This document shows, piece by piece, positions 1-64,000 of a DNA stretch of 64,000 bases. Origin of the DNA: Rostratula benghalensis (taxonomy: Eukaryota; Chordata; Aves; Charadriiformes; Rostratulidae); NCBI GenBank assembly GCA_013399305.1, contig VXAI01000065.1, forward strand, positions 3,007,103 to 3,071,102. Direction: 5' to 3'. Positions within the stretch are counted from its first letter, which is position 1. The number at the start of each line of letters is the position of its first letter. Under the pieces are notes generated by a model. That model worked only from the letters and a program-made list of their open reading frames with translations, was not told the origin of the DNA and did no database searches. A program made the position numbers and the translations under genes.

Positions 1-3000
1 CTACCAATTTTTTTGGCACTCTGGGGAATAGAGCAGAGATTTCTCTGTGCCAGTGCAATGTAGGATAGCGCTCTCAGCACTGCTGTGTGGGGAATTTGTA
101 AGGATTGTGGGTCTGAATCCATATGTCTTTGCACAGGAGTGAAAAATCTGTCATCATTTTATTACATACAGGTCTGCTGAAGGGACTGGGTCATGGTACT
201 GTTGTCATCAGAAGCAGAAATACCATGTGGGAATAGGTAATATATCACAATAGATTCTCTGTTCCTTTTCTGTACTGCAGAAAAAGCGGAGATTGACACA
301 TTTTCTAGCTAATCCAGCCACCTTTCTAATGCCAATTTCTTCTCTGTTTCTCATACTGGTGGCCTGCTGAGGACAGAGAGTGTTAAAAAAGCACACAGTG
401 TTCTGACTGTCCTCAGCTCTCTGACAGCTTTGCGCTTATGCCAGCTTCTCTTTGCCAGCTCCTGACACCACTCAAAACTGCAAAGGTGCTGGGGTTGCGA
501 CCAGCTTTCTGGCTGAATTTAAACTTCACAGAGGACCAGCCTCCTAAAGAGTGTATTTGGTAAACGTGAAATTTCAGTACGTTTAAATATGTGAAGTGGA
601 TTCTCTTGGTTATTGTGGATGCACTGCAGTGTGTCAGCTCTCAGCACACCACTGTTACCAGAAAACATAATACAAATTGAAATTTTTGTCTGCCCTGGGG
701 TATTAATTCCCTCATCTGTTATGGTCAGTGCCCCTGTGTAGGGACTTTCCATGCAGAGATACCTCACAGGGCACTATTATACCAGTATCCTCAGCAATTC
801 TTCCCGTGCTCTCACCCTGCTTTATTTCACTTGCCAGTGGACAGCCTCCAATGTAATGCAGTGGCATTGCAGCAGAGGCTCTGCAGTAACTCCTGTCAGT
901 GCAGAAGCTTGTGGCATCCTTTCATATTGTGTGCTAGTGCTAAATGTGAATGACTCCCACTGTGATGCTGGGGTTGCAGGAATTCTTCATTGTGGTCCTC
1001 GCTAATAATCAGAAAGCAAAATGCTTTTGGTCAGACTGGCTGAAGAAAAGATTGATCCAAATACCCTTTCCCTTCCCCCTTTACAGCTTTATCTGACAAA
1101 AATGAAAAAAGAACCACCAAAAATAAAAAAGGCAAACTAGGGATTGATTCTAAATGAGAAGAGTAAGAACACAGGGCTTGTTCACAATGTGTATTTCTTA
1201 CACTGCACCAATGTTGGAGATTGGGATCCTTTTTTTATTCTTCGTGGGGAGAGTAAGTAGTTCCACTGAGCTATTTTGCTTTTGCTCCACATTATCACTA
1301 GTGTTACTAGAGATACTATCCTACAAAGAATTTCTTTCATGACTTGAGAAGCTTTAGCAATAGTTTGTCTTTAGCATTGCCAGTTCCTCTTGTCTTATGC
1401 GTGTCACATTTATAGCCAATTTCCCTGGCTTTCTGAGCTGCCTTTGGACTGCTAGTGGAGCTTTTAACAGCCCTACTACTAGCAGCTATGAGGACTAGTA
1501 AGGCCAACCTATTGTATATATATTTAAAGGGTACTTGGAAGATGCTTTGTGGGAGATGAAGGCAGGCCTTTCAGAGTCCAGTCATAGCCTTCCCTTTCTT
1601 CTTGAGTTTCCAAAATACAGTTCACTTCCTGATCTTTGAATAGAGTAGTTTATTGTTGTATTTTATCCTGATCCAACAGCAGAATCAGGGGAACTTTTAA
1701 GGAAGAACAAACCTGCCCAGGCTGGTGTGGTGTTATGGTGGAACAGGCCAGCAAAGAGATTTCTAGCAGGGAGATTATTATTTTCTGATTAAGTGTTCTC
1801 CTGAGTGACAGAAGGGAAAAGGAAAAGGAAAAGATAATTTCAGGCTTGTCTGGCAGATGCTTACCTTAACTACATCATGAACATTTCTGTTAGATATAGT
1901 CCTAGTGGCAAGCAGTAGCAGGTGCAAATTAATACTCACAATTTTCCCATATAATAGACAAGTGTATTTCTTGATTTTGCTAAGAAGAAAGCAAAGCTTC
2001 AATGACCTAATCAACGTCTCAGTACAAACAGGAGATAAACAATGACGTTACCTGCAGATTCTTGGATCTCTTATTTTTTACCTTTTACCTTTTACACTGA
2101 CTTCATGACCCCTTACAGCTTATGTAGTAGCAGTGTATTCACTGTGCACCTCAGTTCTGCAAGGAAAGGATCTTCTGTTGATGTGCTCTGGCTGGCATTG
2201 TGGACTGCCTTGTAGCCATCCCAGTTGAAGAAGAGAAATTTACTAAAGCCACAACTGAAGTGTCTTGTTCTACATTCTCATGCCATGTCCTATTGACAGT
2301 CTCTGTCTTGCTCAAAGTGGTTACAGATCAAAAGAAAAATAGGATAAAATTAAAATAATTTTAAATGCAAGGAAGAGGGTGTTAAGCTTTCCTGTCTTGT
2401 GTTATCTTTTGTGTTTGATGAAAGTGTGGATTTTGCTCAGTTTCTCTAACAAATTAGTGCAATGTTAGTGTACAACTAATCAAACACTTCTGGCTTGTGG
2501 TGAGATTTATCACATCTGTTGGGTTTCCTGAAACTTTCCAAGACTAATGATATTGGGTCATTTGGCTTGTAAATCAGGACTTGCTTCATCTATATGACTG
2601 TTCTGGAAATGCTTGAGGAAGATTACTCTACCTCAGTTGAAAACAGATGTTAATTTCCACTACAGGATGAACTGCTGTGAACCAGCACTAATATTTTCCA
2701 AAGCCTCTTAATGTTTCTGAAGATAACGTGTCTCCAGATTAATCTGGAAAAGGTCTTTCTTTTAATTTATTTTCTGATGTCCATAGGAGAAGGAGGAGAA
2801 GTCTAAAATACAGCTAATTTACATGGGGTTTTTCTTGTCACCCCTGTTTGAATTTATCTGAAGTCAGCAGAAAATCTCTTCTCTTGCTTACTGTTGCTGC
2901 TGAGAGTGTGATTTGCCACAAGGAAGTATGCTTTATTATCTGCAGAGAACCACGGCCATGACCATAAATTTCAATTGCAGATGTCACATGTTTTCTGTGG

Positions 3001-6000
3001 TAACCAATTCTGATACTATAAATGCCAAATTGTGCAGGATCGAACAGAGAGAAAAATAAGCCTGCAAGTGGCAGTTTCTCTTACTTTAGCATGTGAAGTG
3101 ACAGAAAGAATAAAATGGAAAAAAAGAAATCTTGATTAAATACTCTGCTTTTTATAAATGTTCTTTTTCAAATGTTTTTTTTTTTCTTTCTGAAAAGCCC
3201 ACAGTGTTGGCAAACCTTCACCATGTGCACACAGACTTCTTCCTATTAAAATGACAGACTTCTTCCCATTACTACGTGTATTTCTCTCTACTTTCTTTTG
3301 CAAATCAGCTATGACTTACTTGTGCTTGCAAAGCTAACAAAGCATCACACCATTTTAAAACCTGTTTCAAAATCTTTAACAAAACTGAAGATAACTTCTG
3401 TCACTGTGCTTCCAAAACTTGAACACTTGCATTGACAAGCAGGAGTCAAAAAGGCTAAAACTGCATGGAATCACTATAAAAACCTGTGGAATATACTAAG
3501 CAATCAGGAACGAGAAATGAACAGGGTGACTTGCATTTAGCAAGTGTGAACTACATAGACCGCTATTTTTCTCCCTCATGAATTTATAAGCTCCATCTAT
3601 TACTGTTTCCTGCAGCTTTCATACTAAAAAAATTTTTATTTCTACCGCCCTGTCTACTATGTGGCACTTTGGTAGGACTGTGGTAGTGTCATCAGCCTTC
3701 CTTTTAGAGGTGGAGAGGTCATGCCACAGAAACTGAACTATGTTGTTTCATTGGGAAGGACTGTCTCCAAAATATCCAAATGGGAAAACCAGTTCAGGAT
3801 GATGGTATTGATAGAAGGTATAAAGAAGTGCATCAGAGTTTGCTGTGTGCTTTGGGTAAAAATGTTGCTCTGTGCTGTATTTGGAATGAATGCTATGAAT
3901 ACATGCCATAAAGAGACCGTTATTTTTAAAGTCTCACTGTGGTGTGACTGCTATGCAAACAAGGCATTCTATTTGCATTGTAACCAAAGGCAGTGTTTGG
4001 TGGTGGTAATCTATTCAAAGCTGATTTTCTAACCCTGTATAGAAGCAAAGCTGTCTTCTATATATGCCGCTGAACTTGTATTTCATGAAATTAATAGAGC
4101 TGCAGAATCAGGTGACTACTATTGTAGTTTACTGCTGATCTTGCTGCATTTTCAAGTTTGGATAGTGGCATTCTCATACTGTGCAAGGCTAACTGGTAGC
4201 AGTTATTTGAACTGTAAATTGTTCAGAAAGCACTCTAGTATGAGGCAGTGTCATGGTACTGAAGAACATAATTCTTATGGAATAGCTATCTAATGCACAT
4301 TAGATTTACATTAATATATTGTGTGTAGTAAGAGATGACAGCATCAGATTCATATTGTCATTAGTTAAGAGGACTGCTATATTGGATATTGTAGAAGTGA
4401 TCGTCAGTGTATTCTATGAAAAACAGCTGGAATTTTCAGTATATTCGTAGTGACTGCACAAGCATTTTTTTGTCCTGTGCAACATGCTGCATCATGGCAC
4501 AATAATACCAAAAAAGGTTAATTGCACAACTATATGAAAATCAGAACAAATGGCTACATAACTAAGACCAAATAAGTTTTACTGTTTCCCATGAAATCCA
4601 CCTACCAGACCTGTCAGTAGGGCTTATATTCCAGCTGCTGTCAGCATTTACCAAAACCCTGTCATTTTACTATTATATACCAGGAAAAAAAGTGTAGGAT
4701 TCATGCCACTTGTATTGTCCCTACTGAAATTATTCTGACCAGCAGATGTTAATATCCTGCCTAAGTGGAAATGGGAACTTTGTAAAACTGGAATTTGCTG
4801 TAAGGCACAGAGCACTTGTTTTCAGTCATATGAAATCTGGAGATCCTGACTGTAATACATGACATTGTTAGGTGTAGAAAAAGTGTGGTTATTTTTGATA
4901 CACCAAAATGTTTTCGTGACATTTTTTCCCCCAACCAGAAAGTGTTTGTATGCTGTATCTCTTTTTTTTTCATGAAAGTATTTTGGTATGCTAGCAATAG
5001 TTTTATTGTAAAGGCTTTTTGCAGGAAAGATGCAATAGGTAGTCAACATTGGAAAGAGAAGGTATGATCGCTAACTAAATAACATTGGCTAGGGTATCAG
5101 ATTAGGTCTTGATTCTTCGGTATGACTGGACTAGGAGGAGATGTATTACCGTTTTTAAAGACGCTTAATTTTCATTCTGTTGTAAAGAAACAACCAAATT
5201 ATTGAAACCTTGGCTCAAATGTCATGGCAAAAGAGACATGTTTTCTGGCTGACTGCAGCTTTTAGCTGGCCCGTGTTTCTGACTGCTTCTGAATCTTTAG
5301 CATGAGAGCAGATCCTCAGCTGATGTAATGCATAGCTTCATGACCTATGATAATCAAATTTGACAGTCTCAGAGAATGATGGAGCAGTTGCCTTAATGAA
5401 GTGCTTTAGGCAGTTGATTTGGAGGATGGATATAAACAGGCTGGAGAATATCTCTAAATTAGTCAGTACAGTGATAACATAGACGTGGGCTCTGTTTCAA
5501 TTGCTTAGGCTGCCTTTCTCAGGACCACAGCTCCTGCCTGACCTCTTCAGATGATAGCCTTGCAAAATCTACCCTTCTGAGTAGATTTCCCCCTTCTCCC
5601 AAGACCTTTTGAAGGGTTAATACTTTAAACTTTTTTCCTTAAATTTAAATCCTTAATTTGAGTTCTCTCTGCTGAATGGTTGCCGCTTTCAAGAAAAAAA
5701 CCTAGTATTTAAATTTTCAAGTGGAATTTTGGTTCAGCTACTCTTTTCCTGAGGTCTGTCAGTGCTTTCTCATCTGGATAATGGCAGTGAAGGTACTTTC
5801 TTGACGAGAGCCTATGATATAACTGCTCTGAAAGAAGGGTCACCCAGCTCCAGAAGTGCTAAATACATAAGCTTGTTGCTTACCTCTGTTGTTTGTAACA
5901 CTACTTCACCCAGAAAAATTAATTTTCTGCTTCATATATAGTTTTATTAGTCACCTTAAATATGTGATTCATTATAAAGCATTGATAAAGTGACCAAAAA

Positions 6001-8191
6001 GCGTGTTTAGAAGAGGGGTGTGATCTGCCTTTTTGACTTAGCAGTGACCACTCCAGCAGCTGCACTATTAAAAGTGTCATAAATTCCTCAGCTAGAATAG
6101 TTATGAATATGAAGGAAAGGAGCAATTGCTGTGGCTGTGGTTTTTAGATGTGAGAAGGGATATTTAGGGCACCTTGGGAATGGTAAGTCATATCTTTGCA
6201 AATCATCAACTATGAAAATGTCTGAAAGTGGTGAAAAGTGAAGCCATACCTAAAGGGGGATTGAACATTAATCACCTTTGGGTACTTGTATCCAACTTGT
6301 ATCCTTAGAGTTGAACCTGTTAGTAAAAAAAATGCTTTGAATATTTTAGTAGTAGCATATTTGCTTGCTCGTGTTTTCAAGAACCCAAAATCCTTGTGGT
6401 AGAAAGCTCCTGTGCATATTTGGCTACATCATCTGCTGTAGGAGGTCCATTTGCAGAAGATTAATTCATGGATCGATGAAGAAAGCTTCTGGTCTTTTAT
6501 GCTTCCTTTGTTAAAATTTTTCACAGAAACTGTAAACGAATAGCACCTTTTAGGAAATTGAATCTATCCCTTGTCCACTGTGGAATTGTTCCTAATAGCA
6601 CCGAGTTTGAAATCTATGATTTTTTATGGCACTTCACTAACTTCTCTGAGGCACGAGTTCTGTGATACAGACAACACAAACTCATCTGCATTCAGATTAA
6701 TGACAAGAGTTTCTGCATGGATTTCCACATTTCTTCTGTTTAGGAAAGGAGGGATAAGTGAAGTTCTTTGTTTTTTTCAGGATGTTTCATAATATTGGTA
6801 TCTCATTAATGCACCATTTTGGGTACTAATTTGCAAGGAGCTGACAGAAAACAAACAGCTAATAGCCATTTCCTATTGCACAGAAAATTATAGCTTGCAT
6901 TAGTAAGTGCTTGGCTGTGCTGCACTTGTGGCTTTGTTGGAGTGAACTGGAGTGAATTTGAAATTAATCAAATGTCTGGATTTATTAATGGAATGTGAGT
7001 GATTGACTGTGGGTCTTCCTGCTCTTGATGCTAAAAGAAAGCTATAGAAAAGTTAACACAGTGGTGGAAACCAAGAGGAAAAAATGCCATTTTTCTTTCA
7101 TTTCTCCCTGTTTATTGCAGGAGTCACTTCACTGAAATCAGTAGTTACACTTAGTTAAAACAGTCTGAAGATGATTCAGAGGGCAGTTTGTAAAATTACG
7201 TGGTGTTCAGTACAAAGAGGCAAAAATGGATTGAAAACAGAAAGTCGTATGTCTGATGAATTTCCTATGAGACATACCAGGATGGGTACATTCACTGGAT
7301 CATATGCACCTGACCTAGTTGTGGAATTACACCACTAAAAAACTTTGTGCTTGACAATGCAATTGCTAAAATCCATTTCAAATGGTACTGCATAGCAGTT
7401 ACCATTAAAATCTGTTACTGTCACTTTTACTGATGGTAAAGGAAAGCTCAGGTCAGTAGATTCCACTGAATCAGGGAAATTAAATGGCAGCTCAAAATCA
7501 TTTTCCAATTAGTTTTCAAACAAAGTATTTATAAAGAAACAGGTTTTTTGCTAAGGACATGAAACAATGTATAAACTTGATTATTAACGGTGAAGGCCTG
7601 GTTGTGGCTTGAGTAGCTACGTTTCTGAGAGTTCTCAGGTGTTGGTGCCTGTTACCTTGTGGATGGTTAGCATCAAGCCTTGGAAGCTTCTTTTGGCTCT
7701 GTGCTTAGGCATGATTATTACCCTTGTTGTTGCATTGATAGACACTAGAGAAAGCTTCTGGATCCATTTTTCATAATTTTAGTGCCTTGATTCATCCCCC
7801 AATTCATTGTATCAAGTCACCTCCTTTTTCATCAGCACACATGACCATAGATATCTCTGCCTGCTGAATACAGATCTGTCATTGTTGATTAATTGCTTGA
7901 TATGTTCCAAAATACAAACATTCATTCAACTGAGAAATAGAGGTGTGATCTTGCAAAGGCATAGTAGTATAAACTTCTCACACCAGCAGAAGATTTAGTC
8001 TCTAAGTCTTAAGCAGTAATAACTTACTCTCTGATTGTTTAACCTAACTTAAAGTATGCTTGAAACAAGTTTTTCAGAAAGCAAACATGTCTTACAGTAT
8101 AAACCCCCCACATTTCCCCAGGAGAACACAGTGACTAGATTTTTGAGCTATTGCTGAATCTGTTTGTTGTTCTTTTTTTTTTTAACTACAG
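1..8191 (+). other. SH3GL2 intron 1 (3' portion)
   Basis: This is AT-rich sequence with only short, non-conserved reading frames. I see no CR1, RNA gene or coding exon. A short imperfect repeat of ACAGACTTCTTCC occurs at about 3231-3267. The stretch is intronic because exon 2 begins at 8192 and the gene's first exon is not found in the window. Confidence 0.8.
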
Positions 8192-8260
8192 AAAGTGAGT
8201 GAAAAAGTAGGAGGTGCAGAAGGAACCAAGCTGGATGATGACTTCAAAGAAATGGAAAGG
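8192..8260 (+). CDS. SH3GL2: SH3GL2 exon 2
   Basis: This exon has 69 bp (23 codons), phase 0 at both ends. The acceptor is a T-rich tract ending in ACTACAG and the donor is GTAAGT. It encodes [20 protein letters not shown] followed by MER (about residues 16-38), the end of the H0 region and the start of BAR helix 1. The [10 protein letters not shown] sequence is diagnostic of endophilin A proteins, and the DDDFKEMER ending favours SH3GL2. The upstream exon is not in the window, in keeping with the very long first intron of this gene in other vertebrates. Confidence 0.97.
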
Positions 8261-11200
8261 GTAAGTGTAAATACAGGTGTATTTATTAATTTTTACCCTT
8301 AATTTTTACTTTCTAGAACAGGAATTACAAAACTTTTGTCCCTGAATCATTTGAATAATTTTGAAACACTTAACTTTTAGACAGCAGGACTGAGCTTTCC
8401 ATTCCACAGTTCTTTTTGTTGTTTATCCAAGGCATACATAATAAATGGCACTCTTTATAATGCCAATACTTCATTCAGAGATTGAGGCTGATGTCAGCTA
8501 CAAAGTACTTGCAGTTAAACCATTGTAGAGGATCTCTGAAAACAGAGAATCTGTCTAAAAGATGGCAGTTTCAATGGCAAAGCTGCCTGCAATTCTCAGG
8601 TCCTTGACCATCAATCAAGAGTAGCAAGAGTTGTCTGCGGAAGTCCTTGACAGTGGCTTCATTCATAGGTTCAGAGATCCTGTTAGGCAGCCTCCACTGG
8701 CAGAGTGCCATGGGTTGATGGGGCTAATCCCCCTACAGACTACTTGGTGAAGCTGGCAGAGTGTTTCTATGGAGGAAAAAAAAAAAAAGGCAAGAAATAC
8801 CCCATAGCTCTGTGTGGCAGTGATAATATTTCAGTTGCAAGGATCGTTAGGAACAGGTTTTTTTTCTCAGCTTCAGCTTTAAAAGGTACTGTCAAATCGT
8901 GCAACACAAGCTACAGCTACATGATTTGCAGGGTATGTATCTGATTTGTCACTCCGATCAAGAGAAACAGAAGCTATTTATCTGTACATTTCTGTAGTGG
9001 GATAGAGAAAAAACCTTGGATGTAAAATAGAGAAGAAGGGAATATCCTTTGTACTTCTTACAGCACAAGTAGTGCAGAGTTGGTGATCCCCTTTCATCCA
9101 TCTTCCCTTTGAATGTGCCACAAGAATAGGCATTGCTGTCAAAACTAGAAGATGCTTAATGAAGATTCAGAAAACTGATGCAAGGCTTAGATTAGAAAAT
9201 AGGACATTGCAGCCACCAGGGGTGAATCCTACGTGCTCGTGGGCGGCATGGATTGGCAGCTGAGGAGATGAGAGCACTGGGAGCTGAAAAGAGAATGGAG
9301 TGAACTCATTGGCTGCCTCCGTGCTCCCTGCCTGCCCCCAGGTGCCTTGCCAGCTTTTCTGCAGGCAGTGGACATGCTCCTTCTGCCTATCCCTGGCCTT
9401 CTGTTCCCTCGCCCCCACTCTCTGCAGCCTTCCAGCCAGTTCTGGGCTCCCTACCAGGCAGTTCAGCTACTTATTCACCCAGGGTTGGCAGACTGCTTCT
9501 GCTTCTTTGTATAGAGCACCGAGCAAGACCTGGCAGATGGCAGCGGCAACAGGAAACGGGAAAGATGTCAGTCACAGCATGCTGCAACTAACCTATCTCA
9601 GGTGTTCTTTTTTAAAATAGGAACTTGCCATTATGGTAAGGGAGTTCACTCTGTGAGACATAAGCTAGCCTACAGAGAAATGCAATGTGTCTTCATAGAT
9701 GCAGAGTACAGGACAAGTTACAGGGATCCCCAAATCTGTCAAAGCAGCATTTTTTTCTTCAAGGCCTTACGCTGAGGAGGAGATTAGTTGTACAGTTTGC
9801 TATCTGCAGCTTAGGAAGCTGATGTGTAGTACTTCTTAAGAAAGCAAGAATTCGTATTCCAGTAGAAGGAATTAATGCTACTCAATCCTAAGTATTTCAA
9901 ATTCCTAAACATTAAATAATTCTTCATGGAGTTGGCAGGGGGAACTAAATGATGAGCTGATAGGTTTCTTGAAAATGGAAGCAGTGATACTTAGTCTTCC
10001 TTACCCTAATTTTACCAGACATCTGTTTCTGAAAGACATCTCTCTGTTTGGTTTTGGTTGACAACTGCTTTCCCCTGATTTTGCCAGTTACGAAGGGATC
10101 AAAGAGGACTAGTTCTTCAAATAGTTTTCAGTGACCATTCTATCAAAAAGTTTTTCCTACTGTGGATGCTTCCCAAGGTGATGTAAAGTATCGGCATGGT
10201 ACAATGAATCATATCAGATTCCTAACACGCCTTGAGGTGCTCTGTCCTGATGGCCTCTCTTGGGAACGTGTCTGCTATAAACTGAAATGGTGAACTCATG
10301 CCTTGGTAGTTTTCCAGGCATTATCATCATTCTGGTACCAGGGCTGTTCTCAATGACTCAAAAATAAAATTATAAGAAGAATTAGATGAATTTATAAGAA
10401 CAAAACAAACATCTTCCTTTTGTCTAACATCTTTATTTCATGTTTCTTTTTGTTTAAATCTCTGTCCTTTAGAAAGTGGATGTTACCAGCAGGGCAGTTA
10501 TGGAAATAATGGCAAAGACAATAGAGTATCTTCAGCCCAATCCAGGTAATGTAATTTCACAATCTCACAGTACTTGCAGTGCTGTTTGAAAATACTCTTT
10601 CTCACAAATATATATTTGAGAGATCTCATCCTCACTGGTGCAGTTAAGATTAACACAAAATTAGTGAAGTTACTGTAAAGAAAAAGACAGATTAATACAG
10701 GTTTCTGTGTTTGGCTGTGTGTGGGAGTGGAGGCTGGTTTTGGGACGCTTATTTTCCTGTTGCATGTTCCTGCTTTAGGCAAGGGAACAGCATATGACAG
10801 ACACTGGGTGCATTTATGTGCAGGCATCTGTATGTCAGCACTGTGAGCATGGGGGCTCCCTGGAAGCTGGAGATGGCTGTGGACTCCCCAGGGGCAGCAG
10901 GGCAGGGCTTGGCTGCCAGGGCCCATCCCGCTGCTCCAGTCACGGGGGCTGCAGCAGCAGCCCTGATCATCAGGCACATCCCTGCATATGGGATCAGGAT
11001 CAGGCACAGTGAGTGTGTCTACATGAGACACACCTTTCTTCTGCAGTCCCAGTCATTCACCTTGGGTGAGCGAAAAAGACCAGGCAGGCCTTGCAGACCA
11101 TGGGGAAAAAAGGCAAAATTCTGGAGCACCTTCCTCCAAGGCACAGGAGGAGATGTTATACCACCTTTCACCTAGTCTAGCAATTTCCCATCCCCATTAA

Positions 11201-14200
11201 AGTTACTACAATAGAGAGGGTGCAGAATAGCTGTTGATGCCAAACTGTGGAAGAGGGCAGATGAAGGGACATAATTAGAGGTGACTAAATTGAACCTTCA
11301 AAATAGAAATAAATTATTAGTTTCCATGGGAGATGAAAGAAAGTTTTTGTGATTGGGCTGATGGTGAGCTGCATGCTCCTCTCTTGCCAAAGGATCCTTA
11401 CAAGGAGAGGTCATGTTGAGCTGTTGTAATCAAGTAAACCATTACATTCAATGACTTGAAGATTGGGGTAGTAATCTAGGAACATAAGGGTTTTTATACT
11501 GACATAACTCAATGACGGCTTCACTGATGGGGTCAACAGAGTTATGCTTGTGCAAAATTAGTGTGAGGGTAAAATGACGCCTGCTACCTGCCATAAGTAT
11601 CTTAAGAGTTTCATGGAGGTGCAGGGCAAATTAACTCATTCATTGTGAGGAATTTTTTTCTTATAGCTGGAAACACATTTGAACCTGTCCAGTGTGGTAC
11701 AATGACGGGCTGGTATAGCCTAATTGGTGATATTTTTATGTTCGATCACAGAGGAAAAGGAGGATAATTTGATGATGCTGCCAGTGGATTGAGAAAAGGA
11801 GGAATAACATTTACAAGTTCAAGGACTCCTAGAGAGAAAATAATGATGACTAGAACAGTTTCTATGTCAACAGATGAAATGCTGTTTACGACTTGAGTCC
11901 ACAGCTTCATTGCTCATCGTCAACAAGCACTCTGCAGGAAAAGCAATAGGATTGACAGACATTATGGGGCTAGTGATAAAATTGTTAACTACTGTTAAGC
12001 TACTGTTGTGCAACATTGTGCAGACTGAGTAAGAAGCTTGGCTGTTTAGAGCTTCTCTGACTGTCTTTCTGACACATCTAAGTGATTATGGTTGCTGTGA
12101 GTCATGGAAGAGGCTCACAGCAACATCAGAGAGCAACATTTCTGGAAGTAGCTATGGGTGTGATTTTAGGCACCTCAGGCTGATGTAAGTCTGCAGTGCT
12201 GCAGGAAAGAGCAGTATGCATACAGTAGCTGCACATCCCTTCATTTGCTTGTGGCATGTGCAAGTAGGATCAGAAAATTAAAATTATAATAGGCAAGAGG
12301 AAGATTTACTTTCTTGTATATCAACATGTTACTTGGGCAATGATAGCAGATTGGGTAAGGCAAAATGAGGACTGACCCTTTGCACCTTTCATGTGATCTT
12401 AGATTGTTTTATGCCAATTGAAAAAGGACTCCCTATACTGAGAAGAATTGCAGGGAAAAATACTTCTTTATTAATAAAATAAACCATCTTCTATTATAAA
12501 TTCTCCCTAAAACTATATTATATTCCCCTGTGGCACCAAAAATGCTGATTTCCGGTATTTTCCATTTGCTTTCTCATTTTCATAAAAAATCGAAACATTA
12601 CTTTGGGAAGAGGGAGGAAATGTAACAAAAAAAATAATTAGCAACAATATTTAACACAAGATCTTCTTTAAAAGTTTACCTGGGCTTAGAAGGGAGAAGA
12701 GGGTTTAGAATGTAGCACACATTCCTTGATAAGTAAGATGTGCCCTGGAAACATCAACAGTATTGTAGTGCTAGAGATCAATTGGCTTCATGGTGTTTTG
12801 TAGGATCAATAAATGGAATATACAGTGTTGTCTAACTTCACTGTGCAGTTAATTAACTAGAGGGAAAAGGGAAAAGTGAAAGGGAAAAGTAAAAGGAGAA
12901 GGAGAAGGAAAAATAAAAGGAGAAGGAAAAGGAGAAGGAAAAGGAAAAGGAAAAGGAAAGGTGAAGGGAAGGGAAAAGAATATTAAAGACAAAAATTAAT
13001 GTGTTGGTAGAAATGTTGGTTGCAGTTAGCGCAAATGAAAAAGATCAATTTGTAGACTTCCTCCCTATTATGAAAAAACCCAACCCTGAAGGACAGTTGA
13101 AGGTAAGTAAAATTGAACACGATGAGGACCCAACAACTCCATGCAGATCTATATGACCATAATTTTAAGAAAAATAGATGCAGGATGAACAAAGAATGAG
13201 CAATTGAACCCACTGCTGAAGCTTCTTTTAAATTCTTTTGGCAGTATTCTTACAATTTTCCATGGGTCTATTAACACTTAATATTGAGGTGAATCATTAT
13301 TGACACCATGAAAGTCAATGTAAACAGGAATGCAACTGGGAAAAGAATCAAGCTTTCAGGTCACTTCCATGTGGTGTTTTGTACATCTCTACCTGCCCTC
13401 AGGTTAAAGCAGGTGGCACTCTCACAATAAAGCAATAGAAAGGAAAGGGCTCAGGGTGGGATTCTGAGACCGGCTGAGCACAAACTTACCTCTACTCTCA
13501 TGGAAATTACTGGAATCAACTTTAACAAAAGAAAAGTGGTATGAGACCACAGGTGGATTTATTTTAAGGTTTCCTACTAAATCAGGATTCTAATGCAATC
13601 ATTATTAAATTATTAGATGTATCATTGAAGCATGTATTTTTCATGCTTACCTTTCTTCTCCTTATCATTTATTTATTGCCCTTCTCTTTGTTGTCCTTTC
13701 ACCTCTTTCATTCTTTCTTGTACCTTTTGCTTTCTGCTGGTACCTGCCTGTCTAAAATATAGCCACTTCATTTTTTTATGTTCCCTCTAACATTTTTTTC
13801 CTTTTATTTCTGAAAATTCTCCCATTTTTCCTGTTCTAATTCAGCTTTCTGCCTCCATTTCTGTGACTGATTTTGTTTGTGTCTTAGTTTCTTTTGTGCT
13901 TCTGTATTTTCCCATTGCCACCATCATCTTGATGCCATTTTTAAAGGCCAGACACTTCATTAAAATTCAATTTCTTATACTGAGCAGTCAGCCAGTCTGT
14001 TGACTGTAGTTTTGTAGTGGGCAGAAACAGAAGGCACCAAGAAATTCAGATGCTGAAAAGCATGATCTGGTGGCAGTCAAGTGTACTGTGAAAGCTTACA
14101 AAACCATAATTACTATATGTTAGAAATGTGTTATCCTTTCATAGCTGCTTCTTAGGCAAAATAATTACTATAACACTTGCCTGATTTTCCTGTGTGTGTT

Positions 14201-17200
14201 TCTGGGTCTATGTCAATGCACACATTTCTGTGCCACAAGGGGAAACATATCCAGAATCAAGAACAATCTCTTTATAAGCCCTTTCAAAAGTAAACTAAGA
14301 GCAAAACACTTGCTGACTCCAGTCTGATAGTATCTTTTGCTGCAGAAATGTGTGCAAGGTTTATTTTGACTAATGAAATCACAAAATGTGAGATTCTAAT
14401 GTTTTATAAACAGGAATGTTAACTTATAAGAGCAACTAACAAAGTCAAGCCTTTGCATGGAGGAAGGTAGAGGCATTCATAGCGGCCCCCCTGTAGCATA
14501 CACAGTAATGTAGGTAGAAACACCCACCGAATCAGCTTTGCTGGTAATAGGATTTAGCTGGCAAAAGTTGAACTCAAGTGCAATTGAGTAATTCCCTCTC
14601 TGCAAGCTATTCACATTCTGTAGTTGCAAAAATTCGCTAAGGCACATCATCAAACAAATTAGTATTTTATGTTAGTTTTGTTTGTTTTCATCAAGTATGA
14701 TAATTGCTTGCTTTCTTCTGACCTGCAGTTGTGCACCTGAAATAAAAGGTAAACATAATCCTGGCTTGCATCAGAAGTAGTGTGAGCAGAATTCTATGAT
14801 TCTATAAAGTACATTTCAAAACTGTATTGATGTAGGAGTTTCCCCAAACCCCCCTAAAAAGCAAAAAGTGTTTCAAAGGTTGTTGGACATTGTGTCAGGG
14901 AATGTAGGCTTTATTTAGTATTCTGCAACAGAAAAATTTTCAAATATTTAAAAAATGTGGGGCACCACAGTTTGACCTTGAGTGTACCTAGTCTGGACTT
15001 TTCTGTGAGAGGAAGGGTGCTTCAATCTGCTGTCCATCCGGTACTCAAGGATTTTAAGGTCAAGAATTTGGGGATAGCTTACAGATTTTTCTACCTAGTT
15101 GTAGCACGTCAAATATACTATCTTGGGAGTGTTCTGGGGCTTTCTTCTGTCCAAATAATTTCAGTGGAAGCTTTGACTGAAAGTTCAGGACAAAACATCT
15201 TCTCTGGCCTACCAGCAGAATTTAAAAAGTCAGTGACAAACATCTCATTCCTTTGCTGTAAAAATAATTGATGAAATCCAGGGCTTAGTTCTAAACTTAA
15301 TGTCATTCAAACAAATTGTAGATAGCTCAGATAAATGTAAGGATTGCATTCCTGTCTGGGTAGTCAAATTATTTCAGATTTGTAACCTTTGTCACATGTG
15401 TGCTTCAGCTTCCAGAGCTAAACTCAGCATGATCAACACTATGTCAAAAATTCGAGGCCAGGAAAAGGGACCAGGTTACCCTCAGGCTGAAGCCTTGCTG
15501 GCAGATGCGATGCTGAAATTTGGCCGAGAACTTGGAGAAGAATGCAACTTTGGTAACTTGATTACTTCTCTTTCTGTTATAATGTAATAAAAAATGGTAA
15601 TAAAATTTAATATGACTTTCATTATTGAAGTGTTATGCTCTTATAAAGGAAGAAATTCTACAATAAGCATCAGTGTTCTGCTTCATCAGACTTCTCCTTT
15701 AAGGGTGGTCTAGGCCTGTTGAGTATCTTTTATGGATTTGGACTAGAGATTTTTTTTCTTGTGGGTGAAAGTCAAATTGTTTCCATATGGACACATATCC
15801 ATATAGGCTTTAAGCTCTTTGTCACAGATTATGTTACTGGGGATGTATTAGGATGAAAGATGTACAAGTTCAGAAATCATATAATTGTCCATGAACAGTT
15901 CAATATAACCCTTTTGTCCAAAGAATCCTTATAATAAATGTTATTTTCTTCATTACAGGCAAGGAATAAAGGCTAATTTTTAAGGTTTTTACTAGAGTTT
16001 ATTAGACCATTTTTCTGACCAAATTCCATGTTTTAAGGCACTAGTTATTACTGCTGTTTTATCTGTCAGCCACTCCTCTGTCCAAGCCCAAATGACTTCA
16101 CAACTGCCTGAGCTAGAAATGTTAAACAAAGATTTAATGTTGTGCTCTTCAACAAGCAGAGGTCTCAGTAACAGATCACATTCACGAGAGGATCCTTTGT
16201 AGTTCTGTCCAATTTATGTGGGCTTCTCTGTGGCCATTTTTATATAGCAACACACAGGACCCTCAAATGTGACTATGAAAATACTATTTCCTATTTGAAT
16301 CTTCACAAAAAGTTTTTCCTGGCATAAAAACATCTGCACGGGAAAGGTACTTTCTTGTTTGTTTCGGATAATTTACTGGTTAGCTTGGCAGATGTAGGTT
16401 GATTTGTGCTAAAGACTACTGACTTGTTTTAATTGGTTGCCTCTGATTTGCTGAATTTCAAACACATTTTAAAAGGGAAAATTAAGAACTAATAGAATTT
16501 AGTTTGTGTAAATTGCTGTATATTCCCTGATGATTGCAGTAGCACACACCAGAATAGACAGGGCAATTATTTTCACATTCTTAACTAATAGCAGCTATTA
16601 TGGCTGTTTGTCACTCTTTATCTGGGTCTGGCAGACTCTCTAGTTTTGCAATGCATTGCTGGCATTCCCTTCTTGGGAGACAAAGCTCCTTCTTATTTCT
16701 CACATTTTCAGATTTTCAGAACCTTTGTAGTCTTTGAAAGTGGATTTTTTTCCCACCAACCTATGCCTCAAACCAGGAAGGTATTTTTGAGCTTCTTGCT
16801 TTTGTTTTTATGCGGAGAAGTTAAAACAGAGTGTTAATTTTTGTGGCCCTCAAGTTATCTTGGAGGAAATCTCAGAAAGCAGCTAATTCTAATTGAAGTT
16901 TATGAACTTGAGTAGGTGTAGTTGAAGTGTAATCAAAAAATCTTTCATAAAAAAAAAATCTGTGAAATTGTTAAAAATCTTTATATTTGATACTGTCGTC
17001 AGTCTCACTGATACACACGGGGAGACTTAGACTTGTATTAGAGCTATTGAATGCAACCTAGTGTCTAGCAAAGGCAGCACTGGAGCAAATACAGATAATT
17101 CTTTTCTAGCATGTTTCACATGAGGAATGAACAGGCCACAGAAGATGTGGAAGAGACCGTCCTGATGCAGTGTGGATCCTCAAGTTCAGCTGTGTTACCA

Positions 17201-20200
17201 GGCATAAACCCTGGGGGCTGCAGAACTAAAATCCATGTTGCCATTTCACACAGTGCACCATACTATGTTCTTTCCTTAAACTTGAGACTTAAAATAAAAT
17301 GTTAACTTAAGTTTCCGTGACTCAATTTAATTCTGCAGTGATTTGGAACTAAGTTACTTTGAGATAAAATGGACATCTTTTCTTTCAGGACCAGCACTTG
17401 CAGATGTGGGAGAAGCAATGAAGGAGCTTTCTGAGGTTAAGGACTCATTAGACATGGAAGTGAAACAAAACTTCATTGATCCACTTCAAAATCTCCATGA
17501 CAAAGATCTGAGAGAAATACAGGTATTGCCCACAAAGTGGCATTTTAATAATGCTAGATGTCTAGACTGTGTATATGTCCAAAATTTTTGTAAGTTGAGT
17601 AGTTTAAAATGGGCTTTCAGAGTCACAGATTTCCTGATTTTAATCTCTTCGACTAAACTCATTAGTTTTACACCTAATGTATGTATTTGTACGCATGCTA
17701 ATGCTGGTAGCATTAACTTTTGGCCAGATTGATGTGGCAGCTGCTAAACAGATTGACGTGAATGTTATGTCAGTTAATGAACTAGAAAATATTTAATAAA
17801 ATATAACATTAAGATCCTTTGGTGGTCTGATGAAAATGCTAAAAATATTTTCTGGGTTGTTTTGTTTATGAGAACTATTACATAGGCAAAAATGTACTAA
17901 CTTGTGCTTTTGATAGAATTTTGTTTAACATCTAGGGAAAAGACATGGTTTTCAGTTGATTCTGCATCAGTTAGCAAGATAGAAACTCGTGTATCTTTTA
18001 TAAAGGTGGCAGTTGCAGTTGTCCATTTTGCGTGGCCTTTTTTTTTTAACGTTGCAGGTCTGTAATTTAGACAGCAGTGTGCCATTGCTGCGTAACTGAT
18101 AAGTACTTCATTGTTCTGTATTTCTCCCCTCTGGGGAAGGGTTGGTATACAGCAAACAGCACATGCTTGCAAATGTACACCAACTGATTACAATGCAGTG
18201 TAAGGAGAGTCGGGGAACATTCTTTCTTCTGTGCTTGCATCTACGTTTTTGTTTTTTAGCATCACCTAAAGAAAATGGAGGGTCGACGCCTGGATTTTGA
18301 TTACAAAAAGAAAAGGCAGGGCAAGCTCCCCGATGAAGAACTTCGCCAAGCTCTGGAGAAATTTGATGAATCAAAAGAAATTGCTGAGTCAAGCATGTTC
18401 AACCTTCTGGAGATGGATGTGAGATACCCCTTATAATTTTTGAGCTGAATCTTAAAACGAGAAAGATACTGGTTTAGCAGCTAGGGCAGTCTAAAATTTA
18501 AAAGCCTTGTTAAATCAATGACAGCATAGATTCCTGTGTTTGTGCAATGGAGAAGCACTTGCCACCTTGGTGGACTCACAAGCTATAGCAATGTACAGCA
18601 CACACATGTAGGACTAATTTTTTAGGAATTTTATATGTAACTGATTTAAAGAACATAAATCCTCTGTAGCATCATTGTTCTTCTTAACTGCGCAGTGTTA
18701 TGTACAAAACCAAGTATCTTGTTTCTTAGAATTATGTAAATGTAAGTCTTGACTTATACTTTGCTGTGGTGTTAGTGTTTGAGCCAAGACGTTTGCTCAA
18801 GTGTGTGGGCTGCTGAGAGGATTGGCAAAGGTCAGAGATGAATTCACAATCCCATGGTCTCTGCTGTAATCAGACTCAATAGTGAGTAGGAAAGCCAAAG
18901 TTAATGTGACTGCTCAAATCTGACTGCACCGTAACTTTTGCTTACAGACTGGTTTAGAATTGGGTATCTACTGGGTTTTTTTTTTAATCTTCTATTTATA
19001 ATTAATGTTCAAACCGTAAAATCAAGTGGGAAGAAAACATCTCTTTTGAATTAAAAAAACCCAAACATTTCAGCTCAAGTCTGTCTTACAGAATATATGA
19101 TTAGAGGAAAGTCGTTTAAATATTTTTGTTGAAGTAAAGGATTGGATTTATTTAAGTTTAAATACACACCTAATTTGATTCTTCATTTTTTTTACCAAAT
19201 TGCCACAACAAACCTGAAGATATTTGCATGTTCAAAATTAAATATCTCTATGCTGAAGGGAAAGGAATGTAACAATTTTGTAGTTTTAATCCTTTGTAAT
19301 AACATCTAAATTCATGGGACCAGATAGCGCTTGCCTGCATTACACTGTTGTGGCACTGTATATTATGGAAACTTCTAGAGGTGCCCACCCCAGAGGTCTG
19401 GATATTTTTTTCTCTTATAAAGTAAAATGTTATCTGTCTTAACTACAAATACTCTGCATTCCTGGTTTGGTCTGCTTCACAGGCCAGGATGCAACAGAAG
19501 CATGACCATAGTTCTGATGGTTTTGTGCCCCTAAAAGGCAGGGATGGAGAAAGGTGTATTATGTTCTGTACTACAGTCTCATTTTTACTTTCGTAGTGTT
19601 TGCTGATTGAAGTAGGTCTGTAAGCTGCTGTTTGTGCAAATTGTCAATGGAGATGATCAGCAGAGAAGAGTTGCAGCTGCCATTCCAGGTCAGGTCATAA
19701 CCAGATATGACAATGACAAAAGACTGATATGTAACTGGTCATGAGATACAAAGATGAATCAAGTTTTTAGAGAGATAAGTAAAACTGCCTTTGCACTGCC
19801 AGAGTGACAGCAGTCTGTACTCACTGTTGCTGAGCTGTTAGTTCTCTCCTAAGATGTGATGTTTTAATATCAATCCTCAGATTGAACAAGTGAGCCAGCT
19901 TTCTGCTCTTGTACAAGCCCAGCTGGAGTACCACAAGCAGGCCACGCAGATCCTACAGCGAGTTACTTCTAAGCTGGAAGATAGGTAATGCACTTTTTGT
20001 AAGTTTGTTGAATTGGTTTTTCTTAAACAGAGGCAGAAAACCTATGAATGGAATGTAATACTGTTACCTTTTGCAACTTGGTAATTGTATGTTTATGAAA
20101 ACAAAGGGCACTTTATTAGGCAATTGCAAGCTGAGGTTCCTATGTTTTGGAGATGCAAGTGCTTCTGAGTATGACTGAATGAGGACTGAGTTCAAGAAAA

Positions 20201-23200
20201 CACGTCAGCTCAGTAAAGTTGTTAATGGTGTTTTAACTGATAGCTATTGTTTATAAATATTGGAAGTCAGGGGACTCACAACTTTGCATTCTTTACTGTT
20301 GCTGCCTGTACTCACAAATGCATTCAACATTTTCTGGGTGAAGATGTTAATGATTGCTATTGAAAAAGAGTATCTTGTTATATTCTCACCTACCTGAAGA
20401 TCGTGAGACCACCATCATCTGCCACCTTACTTAATACTCCTTTGTTCCAGCTTTATTATTGGGTCTAACTTGATACAAGGCTTAACTGAGCTTACCTCTG
20501 CCCTCTCCTTTTCTGTAACTGTGAATGCTATTTCAGTCTTGATACAGTATCTTCTTAATAGAATTCTAGAATTTTTAGTTAAGAATTTTTGTTTCTATCA
20601 ACAAAATTTTGTTTCAGTCAAAATAGATCGTACACTCCTGAAATGAGGAAGATGATGTTTGTAAAAGTTTATCAGCTTCCCATGCACACTTCCTTCTTCA
20701 AGGAAACTTAACATATAGGAAAGATTTCTTTAGTCCGCAAGGTTCTAGAAACACACAAACTGTAATCTTCATCCAGTTTTAAGCCTTAAAATTTCTTTGT
20801 GATTAAGAGCAGCACTTGTTCTGGTTAGGCAGACTGCCCATCATGCTGTTTCTGAATACAGTTTGCAGTACTGTCTAAACAGCTAGCAAAATGATTTTCA
20901 GCACTTAGAATCATAGAATCGTCCATGTCAAAGGGACCTCTAGCATCTTCTACTCTGAACTCCCTGAAATCAGCAGGGACACCCCCAACTTGACCAGGTT
21001 GTTCAGGGCCTCGTCAAGCCTCACCTATCTCCCAGGAAGGGACCTCAACCACCTCCCTGGGCAATCTGTTCCAGTGTTCCACCACCCTCATAGTAACGAA
21101 CTAATTCCTGATATCCAATCTAAATCTGCTCTTCTCCAGCTTGAAACCATTGCTCCTCATCCTGTCACTACAGGCCTTTGTAAACAGACTCTCCCCAGCC
21201 TTCCTGTAGGCCCCCTTCAGGTACTGGAAGGCTGCTCTTAGGTGTCTCCAGAGCCTCCTCTTCTCCAGGCTGAACAACCCCAACTCCCTCAGCCTGTTCA
21301 CATAGCAAAGGTGCTCCAGCTCCCTGACCATTTCTGTGGCCCTCCTCTGGACTTGTTCTATCAGGTCCATGCCCTTCCTATATTGAGGGCTCCAGACCTG
21401 CACACAGAACTCCAGGTGAGGTCTCACCAGAGCAGAGTAAAGGAGCAGAATCACCTCTCTGGATCTGCTGGCAACACTTTTTTTGATGCAGCCCAGGATG
21501 CAATTGGTCTTCTGGGCTGCAAGTGCACACTGCCTTCTCATGTCCAGCTTCTCATTCAACAAGGACCCCCAAGTCTCTTTCCTCAGGACTGCTTTCTAAT
21601 ACCTTATCCCCTAGTCTGTATTGATAGGATTGTTCCAGCCCAGGTGCAGAACCCTGCACTTGCTCTTGTTGAACCTCATGAGGTTCACCTGTGCCCACTT
21701 CTCCAGCCTGTTCAGGCCCCCTCTGGATGACATCCCATCCCTCTGGTGTAGTGACAACACCACACAGCTTGGTGTCATCTGCAAACATGCTGATGGTGAA
21801 CTCAATCCCTCTTTCTATATTGTTGATGAAAATGTTAAACAATACTGGTCCCAGCACGGACCCTTGAGGGAGACCACTTGTCACTGCTCTCCATCTGGAC
21901 CTTGAGCCATTGAGTACCACCCTCTGGGTGCAACATCCAGCCAGCTCCTTATCCACTGAACAGTCCACCCAGCCATATGCTGTCTAGATCATCCTTTGTC
22001 CACACCACTGGACACAAATTAAAACACTCTGATACATTCTTGGCAGGGTTTAAGGAGGGATTTAGAGCTCTTACTGTTAGAACTAGTGGTCTTCTCCTGC
22101 TGGTGATATGCAGGAGGCAAAGAATGCATGGCCCTGAGTTTTGGGGGTTGTCTCTGTCATCATATAGACTGGAAAATAAATAATGCTTTAGCTTGAAGCT
22201 GAGAAAATTTGTTACTGTTCACTCTCAGTAGTGTCTACAGTACATACTGCCTGTTTTCTAGATACTTCTAAAAGGATGTGAAATGAATTTGTGCTGTTGT
22301 TTGGCATGGACAAACTCTCCTAATTGTTGAGACTGACCAGTTTAATATATTGCCCAAAGATTTTAAAGAAAAAAAATAGTTAGACTGCAAAACTCATGAA
22401 AAATTTAAAAATGCATGGCAGTCTTCTTTCTGGGCGCTTCAGATTAGGCTTCAAGAATTTTTTGCAGTAATTGCAAGAGCAAGAATTTTTGTTTAACTTT
22501 TATATATTAACAGAAGGCATGAACTTCCTTAATATACAATGATTCCAGGAACTGGGACTGCAGAAGCTTAGCAAACACTGGGAGAATTGCACTAAAATTA
22601 ATAATATCTGAAAGGTCAGCAAAGACTTTTCATATTAAACACCCATTTTCATCAAGCAAAAGGAGGCTGCAGTTTTCAAAACAGTCTACCATGACGTAGC
22701 AGCTGGGAAGCAGGTATGGTTTCCTTGGAGATGTGTCTTTTCTTAAGAAATATGGCTCATGCTGAGCCTTTGGGTAATTTTTAGGGAGTCACTAGAACTG
22801 TTACCTTCTAGTTCATTATCTTTGAAAAAATAGTGTTTACATGACAGAAGTATTAAGTGTAATAGAACCTAATATTTCTTTCTTCTAATCTTTACTGTTT
22901 GAAAAAGTGAATTTTATAAATGAGTGAAACACAGGAAACTCTTTTTTTCAACAAGTTCAACAAGGCTGAGTGCAAGGTCCTACTCCTGGGTTGCACAATC
23001 CCAAGTACAAATACAGTCTGGGAAGACAATGGATTGAGAGCATCCCTGAGGAGAAGGACTTGGAGGAGTTGGTGGATGCCAAACTGAATAAAAGCCAGCA
23101 ATGTGTGTTTGCAGCCCAGAAAGCCAACCGCACTCTGGGCTGCATCAAAAGTGTGGCAGGCAGGTTGAGGGAGGTGATTCTGCTCCTCTACTGTTCTTTG

Positions 23201-26200
23201 GTGAGACCCCACCTGCAGTACTGTGTTCATTCAGCCATGGGGCCCCCCAGCTTAAGAAAGATGTGGGCCTGTTGGAGTGGTGCCAGAGGAGTGCCCCAAA
23301 GATAATCAGAGGGCTAGAGCACCTCTCCTCTCCTATGAAGACAGGCTGAGAGGGTTGAGAATGTTCAGCCTGGAGAAGAGAAGGCTCGAGGGAGACATTA
23401 TAGCAGCCTTCTAGTACCTAAAGAGAACCTACAGTAAAGATGAGGCAGGACTCTATCAGGGAGTGGAGCGATAGGACGAGGGGTAATGCTTTCAAACTGA
23501 AAGAAGGGAGATCTAGGTTAGATACTAGGAAGAAATTCTTTACTGTGAGGGTGACAAGATACAGAACAAGTTACCCAGGGAAGCTGTGGATGCCCCATCC
23601 CTGGAAGTGTTCAAGGCCAGGTTGTACGAGGCTTTGAGCAAACTGGTCCAGTAGGAGGTGTCCCTGCTCATGGCAGAGGGGTTGGAACTCTATGATCTTG
23701 ATCTGTAAGGTCCTTGCTGACTCTAACCATTCTATAATTGTATGGCTCTGTTTACTTTATTTTGATGACTTCATTAATTTATGTTTTTAACACAGTTATG
23801 TTTTAGTTTATGAAGAGGAAAAGCAGTCTCTGTGGACTGACTTATTTTAGATGGTGAGAAAATCCTTGTTACCAGGATCAAAACATGTTCTTCCATATGC
23901 AGAAATATATGTGGCAGTCTGCATAAGCTGCTCTAATTCTGTCGTTATCTCTTCCCTGGATTTTACCCTTGAATCTGAAAATGTAGCCTTTCCTAGATAT
24001 TCTATTTTCCTCAATTAGAATAATATGTTGAGATGAATGATGCATAATAGTTTCATTTTGAGAGTCAGAAAAACTGGAGTTGTGCGCCTTTGTGAAAAAG
24101 TATTCCAAATAATAAGTGAACTTAGTCTGCAAATGAAGTCAATACATTCCCACGCAGTCTTCTCACAAAATGACAAGAGCTGGCATAAACCAACTGAATA
24201 GTTAAGGCTTGCCAGGGGTAGAAGCAAAAGTCATGCTAAAAATGAGAGCAGAGGTGTTTGTACAGCCCTTTTGAAAGCACTGCTAATGAAAAAACATGTT
24301 TTTCTCCATCAGAAGCTCTTTGTTATTATTAAAGTGAAACCAGACAAAAATGCTAGGTTCCTAGAGGGAAAGAAAAATTATAAACCTCTTGGTACCTCAA
24401 ACCACTTCAGGTGTTTTTTGGTAATTTAAACTAATGTAATAAACAACAAATTACTCCAAATTTCAAAACTTGTTTAGGCTGTGTAATTGGTGGATGAAAC
24501 TTTAGCCATAGAAACAAAGAGATTCAGTGCATCTCATCTGTTAACAAGAAACTAACTCTTGACATTTCACTTGATGTTTTGGCAGAATAAAAGAGGCATC
24601 CTCTCAGCCCAGGCGAGAATACCAGCCCAAGCCCCGTATGAGTCTGGATTTCACAACTGGTGACAATACCCAGCACAATGGAGGAATATCCCATGCGACC
24701 ACACCCAAACCATCAGGTAATAGCAGAGAAGAAAATGTGAGAAGAAAAGCCACAAAAGTTTTGCTACATGCAGAATTTCCTACATGCTACATGCTTTCTG
24801 GTAGAGAGTAGTTAGAGAGTAGTTCTTCCACAGTGAGGGAAAATGAGACTAGGGAGAGTATAAGAGAGAGCTTTATGAACTGTTGGTTCTTTGTAAAGTG
24901 TTCACATTCACAGGCAGGAGAACAGGGATGGATCATCCACTGCTTCAAATGTGTCTTTGAGTCAAAAATTCCCTTAGTCCTAGAAGCTTAAAGAGATGCT
25001 GCTGTACTAAATTCACCTTGAAGTATAGATCTTTACAAAAAAAAACATTTAGAAAACAAAAGGAGAACTGGAAGTTTTCTATGAAAATGCAGAACCTTGA
25101 ACCCCTCCAAAACCTCCATAACCTTCTCCTGCTTTTTAAAACCAGGTATTGCAACACAAAGAGCCTGAAAGTGAAAATCTCTAAAAAGAAAAACAAAGCC
25201 ATCTTACTTAGTTTCGTAATCCAATTGGGAGCGGCACAGGCAAGATTAAGCATTTATATGACTGTGCGTGATTATTATATTGTTTATTTCATATCAGCAT
25301 ATACTAAGAAAGCCTTTAATATTTGTTTCTCACAGTAATAGTCTGGTATCCCATGTTATGGCAAGGGTTGGCCTCTGTCCAGACCTGATCTCAGTTATTC
25401 CAGTTTACCTCAGTGACAATTGTAGCACACTCCACCTTGCAAGACTGGATTTTTTTCACTAGATCTTTTATCAGGATTTCTTTCCATCTCATCACATCCT
25501 GATGTGAATGTTAATGTTCTCCCCAATTCAGGCAACCACAGTATCTCCATTTGGCACCTGCAACTGGAAATTGTCTTGCATAATCTTGCAAACTCCTAGT
25601 AATCTCCTCACAATGCTGGCAAGGAGCAGGATACAATGGAGATTCATTGTGCATGAGGGTGGCTTGAGTATTGCATGCTAAAGCACTTGTCATGCCACCA
25701 GTAATCCTTTTCTTTACATTGTTTTTGTAGTGTCATGAATACTTGTCTTATGCTAAGGCAGTGCAGGATGATGTTCCCGTGTCTCTTCAGCATTTGCGTT
25801 TTCCTCTTCACAGAGCAGTATTTAGCATTTTCTTCAATAGGTGTTCTTTCTTTTGTATTGTTTATTGCTTTCAGAGAAGCATCTTACTTTTGAAAATTCA
25901 TTAGTGCATATTTAGATTGGTCCATTCAAAGCTCTGATCTTCTACGGTCATTAGAGTTTATTTTCTAAGTCTTCAAAATTTCAGCTAGTAGCAATGAGCA
26001 TACCAAACATCCATTGTAAGACTGTGCCAGCAAAACAGTCTTCATAACAAATAAAGCAAAATACACTGCGAGTGATGTCTAAAGAAGTTAAAGAAGGTTT
26101 TACTACAGAATTTAATAAATTGAATCTGTTATTTTAACAACTTGTGCTATTGACATCTATAGAAATGGAATATTGTTGTGCTAAAATAACTCAAGCATGA

Positions 26201-27441
26201 GCATTCCAGCTGTAGTGAGTGGCTGAAATGCATATGCAAAAAGATTGAATCTGAAATGTATTCATCCTGAAGCCAGTGTACATGAAAAAGCTGAAATTTG
26301 TATACTTAGAAGCGCCATTATGGTGGAGTCGCATGTGTCCATTCATTATGACCATTAGAAGTGCATGAACCTTTACTGTGGAAAGTCAGGTAGGGATCTA
26401 AAACTCCTTATAATTCAGTGCTGCTAAATCCTAAGTATTTTGACCAGTAATGATCTTGCTTTTGATAGGCTGGAAGCTATAGAGACTTTGGGCCAGGGGA
26501 CAAGACGGGGAATGTGGAGGGTGGATTAGTAGTTATTAATTTTGTATAATGTATGAAAATATAATCTAACTAATGACATTTTAATGTCCATTAGCCATCA
26601 TAAAGGTTTTATGGTCAGAGGTTCATGAACTAGCATATTAAAAAGCTTTCCGTTTCAAACTTGTTCTGAATATATCCGAGTGGCTCTACAATTCTTTTGT
26701 GCGAATGGGGAGAAGAGGTCTTTGGAAACCTCATGCTAATATTCAGAGGACTAGGAGCATGTATTGGGGTTTACAGTACAGCTATACCAATGATGTTTCC
26801 AAACAAAGGACAAAGACACAATTATATCTTCACTGTTGCTTTTAGCCTTACACTACTTGAAGTAAACAGACAAAGCATCTCTGTGTCAGTAAAGCTGGAA
26901 ATAGATTAGGGCTTTTCCTTTTTTTTTTGTGTGTGTTTTGTAAGCAGATAAAAATAGCTTCCCAATGGATTGTAGCCATGCTTTTAGGTGGGTTCTTGAC
27001 TGTAGCTTGGTTCTTTTAGACATTTACTAGCAGTTACATATGAAAACTGAAGGCTGCCAAAAGCTGATAGCTGTCTTCCAGTGAAGCTTAGCTGTCCAAA
27101 TTTAGTTGTTATCAAAGAACTGTCATCAACATATGACTGACACCAGAAATGGCAAAATCTGTAGTGGGTACAATGGTAAAAGGGCTACTGTAAATCTTGA
27201 GATTTTAAAGCCCATTGTTTCTTTGTGTTTCTTCTCCATAGGTGTTCACATGGATCAGCCATGCTGCCGAGCCCTGTATGACTTTGAACCAGAAAATGAA
27301 GGAGAGCTGGGATTTAAAGAGGGTGATGTCATTACCCTCACTAACCAGATTGATGAAAACTGGTATGAGGGTATGCTTCATGGCCAGTCAGGTTTCTTTC
27401 CCATCAATTATGTGGATATTCTCGTTCCTTTGCCCAATTAG
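8192..27441 (+). CDS. SH3GL2: SH3GL2 (endophilin-A1), exons 2-9, 5'-partial
   Basis: Endophilin-A1 is a cytosolic presynaptic protein. Its N-terminal BAR domain dimerises, senses and bends membranes, and its C-terminal SH3 domain recruits dynamin and synaptojanin during synaptic-vesicle endocytosis. Eight coding exons, all with GT-AG borders and matching phases, join at 8192-8260, 10473-10545, 15409-15552, 17389-17522, 18260-18418, 19881-19984, 24586-24716 and 27242-27441. They give 337 codons plus a TAG stop. The missing first exon (amphipathic H0 helix, about 15 residues in this family) lies upstream of the window, making the expected total 352. I chose SH3GL2 over SH3GL1 and SH3GL3 from paralogue-specific stretches such as [20 protein letters not shown] and [12 protein letters not shown]. 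The BAR domain spans roughly residues 16-247, a short variable linker follows, and SH3 spans about 290-349. No stop, frameshift or splice defect is seen, so this is a functional gene. CDS identity is very secure. Confidence 0.97.
8261..10472 (+). other. SH3GL2 intron 2
   Basis: This intron is 2.2 kb. A locally GC-rich stretch at about 9210-9560 holds overlapping reading frames on both strands with no family resemblance. Nothing else stands out. Confidence 0.85.
10473..10545 (+). CDS. SH3GL2: SH3GL2 exon 3
   Basis: This exon has 73 bp, entering in phase 0 and leaving in phase 1. The acceptor is TCTGTCCTTTAG and the donor GTAATG. It encodes [20 protein letters not shown] flanked by K and PNP (about residues 39-62), part of BAR helix 1 up to the start of the membrane-inserting loop. 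The final G joins CT of exon 4 to make alanine 63. Confidence 0.97.
10546..15408 (+). other. SH3GL2 intron 3
   Basis: This intron is 4.9 kb. It contains a GC-rich patch at about 10840-11000 and a purine-only tract at 12859-12980. No transposon was recognised. Confidence 0.85.
12859..12980 (+). repeat. Purine tract, (GGAAAA)n-like
   Basis: About 120 bases of almost pure purine are built from GGAAAA and GGAGAA units, degenerating at both ends. It is a polypurine-polypyrimidine microsatellite of a type able to form triplex DNA. Confidence 0.9.
15409..15552 (+). CDS. SH3GL2: SH3GL2 exon 4 (BAR insert region)
   Basis: This exon has 144 bp with the acceptor GTGCTTCAG and the slightly weak donor GTAACT. 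It encodes about residues 63-110, beginning [20 protein letters not shown] and ending EECNF. It carries the endophilin-specific insert at the apex of the BAR crescent. The family's exposed hydrophobic positions (A66, M70), which dip into the bilayer, are present. The last G pairs with GA of exon 5 to give glycine. Confidence 0.97.
15553..17388 (+). other. SH3GL2 intron 4
   Basis: This intron is 1.8 kb of AT-rich sequence without recognisable repeats or exons. Confidence 0.85.
17389..17522 (+). CDS. SH3GL2: SH3GL2 exon 5
   Basis: This exon has 134 bp with the acceptor TTTTCTTTCAG and donor GTATTG. It encodes about residues 112-155, including [20 protein letters not shown] and [14 protein letters not shown], a long helix of the BAR domain with heptad-like hydrophobic spacing. 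Reading continues open beyond the donor for about 200 bp, but the next exon matches the family exactly in phase, so read-through is not expected. Confidence 0.97.
17523..18259 (+). other. SH3GL2 intron 5
   Basis: This is a short intron of 737 bases with nothing notable beyond splice signals. Confidence 0.85.
18260..18418 (+). CDS. SH3GL2: SH3GL2 exon 6
   Basis: This exon has 159 bp (53 codons), phase 0 at both ends, with the acceptor GTTTTTTAG and donor GTGAGA. It begins [20 protein letters not shown] and ends [12 protein letters not shown] (about residues 156-208). The basic stretch [16 protein letters not shown] lies on the lipid-facing surface of the BAR dimer in this family. The following helix ([20 protein letters not shown]) is a coiled-coil segment. 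Confidence 0.97.
18419..19880 (+). other. SH3GL2 intron 6
   Basis: This intron is 1.46 kb of AT-rich sequence. No repeats or exons were recognised. Confidence 0.85.
19881..19984 (+). CDS. SH3GL2: SH3GL2 exon 7
   Basis: This exon has 104 bp with the acceptor CAATCCTCAG and donor GTAATG. It encodes [20 protein letters not shown] followed by [14 protein letters not shown] (about residues 209-242), the last BAR helix. It leaves two bases (AG) that pair with A of exon 8 to form arginine. The intron that follows is 4.6 kb and holds two CR1 elements. Confidence 0.97.
20908..21980 (-). mobile_element. CR1 LINE, 5'-truncated
   Basis: The left edge carries the CR1 3' terminus (GAATCATAGAATC, the ATTCTATGA tail reversed). 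The minus strand reads as the C-terminal part of the CR1 reverse transcriptase, with [17 protein letters not shown] and the FADDTKL catalytic box at about 21750-21900. It then continues through the ORF2 C-terminus ([20 protein letters not shown]). The two main reading frames (21101-21562 and 21552-21968) are shifted relative to each other, so the copy is dead. About 1.07 kb of the 3' part of a CR1 is present. Confidence 0.95.
22955..23745 (+). mobile_element. CR1 LINE, 5'-truncated
   Basis: It begins in the part of CR1 ORF2 that reads [12 protein letters not shown] and runs to a degenerate ATTCTATAATTGTATGG tail. It includes the conserved CR1 3' UTR signature (GGTTGGAACTCTATGATC near 23681). 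The reading frame is broken several times. It is in the opposite orientation to the CR1 a kilobase upstream in the same intron. Confidence 0.95.
24586..24716 (+). CDS. SH3GL2: SH3GL2 exon 8 (linker)
   Basis: This exon has 131 bp with the acceptor TTTTGGCAG and donor GTAATA. It encodes about residues 243-286, starting with [20 protein letters not shown] and ending TTPKPS. This is the proline- and serine-rich flexible linker between the BAR and SH3 domains, normally the least conserved part of endophilins. Here it contains [20 protein letters not shown], which departs more from mammals than the other exons do, as expected for a linker. Confidence 0.95.
24717..27241 (+). other. SH3GL2 intron 8
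   Basis: This intron is 2.5 kb of AT-rich sequence with short reading frames only. No transposon was recognised. Confidence 0.85.
27242..27441 (+). CDS. SH3GL2: SH3GL2 exon 9 (SH3 domain and stop)
   Basis: This exon has 200 coding bases with the acceptor CTTCTCCATAG and a TAG stop at 27439-27441. It encodes the whole SH3 domain: an [15 protein letters not shown] hallmark, the NWYEGM tryptophan motif and the GFFPINYV closing strand. These residues form the groove that binds proline-rich tails of dynamin and synaptojanin. The protein ends ILVPLPN, slightly different from the mammalian tail as I recall it. Confidence 0.97.
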
Positions 27442-28368
27442 GATGGCTGATCCACCACCTCTGGCCCAGATAGTTGTGTCAGTACCACTGCTTCAAAATG
27501 CTGCTTCTTACACCTTACAAGTGCAAACTGCAGTGGTTAGAGTCATCGCTTCCCACTGAGCATCTTTGGTTTATGTGTTGTCATACTATGTGGTGGTGAT
27601 GCGTGATATCTTCTGAGCCAGCATAGTGTGGGTTAGTTTATTGGCCATGCTGGCCTGGTAGTAACCAGAGCCATTACTGAGATGAAGCAGGGAAGGCGAT
27701 GGCAAGCAAAGCAGGTATCTCAAAGTGAAGTATCAGAAAGTGAAGGTGGTATTGGGAAGATAATGCCTATCACCACTGTATTACTTTTCAGTCTTAGTTC
27801 TCTGTAAAAAGAGGGAGAAGTTCTTACCATTCCATCTTTTTATTCCTAGTGATACAATTCACACAGGTGTAACATTGACTAACTAGAATTGTATCTTCCA
27901 ACCAAACTGGCTTGCTGTTCTCACAGAGACAGTGTAAATGTAGACCCTATGGTTTCTCAGAAAGTGAACCACTGTACTGTGTGTCCTGCTGCTCTCTGCT
28001 CATTTTTATATTCTTAGTTATTGTTAAAAGGCCTACTTTGATCCAGAATTAAACTGTAAACCATAAAATGGGGATTCCTATAGTTAAACCTGGACCACAA
28101 ACCGCCTGAATTTGCCCTTCAGGATCCTTCAGCATGCTCACCAAAATGCCAGTAAGAGGGCAAGATGGGGAATAAAACTGGCATTTATTAACTGTTTATT
28201 GTCAAGTCTTGGCACAAAATTATGCTGCTTAAGCACCAGATATCCTTCATAAACTCATTCACTGAGGAATACAATAACCAACCAAACATGACCCATACTT
28301 CATTCATTTCTGTCTACCATGTGTTCTTTGAACATCATTTATGCATATTCTGCCCTCAATGAGGACTA

Positions 28369-28374
28369 AATAAA
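28369..28374 (+). promoter_or_regulatory. Candidate poly(A) signal
   Basis: This is an AATAAA hexamer followed within 30 bases by a GT- and T-rich stretch (TTGTTATCTTTTTGTGTTG), which resembles a downstream cleavage-stimulating element. Confidence 0.5.
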
Positions 28375-28703
28375 ACTTGTTATCTTTTTGTGTTGAGCAA
28401 TTAAAGACATGTGGCCGTATATGCAAAAGCATTCCCCATATGTTTAGTTGGTTCTCTTGTGTTCCTCCTCCTTCCTGCACTTTGTGTGTACAGTGCTGTG
28501 CCTAGCTTCTTGGCATTCTTTTGGTAACAGTTGCAGAAGTTCTGTTAGTTTAGTTACCCAGAGTTTTATTTATCTAAATTGTACAGACTGTTTCAGAGAT
28601 TTAATGTGCTGCTTCGAATGTGCCACTTCAGTACAGAATGATGTGAAGACAATTCCCTACTGCTTAATGTATAAGCTATATCATGGAAAGTATTGATATT
28701 TCA

Positions 28704-28709
28704 AATAAA
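28704..28709 (+). promoter_or_regulatory. Candidate poly(A) signal
   Basis: This AATAAA hexamer has a TGTTGTGG stretch about 25 bases downstream. It is a second plausible end for SH3GL2 mRNA. Confidence 0.5.
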
Positions 28710-29427
28710 TGCTGAGAGAATAACTAGAATAATGTTGTGGATTATTACTGTGTTGCTTTCAAATCTATTGTCCTAACGTCATCTAACAAGCATTTTATTT
28801 CAGAAAGCATATTCCTCATTTCCTGCAAATGTGAAAAATATATTTTATGTCATCATCATATTGCTATGGTAGGAACTCACATGTGTAATGGCCCTCATAA
28901 ACAGAATAAACTGAACACTGAGCACATTAAATTAGTGTCATGATGACCAGCGTGCAATCTTATGGATACAGGTAGTTTCTCATTAAAGAAGGGTGGTATT
29001 CTCAAACCCCTTTAAAGACATAAAGTGTAAAGATGTGGTAACTTACAATTCATTTTTAATTTGATATGGGACATCATTATATTTACTTTCATGTTCTTTG
29101 TTATACACATTGTTGTGGGTTAGCCTTGGCAAAGAGCCAACTCACAAAGAGCTCACTCACTGTTCCTCCTCAGTGGGAGGATAAGAAAGTTCATGGGTTG
29201 AGATAAAGGCAGGGATATTTCTTACTGGTCACTGTCACTAGCAAAACAGATTTGACTTGGAGATAACTAATTTATTACCAATTACACCAGACTTACGCAG
29301 TGAGAAACAAAAAAGATAAACTTTAAAATAACATGTTTCCTGCCCCAATTCCCAAGCTTAAATTCACCCTGTCATTCCTGACTCCTCCCCACTGGAAGGG
29401 CCAGGGTGTGTGGAATGGTAGGTTGGT

Positions 29428-29713
29428 CTAAATAGCCCCGTCTCAGGGAAGGCTGTCTTTATGGAGTTTGGGCTGCCCAGCCAGCAAATGTCTCCTTCTC
29501 CCATGTCCCACGGACACTATTCCATGCACTGTTTACACTCCGCGGGCCACTCTCAGCCTGACAGCTCGTACAGCACAGCTTCGTCCTTCTCCCAATCGCT
29601 GGGCTACCCCTATGTGAACTTGGCCAGCAGCCACTCGACCAACCCCTACATCAGTGCAGTGCAGTCCTACCCCAACAGCCCCAGCCTGACTCAGACCCGG
29701 TTAGAGGGGACAG
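29428..29713 (+). pseudogene. DLX1-like fragment: DLX1 exon 1 fragment embedded in an LTR
   Basis: DLX1 is a homeodomain transcription factor of forebrain and craniofacial development. This segment reads as its N-terminal exon: LNSPVSGKAVFMEFG, then QQMSPSPMSHGHYSMHCLHS, AGHSQPDSSY, LGYPYVN, NPYISAVQSYPNS and TQTRLEGTG. It corresponds to about residues 10-105 of the vertebrate protein, at roughly 80 percent identity to the mammalian protein by eye. The frame is fully open. The normal first Met is missing: an in-frame TAG sits at 29419, but an internal ATG lies at 29461. At 29713 the similarity ends exactly where DLX1 exon 1 ends, followed by a GTAGGT donor, so intron sequence was copied too. 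The homeodomain (exons 2-3) is absent. It is much more GC-rich than its surroundings. A functional product is unlikely; a non-coding or chimeric transcript is possible. Confidence 0.88.
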
Positions 29714-29787
29714 GTAGGTGCACTTGGCTTTGGGGAGGTGAAAGGGAGGGGAGGGGGGAAGGGAAAGCAAGGAGGGAGGAAGGGTAG
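29714..29787 (+). other. DLX1 intron-1-like flank
   Basis: A GTAGGT donor is followed by GCACTTGGCTTTGGGG and a G/A-rich tract, up to the point where LTR-like sequence resumes (about 29788). This is best read as the beginning of DLX1 intron 1 carried along with the exon. The assignment comes from position and phase; I have no intron reference to compare. Confidence 0.55.
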
Positions 29788-30271
29788 ACTCATGCATAGC
29801 AGCTACTCTCTGCTGCTCCTTCCTCCTCACAGTTTTCCCCCTGTTCCAGCAGTGGGTCCCTGCACAGGCCACAGTGTGAATATCTGCTGGTATATCGTGA
29901 ACCATCTTCTTCTCATCCTTTGCCCTTGATGTTGCCTCTCCTGTTTCTCGCTCTTCTGGTTTTCCCCTCCTCCTCTCTCTGCCCAGTGTGTTTTGCTCTT
30001 TCTTAAGTATGTTTTCTCTGAGGCGCCACCATCTTGCTTGAGGAGCGCAGCCAGGTCCTGCTGTGGGTCCGTTGGAGCTGCCTGGAACCAGACATGTTAG
30101 GCACGAGGCAGCTCCAGCCTCTCAGAGAGGCTGCCTTGCAGCCTCCCACTACCAGTGCCTAGTCATATAACCATCTAGGCCTATCCAAGGGATGCCCCTA
30201 CATCTGTCAACAGAGACTGACAGAGTGGAACAAGACTGAATCTGACAGAAATGGAGCCTCATTCAAGGCTC

Positions 30272-30388
30272 AGTTCAAGGTCAGGTTCAAGGGGGCTCTG
30301 ACCAACCTGATCTAGTTGAAGACATCCCTGGTCACTGCAGGGTGGTTGGACTAGCTGATATTTAAAGATGCCTTCCAATCCAAACTAT
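30272..30388 (+). mobile_element. CR1 3' terminal fragment
   Basis: A short piece of the CR1 3' end is present: GTTCAAGGTCAGGTTCAAGG, GTCACTGCAGGGTGGTTGGA, CTAGCTGATATTTAAAGATG and CCTTCCAATCC. These are the terminal CR1 hallmarks without the preceding ORF. Confidence 0.85.
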
Positions 30389-30399
30389 CAGACAAACTA

Positions 30400-33290
30400 A
30401 TATTATATGTGTATAGTCCTAGTATTACTGCAGTTCTGGCCTAAGTCCTAGGACTGACCTCTTAAAAAGTTTCTGTCAGAGGTAGGAGGTCATCTGTTTC
30501 AAAACCAACGACCCTGAAACTTTTAACAGATGTGTTAGTGGTGATGTACCACAGTTAAGAACTATGTTATGGTTAATTAACTATGTTAATTATCAAGACT
30601 AGTGCCACTGGATCCAAAAGAAGCATTTCTGGCCCTGGCATCATCCTATTTTGTCAGATTATTATTTTGTAGTGTTTGTGGAGGGCATGCAAACATAGAG
30701 CAGCTATCTTAAAGATAATTTTACATGATTTAGAGCAAAAGGATAATTGGTATGCCGTGCTGTCCCACCCTGCTGAGGAGGCATATTTTTTAGTAAGGAA
30801 CTGTTGTATCTTTGAATGAATGGAGCCAGAAAGAATGCACAGATAAGAAAAAAATCTGTTACATGCCATCACTTGATGACATGGGCCTGGCCTCAACATG
30901 TTACACAATCCTTGGCAGTTCAGTGTTGTTCTGTTCTCTATCTCACATAAGTAATCCCTGAAGAACGCTTTATTACTCGAGTGGCAAGATGAAAATCTGA
31001 CTTGGCCTAGACGGAGATCACCAGGGCTGACAAAAGTTTGCATCTGAAGCTTCAGTAGTAGGATGAAGGGTGTGATCCAGGGATTCACAGGAAATAGAAG
31101 GCTGTTTGGTTTTACATTTTGGGGAGTTCAAAGCTTTCCCTACAGAACCCTATGAATCTGTTCCCTTCTAGAATCACATAAGACATGTTGATGGAGGCAA
31201 CATGCATTTTTTTACCAGCAGACTTAGAACTTCTGTCATCCTGCCTCCTAAGGCGTGTTTTCAGAAACATTTCAAAAATGTGACATGGGTTCCTACTTAC
31301 CAAACTTGGCTGTAGAACTGCAGGTCTTCACAGAGGAAGTTAGGAAAGTTTCCAGCGCTGAGCTTCCAGCTGCCCAATTTAGCTAAATGTTTTTTGTTTG
31401 AGGCTGTTGGGGTTTTTTGGGGTTTTTTTTTTGTTTTTTTTTTTGATTGAAGCTTAAGGTTTCATAAAACACTTACCTTCTTAGGCCTTCTCATTTATTG
31501 CAAAGTGAAACTTTGTGAAAAATAAAGAAAAAAAAAAATCAACAGTTTCCTGAACAGTTCTCCATTTAAATAAAGAAGTGATTTAGCCAAATAAATGTGG
31601 TTCACCCCACCCCCCCCCTTTTAAAGTATCTTCTTCCCTCTCTCCAGCAAGAAAATGGTAGTCACACCAAAAATACTGTATTTGAATCTTGGTTTAGTGA
31701 TTATACAGATGAGTCTTCCTTTAAGGATAACCATACTGCTTCTCCTACATGATCTAGATGGACACAACTTGAAAACTGTTATCAGGACTTCTTTCCTGGT
31801 TTCACACTTGTAAGTCTTTCAAGTCTTTATGGCTACTATTAAGGAAAGCAATAGTTATGCTCCAGGATGTGCCCTAAGCTTGCTGTATCTATAAGCTGAG
31901 GGAACTGGCTACATACATGAAAGCAGGAAGGGTTTGTGCAGATGTGTTTTCTTCTCAGCACAGGAGTACTCTGATTTGAGATGGGCAAATGAAGTAATAA
32001 ATTAGGTCATATTCCCAGCTAACACTGTATAACATCCAGTACATTCTATAGAAAAGGATTTGAGCTTAATTTTCTATAAAATGCCAGTAGGGTTTCTTAG
32101 ACTTCAGCTCAGAATTTCATGTTCAAACACAGACTTGGAATTTCCGGAAGGCTTTGCGGTCTTTCCTTACCATTTGGCCTAGAATGCTGCAGAAGATGGG
32201 AACAGCTTTGTTATATATTCTTAGCGTTCACTGTAAAATACAGATAAATTCCAAGCTATTTACCTTTAAAGGTATCTCCTTGGTGATACAGCACAGGGAA
32301 GCAGTTCAAAGAAGCAGAAGGTTCTGCCATGCCTTACCAGAGACACTGGATCTGGAAAGTCGCAACAGCTCTAAGACTCCAAACAGAGGATATTTCCCTT
32401 TCAGATGATGCTGGGACAGACAGTGGATGAGCCGAAGTCCCTGCAGTGAGAACCCTCTCCTCGTCCTTTGCAATGGGAGCCCACAGGTCCTTCGGTAGGG
32501 TAGTAGCAACCACACTCATGCTACTCACTTGTATAGTGCTCAGGGCTCATGGCTTTCACTCTCTCTTCACCTATTGTGAAGTCAGGAGTTGAAAAGAAGC
32601 ACTAAGAAATCAGAGAAAGAAAAAGGGTCTTGACCTCCTGAGTCTACTTGTCTGGAAGCTGGGGGGGCACCAGGAGGGAGCAGGCAGCTCTCTGATGAGA
32701 TCTTCTTTCCCTATACTTGCAGAAACACACCGTTACTTCTTTGGGTCCATGCCTGAAACTGGAGGATTCAGTGATTTACCCCATCACCAGCAACAGTGCT
32801 CATCTATGTGGCTTTCCTGTCCCTTAACAGTTACTGAACTGTGGCACATCCTTTGCTCAGAACATGCACACTGGCAGTGATATCCTGAAGTGGGCACAAG
32901 ATGTAACTCATGTTATCAACAGTTATTTTACTAGCTTTTCTGATGATCCCCATAGTCACTCTGTCTCCTCCCGCATCAGAGTGACAAAAGGGAGAGCTTG
33001 GCACCCCACAGCCACTTTCCATTTCTTCTTCTTGCTGTGGTGAGCACCAATACTAGGCTCCAGAGGCTGCAAGAGAGAATTATCATAGGCCCCTTTTAGC
33101 TGTATGCTAAGATGCTGTGCTCTTGCCCCATGAATACTATATACTGAAAACTAGTCTGAAACCAGGCACCTAATGCCTATACCCAAATTCAATGTAATGC
33201 ATGAACTCTCTCATTCCACTTTTCAACCTCTATTGCGACATGTAACTTTCACATTGTCTAACATTCCTCCTCAGGAGGATGACTTAAAAT
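30400..33290. other. Intergenic, no gene seen
   Basis: This is AT-rich sequence. Reading frames up to about 144 codons (30654-31088, minus) show no family resemblance and have no splice-supported partners. Only low-complexity tracts were noted. Confidence 0.6.
31390..31453 (+). repeat. T/G-rich low-complexity tract
   Basis: Runs of T interrupted by GGGG and GTT (GTTGGGGTTTTTTGGGG and similar) are followed by oligo-T stretches. No retroelement body was recognised beside it. Confidence 0.7.
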
Positions 33291-33299
33291 TTCCTTTTG

Positions 33300-34040
33300 T
33301 TGAAGTTAATGAAGGTCCTGTCAAGCCACTTCTCCAGTTTGTCCAGGTTCCTCTCGATGCCAGCACAGCCCTCTGTATCAGCCATCCCTCCCTGATTTGT
33401 ATCATCTGCAAAGTTACAGAGAGTGTGTTGTGCCTAAACTTCAAGATCATTAATCACAGAATAATTATCTCATAGAACAGTTTGTGTTGGAAGGAACCTT
33501 TGAAGATCATCTAGTTCCAAACTCCCACCCCTCAATGGGCAGGGCCATCTTTCACTATATCAGACTGCTCAAAACCCTGTCCAGTGTGACTTCCAATGCT
33601 GTGACATCCACAGCTTCTCTGGTCATCTCGTTCCAGTGTTTCTCCACCCTTATCACAAAACAGTTTATTTCTTATGTCCAAGCTGTAATTATCTTCTTTC
33701 AGTTTAAAACAGCTGTCCCTTGTCCTGTCACTACAGACTCCAGTAAAAAGTTTCTCTAGCTTTCTTATACACCCCTTTTGTATACTGAAAGGCTGCCATA
33801 AGGTCTCTCTGGAGCCTTCTCTTCTCCATGCTGAAGAACCCCAATGCTCTTAGTTTCTCTTCATAGGGGACATGCTCCAATTCCCTGATGATTCTCATGG
33901 CCCTCTTCTGGACTCACTTTAATGAAGATGTTGAACAGGATTGCACCCATTATTCATTATCACTACAGGTAGACACCATTCATGGCAGGTCTTCAGTTGG
34001 TCGTTGTACCACTGACCGTAACCCTCTAGGCTCAGTTTCA
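33300..34040 (-). mobile_element. Older CR1 copy, interrupted by a younger CR1
   Basis: The left block (33300-33454) contains CACTTCTCCAGTTTGTCCAG and a ATCATCTGCAAAGTTACAGA stretch. The right block (33919-34040) resumes at TAATGAAGATGTTGAACAGG and ends with CCACTGACCGTAACCCTC. Together these follow the order of a CR1 RT/3' region on the minus strand, split by an insertion. The subfamily differs from the other copies here and the sequence is more diverged. Confidence 0.8.
33455..33922 (-). mobile_element. CR1 3' fragment nested in another CR1
   Basis: It begins with ATCTCATAGAACAGTTTGTG and GTTGGAAGGAACCTTTGAAG, the reversed CR1 terminus. It runs through CTCTTCTCCATGCTGAAGAA and GGCCCTCTTCTGGACTCAC, the normal CR1 3' order on the minus strand. 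It is flanked on both sides by the pentamer TTAAT (33450-33454 and 33919-33923), a possible target duplication. Confidence 0.85.
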
Positions 34041-34049
34041 AAGAATGGT

Positions 34050-37000
34050 CTAGATTTGTCCATTTCAGGTGTTGTTTGTAAAGTTCCACAAGGGTTTGAA
34101 TTTCTTACTCAGAAGCACTGAGGCCTTTGTAAAACTCATCTGTGACCCTTTGCAACTGATGACCTAGATAATCTTCTGCCATTACTGCAAGCAGAATCTG
34201 TCCACTATGCAGTTAAATTCTCTTTGTATCAAGATCTGCTCCTTTATTTACTCTTTAAAACCTGTCAGAAACACTTATAGTACTGACTCTAGCCCAGAAG
34301 TCCCAAGCTTTGTATCCCCATCTCCCTGGACCTTCCAAAGATCGTGAGAACAGGAAGAAACATAAAAGCTCCTGTAACGTGGAAAGTACCGTATGTCTGA
34401 AGCTTCAGCCCATGTATGGGGTTGCATGATGAACAAGGCAAATTTAGAAGAGGCAGAAAGGATGTTCAATCTGCTAGTAGGAAGTTTCAGAGCTGGAACT
34501 GTCCTCTCTTATTGCTGACTTTTCTGGTGGTGCTGGGAAATGAATACTTCCTAAATCATGATGGAACAGCAAAGTACTCCTTTAAAAAAAAAAAAAAAAA
34601 AATTATTTATCTTCTCTTATTGTTCTGGAGATGGGATTTGTTTCTGCTGCTCTCTGCAATATTGCAGTATGAAGAGGTAGGAAGAAACAAGTTTGCTGAT
34701 CTGGCCTGGAGCACTGTAGGCACATTTCTACAGATTACCAGAAGGTGCAACTGGAAGCACAGACAGGTGTTAAAATGTACCTCCACTTACGGAAGGTGAG
34801 CAATCATGTACTTCCACCTCTGAGCAGGTATTTCTCTTTTATGCCAGAAGTTTCTTACTTGATATCTGAGGTGAAGAGCCCCCTTTTGATAGTATGCAAG
34901 TATCAATCTTGTTTCTAAACTTAACACAGGCCAGCAGCCGACTTTGGTCATAGCTCCTGCAGGGAACTAGAGCAGGGAAGGCCCGTGCAACAGCAGGAAT
35001 TTCACATTTCTCGCTAAACCTATGGGCTCTGATGAGCTGTAGAAAATGTATTAGTGCATGTTTTGTTTCTTTTTTCATACCCTGCAGTATGAATGTTTTT
35101 TGCTCTACCATGCAGTCAGCAGCCACCAGAGAAGCCAGTCAATTTCTTCAAGCTGCTTAAGGCATATGCTGCCACCACCTTTTCAAGATGTGGGAGGGAT
35201 CCAAATCTGTTTTTAACAAGTCCAGCATGTTTCAAATTACATGCATTTGGCAATCCTCTCTTAGATTTTTGGACCATGATTCTTGCTAGGTTACAAATAT
35301 ACTTTTTTATTGCTGTTTGGTGTTAATACTGTGAGCCAGTAGAGGGCATACTGGCATTTAATTTGAATATTAACTCCTAAACAGATAAGGTATCTCTGAA
35401 ATGATAGGATACTTTTAAGAAATGTAGAGATTCTTATACATAACAGCCTTTGTGTAAAGCTAATTGTGAAAAGTTATTTTTTCAATACTACCCAAACCTT
35501 AACATTAAAATTTAAAATAAACAAACAACCTAAAAGCCCAAGCTGTGAAAATTGCTGAAGCTCACCTTACCTACTTACTATATACATTATTATATATTCA
35601 CAACATATACATTTTTTTTCCTATTCAGATCTTCAGAATGGGTTAATAAAGCCTAAGCGTTGAAAAGTCTAGTAAAGTTGAATAGCACCCACATCACCCA
35701 TCTGTCCTGAATAAAGTTATTTTTAGCTGTTTCCTAGCTACAGATCCTCCCAGCACAAAGCTTTATAATTTCAATCAGGCATACACATGCTTATATGTAC
35801 CCTTTTCTCCTCTCTCCCCTATATAATAATGGAATTGCAGATTCTCACCTTCAAAAAACTTTAAAAAAAATCAGAATAGCTTCTGAAATTGTTCAAGCAC
35901 AAGCTATTCATCATGAAGTACATCTGTCAGCCTTTAGCAGGAAGGAGAGTTATGCTTACTTTGGGCCAAACGGTCTCAAGAAATATATTAGAATATGAAT
36001 GTTTTGACAGTTCACGGTACCTTTCATCTGAAATTCCCCAAATACTTCATGTATACTAATTGAGATTCCTTCTCATAGCACAATATTTTTTATTACACTT
36101 AGTTTTCACATTGGCCCTTGAGGCGGAAGTGGTTATGACCCACTTTTTCCAAAGTGTGTCTTGAAGTAATTGTCTCTGTGCCTAGTTTCTCTTCACTGCG
36201 AGATTAGGATAGTTTCAAATGTGTTTTGTTTTGTTTCTCTAAAAATGTACTAGGAGTAAAAGGATGTACAGAAACTAATAATGCCTAAGTAATTAATTTG
36301 TAACTTGACTGTATGAGATACGTATGACAATAAAGAGCAAAAAGTGTTTTGAGGAGTAAAGGTGGGTTCACCAGTGACATTGTGACATTCTCAAGGTTAT
36401 TCATATTTACAAAGAGCTAAGCTGAAATTGCCTATTAAAAATGCTGAAACAAGTACTCTACCTGTCAAAACCATACTGTAGGAGTATCAACCTAATGCAC
36501 ATGTGCAAAATGAGACAGTGTGTGGGGCAAGAGGATAATACCCTGAGGATGTCAAAGGTACAGGAGCAATAACGGCGAATAAGTTCTCTGTGTGTGTGCC
36601 GCATGGCCCCATCAGAGATCTGGGCTGACATCATCAGCAATACCAGTGCTTTGTAAAATGTGGTTTTGCACAGCAGCACACAGAGATACCTTTTGCTGAG
36701 AATTTTACTTTCCCTAGCTATCACTTGGACCACTTGGACTAAGTTAAAAAGAAAGTAAAAGAGTCTGACAAAAAGAAACTAGGCCTTTTTTTTGCCTCAT
36801 TGAAAGAGAAAATTAAGTAAGGAACACAAACATAGGGATAGAGCTCCACAGATATAGGCATCTGCTTCCACCCGTACACCACTATTGTAGGAAAAGCTTT
36901 GCTGCTGCAACAACACTGTCAGCAAGTTCCTTGCAAGTACCTCGAATATGCAAAGTAGAAATGTTTTGTTGATGAGCTCTGGAAAATCCCTTCTAGCAAC

Positions 37001-38300
37001 CAATCTTTGCTGTCTTTATTCCTGGGTCCTTTCAAAGCACCATTAATGACAGCATTTGCTTCAGGTAGTACTTTGTTCTTAAAGACCTGAGGATTCATGA
37101 AATTTAAACCCATCAGGATTATGAAGCACAGAGATTCCAAGGACTGTGCAGTCGCAGCTCCAGATTATTTGGACATGTGTATTGTCACAGATTTCCAAAA
37201 CTTCTAGACAGTACAGACATCAAAATATCCTGTGATGACTGAGGCAAATCTTTTTCATGAGATGATTAAACATTCATTCCTTTCCAAAAAATTCAATGTT
37301 ATAATTTTGTCTTCAAAATTTTTTGTTATTTGATGCAGGAGTATCACGACCTTTGCCCTGATCATAAGTAACAGAATAATTAGCTATGTCTGACAGGCAA
37401 GCAAGCAAGCAAGGAAGAACTGAGTGGGATGAGCCATGGTATGGACCATGGATTAACAGGTGCCAGGAAAACACCTGGAACTGCTGGAAAGGCCTAGTAC
37501 GGTATCATCGTATATCAATTAGAGACAGCATCTGACTATAAACTCCCCCAGAAGCAGAGTTTGGGAGGGCTGGTACGTAGACATCTGGCACCATGTAGAA
37601 GCAAAGGACCTGAAATGCAGCAGTTAAAGCATTGCTTGCCAAGCCCTCAGGCAGAGCCCACCACTGAGCGGCTGAGTGTGGCTTTTTCTTCAGCCTCAAC
37701 TTTCTGGCATGGAAATGGTGGGGGAATCATGCAGTCTTTGCCCCTATAGTAGTTTTTCAGTCTACAGATGGAAACAATAGCATCTTATTTTGTATTTGTT
37801 GTCATGTTTATATAGAGGACTTTTTTTTCTATGTAGAGTATGCAGACCTACTTTTTTAGGAGTTTGTCCCAAAGGAAGTAACTTTGATAAAGAAAATACC
37901 AGCTTCTAAATCTCTATTACCAAGACTATTCTTCTTACTTTCATTTTTTCCTGTCATCATACCTCTCTTGTGAATTCACTGTAAACTCTGAGAATCTTCT
38001 AGCAGAGACTGAAAATAGTTACTCCTTTTCATCTCTTCTGGCTGTCTACCAGAATAGCCTCTCCAACTCCTTTGCATTTGGCCTTCATCATAATCTACTT
38101 AACATTCTGTAAAACTTCATGGACCTTTTTTTAATTTTTGTGTTAGATGTTCAGGCAACAGGGATCTAGTTGAAAAGCACTTTGAAAAATTCCCTAAATT
38201 TATAATTAATTTTCTATAGTAGTATGTTATTCAGACTTGCTTTTAAAGATCGCCAGTACTAAGCTCTATAATGACAATCTAAGCTGTAAGGGCAACCTTA
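34050..38300. other. Intergenic, no gene seen
   Basis: This is AT-rich sequence with short frames only. An oligo-A run lies at about 34584-34602, without a recognisable retroposed body upstream. A short (GCAA)n run lies near 37397. Confidence 0.6.
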
Positions 38301-38309
38301 CAGTCCACC

Positions 38310-39850
38310 TTTGCAGATGTACAAATCCGTGGGACTTGATGAGATACATCCACAGTTCTGAGGAAATTGGCAGATAAAGTTGCTAAGCCACTATCCATAA
38401 TATCTGAGAAGTTGTGGCAGTTTGGTGAAGTTCCCACTGACTGGAAAAGGGCACACATAAACCCCCTTTTTAAAAAGGTGAAAAACAAGACCCAAGGGAC
38501 TACAGACTGGTCAGTCTCACCTCCGTGCCCAGTACAATCATGGAGCAGATCCTCCTGGAAACTCTGCTGAGGCACACAGAAAATAAGAAGGTGATTAGTG
38601 ACCACCAAAATGGCTTCACTGAAAGCAAATTGAGTCTGACAAATTTGGTCGCCTGCTACAACAGGGTTACAACATTGGTGGACAAGGGAAGACCAACTGA
38701 CCTCATCTACCTGGACTTGTGCAAATCATTTGATGCTGTCCCACATGGCATTCTTGTCTCTAAATTGGAGAGACATAGATTTGACTGAGGGACTACTTGG
38801 TGGATAAGGAATTGGATGGATGATCTCACTCAAAGAACTGTGGTCAATGGCTCAATGTCTACATGGGGAACACTGGTAAGTGGTGTTCCTCAGGGGTTGG
38901 TACTGGGATGGGTGTTTAACATCTTTGTTGGTGACATAGGCAGTGGGATTGAGTACACCCTCAGCAAGTTTGCTGATGACACCAAGCTGTGTGGCACAGT
39001 TGACATGCTGGAAGGAAAGGATGCAATCCAGAGGGACCTGGACAGGCTTGAGAGGTGGATTTGTGCAAACGTCATGAAGTTCAAGCAAACCAAGTGCAGG
39101 GTCCTACACCTGGGTCAGAGCAATCCTGAGCACAAATACAGGATGAACAGAGAATGGATTGAGAGCAGCCCTGAAGAGAAGTTGGGGTTGGTGGATGAGA
39201 AGCTCAATATGAGCCAGCAATGTGCACTTGCAGCACAGAAAGCCAAACACATCCTGGTCTGCATCAAAAGAAGAGTGGACAGCAGGTCACAGGAGGTGAT
39301 TCTGCCTTTCTACTCTGCTCTCATGAGACCCTACCTGGAGTTCTGTGTCCAGATCTGGAACCCCTAACATAAGAGGGACATGGACCTGTTGGTCCATAGA
39401 GCAAGTCCAGAGGATGGCCACGAACATGATGATGTGATGACAAGCTGAGATAATTGGGATTGTTCAGCCTGGGGAAGAGAATGCTGCACGGATACCTTAC
39501 AGGAGCCTTCCAGCACTTAAAGGGGACCTACAGGAGGGATGCGGAGAGACTCTCAGGAACTGCACTGATAGGATGAGGAATAATTTTTTGAAACAAAAAG
39601 AGGGGCAATTTAGATGAGATATTATGAACAAAGTCTTTACTTTGGGGGTTGTGAGACACTGGAACAGGTTACCCTGTTGTGGGTAGTTGTGGATGTCCCG
39701 TTCCTGGAAGCGTTCAAGGCTAGGCTGGATGGGACTTTGAAGAAACTGGTTTAGTGAGAAGTGTCCCTGCCCATGGTAGGGGGGCTGGAACTCGATAATG
39801 TTTAAGGTCCCTTCCGACTCTAACCATTCCATGATTCTATGATTCTATAA
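38310..39850 (+). mobile_element. CR1 LINE with most of the RT domain
   Basis: This is the longest CR1 in the window (about 1.5 kb). The plus strand reads RT segments in three shifted frames. First come fingers/palm pieces, including [19 protein letters not shown] and [20 protein letters not shown] (motif A, with the catalytic Asp as LDLCKSFD). [10 protein letters not shown] and the FADDTKLCG box (about 38960-39000) follow, then the ORF2 C-terminus. It ends with the ATTCCATGATTCTATGATTC tail. Frameshifts and a stop between 38788 and 38816 show it is inactive. Confidence 0.96.
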
Positions 39851-40989
39851 ACCTTCAGATGCTGCTGCTCGAGTGCACTTAACAGAGAAAACAAGTAACA
39901 GGTGAAGTGTCTTGCATTAACAACATTTAGGAACAGCTAAACATCTAGCAGCATCTGGTATTCTTGGGGTAAGCACTCCTGTAAACTTGGAGCAACTACT
40001 GATGGTGTCTGGTCATAGTGTGAGACAGAAAGAGATGCTGTAGTCTAGGAGCCTGGTGAGTAACTCTGGTAATTGAAAAGGGTAATTAGAAATATCTGAC
40101 TGGTTGGTATCAAGTAGGTTGCCATCCATGGTCCCTGCTTAGCCTGGCACAAAGGAAAGAGCAAGAAACTTCTGAACGAATTCTCTTGTCTCAGAGAAAT
40201 AAGATTAAAAGCACTGGGATACATTCTTCTCTTTCAATTAGGTGTGAAGATTTTCTTTGTGTGTGTGAGCATCTCATAGTTTCTGCTTTTATTATTTCTA
40301 GTTAGGACCAAGAGAGTTAAACTTTCCAACAAAAAATATTTCTAAAGTGTTGATTTATCAGTCAAAATATTTTGTATAAGTTTCTGTGTGAATATACTTA
40401 ACATAGTTTCTGACATCTTGAAAAGGACTAAAGCATAGATAATCTTCCACATTGATAAGATATCACAGGTAGTTTTATTTTGTAAAACATCTTTAAAAAG
40501 GAATGGATAAATTTTCTGACTCGCTGATCTTATGTTACAGCTGCAGAAATGGAGAAATCTTTCCTAACAATGCAGGCGATCTGACATTTGGAAGAATTAA
40601 TAATTACAACCTGTGATTGTTCTTCAAGAAGTGATCAAAATTCCATTTCCCATACCTGTTTAGGGTATCAGAAAGGTCTGAAGACTCGTGAGATTTTTTC
40701 TTTGCCCCTCTCTTAATATCTGTGCTCTTTCTTCACCTCTGCAATCTGTTGGTGTGTGAACAGAGTTGAGGAGTTTGCTCCATTCAAGACTGGTTTTCAT
40801 TCTGGGCTGATGTTAGAGGCTGACAAAGAGAAATCATAAAAACCAGTGTCAGGTGACAACATGTGTATCAGTAGTGAGACTGGGCATAAAAGCAAATGTC
40901 ACAAACTTTTACACAAGGCAATAAAATATGGTGGGAAGCAGAACTGGTGCCAGGGGCATATTGATCTGTTCATATGTTTGGTATGAACG

Positions 40990-41667
40990 TCATAGAATCA
41001 TTAGAGTTGGAAAGGACCTTGAAGATTATTGAGTTCCAACCTCCCTGCCATGGGCAGGGACACCTCCCACTAGACCAGGTTGTTCAAAGACCCATCCAGC
41101 CTTGTCTTGAACACTTCCAGGGATGGGGCTTCCCATACTTCTTTGGGGAACCTGTTCCAGTGTCTCACCACCCTCGGAGTAAAGAATTTCTTTCTAGTAT
41201 CTAATTTAAATCTCTCCTCTTTCAATCTTAAACCACTACCACTTATCCTATTCACTACACACCCTGATAAAGAGTCCCACTCCAGCTCTCGTGTAGGTTC
41301 CCTTCAGATACTGGAAGGCTGCTATAATGTCTACCCTGAGTCTTCAGGCTGAACAACCCCAACTCTCTCAGTCTGTCTTCATAGGAGAGGTGCACCAGCC
41401 CTCTGGTCATCTTTGTGGCCCTCTGCTGGACTTGTTCCAACAGGTCTATGTCTTTTCTGTGCTGAGGACTCCAGAGCTGGACACAGTACTCCAAGTGGGA
41501 TCTCCCGTGAGCAGAGTAGAGGGGTAGAATCACCTCCTGTGACCTGCTTCTTTTGATGCAGTCCAGGATGTGGTTGGCCAGTGTGCACTGCAGTCTCATG
41601 CTTGCTGAGGGTGAATTCTATCCCACTGTCCATATCTGCAACAAAGATGTTAAACAGCCCTGCTAGC
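40990..41667 (-). mobile_element. CR1 LINE fragment with internal deletion
   Basis: The reversed tail CATAGAATCATTAGAGTTGG is followed by TTGGAAAGGACCTTGAAGAT and the usual CR1 3' order on the minus strand. Near 41600 the sequence jumps from the region encoding SMRLQC to one encoding [12 protein letters not shown] few hundred bases of ordinary CR1 are therefore missing in between. Confidence 0.95.
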
Positions 41668-41679
41668 ATCTGCTACCTT

Positions 41680-44600
41680 TCTGGTTGCTTTCAGTGATTC
41701 AAAACAAATACTACACTTCCATTCTAACAATGCCACTAACTTTCTGAAATATGTAAATAGACTAGTATCAGTAGAAGTAGAGAAGCAATTTTTGTGAAAG
41801 TGATCCCAGAACACTTCATACAGCTCTAATATCAACACTGGCCATGAACTGAAAAATGGAAATATGGGAAGATACTTTCTAGGGAAGTTCAAAGGCTAGG
41901 GAAACACCCTGCAGAGACCCAATCCTTGTTTAGCTTAATAAGAAAAAGAAATATCTTAATTTTGGTAGAAAAATATTTTTGCTGGTATAAATGGGGTAAA
42001 ATAGAGAACACACAAGGTCTACTAAAGCTCATTAATATAGTAAAGAAAAGCTCCTGGCCAAAATATGAAGGGAAAAGATGCATCCACAGTGTATTAGTGA
42101 TTAGATCCCTTCCAAAATGCAGAGCATAATAATGTACAATTTATAGATTTTTATTTAAAAATTTTATATAATAGTGGCAATTGAATGAAATTCTGTGACT
42201 TGAACAAAATTGTCTATGCATTAATAACCCCCTCCACTCTGAAAGACAAGAAATTGATACTGAAGAAACCAAGGGAATTGGAGGGTAGAGGAAGAAAAGA
42301 ACATGCCCTCAAAGAAGATGTAGATAACAGGAATGTAGAACAATATCACGGTAGTGACTTTACCTTGATCAAATGCACAGCACTGATGGTTGATTAATGT
42401 GAAGTTTTGACTGGGATATGTGAAAACAGTCAATTCTGACCTAAACAATTCTATGACTCTTCAAGGCTTTCTCTCTAAATACATCTCTCTTTTTTTTTTT
42501 TAAAGTATGCTGAATGCATCTCTATCCCTGACTGCCAACAAGCCAGAACAATAGTGTTGCCTCAGTTGACTGGGATAATAGGATCCATCTCTCTGGTCTT
42601 GCTGTCAAATAGCAGCTAAATATCATAGTCTTTCATTATGGTATCTGGTCTTAAATGGCGATGAAGTTCAGAGAAAATAAGGATGGCCTATGGAAAGAAC
42701 GCACTATGAAACTTACAAAAGTGTGACAATACTTAATGTATTGCTGTAAATTGCGATTCCAGGTCAAGAAAATGTCAGAACAATTGGCACAACATGTAGC
42801 GGGGTTTTTAACTACATACAATCTCAGTATGTTTTATCATGACACAGTTTTGTATGACCAGCAGTTTTTACTCAAGTGTTACAAACAAAGGAAGAGCTTT
42901 GGAGAATGATTTAGATGTTGCTAATATTTAAACTACATTTTTTTGTATCTATGGATCACAGTAATTATGCGGCATTCATGATCTGAGATAACTGTTGTTA
43001 TTGAAATAAATTTAAAAAAAAATTAAAGTAAAAGCTAACTTTCACACAAGAAAAAAACAGAAATATTTGCATTTTGGCACTGTTTTTCTTTGGAAATTTA
43101 CAATCAGTTCCTCCTCACGCATACTTGGCTTCTTTTAGTGTTCTTTGAAGCTAAAGATTTACACTTGTACATTCTAAAAAGAGAACATAACACAGGGATC
43201 TTTCTAACATGGACATCTATTTAAAGTGTTTCATTTGGCATTATAGAGTCAAATCCTTCAGCACTTCATCTCCAGAATCCCTGTACTGAAAATTTACCAA
43301 ACTTCATCCATTTTATTTCAATGTATGTTTCTGTAGTACGTGAAGACCAAGGCTATTTATATTTATGATACATGATTTTAAAGTTTTTAATGGATGCTTT
43401 AGCCCCAGCTATACCTGCAGAATATTTTTCTACTGTATTTGGGTACTTGTAACTGCATGCTAGAACAGCACGATGCCATAGCAATGTTATCGTATTTAAA
43501 ATCTTTGCCTAGGTGGCATGTAAGTGCCTTTTCTTTTCTATTTTCTGTTATGAAAAACATTCCTAATGTCAAGCATTATTAGCACACCTCTGGATTCTCT
43601 GCATATTTTTGTTGCACAAAAGAAGCTACATTGTCCTAGTTCTTTTTTGATGTAACTAGGGAAAGAAATGAAATTTCTTGTACACTAAAAAATATATTAA
43701 TAATTAAGTAACCATTGAACTATGTCAAACAACTTCTTCAGAAAGCTTAAGTGGGTAAAGTATATCACGTAAAGTCTATACAGGCTTTTAGCTAGAGATA
43801 CGCAAGACAAGCTGAGAGACGACAAGAACAAATCTTTTAACAAATGATCTGTGGTCTCTTTTTTATGCAAAACTAGGAAGTTTTGACTAATTGTCAAAAC
43901 TCTTTGACAACTTTGAGTAATTGGCACCAAGCCAAGACAAAGAAATGGATACCTGTAAGTACCTTATATACAGTGAGAAAGGGTTGTGTATCATCCAGGT
44001 GAACTGAGAAGAATCTTGCTGGTGAAGAGTAAAAGGCTGTTTGCATTTGGAAGCATTCAATAGGTTGCTTCATTTTTTATTTGTTCTCAGAAAGCACTTA
44101 TTATGGAGTTTTGTTTACTTGGCTCATTAATACATTGAATGTAGGGCATGTGAGAAGTGGTTTATGAAAAGGCTAAAGTTGAGACATAAAGTTTGGAGCT
44201 GAAGAGCAACCAGTAAGAATAACATTCAGAATCTTGTGTCTGATTTAAAGGCTGCACAAAATTTTCTGCTAGGGTCTATATTAGAGTATCTGTTATCTAA
44301 TTAGTCAAACTTTCTTTATTATTTATCTCTTTGAAAAACTTTTATGTTTTCCCATGTATTCTATGCATTTTAAAATCAGAATTATTATTCAATTGCATGG
44401 ATAATAAACAGTATAATCCAAACTTTGTGGTATTTTTATACTTTAAATTTTATTTTAAAGTAAAATCTACATCTTCTTTGTCTTGATGATTCTATACTGT
44501 TAACCAGTGCAAAGTACTGAATATTTCCTTTCTAGTTATCACAATTCTTTGATAATTTATGAGGTAGATTAGTGATTTGTACTCAGATTTGAGCTGATTC

Positions 44601-45156
44601 ACTCTGCATACCTGAGCAAAATGTGCTACACCTCAATAGAACTTTTTATTACATATAATTAATATTAACCAACCTAGTAAAGCATCTGTGTGCTAGTTAC
44701 CACAGCATTTATTGACACTACTCTAAATACCAGTTTGCTGTGCTGTTAGTAAAATTATTTTTCATGGCTGCAAAACCACAGAATATGTTACAGTGTGTAA
44801 CGATTTATTCACTTGGATAACGAACACTGAATTTGCACTACTTAAGGCAAATATCTATATATTTACACTGTCATCACCTACACTGAAACATAATGTAGTG
44901 TTCCAGTTGGTTCAATGGGCTTTGTATCAGTACCAAAATCCTGTAGTGACCAAATCTCCTATAAGGAGTTTAAACATGATTTTGACTGGCAAATTTTGGG
45001 AGATTATTTTTCAGGTGTCCATAAGTGTGTTTCAAATACTCCATTATCAGTACACAATTCTTCCCTTAGCCCTTATAGTCTTTCATCCTGGCTAGGCACA
45101 ATCACAAATTGTGAAATAAAATGCCACTTGCTTCAGACAACAGATAACGAGGAAAA
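41680..45156. other. Intergenic, no gene seen
   Basis: This is very AT-rich sequence up to the assembly gap. No coding family or transposon was recognised. Confidence 0.6.
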
Positions 45157-45293
45157 NNNNNNNNNNNNNNNNNNNNNNNNNNNNNNNNNNNNNNNNNNNN
45201 NNNNNNNNNNNNNNNNNNNNNNNNNNNNNNNNNNNNNNNNNNNNNNNNNNNNNNNNNNNNNNNNNNNNNNNNNNNNNNNNNNNNNNNNNNNNN
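45157..45293. other. Assembly gap (137 N)
   Basis: An unbroken run of N. The reading frames drawn across it are meaningless. The true gap size may differ. Confidence 1.
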
Positions 45294-46632
45294 CCTCATC
45301 TTCAGGCTAAGATTTTACAACCCTCTGCATATAGTTTACCTTGCAGATAATCTCCACTTCATTTATGGTAAATGTGTCCTCATTAAGCCTAGCTATTTTA
45401 CATTTTTCTTTCTGGATTTCACTCACCCATCTAACAGCTGCACAGTCATACTGTCCCCCCAAGAAAGCCTGCAAACCTGCACCCCAACCAGACCATATGT
45501 GCCCAAGTGTGGTAGGATTTCTGGATGCCTGGGCTCCATGAACCCACTGGGAAACTGCTCAAAAAATGTCAGAATTCATATGTCCATTTCTCTTTCTCAA
45601 TATACATTTGATTTTATCTCCTGGAAAGGCAGGAATGAAAAAATTTACTTCAAAATAAAATTCCTTAGGATTCACTATCAGTTCAGCCTGTAAATGACTT
45701 AGAAAGCCTACAAGACTCCTTAACAAGCTTCTCCCCTTAGGTATTAATGTCTAGATCGATTCCCTAAAGTTATGTGAGAGATATCCGGGTCATTTGCAAC
45801 ACACTTGGTCAAACTAACTGCTTCTGAAATAAACTGATTCATTTTTAAGAAAAGGTTCTGTTTAAAGACCTGCTAGCGGGTTTCCTACTGTTAGTTTCCA
45901 AACCCTATTAATTTTAGTTTTTGAACTTTCCTTGTGCTTGGTCTGGATTCTGCCTTTTTAAAATCATTAGTATATTGCACCATGGAATGAAGTCTGTAAA
46001 GCAGGGGTAATAGGACCTGGCTTACACATTTGTAAAATTCAAGGACAAATATATATACAATCTTGTCAATCATTTATTTAATGACTTCTTGCCTTATTCG
46101 CCTATTACTGCATGTAAAAAGCTTTGTTTTTTTTCCAATTTATAGCATCCTCCAATTTAATATCTCTGTAAGTTATCATAATGCTCGATTGACACAGTAA
46201 CACTGTGTTCATTTCTACAGCAATGAAATGTTAAGTCACAAATACAGAATTATGGCTGTTAACAAAATTATTCTTATCCAAGCATAAATACACCAGATAA
46301 CAAATAGCAAAGGAAATATAGAAAACGGTGGGCCAACTAAATTGTTCTGCATAGAAATACAAACGAATCCGTCTTACAAGGTTGCTCAAGGGACCCTCAA
46401 AAATCATTTGCCTAGCGTTAGTTATTTTAATTAGAGGTCAAACAAAATTGCATTAGAAAATTTAAGGATGGTTTCAAGTGTCCCTAGAGGCAGGAATTTT
46501 CCTGCTGGAAATAGGATCCTTGATACAATTGTTATACTCTACTATGGGGTCTTGCTGTGAAAAAGGTTTTCATAGGAAGACTTCAGTGGGAATTTTCTGA
46601 CTGTTCTTGACAAACAATTGACCTCTTGATAT

Positions 46633-47350
46633 AATCATAGAATCAGAAAATGCTGTGGGTTGGAAGGGATCTCTAATGGTCATCTAACCCATCCCCCTGC
46701 AATGAGCAAGGACACCTTCAACTAGACCAGGTTGCTCAGAGCTCCATCCAACCTGACCTTGAACATTTCCAGGGATCTATCAGCTCTCTGGGCAACTTGG
46801 TACAGTGTTCCATTATCTCCCTTGTATAAAATATCTTCCTTGTAAAAAATGTCTTCCTTATAACTAACCTAAGTCTACCCTCTTTTAGTTTAAAACCATT
46901 ACCTCTTGTCCTATGGCAACAGGCCATACTAAAAGGCTTGTCCCCATCTTTCTTATAGGCCCCTTTTAGGTATTGAAAGACTGGAGCTTTCCCTTCTCCA
47001 GGCTGAACAATCCCATCTCTCTCAGATTGTCCTTGCAGGAGAGGTGCTCCATTTCATTCACCTTCTTTGTGGCCTCCTCTGGACCTGCTCCAACAGGTCA
47101 ATGTCTTTACTGTGCAAAGAATTTCAGAGCTGGACACGGTACTCCACATGGAGACTCAGCAGAGCAGAGTAGAGAGGGAGAATCCCTTCCTTCAACCTCC
47201 TGTCCATGTTTCTTTTGTGGTAGCCTAGGATACAGTTGGTTTTTCATCCACAAGTAACCCCAAGTCCTTCTTGACAGGGTTTCTCTCAATTCCTTTATCT
47301 TCCAGCCTGTATTGAGGTGGAGGACCCTACATGTTTCCTTGTTGAACCTA
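46633..47350 (-). mobile_element. CR1 LINE, 5'-truncated
   Basis: The left end AATCATAGAATCAGAAAATG matches the reversed CR1 tail, followed by GGTTGGAAGGGATCTCTAAT. The minus strand then runs through the CR1 3' UTR and ORF2 C-terminus and breaks off at CCTTGTTGAACCTA. Several frameshifts and small deletions are present. Confidence 0.95.
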
Positions 47351-47359
47351 TGATAGCCA

Positions 47360-50300
47360 TGACAGTGAAACAGAATAAGATTTACTAGTGCAAGTGTATA
47401 ACCATGGAATCAGATGCTAGAAAAAATGACATGTTGCAAGTGGGAAACCCAATAACAGGAGACAAAGAACAAAAGTGATCTCTCTTTTGAGAGCCCAGTG
47501 TATCATAGCTGCAAAAAACCTTCTTGATTATATGAATAGATATTTTTATAAAGTCAGGGAAGTAGCAGTACCATTTTATATCATACAGTTGTCATCATGA
47601 AAATAGAAGAGAGATGAAATTGCATAGAAGGACTACTATAAGGATTTGCAAAAAAAAAAAAATATTCTAAGGAAGATTAAGTTAAAAGATAATAAGGGAG
47701 CATATTCAAATTATTATAAATCCATTATGGGGTACACTAAAATAATGACCCGAATACTGTTACAGTAGTATTTCCAACCAACTAAGGAGAAGACCTATAA
47801 TATTCTTTAAAATAAGACATATGGTCAATAAATTCAAATTGTTTAATATGAAGCTTGAAAAACTTAGGAGCAGAATCATTCCTAGCAGACTGGGAATGAA
47901 GTTTTGGATAAGTGAGTTCATCATATTCCAAAAGGAATTTTAAAAACAACCTTGACCACTGTTTGTTTGCAGTCTCACGTTGCTGCATTAATACGTGCTT
48001 CGAGTCTTCTGCTAGTTGCTATGGAGGCTTATTTCCTTGCCAAGGAAAGAATGCTATTTTTGCTTGCCTCCCACTCTTCCTTACTTCCTTGCCACTTTCA
48101 GTGAGCACTTAAAGGATCAGCTGTTGGGCATTGTCATTTTTTCTCTGAAGCACTGGACTGAAAATAAAGTGAATATAGATTAAGTGTGATTACTGATAGT
48201 AATTTTTGTCTGGCATCTGACCATTGTGACCAAATGATGTCTTCAAGATTTAACCAACTAACAGGTTTGTGATAGAAAGTGATTTTCCTTTAGATTAAGT
48301 TGGAAGAAAAATTAGATTTTTTTTCTTTGTCCTTAGTAGTATAAGGCATGGTTTCTTGTTGAGGATCAGCTGGGAGGTTCATTAAAAGGGATCCCTGCTA
48401 GATCAGGAAGCCATGAAATTTTTGAGATCTGTTTTTTCTGCTCCCTTCCTATGTTTCTTTATAGTTGTCAATTTTCATTACTTGGTTTTAACTTTTCTGC
48501 AGACTACTGAAAAGTGCTGCAAGTTCTATGATGACACAAAGAACAGAAATGCAGTAGACAGATGTCTAAGATGAGCCTTTGTTACAGTGTTTTTTTTTCA
48601 TTGCAGGAGCTCAACCTGGCCATCCCTCTGATCTTCTCCGATCTTACTTTTCTAAAGCAGACTTACTATTGTCTTACTGACTTGCTGCAACCACAGACTG
48701 TGGGGTTAAACCTAAGAGTATCATTAAATCCTCAGCTACTCATCTTAAATTTCCAGTAAGACTGTTGATTAATTTTGATTGATATAATAGCTTTGGAATG
48801 ACACTTTTGTTTAGCCATAGAAAGCGCTGTCTTTTATTACCAGGTCTGTGAGATCTTTCATTTGACATGAATTGAAGAATTTACTCCCACTGCTTTCTTT
48901 AAGGTTTCCTGTGATTAATTTTAACAACATTTATTCCTCCTGTAAATTAAATGAAAGACATTCACTCCCTCACCATCCTTCTCCTTCCTGTCTACCATGC
49001 AGCAAAGCTAGGTAGAAATGGAGGGCAATTCAGTGGCTAGTTATGGCATGGTGGCTATCTGTTTTACTTACTGCTTCTGTTGGCAAATGAGAGGTAAACC
49101 CTACCAGTGTGGATGTCTGATGCCCTCTTAGTTTTAACATGACTACTGATGATCTGGATCACATATCTAACTAAAACTTCAGAACAATAAGTGCAAGTAT
49201 ATCGCTTTTCCATTTTCATGTGGATATCATCCGGTCTCTTTGTGCTGACTGACTGAAAATCCTTGGAAGCTAAATAGCTAGCTCATTGCTCTTCCTTAAA
49301 TCCGAGGACTGCAGTTCTGTTTACTCACCTTGGCTCACAGGACTCCTTAGTACTTTTAAAAAATATAATTCACAAAGGGTGAGGAAGGAGGTATAAAGGT
49401 GGAGAAAACACTAACCAGCTTAGGATCTGATTTTGAATTGCTGGTCAAGACTTGATTTCTGTGTAATTACTCTGACAGTAGACACGGAGGAGTGAATGAA
49501 ATTAAATTCACGGCCTATCACATGGCGTTGTTTTAGCTCCCTTGACCAGTGGAGTCAAAAAGCAAAATTCCTTATAAGTATTTCCTGTAATATATCCAGT
49601 TTTATTTTAGAAGCTGTAACACATTGATGTTACCGGATATATGAGTAATTTTTAAGTATATTTCTTGTTCTCATAGATGTTAAAAATGCCTGTAAGATTT
49701 CCAAATGTTTTCTAGAGTCCCATAAAAAATGTACACAGCTAAAAAGAGCATTTACAACAATTTTAATCTAATGATTTTTAAGCACCCTCTGTTTATGAAT
49801 GGCAGTTTTGACGGCAATATTCATGGCATTAGCAGTGCAGGCTGATACATGTCTCTGAAAAATCACAAGAGACAAAAATGTATCCTGAAAGAGGAGATTC
49901 TACTTTCCCAAATTCTCCACTAAGAGAAAAATTTTGTGTTTCAAAGGTGGTTTTGTTATCCTACTGCTGTTTTAGCCTTCTGGGTTAAGAACTCTATAAA
50001 AACATAGGCACTCGAGGCTTTTAACTGCAGCTGACTAGTCTTTGCAGTCAATCTCTTCAGTGAAGGCATAATTCAGTCCCCTGCAGAGCAGTAGATAAAG
50101 GTGCAATTTCACTTCTGCTAGGCTTTCAGGCAAACTGCTTTAGAAACCTAGCTTCTGAGGTGAAGCACTTGTATGATGTGAGCAGTATGTAAGGAAAGAG
50201 GACAGGGCCTCACAGACCAGGGGAATACCAAGCATCTTTCAGATAGTAGAAGTACTTGGCATATCTCCGGGTTTTGACAGATTTTTTTTTTCTTTATCGA

Positions 50301-53300
50301 GTGACTGAATAAGGGAATGGATAAGTCAGGCAGATTCCTCTGGTGATAGTTGTGGGGGGAGGGAGGACAGGAAAAGAAAGAGAGAGAAACAGCAACTACT
50401 AGTGTCAGTAGTTGAGCTCCTGTTTTATGACAAAAACTTAACTTTTTCAAACCATCATTTTCCTGGCCAGGTGTTCAGGTCAACTCTCTCAGTGGTGTGC
50501 ATCTACAGGTACAACATTTATTATAGTGGGACTCAGACTTTGTATTTGTCTGGCTCACAACAGTTATACTCTGAAAAACAACTGTCAAGTGCTAAGTATT
50601 TCTATCTCACATTATATCTATGAAATAATTAAAACAACTATCTTTAAAAGCAATAACATTTGAAGAAGATAATTCATGTCTCTGTGGTACAAAATGAATT
50701 AATCTGTGTGATGGCAGACAAGGAAATAAGGAAGTGTTATTTACTCACATTTCTGTTCAAACAGAAAAAAACTTCTTATCTTGCAAGAGAAAATATTCTG
50801 GTGAATACCAATGATCTTCAAGATCTCTAAATGACCTATGAAAAATGTTAAGAATTCTGACTGATATGTGAAAAACCACGCTACAAAGAAGTGAGCAGTT
50901 CAATAGATGGTGCTTTGTGCTTAGCAAGCAGAGTATAATGCAGTAGGCAAACAAAACCAATAAAAAGCATTCAGTTGCCTCTTAAAAGTCCAATACTTCT
51001 TTGTAATGTAGCAGGTGGAACTTATGGATGCATAATGCACGTACATTCCATGGGAAAAGTAGAATGTGCAGTTAAAATATTACATAGACGAATATGTGAA
51101 TAAGTTCTAAATAAGAACATTTAAAATTAATTAATCCGTCTCCTTAATATGGTAAAACATCTCTTAACTTATATTTCATCAAAATGTTTTGTTTTTTACA
51201 AAGCTCAACAATTCTAGTAGCTCAGAAATATCTAAAATGTATGTATTGTAACTGTGCCAGAGCTACAAGCTAAGGTCCATATCCAAACATCTTGAAAACT
51301 CAGATATGATCAGATCCAAGGTTTTGGTACAGCTTGTTATGAGACAGCTGCAAAATCTGGATTCTTATGCAGTAACTTCCTCAGAGTTTGCAGTGTCCAG
51401 ATGTTTGGTGGGGAGTGTTGCTTGCCTGGGCCATTCTATCCATTTGGGTTTTGTCTTACTTTTTTTAATATGTATTTTTACATTCTTAATTTCATTTTAT
51501 ATCTGACATATCTTTTGAGACAGTAAGCCTCATGCTGACTGTATCTGAAACATTAAAATTCCTTTACTTCTTTTTTCCTAAATGCAGTAGAAACAGAAGA
51601 TAAGCATAATATTGCATAGAGATTATTCTGCTTCAATTCATTATAGGATTCTACTACAGGCCACTACCTTTAATTAGTTTTGGAGTGATTAAATGTATCA
51701 CCTCAAGGACTGGAAATCTTCAAGACATTGCTACTGCCTTGTAAGAGATGTTAAGCTGCCATTGCAAATCTAAAAAAATGGAGAAAAAGTAATATTAAAA
51801 TCTGAGTTTTCAATCAAAAGGTTTTTCATCTCACTAACACAATATTCAGTTAAAAAGGTGTACTTTGGATTTAAAAATCTGAGATTAGTTGTTTTCAAAA
51901 CCTGTAAAGATAATGAAGACCACACAGTTCGTAACACACTGGCAGATCTAGCATTTTCATTTATTGTTATGAAGTTTTTGTTCCTCCTTTTGGAATTGCT
52001 TAACTCCAACATGTCAGCTCCACTCCCCATTTGTTACTGATTTGTTGCTTCCTTTACACATGATAATCATTCCAATGAGTTGAAAAGTGCTATTGTTCTT
52101 GAATGACCGTACCTTCTCCGAACTGTTAACGGAAATGAACCTGGAAGGGTAATTCTTTTGATTTAAGATAATTATGTCATCGAATTACGTACCTTAACCA
52201 TAGCAGACTAACTTCAAGAAACTTTGTGTTGCTTTCTGATGAAATTTAGCCCAGAGGCCAAAATCAGGAACCACCTTCTAAGTGAAACTTACCTAATTTA
52301 GAAAAAAGTACACCATAATGTTAAGTAACTTTCATTAAAAATAGTAAATATTCTAGTGACTCTGTATTGTATGCTGTACAGTGTGCAAAAAACCCCTTCA
52401 TCTAGGAGGGACTGAATTTGAAAAGAATTTGTTCTGTGGCACCTAGACAAAAAGAGTAAATTAATTCCCCATCGCATAAATATACTCCTGTTCTGCAGAA
52501 GTGTATTGCAGGTGGTGACCATCCAGAGGCAAAGCTGGGAGCACCTTTCAGCAGAAAGCTGGAAGATGTGACACTTCTTTCCCTGCTAGAAACCCACGGG
52601 CTCTATAATGGTGCGTGTTGGGGCGGGGAGGGCAGGGCCATTCTTTGTGTGTCTCCCGTGCCCTGCGAAGAGTGTTCACTTGGAGCATGCTGACTGAGTT
52701 CAGTCAGTATGACTTCATTAACAGGGGACAGTTTCCACATGTGAGGCAAGGAGGAGCAGTGCCTTCTAAGTCACAGGGATGTTGACAAAGCTGAGCCTGA
52801 GCTGCACAAGAGCAGTGTGCAGACAAATGTTTGGCATCAGAATTACACTTGGGCTCCAGAAGTTTAGCTGCTCAAGTCCAGTGAGGCTCCGCAGCCAAAA
52901 TCACAATGCTCTGACTTCTCACTTTATGGAGATCAGTTTTATATTAGACATCAATCTCTGCTTGGTTTAACCTACTTCACAGTGTATTAGGGGGAACTAC
53001 TTGCAGTACCCTGCAAAGGTGTAAACATTTACTTACAAAGACAGCATGAGATGTGTGTTTTGTTTGAAAATTGAAGAAAAAATCACTGTATAAGGAGCTA
53101 AATGGTACTTCCAGTTTCTGCAAGTCAGGATAGTCTGAAAGTATGTATTCTGGCTAAACTCCTACTGAGCTGTCTAATAACAAGTATTTTAAAAGGAGGG
53201 TTCAGAAGTCATTTTGTGTGCCATCTTTACTGGAACGGGATACTATTTTATTTCATAAGTAGCCTTATTGATCTCTGAGGGAATACTTGGAAGGTAAATT

Positions 53301-55760
53301 ACTGTTTAAAATATACAAGAAAAGCAAAATTTGATCATGAAGCAGAGCTACCTTTACAATCTTGGGGAATACAAAGCAAGTGGCCTTACACTGGGCCAAG
53401 GAATTGCTGGCCTTTTTTTAGAGCTCTGCTCATCTAATCCATCTCAACAAGCAGGGCTCAGTCTCTGGCCTTTAGCAACAGTGTCAGGGAGTGTACAGAA
53501 TGTACTTCCAGCAGCAGAGGAGAACTAGGAGGCTCCTCGTTTGCTTGCTTTATGGTTACCATTTAAAGAGTGCCTCTAGAGCATCTGGCAATCTCCGATC
53601 ACCTACATGTAGGGGCACAAGCGTGTTGTACTTGCTCATGTACTTTTTCCTGGCAACATACTCCATAAGAATTTTTGTACTCCTTTTAGGATATAAGCAG
53701 GATCAAAGCAAACATTTTGCTTATTTCTTAAATTAACTTTTAAGTCTTGTAATAATAAATGTTGAACCTTTTGCTGAACGATCAGATATGCATTATTGCT
53801 ATGAAAAGAGGATCCTTCCTTGACCTGAAACTTGATAATTACACACAAAGAAAGGATGGAAAATTGCTTTGGGTGGTACTATGGAGTAGAGCTGGGAGTT
53901 CTGGAGTCAGATGGTAATAAAGAGAAATCAGCATAGACTGAGCAATCAGAAAAAGTTCTTAATGAGTTAGCATCCCAAGAGGCATAGGGAAAACCCTGTC
54001 ATATGGAATGCTTAACATTTCATATTTAACATTAGACTGCAAAATGCATTGAATGAGGGAATAATCCTGCTCTGGCAGAGGGAGGTACTTATAATGCAAC
54101 TAATAATTTCAGGGCCAAATTCTCTGCTAGCATAAATAAGCCAAATGCTGCTGAAGTCAAAGGAGACCCACCCTTTCATGCCAACAAAGGATATAGTCTT
54201 CTCTGCTACTCTGAATGTAGCACAGTTTTGAATGGGGATCATTAATCCCCATGAAGCAGAGGCCTGTGTGAGTACTTGGCTTTCCAGGAGGGCTTCTTTT
54301 TCTTGCGTGTCTTTTTTTTTCCCACTATGATGAAATCCTGAATGAGAAAAAGCAAACTGTGGCATGCTTTCTTTAATCCCCAATGTGTGGTGTTAGTTGA
54401 CCTTCATAGCAGTCTGTTTCCTAGCTGTGTCTCATAAGGCTGTGTGATTTTTTTCAAATCAAGGACTGCTAAAGAGAATTGCATTGAACTAAATATTAAA
54501 TTTTTAAATGAACATGCTTGGTGCAGCTAAGGGCACAAAAACAAAGAACCAGCATTCTAACTGCATGCACATTACTGAACTCCCTTTGGGTTTTTTGTGG
54601 TCCTTCTCCTTTACTACTTACACTTAGTTTAAACAGCTAAATCTCTCTTCCCTCTCTCTTTCTTCCCTCTGCTTCCACCAGCTTCATTCCAATAAATAAT
54701 AGGCCCAAATGTGGGCTTAAAATGTATCCTGGGAGATCATCTAACCTTGCACTTTCAGACCTCCAAGTTTCACATGCCTAGCAGCAATTCACAATTTATT
54801 TGTTCTTCTTGCTAGCTCCTTTGCAAGGCTTGAGAGAATTATCATGACTTACTAACAATTGCAGTGGAAAAGTTTTCAGCCAGGAATGAAAGTTGCTGTC
54901 ATCAGGTAAACAAAATCTGATGAGATTTAGTCAGAAATAAAAATTAATCCATCATAAACCTGCTAGACTATGAACCCCATTTATTCCCAACACCCATAGG
55001 AATTTGGTTGAGGAGTTTGAGGACACCCATAGGAATTTGTTTGAGGCAGAACATTGCTTGAAACCCCAACGGGAAAGAGCTAAGTGTGATTCAGTGCATT
55101 ATGCAGGCAGATGCAGCACACAATTTTTACAGGCATATTAGAATATCTTTAACTCCAGTTTCGGGATCTGAATGAGCTTGACTCTTCTGTCTGTTCCCCT
55201 TCAGTTTGTGTGGGATCACTACATTTCAGAAATTAAAAGAAATCCATGCACAACAGTAGAAATAGGTGGAAGTGCCTGCATAGAGAGCATCCCAGCTGAT
55301 CTTTATCCTGAATAATTGTATGCCTATGCCACTTTCACATGACTACTACTCATCTGCTATAGGAAAAAGTATTTTGCTGGCTCTTCAGTAGGTTTAAGAA
55401 GGATCTTTTGCATTTAGGTAGGGTGGGGAAGAAAGATGAATTCTAAGTCCATAGTGCTTTCTATCTACTGTGTACGCCAATGATACAATGATGCCCAAAT
55501 GGCAACATATTGAAAGGACACTTTACTACAAAGCACTTTACATCCATTCAATCTCTCCGGAACCCACCCAGCCTAATAAACTGAAGCTTTTCTGATTTCA
55601 GTTTGAGAATTGATAGACTGTAGGTTTTACTCCAATTTGGATGAGGGTGGAAATGCCTTTTCTAGTGCTCCCTTTTCAGTAGGCACTGTCATGATGTGTA
55701 GACTTGGATGGAAACATGCCCATGGTAGCCTTGAAGGGAACAGGAGTTTGAAGGACATAC
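47360..55760. other. Intergenic, no gene seen
   Basis: This is AT-rich sequence with no recognised coding exons. A locally GC-richer patch lies at 52500-52760, and a 24-base imperfect tandem duplication lies at 54990-55046. The reading frame at 54012-54383 (minus, 123 codons) has no recognisable family. The block beginning GGGCCAAATTCTCTGCTAGC at 54113 vaguely recalls an ancient archosaur interspersed repeat. Confidence 0.55.
54990..55046 (+). repeat. 33-bp period tandem duplication
   Basis: The 24-mer beginning ACACCCATAGGAATTTG occurs at 54990 and again at 55023 with one mismatch. Confidence 0.9.
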
Positions 55761-55769
55761 TTTTACTAC

Positions 55770-55960
55770 TCAGGCTTTAAATGAGTCTGAAAACCTTTTC
55801 CAGCATTTTTTCAGAGTGTTAATGCAATGCTCCTCTTCAATGTATTCTGGGCAATTTCAGAAACTGCTTTTACTAGGTCATCAGAAGCAGTGCAGAGTAT
55901 TTCTTTCCTCTGCCAGCAGGTACAGGAGCGACAGTCACCTGAGCATCGTATTTCTAAGTC
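55770..55960 (-). pseudogene. Polinton-associated small reading frame, decayed
   Basis: The minus strand reads ASDDLVKAVSEIAQNTLKRS followed by IALTL and a stop. This resembles, from memory, a small basic protein of unknown function that often sits directly after the ATPase in metazoan Polinton/adintovirus-like elements (pattern D-LVKAI-E-A-N-LKG-V-L). Its place just downstream of the ATPase fits. The C-terminal half is not readable. The assignment is tentative. Confidence 0.4.
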
Positions 55961-55984
55961 TGCACTGATAGCAATGCAAGCTGT

Positions 55985-56635
55985 CAGTCAAGGCCTTCTC
56001 TAATTACTGCTGAACACCAGTCTTTTTCTATTTTCAATGTGTAAAGAGTCAGCCACTCTGACTGGGAAAGATCAGTTCTTAGCCTAAAAGCCTCAGTTAG
56101 AAGGATTAAATTGGCAAATGAATACCCATGTGGTACCTACGTAAATTCTTCAGACACTTCTAAAAAGAACAGGACTTGCTGGACACATCTGCCAGGCTGA
56201 GGGCACAACTTGGGGATTGTCTCTGGAATTCTCAAATAACACCATATATTGTGTTAAGAGTGATTGTGCAGCTCTTTTTACCCTGGAAAAAAACTTTCTG
56301 GACACTGAGATTCCTGTGATGCACATACTTAGTAAAAACTTTCCCAGTTTCATTGCTCTCACAGGCAGAGTTCATCAAAACTTCCATCAGTACTGTTTTT
56401 ACTTTATTAGGGGGAAATAAGTGGTTCTCTCTAAGATTTTCAGATGAGTCCTTCACAAATTTGAGAAAAGAATGCTTACAGAGCAGCTCCTGCCAACAAC
56501 AGTCAGAATATGGATTAGTCCCAAGCATATCAGAGAGGTAGTGGTTGGTGTTCTCCAAAACACTTTCTACAAAGTAAACTTTCCCACAGTTGCTAAGACC
56601 GTGCCAGAACAGCAGAAGAGGGGTACTTCCAGCAC
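55985..56635 (-). pseudogene. Polinton/Maverick packaging ATPase, decayed
   Basis: In Polintons and related DNA viruses this FtsK/HerA-type ATPase is thought to package the genome into capsids. The minus strand reads a degraded P-loop (GLSNCGKVYFVESVLE, with V where the Walker A Thr/Ser is expected). LRENHLFPPNKV follows, then a region where the Walker B aspartates are replaced (VLMEVLM). The strongly conserved stretch FTKYVHHRNLSV and FFQGKKS-TI-LN come next, leading into NSRDNPQVVPSAWQM after a frameshift. Stops and at least two frameshifts follow toward an LR-DL-like C-terminus. It lies on the same strand and just after the polymerase remnant, the order expected of one element. The assignment rests on recalled family patterns; a profile search would settle it. 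Confidence 0.72.
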
Positions 56636-56689
56636 ATGATCAAAAACTGTAGAGGAGGCTTTTAAAATTTTGGTCAGGATGCTTTGCCA

Positions 56690-58790
56690 TGGACTACCTT
56701 ATGCCTCTTCTGAAAGGTCCTGGTTCCTGTTGTCCACTTCTCCTCTCCTCTTTCCTGATGACAGAGCACTCTTCTATCCCATTCTTGTTAAGGTCATCAC
56801 CGGTTGTATTTATGATATAGTCCAACATAAGACCCCCTCAGTGCCTCAAACTTGGTATTTTCTCTCTTTGTTGCATTTAACCTTTAAGCAAGCCTGCAGA
56901 CTGAAAGGAGCCATAGGATTTGGGGCCTGATGACATCAACTCCATAATGTGCTAATCTGGTGGCAAATCACCTATCAACTCACCTGAGCAGCAACACCTG
57001 ATCTCCCAAATGTCACAGAGTCTGTGTCATAACAAAGGCAATGGTCTTGCAGGGCATGTAAGAGGTCGTGAAGCCTGAGGCCCGGGTATGCTGTGGTGAA
57101 GCATACACTCAGGGTTGCACATCCTTTGGCAGTCTTCCATCAGAGAGTGACCGTATCATTATTGGTACAATCACAGGAGGAGACATTGTAAGCTGGAGAA
57201 TAGAGGTAACCCTGCAGCTCATCTGGTTCTCTCTCTCAATTTTCCCCATGGGGAATTTAAAAATGGTTTTGCAATTTGGCAGGGATTTTCCTAATATGTT
57301 CAGGCCGCAAAATAGCATCTTCTTTCTGCCTCTAATATTCAACGTATTAGCTTTCTTGTCATCATCTGTGTATCAGGCTGAGTAGCCTGAAGCTTCCTTG
57401 TTCTGGCGGGGTGGAGTTTTATATAACATGGGAAAAGACTCCTACTCCCTTTTCAAAATGTCAAACCTCATAAATTTCACAGACCCTATAGCTCTTCTCC
57501 CAGAGCCTTATTCAGTTCCAGGGAATACCAGGTACACACAAGGGCTCCTTCTTTGTTGCTGTGGTTGCAGAGGGCCTGGCAGCTTTCTGCAAAAGTATAG
57601 CACAAAGGAAACTGAAGCTTGCTATTTACCCTCACAGGAAGCACAGGAAGAAAGACCCCAGGAGGTGGGTTGATCTTTACTTTGAACATCCCAAAGTAAG
57701 CTGTCAGGGTGTAAAAACTCTCAAAAATAACTCCAGGATGTCCAAGAGCTGATGAAGGGATAGAGGCTAGCAAAATCATGCTAATGTATTTTTCTCTCAC
57801 TGGCTGGTTTGTAATACTCATAAATGGCATTTGTCCTGCCACCAAAAAGCGCATCTCTGGGGACCAGCAGTGTGAGCAGTTTGTCTGCAATTTCGACAAC
57901 AGATTTTGTCAGTGACCCACTCATGCACCCATTTAGATCTGATGTTAAAATCTGCTCACTTCAGGTGGTCCACATTTTGTTTTGTTGTGTAGTATTTTTC
58001 CACAGATAAATGCAGGGTCATGAGACAAGCAGAGCCAGCAATAATAATAGCTGTTATGGCCACGGTTATATGATGTTTGACAAAGCTCATAGAAGTTTCT
58101 CACCCCAAATATCTTCCTGGTATCCTTAGCACTATAATAATGTTCACCATGTAAAAGAAGGAGAAGGGTCTTGGAGGTATTTAATATTGTGATTTGGCTT
58201 AAAAATTCCCAACCTTCAAACCCCTCAGATAGGAGGATGATATGTACATTTTATGTAGAAGATTTTTATGCAAGGGTTTGTCACTCAACATGACCTTTCC
58301 TTGCACAGACCACTGCAGTTTGTCATGTAGCTCTGTTGCTCTGCCTAACAGTTCTGCTTCTGTCAGACCCATCTTGGCTATGAGAGCTGCAACACTTGCA
58401 GCAAAACAGAGATTATCATCATGGTTTCTTAGAGCAACGAAATAGTTCTGCTTTTTGTCTGTAATTTTGGATTAGGAGATACACTGCAGGGTTCTGCAAC
58501 CCCTTCCTCCTATGGTTTTCACAATAATGGCAGGCACAATTAAAGCTCGATCAAAACACAGTTCTCTTGCTTTGCAGGAGAGTACTGTTGCATTCACGTT
58601 GTTTAAATGAATGGTGGGTGAATATAGAGTCATGTATGCTGACAGCTTCAAGATGGAGCTGGGCATAAACACCAGGTTCAAACAGCTGGTGTAAATCATC
58701 AAAAATTTACTCTGCACCCTGAACAAACATTTCATAAGCTTCAAGTAGGGATACTGGACCTAAAGTAATAAATATGTATTCTTCACATAT
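56690..58790 (-). pseudogene. Polinton/Maverick family-B DNA polymerase, decayed
   Basis: Polintons encode a protein-primed family-B DNA polymerase. The minus strand shows its signatures in order. First is an N-terminal domain with CKARELCFDRALIV and NHDDNLCFAASVAAL. A Cys-rich zinc-binding segment follows (YELCQTSYNRGHN, CWLC, near 57980-58090), then RDALFGGRTNAIYEYY (about 57813-57862). The palm motif A is FASLYPF, at about 57754-57774. GHPGVIF and PVLPVRVNSKLQFPLCYTF come next. The catalytic motif C is YDTDSV at 57014-57031, and SSGPKSYGSF follows near 56900. Frames shift repeatedly and stops are frequent. The 3'-5' exonuclease section expected between the zinc segment and GGRTN seems deleted. 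Both polymerase aspartates survive in motif C, but the gene cannot be active. Confidence 0.85.
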
Positions 58791-59880
58791 CACCCAGCTC
58801 CAAACATCTGCACTGGCTAGTCCCACTGCCCATGGGGCGGACTGCTGCCTTCTCCACCTCTGCTGCAATAATTGTTAAGTCCCTTCCAGGGAATCATCTT
58901 CTACCTGAGTGGGAGACTTATTCACTGGCACATACATTCAGAAAATCAATTTGCACCTAAGGGTGACATGGTGGTTCCCCCTCACCAATAAATACTTGCA
59001 GTGGTGCAAAAGTAATTTGGCTTTCCTAACTAGAAGTCTTTGTTCTAACATTTTTTTCTCTTTTACTGGCCTGTAAGGCAAGACCTCAAAACTAACAGCC
59101 CCATCAGCCCTTTTATCACCACTAACTGCCTTCTACCCTGTGCTTGAAAATAAACAATCATGGTTTATGAGTGCTGAAACCTTTCTTACTGTTTATTGTG
59201 GCACCCCTAAAAAACTGGCCTAGCTGTGCTAATTAATGTCTTTGTTTATAACACTGTGTTTTGCTTTGATGTCCTGTGAACAACAGCCATATCCTTATCA
59301 GCACAGCTAGCACATGCATGACCACCCTCCTGACTTATTATGCCTCTGTCATAGCACCACCCCCTGCCCTTTTATCAGCAACATCCTGATGGTGTTCTCT
59401 GAGAGCATGGGGTTACAGTCCACGTCCCAAAGCCTGGGTCATGCTGCTTTTGCAGTTATCAGGGTGTTCTAACAAGACAGTCATCATGGCATGCTCAGTC
59501 CTCCACCTCTTATTTGCAGCATCTGTGTACAGCAGCTAAGTGTACAGTACCAACCTGAACCCTATAATGGTGTTACAGGTAGCTGTAAGATCCACCCCAA
59601 CCAGAGGGAAAGCGAGCTTCCCACCACCCACACTGCTGGGCTGAGTGTGAGTGCAGGACCATCTTGAACTCTTGGCTTATGAGATCAGACTCTTTTTTGC
59701 ACACAACAGAGTCTGCATCATAGGCCTGTTGGTGAGTATCCTCGGAATGCTCCATAGCCCTTGGACATGTTCACCCACCCTTCTGGTACCACTTAGCCTT
59801 CTTGAAGTTCATCTTCCCTCAATGTGTTGGGCTTATTTTGTAGCCTTATGAAGTGAGGGACCCTAACTTCTGTTTAATTG
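58791..59880 (-). other. Possible further Polinton remnants
   Basis: Upstream of the polymerase on the same strand are coding-like stretches interrupted by stops: MNFKKAKWYQKGG near 59810, AYDADSVVCKKESDLISQEF near 59700, and AFPLVGVDLTAT near 59590. I cannot assign them to a Polinton capsid, protease or integrase gene. They may belong to the same element or be chance open stretches. Confidence 0.3.
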
Positions 59881-59979
59881 CTTACTATTCACATTTAAAT
59901 TTTGATTAGTCACCTGATTAGCTCATAAAATAATGCTCTATCCACTTTCTACCTATGTGCTCATGGTTTATAAGTATTT

Positions 59980-60152
59980 ATTTGTTTTTATATTATATAT
60001 TCTATATAAAAATATATATAATATTTTATACATGTAATATTGCATTTATATAAATCTATATAAATCTATAAATATCTATGGATATATTTGCACTCCTCTA
60101 TACATATATATTTCTACATATGTACATACTGGATATATTTTTTATATATGAC
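59980..60152 (+). repeat. AT-rich (TATA)n low-complexity tract
   Basis: About 170 bases are built from TATA, ATATT and TATAAATC units, including TATATAAATC in near-tandem. Confidence 0.85.
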
Positions 60153-60469
60153 CTCTTTCTGGCTTAACAGACACAGGAAGCCAATCACAGGGCTGCCCGA
60201 GAACATGTAGGTATATTAGTGTCAAGTAATGACCATCAGCCAATCCTAGTACAGTATGGAAACATGTAGGTTTAACTAAAGGTGCCACAGAATGTAAAAA
60301 ACCACATGATTTTTCTGTAAATGTTCCGGTACTGTTGGGTCCCTCTATGCTACACGGTGTCCATATCCCAGCTCCCTGAATTAGGTGCTGGTTTTGTGGA
60401 AACTGCCAGATGCCCTGATATTCTCACCTATTTTTTTTCCCTCTCTGTTTTTTTGGTGTTTTTTTTTTA

Positions 60470-60498
60470 ATAATGTCTTTTTTTTTTTTTTTTTTTTA
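60470..60498 (+). repeat. Poly-T run
   Basis: A run of about 19 T preceded by other T-rich stretches (60430-60498). It could be the A-tail of a minus-strand retroposed sequence, but I recognise no body. Confidence 0.7.
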
Positions 60499-61096
60499 AA
60501 TATCTGGAACAAGCAAAAGAAAAGCAAAGGAGTTGACCAGAACAAGCAAGTATCATCTCTCTCAAATGTTCTGCAACCTTAAAGAAAAATGGGGTGTAGA
60601 GGTTGAAACTGCCTCCAGGCAACTTCAAGTTTTCAGATTGGCACTTACATAACTGATCATACTAGGCCTTACTGAGTTTGGCAGCCATGTAAGGATTGTT
60701 TTTCACATGGATGAACTGCTCTTGAACAATTTCTCCAATGTATTAAGCACAAACAGGCTTTTCTTCAACATCAAGCATGCAGGTCTCCTCTCTCTCTTTC
60801 TCACCCTTTCCTCCCCCCTCCTGTCCTCCTAACAACAAACGAAGTTATTGTGGCCACAGTGGTGGTGGAATGGATTCTGTACAGTAAAAAAAATTTCTGA
60901 TAGCACTGTACTATTAAGAATGGGGAAATGGAAAGAAGCAAAATCACTTTGGGCTGGGTTGCAGCCTACACAATTGTGCCAGAGAGGGAACATACAAGGA
61001 CGTTGCCCCTGTGCTCGCCCACTCTGCAGATCAGCAATAATCGCACTCCCTGAGGATTAGCAACACTCCAGAACAAACAGCTGAAATCCCTGACAG

Positions 61097-61290
61097 GGCG
61101 GAGGGAATATCGTGGGGCCCCCGCCTGCTGTGCACCGCACCCGCCGGCCAGAGAGCATGGAAACTGCTGCTCCGGGACAGGGAGACGGGGGGCTGGCGGC
61201 TCTGCCCTCCCTCCGCAGTGGCACTGCTCAGTCCTTCAAAGAGGGGTGGAAACCTTTTCCTTACATCACAGGATCGAACAGGCACGGATG
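61097..61290. other. Small CpG-rich patch
   Basis: About 190 bases have raised GC and several CpGs (CACCGCACCCGCCGGCCAGA, GGGAGACGGGGGGCTGGCGG) in otherwise AT-rich intergenic DNA. Reading frames on both strands (84 and 104 codons) are not recognised. It could be a weak CpG-island promoter, a GC-rich relic or a conserved non-coding element. Nothing in the sequence decides which. Confidence 0.5.
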
Positions 61291-62054
61291 GGGGGGGGTG
61301 CGTGTGTTAAAATACACAGGTTGTGTTGTGAGTGGTTTTGTATACTTGGCTCACATTTTGGGTTGTTTTCTGAGTAGTTTCTATATGAGCAGCCCAGGGG
61401 TAAACAAGGGCTTTCTGAATTTCTGAGAAAATGGGAATCATAATTATTGTTACAGTTTGGGAAAGGAATCTTTAGACCTTTTGCTCCTCTTCTAGGAGGA
61501 ATAAGGAAGCTGGTATATTAATTTTCCAGTACAAAGGCATAAAAATAAATATTCCAAAATACATTTCCAGCTTCCTTTTTTCTTTTTTTCATTTGAGATA
61601 CTATCAGGTGTACGGCAAACAGATTGTGAGCAGTGATCTATGTTAGTAACTCTTTCTGACTTACTCTATAAGTTAATAAAAGCTAACAAACCCCATATAT
61701 TACACGAGAGTTAACACAAACAGTGAAAACCTGATAGTCCCACCTGGAATTTCCTCTCAGATTTTTTGATTCTATTGTTTTACTACCCATGCGTGCATGA
61801 AAGAAATTTTGGACCTATGGATGTTTCATTATGGTTCAAGTTGACCAACTTTTCCCGCCTAGTAAATTTTTATATTTACTGCTAGACTTCTTATGGCTGC
61901 TTTTGTTAACCTTGTAGTTTAATATAACATCTATTTAAATGTGTTGATTTTAATTTTGCATTTGTGCTAACATCAGTATTTACTCTGAAGACCCATGTTG
62001 CCCATGTTTTCCGACTCACAAACATTGAGGCACCAAACTACTTCTTAGCACATT

Positions 62055-62327
62055 GTGAATCTACTTCAACCATTTTACATGACTGTCTTGCTTCTTGACT
62101 TCCCTAAAATGCTGGAGAATGAGGACTCTAACTGTTTATTAATTACAGATGAACTATGCATCTGTGAGGAGGAATGTACAGATTGTGGCAAGCTCTACAA
62201 TGTGCCATCTCCTATTCTAAAATCAGTCTCCAAACACTTTAAAGTGCCTGGTACATTCAAGCCTCAGCCCAGCTTACCTTCACACCCCCAGTTTTACTTC
62301 TCTACTACCACAAAGATAGCCCTGTAG
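62055..62327 (+). other. Unrecognised Cys-rich open frame, possible exon
   Basis: A 90-codon frame contains DELCICEEECTDCGKLYN followed by KHFKVPGTFKPQP. A splice-acceptor-like TGTTTATTAATTACAG lies at about 62132-62147, directly before the Cys-rich part. I do not recognise the family. It may be a chance frame or a decayed exon. Confidence 0.2.
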
Positions 62328-63182
62328 TAAACTGTATTTTCCAGGCAATCAATATTGTGCTTTAACTCTATGTACAAAAGTAATGGGACAGATTAAAACA
62401 GTAATATCAGTGAAACAGTGGTGAATTAATTAGGTGATTATCAGAGATGTAGCTAACCAAGCTACTTACAACAAGAGCAGCAGGTGTTCCTCTATATTTG
62501 AAAATCAGACTGTAAATGGGGAAGAAACGAAGCAGAGCAGCTTTAAAGAACATCTGAATGCAAAATGAATGCAGGGAGACGCTTTCTAAAAAAGCCCTGT
62601 GCAGTTGTGCTTAAATAAAACTGTTCCTCGTTGAATAGTGGATATTCCCCACAGGACATTCTAGCAGGATGATGTAAAGTAGTTCGGGTGTGGGAGGCCA
62701 TACCATGAAGCACAGGAAATAGTTGAAATCTTTTGATATGTTTATAATGCTAAGTAAATGGGAAATGGCTGCAGTTGAGGTTGTCAACCACTTCACAGTC
62801 ATTTTTTCTGGCAGATGGTCACTTTTCACTGTCAACATTTCTCTGAAATTGCATACACAAGCAAGGTATGCAAGCACATTCTGCAGCTAGCACTGAGGAT
62901 AGGCTCTTAAAGTAAGTTGCTTTCAGTTTAAAAGTTTTCCTTTGTTATTCCTCATCTCCTCTGTGAGGCTCCTGAATACTCCACACACACTTCAAATGCT
63001 TAAATATGGTGGAATTTTCATTTCACAGGCGGGGTTTGAATGCTCTTTACTGTACAGCACATGCTTTTAAAACACCCTGCAACACCAGCTATGACAGCCT
63101 TAGAGGGCAATTTGGTTCTCTCTTTCTGCTGTTATCAAGCTGATTTTCAAACCACTGAAAACACAGCAGAAGATTTTTTTAT

Positions 63183-63277
63183 TTTCATCCTTTTCTTCTT
63201 TGCTCTCTTCCTCTCTCTTGCTCCCTCCTTATCTCTCTCTTCCTTCTTCCCTTCTTTCTGTCCTTCCTTCCTTCGAT
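63183..63277 (+). repeat. Pyrimidine tract
   Basis: About 95 bases of nearly pure C/T (TCCTTTTCTTCTTTGCTCTC and similar, ending in CTTCCTTCCTT) directly abut the 3' end of a CR1. Confidence 0.85.
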
Positions 63278-63849
63278 TTATAGAATCATCTAGGTTGAAA
63301 AAGACCCTTTCGATCATCAAATCCAACCATAAACCTAACACTGCCAAGTCCACCAGTAAACCATGTCCCTAAGCACCATGTCTACATGTCTTTTAAATAC
63401 TTCCAGGGGTGGTGACTCAACCATTTCCCTGGGCAGCCTGTTCCAAACCTTGACAACCCTTTTGGTGAAGAAATTTTTCCTAATACCCAATCTAAACCTC
63501 CCCTGGCACAACCTGAGGCTGTTTCCTCTTGTTCTGTCACTTGTTACTTGGGAAAAGAGAGCAACCTCCACCTCAGTACAGCATCCTTTCACGTAGTTGT
63601 AGAGAATGATAAGATCTCCCCTCAGCCTCCTTTTCTCCAGGCTAAACAACCTCAGTTCCCTCAGAGCCTCCTCTCCTTGTAAATCTTGCTCTCTAGACCC
63701 TTCACCAGCTTTGTTGCCCTTTGGATGAGCTCTAGCACCTCAATATGTTGGACTGAGGGGTCAAACTGAACCCAGTATTCAAGATGGGATACCACCAATG
63801 GCCAGTACAGGGGGACAATCACTCCCCTAGTCCTGCTGGCTGTGCTCTT
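63278..63849 (-). mobile_element. CR1 LINE, 5'-truncated
   Basis: The reversed terminus TATAGAATCATCTAGGTTGA begins the element. The minus strand then reads the CR1 3' region ([20 protein letters not shown], then [16 protein letters not shown]) and part of ORF2 before it is replaced by the (CCAAT)n array. It belongs to a CR1 subfamily different from those at 21 and 41 kb. Confidence 0.93.
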
Positions 63850-63907
63850 TCCAATCCAATCCAATCCAATCCAATCCAATCCAATCCAATCCAATCCAGT
63901 CCAATCC
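63850..63907 (+). repeat. (CCAAT)n microsatellite
   Basis: Eleven CCAAT units with one interruption (CCAGT) begin exactly where the CR1 sequence stops. Confidence 0.97.
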
Positions 63908-63908
<1 letters not shown>

Positions 63909-63999
<91 letters not shown>

Positions 64000-64000
64000 T
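63909..64000 (+). repeat. (CTTT)n microsatellite, runs off window
   Basis: A perfect CTTT array of 23 units reaches the window edge. The true length is unknown. Confidence 0.97.

What the first reader, a model, noticed from the sequence alone, without database searches (positions are those of the whole stretch)
29428..29713. A DLX1 homeobox-gene exon fragment sits inside a retroviral LTR
A 286-base open segment encodes most of DLX1 exon 1 (for example SPMSHGHYSMHCLHSAGHSQ and LGYPYVN). It is bracketed by sequence I recognise as two halves of one avian ERV LTR: left half ending near 29421, right half resuming near 29788. In vertebrates DLX1 is paired with DLX2 on another chromosome and not near SH3GL2. 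Host-gene capture inside an LTR, or insertion of duplicated host DNA into one, would be unusual. If the LTR spread after capture, the fragment could be present in many genomic copies and be transcribed from the LTR.
Basis: partly seen in the sequence, partly recalled or inferred. Interest (0 to 1): 0.9.

Follow-up and report, generated by a model that had tools for sequence, protein, structure and literature searches.

The report
DLX1 gene scrap in old LTR
A roughly 360-base piece copied from the developmental gene DLX1 sits once inside an older, decayed LTR-like repeat beside the SH3GL2 gene of what looks like a bird genome; it is most likely a drifting gene scrap of a known sort, not a gene carried by a virus.

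Summary
Window 29426-29713 is DLX1 exon 1 from codon 10 to the exon end, followed by a splice donor and about 70 bases that probably belong to intron 1. It interrupts an LTR-type repeat (29111 to about 30177) whose inferred sense strand is -, so DLX1 is antisense to it. The genome's own DLX1 exon 1 lies on another contig (C869) and differs at 5 of 279 bases, all changing the protein, three at CpGs. A genome-wide protein search (66 of 66 candidates scored) finds DLX1 exon 1 at two places only: the gene and this window. Of 26 distinct other LTR loci examined, 17 align across the insertion point, none of these 17 with the insert. The LTR's left half averages 75.6% identity to 24 other copies, against 98% for the insert, so the insert looks much younger than the LTR. 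This argues strongly against an LTR that captured DLX1 and spread. Best reading: a one-off patch-type insertion (like a class 2 templated sequence insertion), with a 3-base microhomology at the left joint and no clear target-site duplication or poly(A). The right joint could not be checked: the gene's intron reads N. Low interest.

The parts
29426..29713 (+). DLX1 exon 1 fragment (codon 10 to exon end; codons 1-9 and the 5' UTR absent)
   Evidence: 29705-29713 not comparable with the gene, which reads N there
29714..29785 (+). splice donor GTAGGT and probable first ~70 bases of DLX1 intron 1; right limit uncertain by several bases
   Evidence: donor in sequence; similarity to the intron read-through of the unnamed DLX1 record P0001, 7 of 500 shuffles as good; the gene's own intron reads N
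29111..29428 (-). LTR-type repeat, left half (inferred 3' part of the element; - strand AATAAA at 29271-29276)
29786..30177 (-). LTR-type repeat, right half (inferred 5' part of the element); outer end approximate
29426..29428 (.). GTC shared by DLX1 and the LTR at the left joint (microhomology)
27235..27441 (+). last coding exon of SH3GL2 (SH3 domain), about 2 kb upstream of the insert

Best explanation
A single ~360-base piece of the DLX1 gene (exon 1 from codon 10, splice donor, probably the start of intron 1) was copied and inserted once into a pre-existing, decayed solo LTR downstream of SH3GL2. The most likely route is repair of a germline double-strand break with a patch from a distant locus (a class 2 templated sequence insertion). 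Whether the patch was DNA or reverse-transcribed unspliced RNA is open. Since then it has drifted as a pseudogene fragment. Shown: the DLX1 match, only one further exon 1 copy found, empty LTRs, large difference in divergence, missing start codon. Inferred: the repair route, the intron part, the element's sense strand and the lack of function.
For: Exon 1 found in 2 places only, 66 of 66 candidates scored. 17 of 26 distinct LTR loci align across the joint without insert. Parent vs copy 5/279 differences, all nonsynonymous, 3 at parental CpGs. LTR left half vs 24 copies: 75.6% mean identity, best 80.1% over 181 bases. Splice donor kept, intron-like sequence after it. GTC shared at the left joint. 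These features fit the class 2 insertions of PMC5110952 (abstract and sections 6, 8, 9 read).
Against: The right joint cannot be compared with the parent, whose intron reads N. The intron similarity is modest (7 of 500 shuffles). A 5-base repeat, GGTAG, lies at 29417 and 29783; I read it as chance because the LTR copies continue past the left one, but a short target-site duplication is not wholly excluded. No reads or second assembly were available. LTR divergence partly reflects differences between source elements, not only age. Two of the 17 spanning alignments are weak (L030 63 bits, L031 78 bits).
Confidence: 0.82

Rival explanations
1. LTR-mediated retroposition or retroviral capture: a reverse transcriptase switched from element RNA to a DLX1 transcript, and the chimeric element then integrated here, perhaps with other copies elsewhere.
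For: The fragment sits exactly inside an LTR-type repeat with a 3-base shared stretch at one joint; [quoted passage not shown]
Against: DLX1 is antisense to the inferred sense strand; the fragment keeps a splice donor and probably intron; it is much less diverged than the LTR; no other exon 1 copy was found and 17 spanning LTR copies lack it.
Confidence: 0.05
2. Assembly chimera: DLX1 reads were wrongly joined into an LTR.
For: The DLX1 gene's own sequence turns to N right after the matching part, so that region was hard to assemble or is withheld.
Against: The fragment is not the gene's sequence: 5 differences, each at a residue identical in the 12 other DLX1 aligned. Two false joins into the two halves of one LTR would be needed, and the window's only N run is at 45157-45293.
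Confidence: 0.05
3. Mobilisation of an unspliced DLX1 transcript by a LINE (CR1) enzyme.
For: CR1-like repeats are present in the window (self-matches; the name is recalled).
Against: No poly(A) and no clear target-site duplication at the insert; no CR1-like 3' end seen by eye.
Confidence: 0.06

Closest known systems
Class 2 templated sequence insertion polymorphisms (TSIPs; Onozawa and Aplan, PMC5110952)
   Same: Short fragment from a distant locus, no clear target-site duplication, no poly(A), microhomology at a joint.
   Different: Described there in human; here in an apparent bird genome, with polymorphism unknown and the right joint unchecked.
LTR-mediated retrocopies (Tan et al. 2016, known to me only through passages of review PMC5408686)
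   Same: Host gene sequence enclosed by LTR sequence, with a short shared stretch at a joint.
   Different: Here the piece looks unspliced, is antisense to the inferred element strand, lies inside the LTR body and is less diverged than the element.

Membership tests
Class 2 templated sequence insertion | sequence from a distant genomic region | tested here: met
   parent on contig C869, insert on C881
Class 2 templated sequence insertion | no target-site duplication of 5 bp or more | tested here: met
   only 5-7 base matches between 29390-29445 and 29740-29835, none flush with both joints; nearest is GGTAG at 29417 and 29783, beyond which the LTR copies continue
Class 2 templated sequence insertion | no poly(A) tract | tested here: met
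   insert ends in a purine-rich stretch without an A run
Class 2 templated sequence insertion | microhomology, microdeletion or added bases at joints | tested here: inconclusive
   left joint shares GTC; right joint not comparable because the parent reads N
LTR-mediated retrocopy | spliced mRNA origin | tested here: inconclusive
   splice donor followed by intron-like sequence argues against, but the gene's own intron is not held
LTR-mediated retrocopy | insert and element integrated together (similar divergence) | tested here: not met
   98% identity to parent against 75.6% mean identity of the LTR left half to 24 copies
LTR of an avian endogenous retrovirus | dispersed copies with a common TG end and a poly(A) signal | tested here: met
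   43 of 45 rows; TG at the extrapolated left end in 11 of 15 distinct loci whose alignment reaches it; - strand AATAAA in this copy
LTR of an avian endogenous retrovirus | CA-type other end and target-site duplication | tested here: inconclusive
   several copies read ...ACA near the far end, but this copy does not clearly; no matching duplication of 5-6 bases found, with the outer end uncertain
LTR of an avian endogenous retrovirus | internal retroviral genes next to copies | tested here: inconclusive
   10 of the 40 open frames listed scanned with Pfam: none retroviral, one LINE-type endonuclease; only ~1.5 kb of flank was held per locus

The most novel reading that the evidence does not exclude
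The fragment lies sense to SH3GL2, about 2 kb past its stop codon, and keeps an intact-looking splice donor. Read-through SH3GL2 transcripts in neurons could carry DLX1 sequence or be spliced from it, giving a lineage-specific transcript.
Probability: 0.03. Interest if true: 0.35.

Novelty: new member of a known kind. Interest (0 to 1): 0.15.

Why it matters
It is a worked case of a small, young gene fragment patched into an old repeat, and shows how nesting inside an LTR can look like viral gene capture until copy number and relative divergence are checked. It does not support a new viral or regulatory system.

Tried and rejected
Rejected: a DLX1-bearing LTR family. Rejected: need for selection to explain the open frame; under my assumed model five random substitutions leave it open in 83% of 5000 simulations, and all changes are nonsynonymous, as here, in 14%. 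Led nowhere: Pfam and PDB with the fragment (0 matches); DLX1 in viral contigs (14 pattern stretches, 0 confirmed); LTR patterns in viral contigs (0; 9 stretches, not examined, taken as chance) and in genome contigs (0); plasmids and phages (no match); protein search with the antisense frame across the right joint (0 of 71 candidates at E <= 1); Rfam over the window (0); promoter/terminator scan (0, bacterial patterns, not informative here). Paper searches showed, in the listed titles and abstract starts, no paper on a DLX1 fragment in an avian LTR; two searches listed 20 of 38 and 15 of 116 papers.

Full report
What is there. The 29428-29721 translation is DLX1 exon 1 from codon 10 on (72 of 73 candidates at E <= 0.001, best 92% identity over the whole query; 12 of the 72 aligned). 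All 72 hits, read, carry the start region missing here. The exon ends at 29713 with a GTAGGT donor. The DNA after it resembles the intron read-through of the unnamed DLX1 record P0001: 7 of 500 dinucleotide shuffles scored as well, best alignment ending near 29782. So the piece looks like unspliced gene sequence; this is suggestive, not proven.

The parent gene. One search of the window's own genome (1.087 Gb, 1298 contigs) with 29000-30250 gave 45 rows: the window, one match of 98% on contig C869, and 43 rows for parts of the flanking repeat; 40 of 199 candidates were scored, so repeat counts are lower bounds. The C869 place has the start codon, the missing codons and GC-rich upstream sequence, so it is DLX1 exon 1. 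Directly after the matching part it reads N for at least 13 kb; I cannot tell an assembly gap from withheld sequence. A protein search with the DLX1 record P0017, 66 of 66 candidates scored, found exon 1 in two places only, C869 and the window; the other 9 of 11 matches are 37-56% identical and lie mainly in the homeodomain part. An insert-only DNA search did not complete.

The flanking repeat. Both flanks belong to one dispersed element. Of 28 fetched loci out of the 43 repeat rows (26 distinct, since L014/L019 and L033/L034 overlap), 17 align across the insertion point and none of these 17 has the insert; L030 and L031 are weak. The other 9 do not cover the point in one alignment. TG stands at the extrapolated left end (window 29111) in 11 of 15 distinct loci whose alignment reaches it, and several copies read ...ACA near the position of window 30177; this copy does not clearly. 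A - strand AATAAA lies at 29271-29276. From this I infer an LTR with its sense strand on -, so DLX1 is antisense to it. Against a full claim: no target-site duplication of the LTR was found, and 10 of 40 listed flanking open frames showed no retroviral domain, one showing a LINE-type endonuclease. The LTR family name and the bird origin are recalled or inferred, not tested.

Relative age. Insert and parent differ at 5 of 279 bases (1.8%, 95% range 0.6-4.2%); all five change the protein and three are at parental CpGs. The five residues are identical in the 12 other DLX1 aligned, though fish hits carry S at one of them, as the copy does. Parent and insert share two residues (ISAVQ, NSPS) that differ from those 12, which suggests that the copy came from this lineage's DLX1. 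The LTR left half has 75.6% mean local identity to 24 other copies (best 80.1% over 181 bases), seventh lowest of the 25 compared; over longer stretches of the element the BLAST identities are about 57-70%. Even allowing for old differences between source elements, the insert looks much younger. With assumed neutral rates of 1.5-3e-9 per site and year (not measured here) it would be about 6-12 million years old, with a range of about 2-28.

How it got there. The left joint shares GTC between the gene and the LTR. The LTR appears to lose at most a few bases: several copies continue from that point into sequence matching the window's right flank near 29786. There is no poly(A) and no target-site duplication flush with the joints; the nearest candidate is GGTAG at 29417 and 29783. 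These are the marks given for class 2 templated sequence insertions, in which a break is patched with sequence from a distant place (PMC5110952, abstract and sections 6, 8, 9). LTR-mediated retroposition, reported for chicken according to a review (PMC5408686, passages), is the main rival; orientation, unspliced look, relative divergence and copy number speak against it.

Function. Nothing seen indicates one, and expression could not be tested. The open frame needs no selection to stay open after so few changes (83% of simulations), and the start codon is gone. The boldest reading left is accidental use of the retained splice donor by read-through transcripts of SH3GL2, whose last coding exon ends about 2 kb upstream on the same strand.

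Noticed in passing
L011 (C869:6429060-6432338) with L040 and L041: The DLX1 gene reads N from the end of the matching exon part for at least 13 kb; DLX1 homeobox exons were not found at high identity in the genome as held.
   Followed up: partly
L011:1501-1803: This genome's own DLX1 has two substitutions (ISAVQ, NSPS) not seen in the 12 DLX1 sequences aligned.
   Followed up: no
window 20960-23744, 30273-30382, 33503-33914, 38800-41659, 46626-47243: Related interspersed repeats, probably CR1 LINE pieces (name recalled), matching one another in both orientations.
   Followed up: no
window 45157-45293: Run of N inside the window.
   Followed up: no
window 63850-64000: Simple-sequence arrays (TCCAA)n and (TCTT)n at the window's end.
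   Followed up: no
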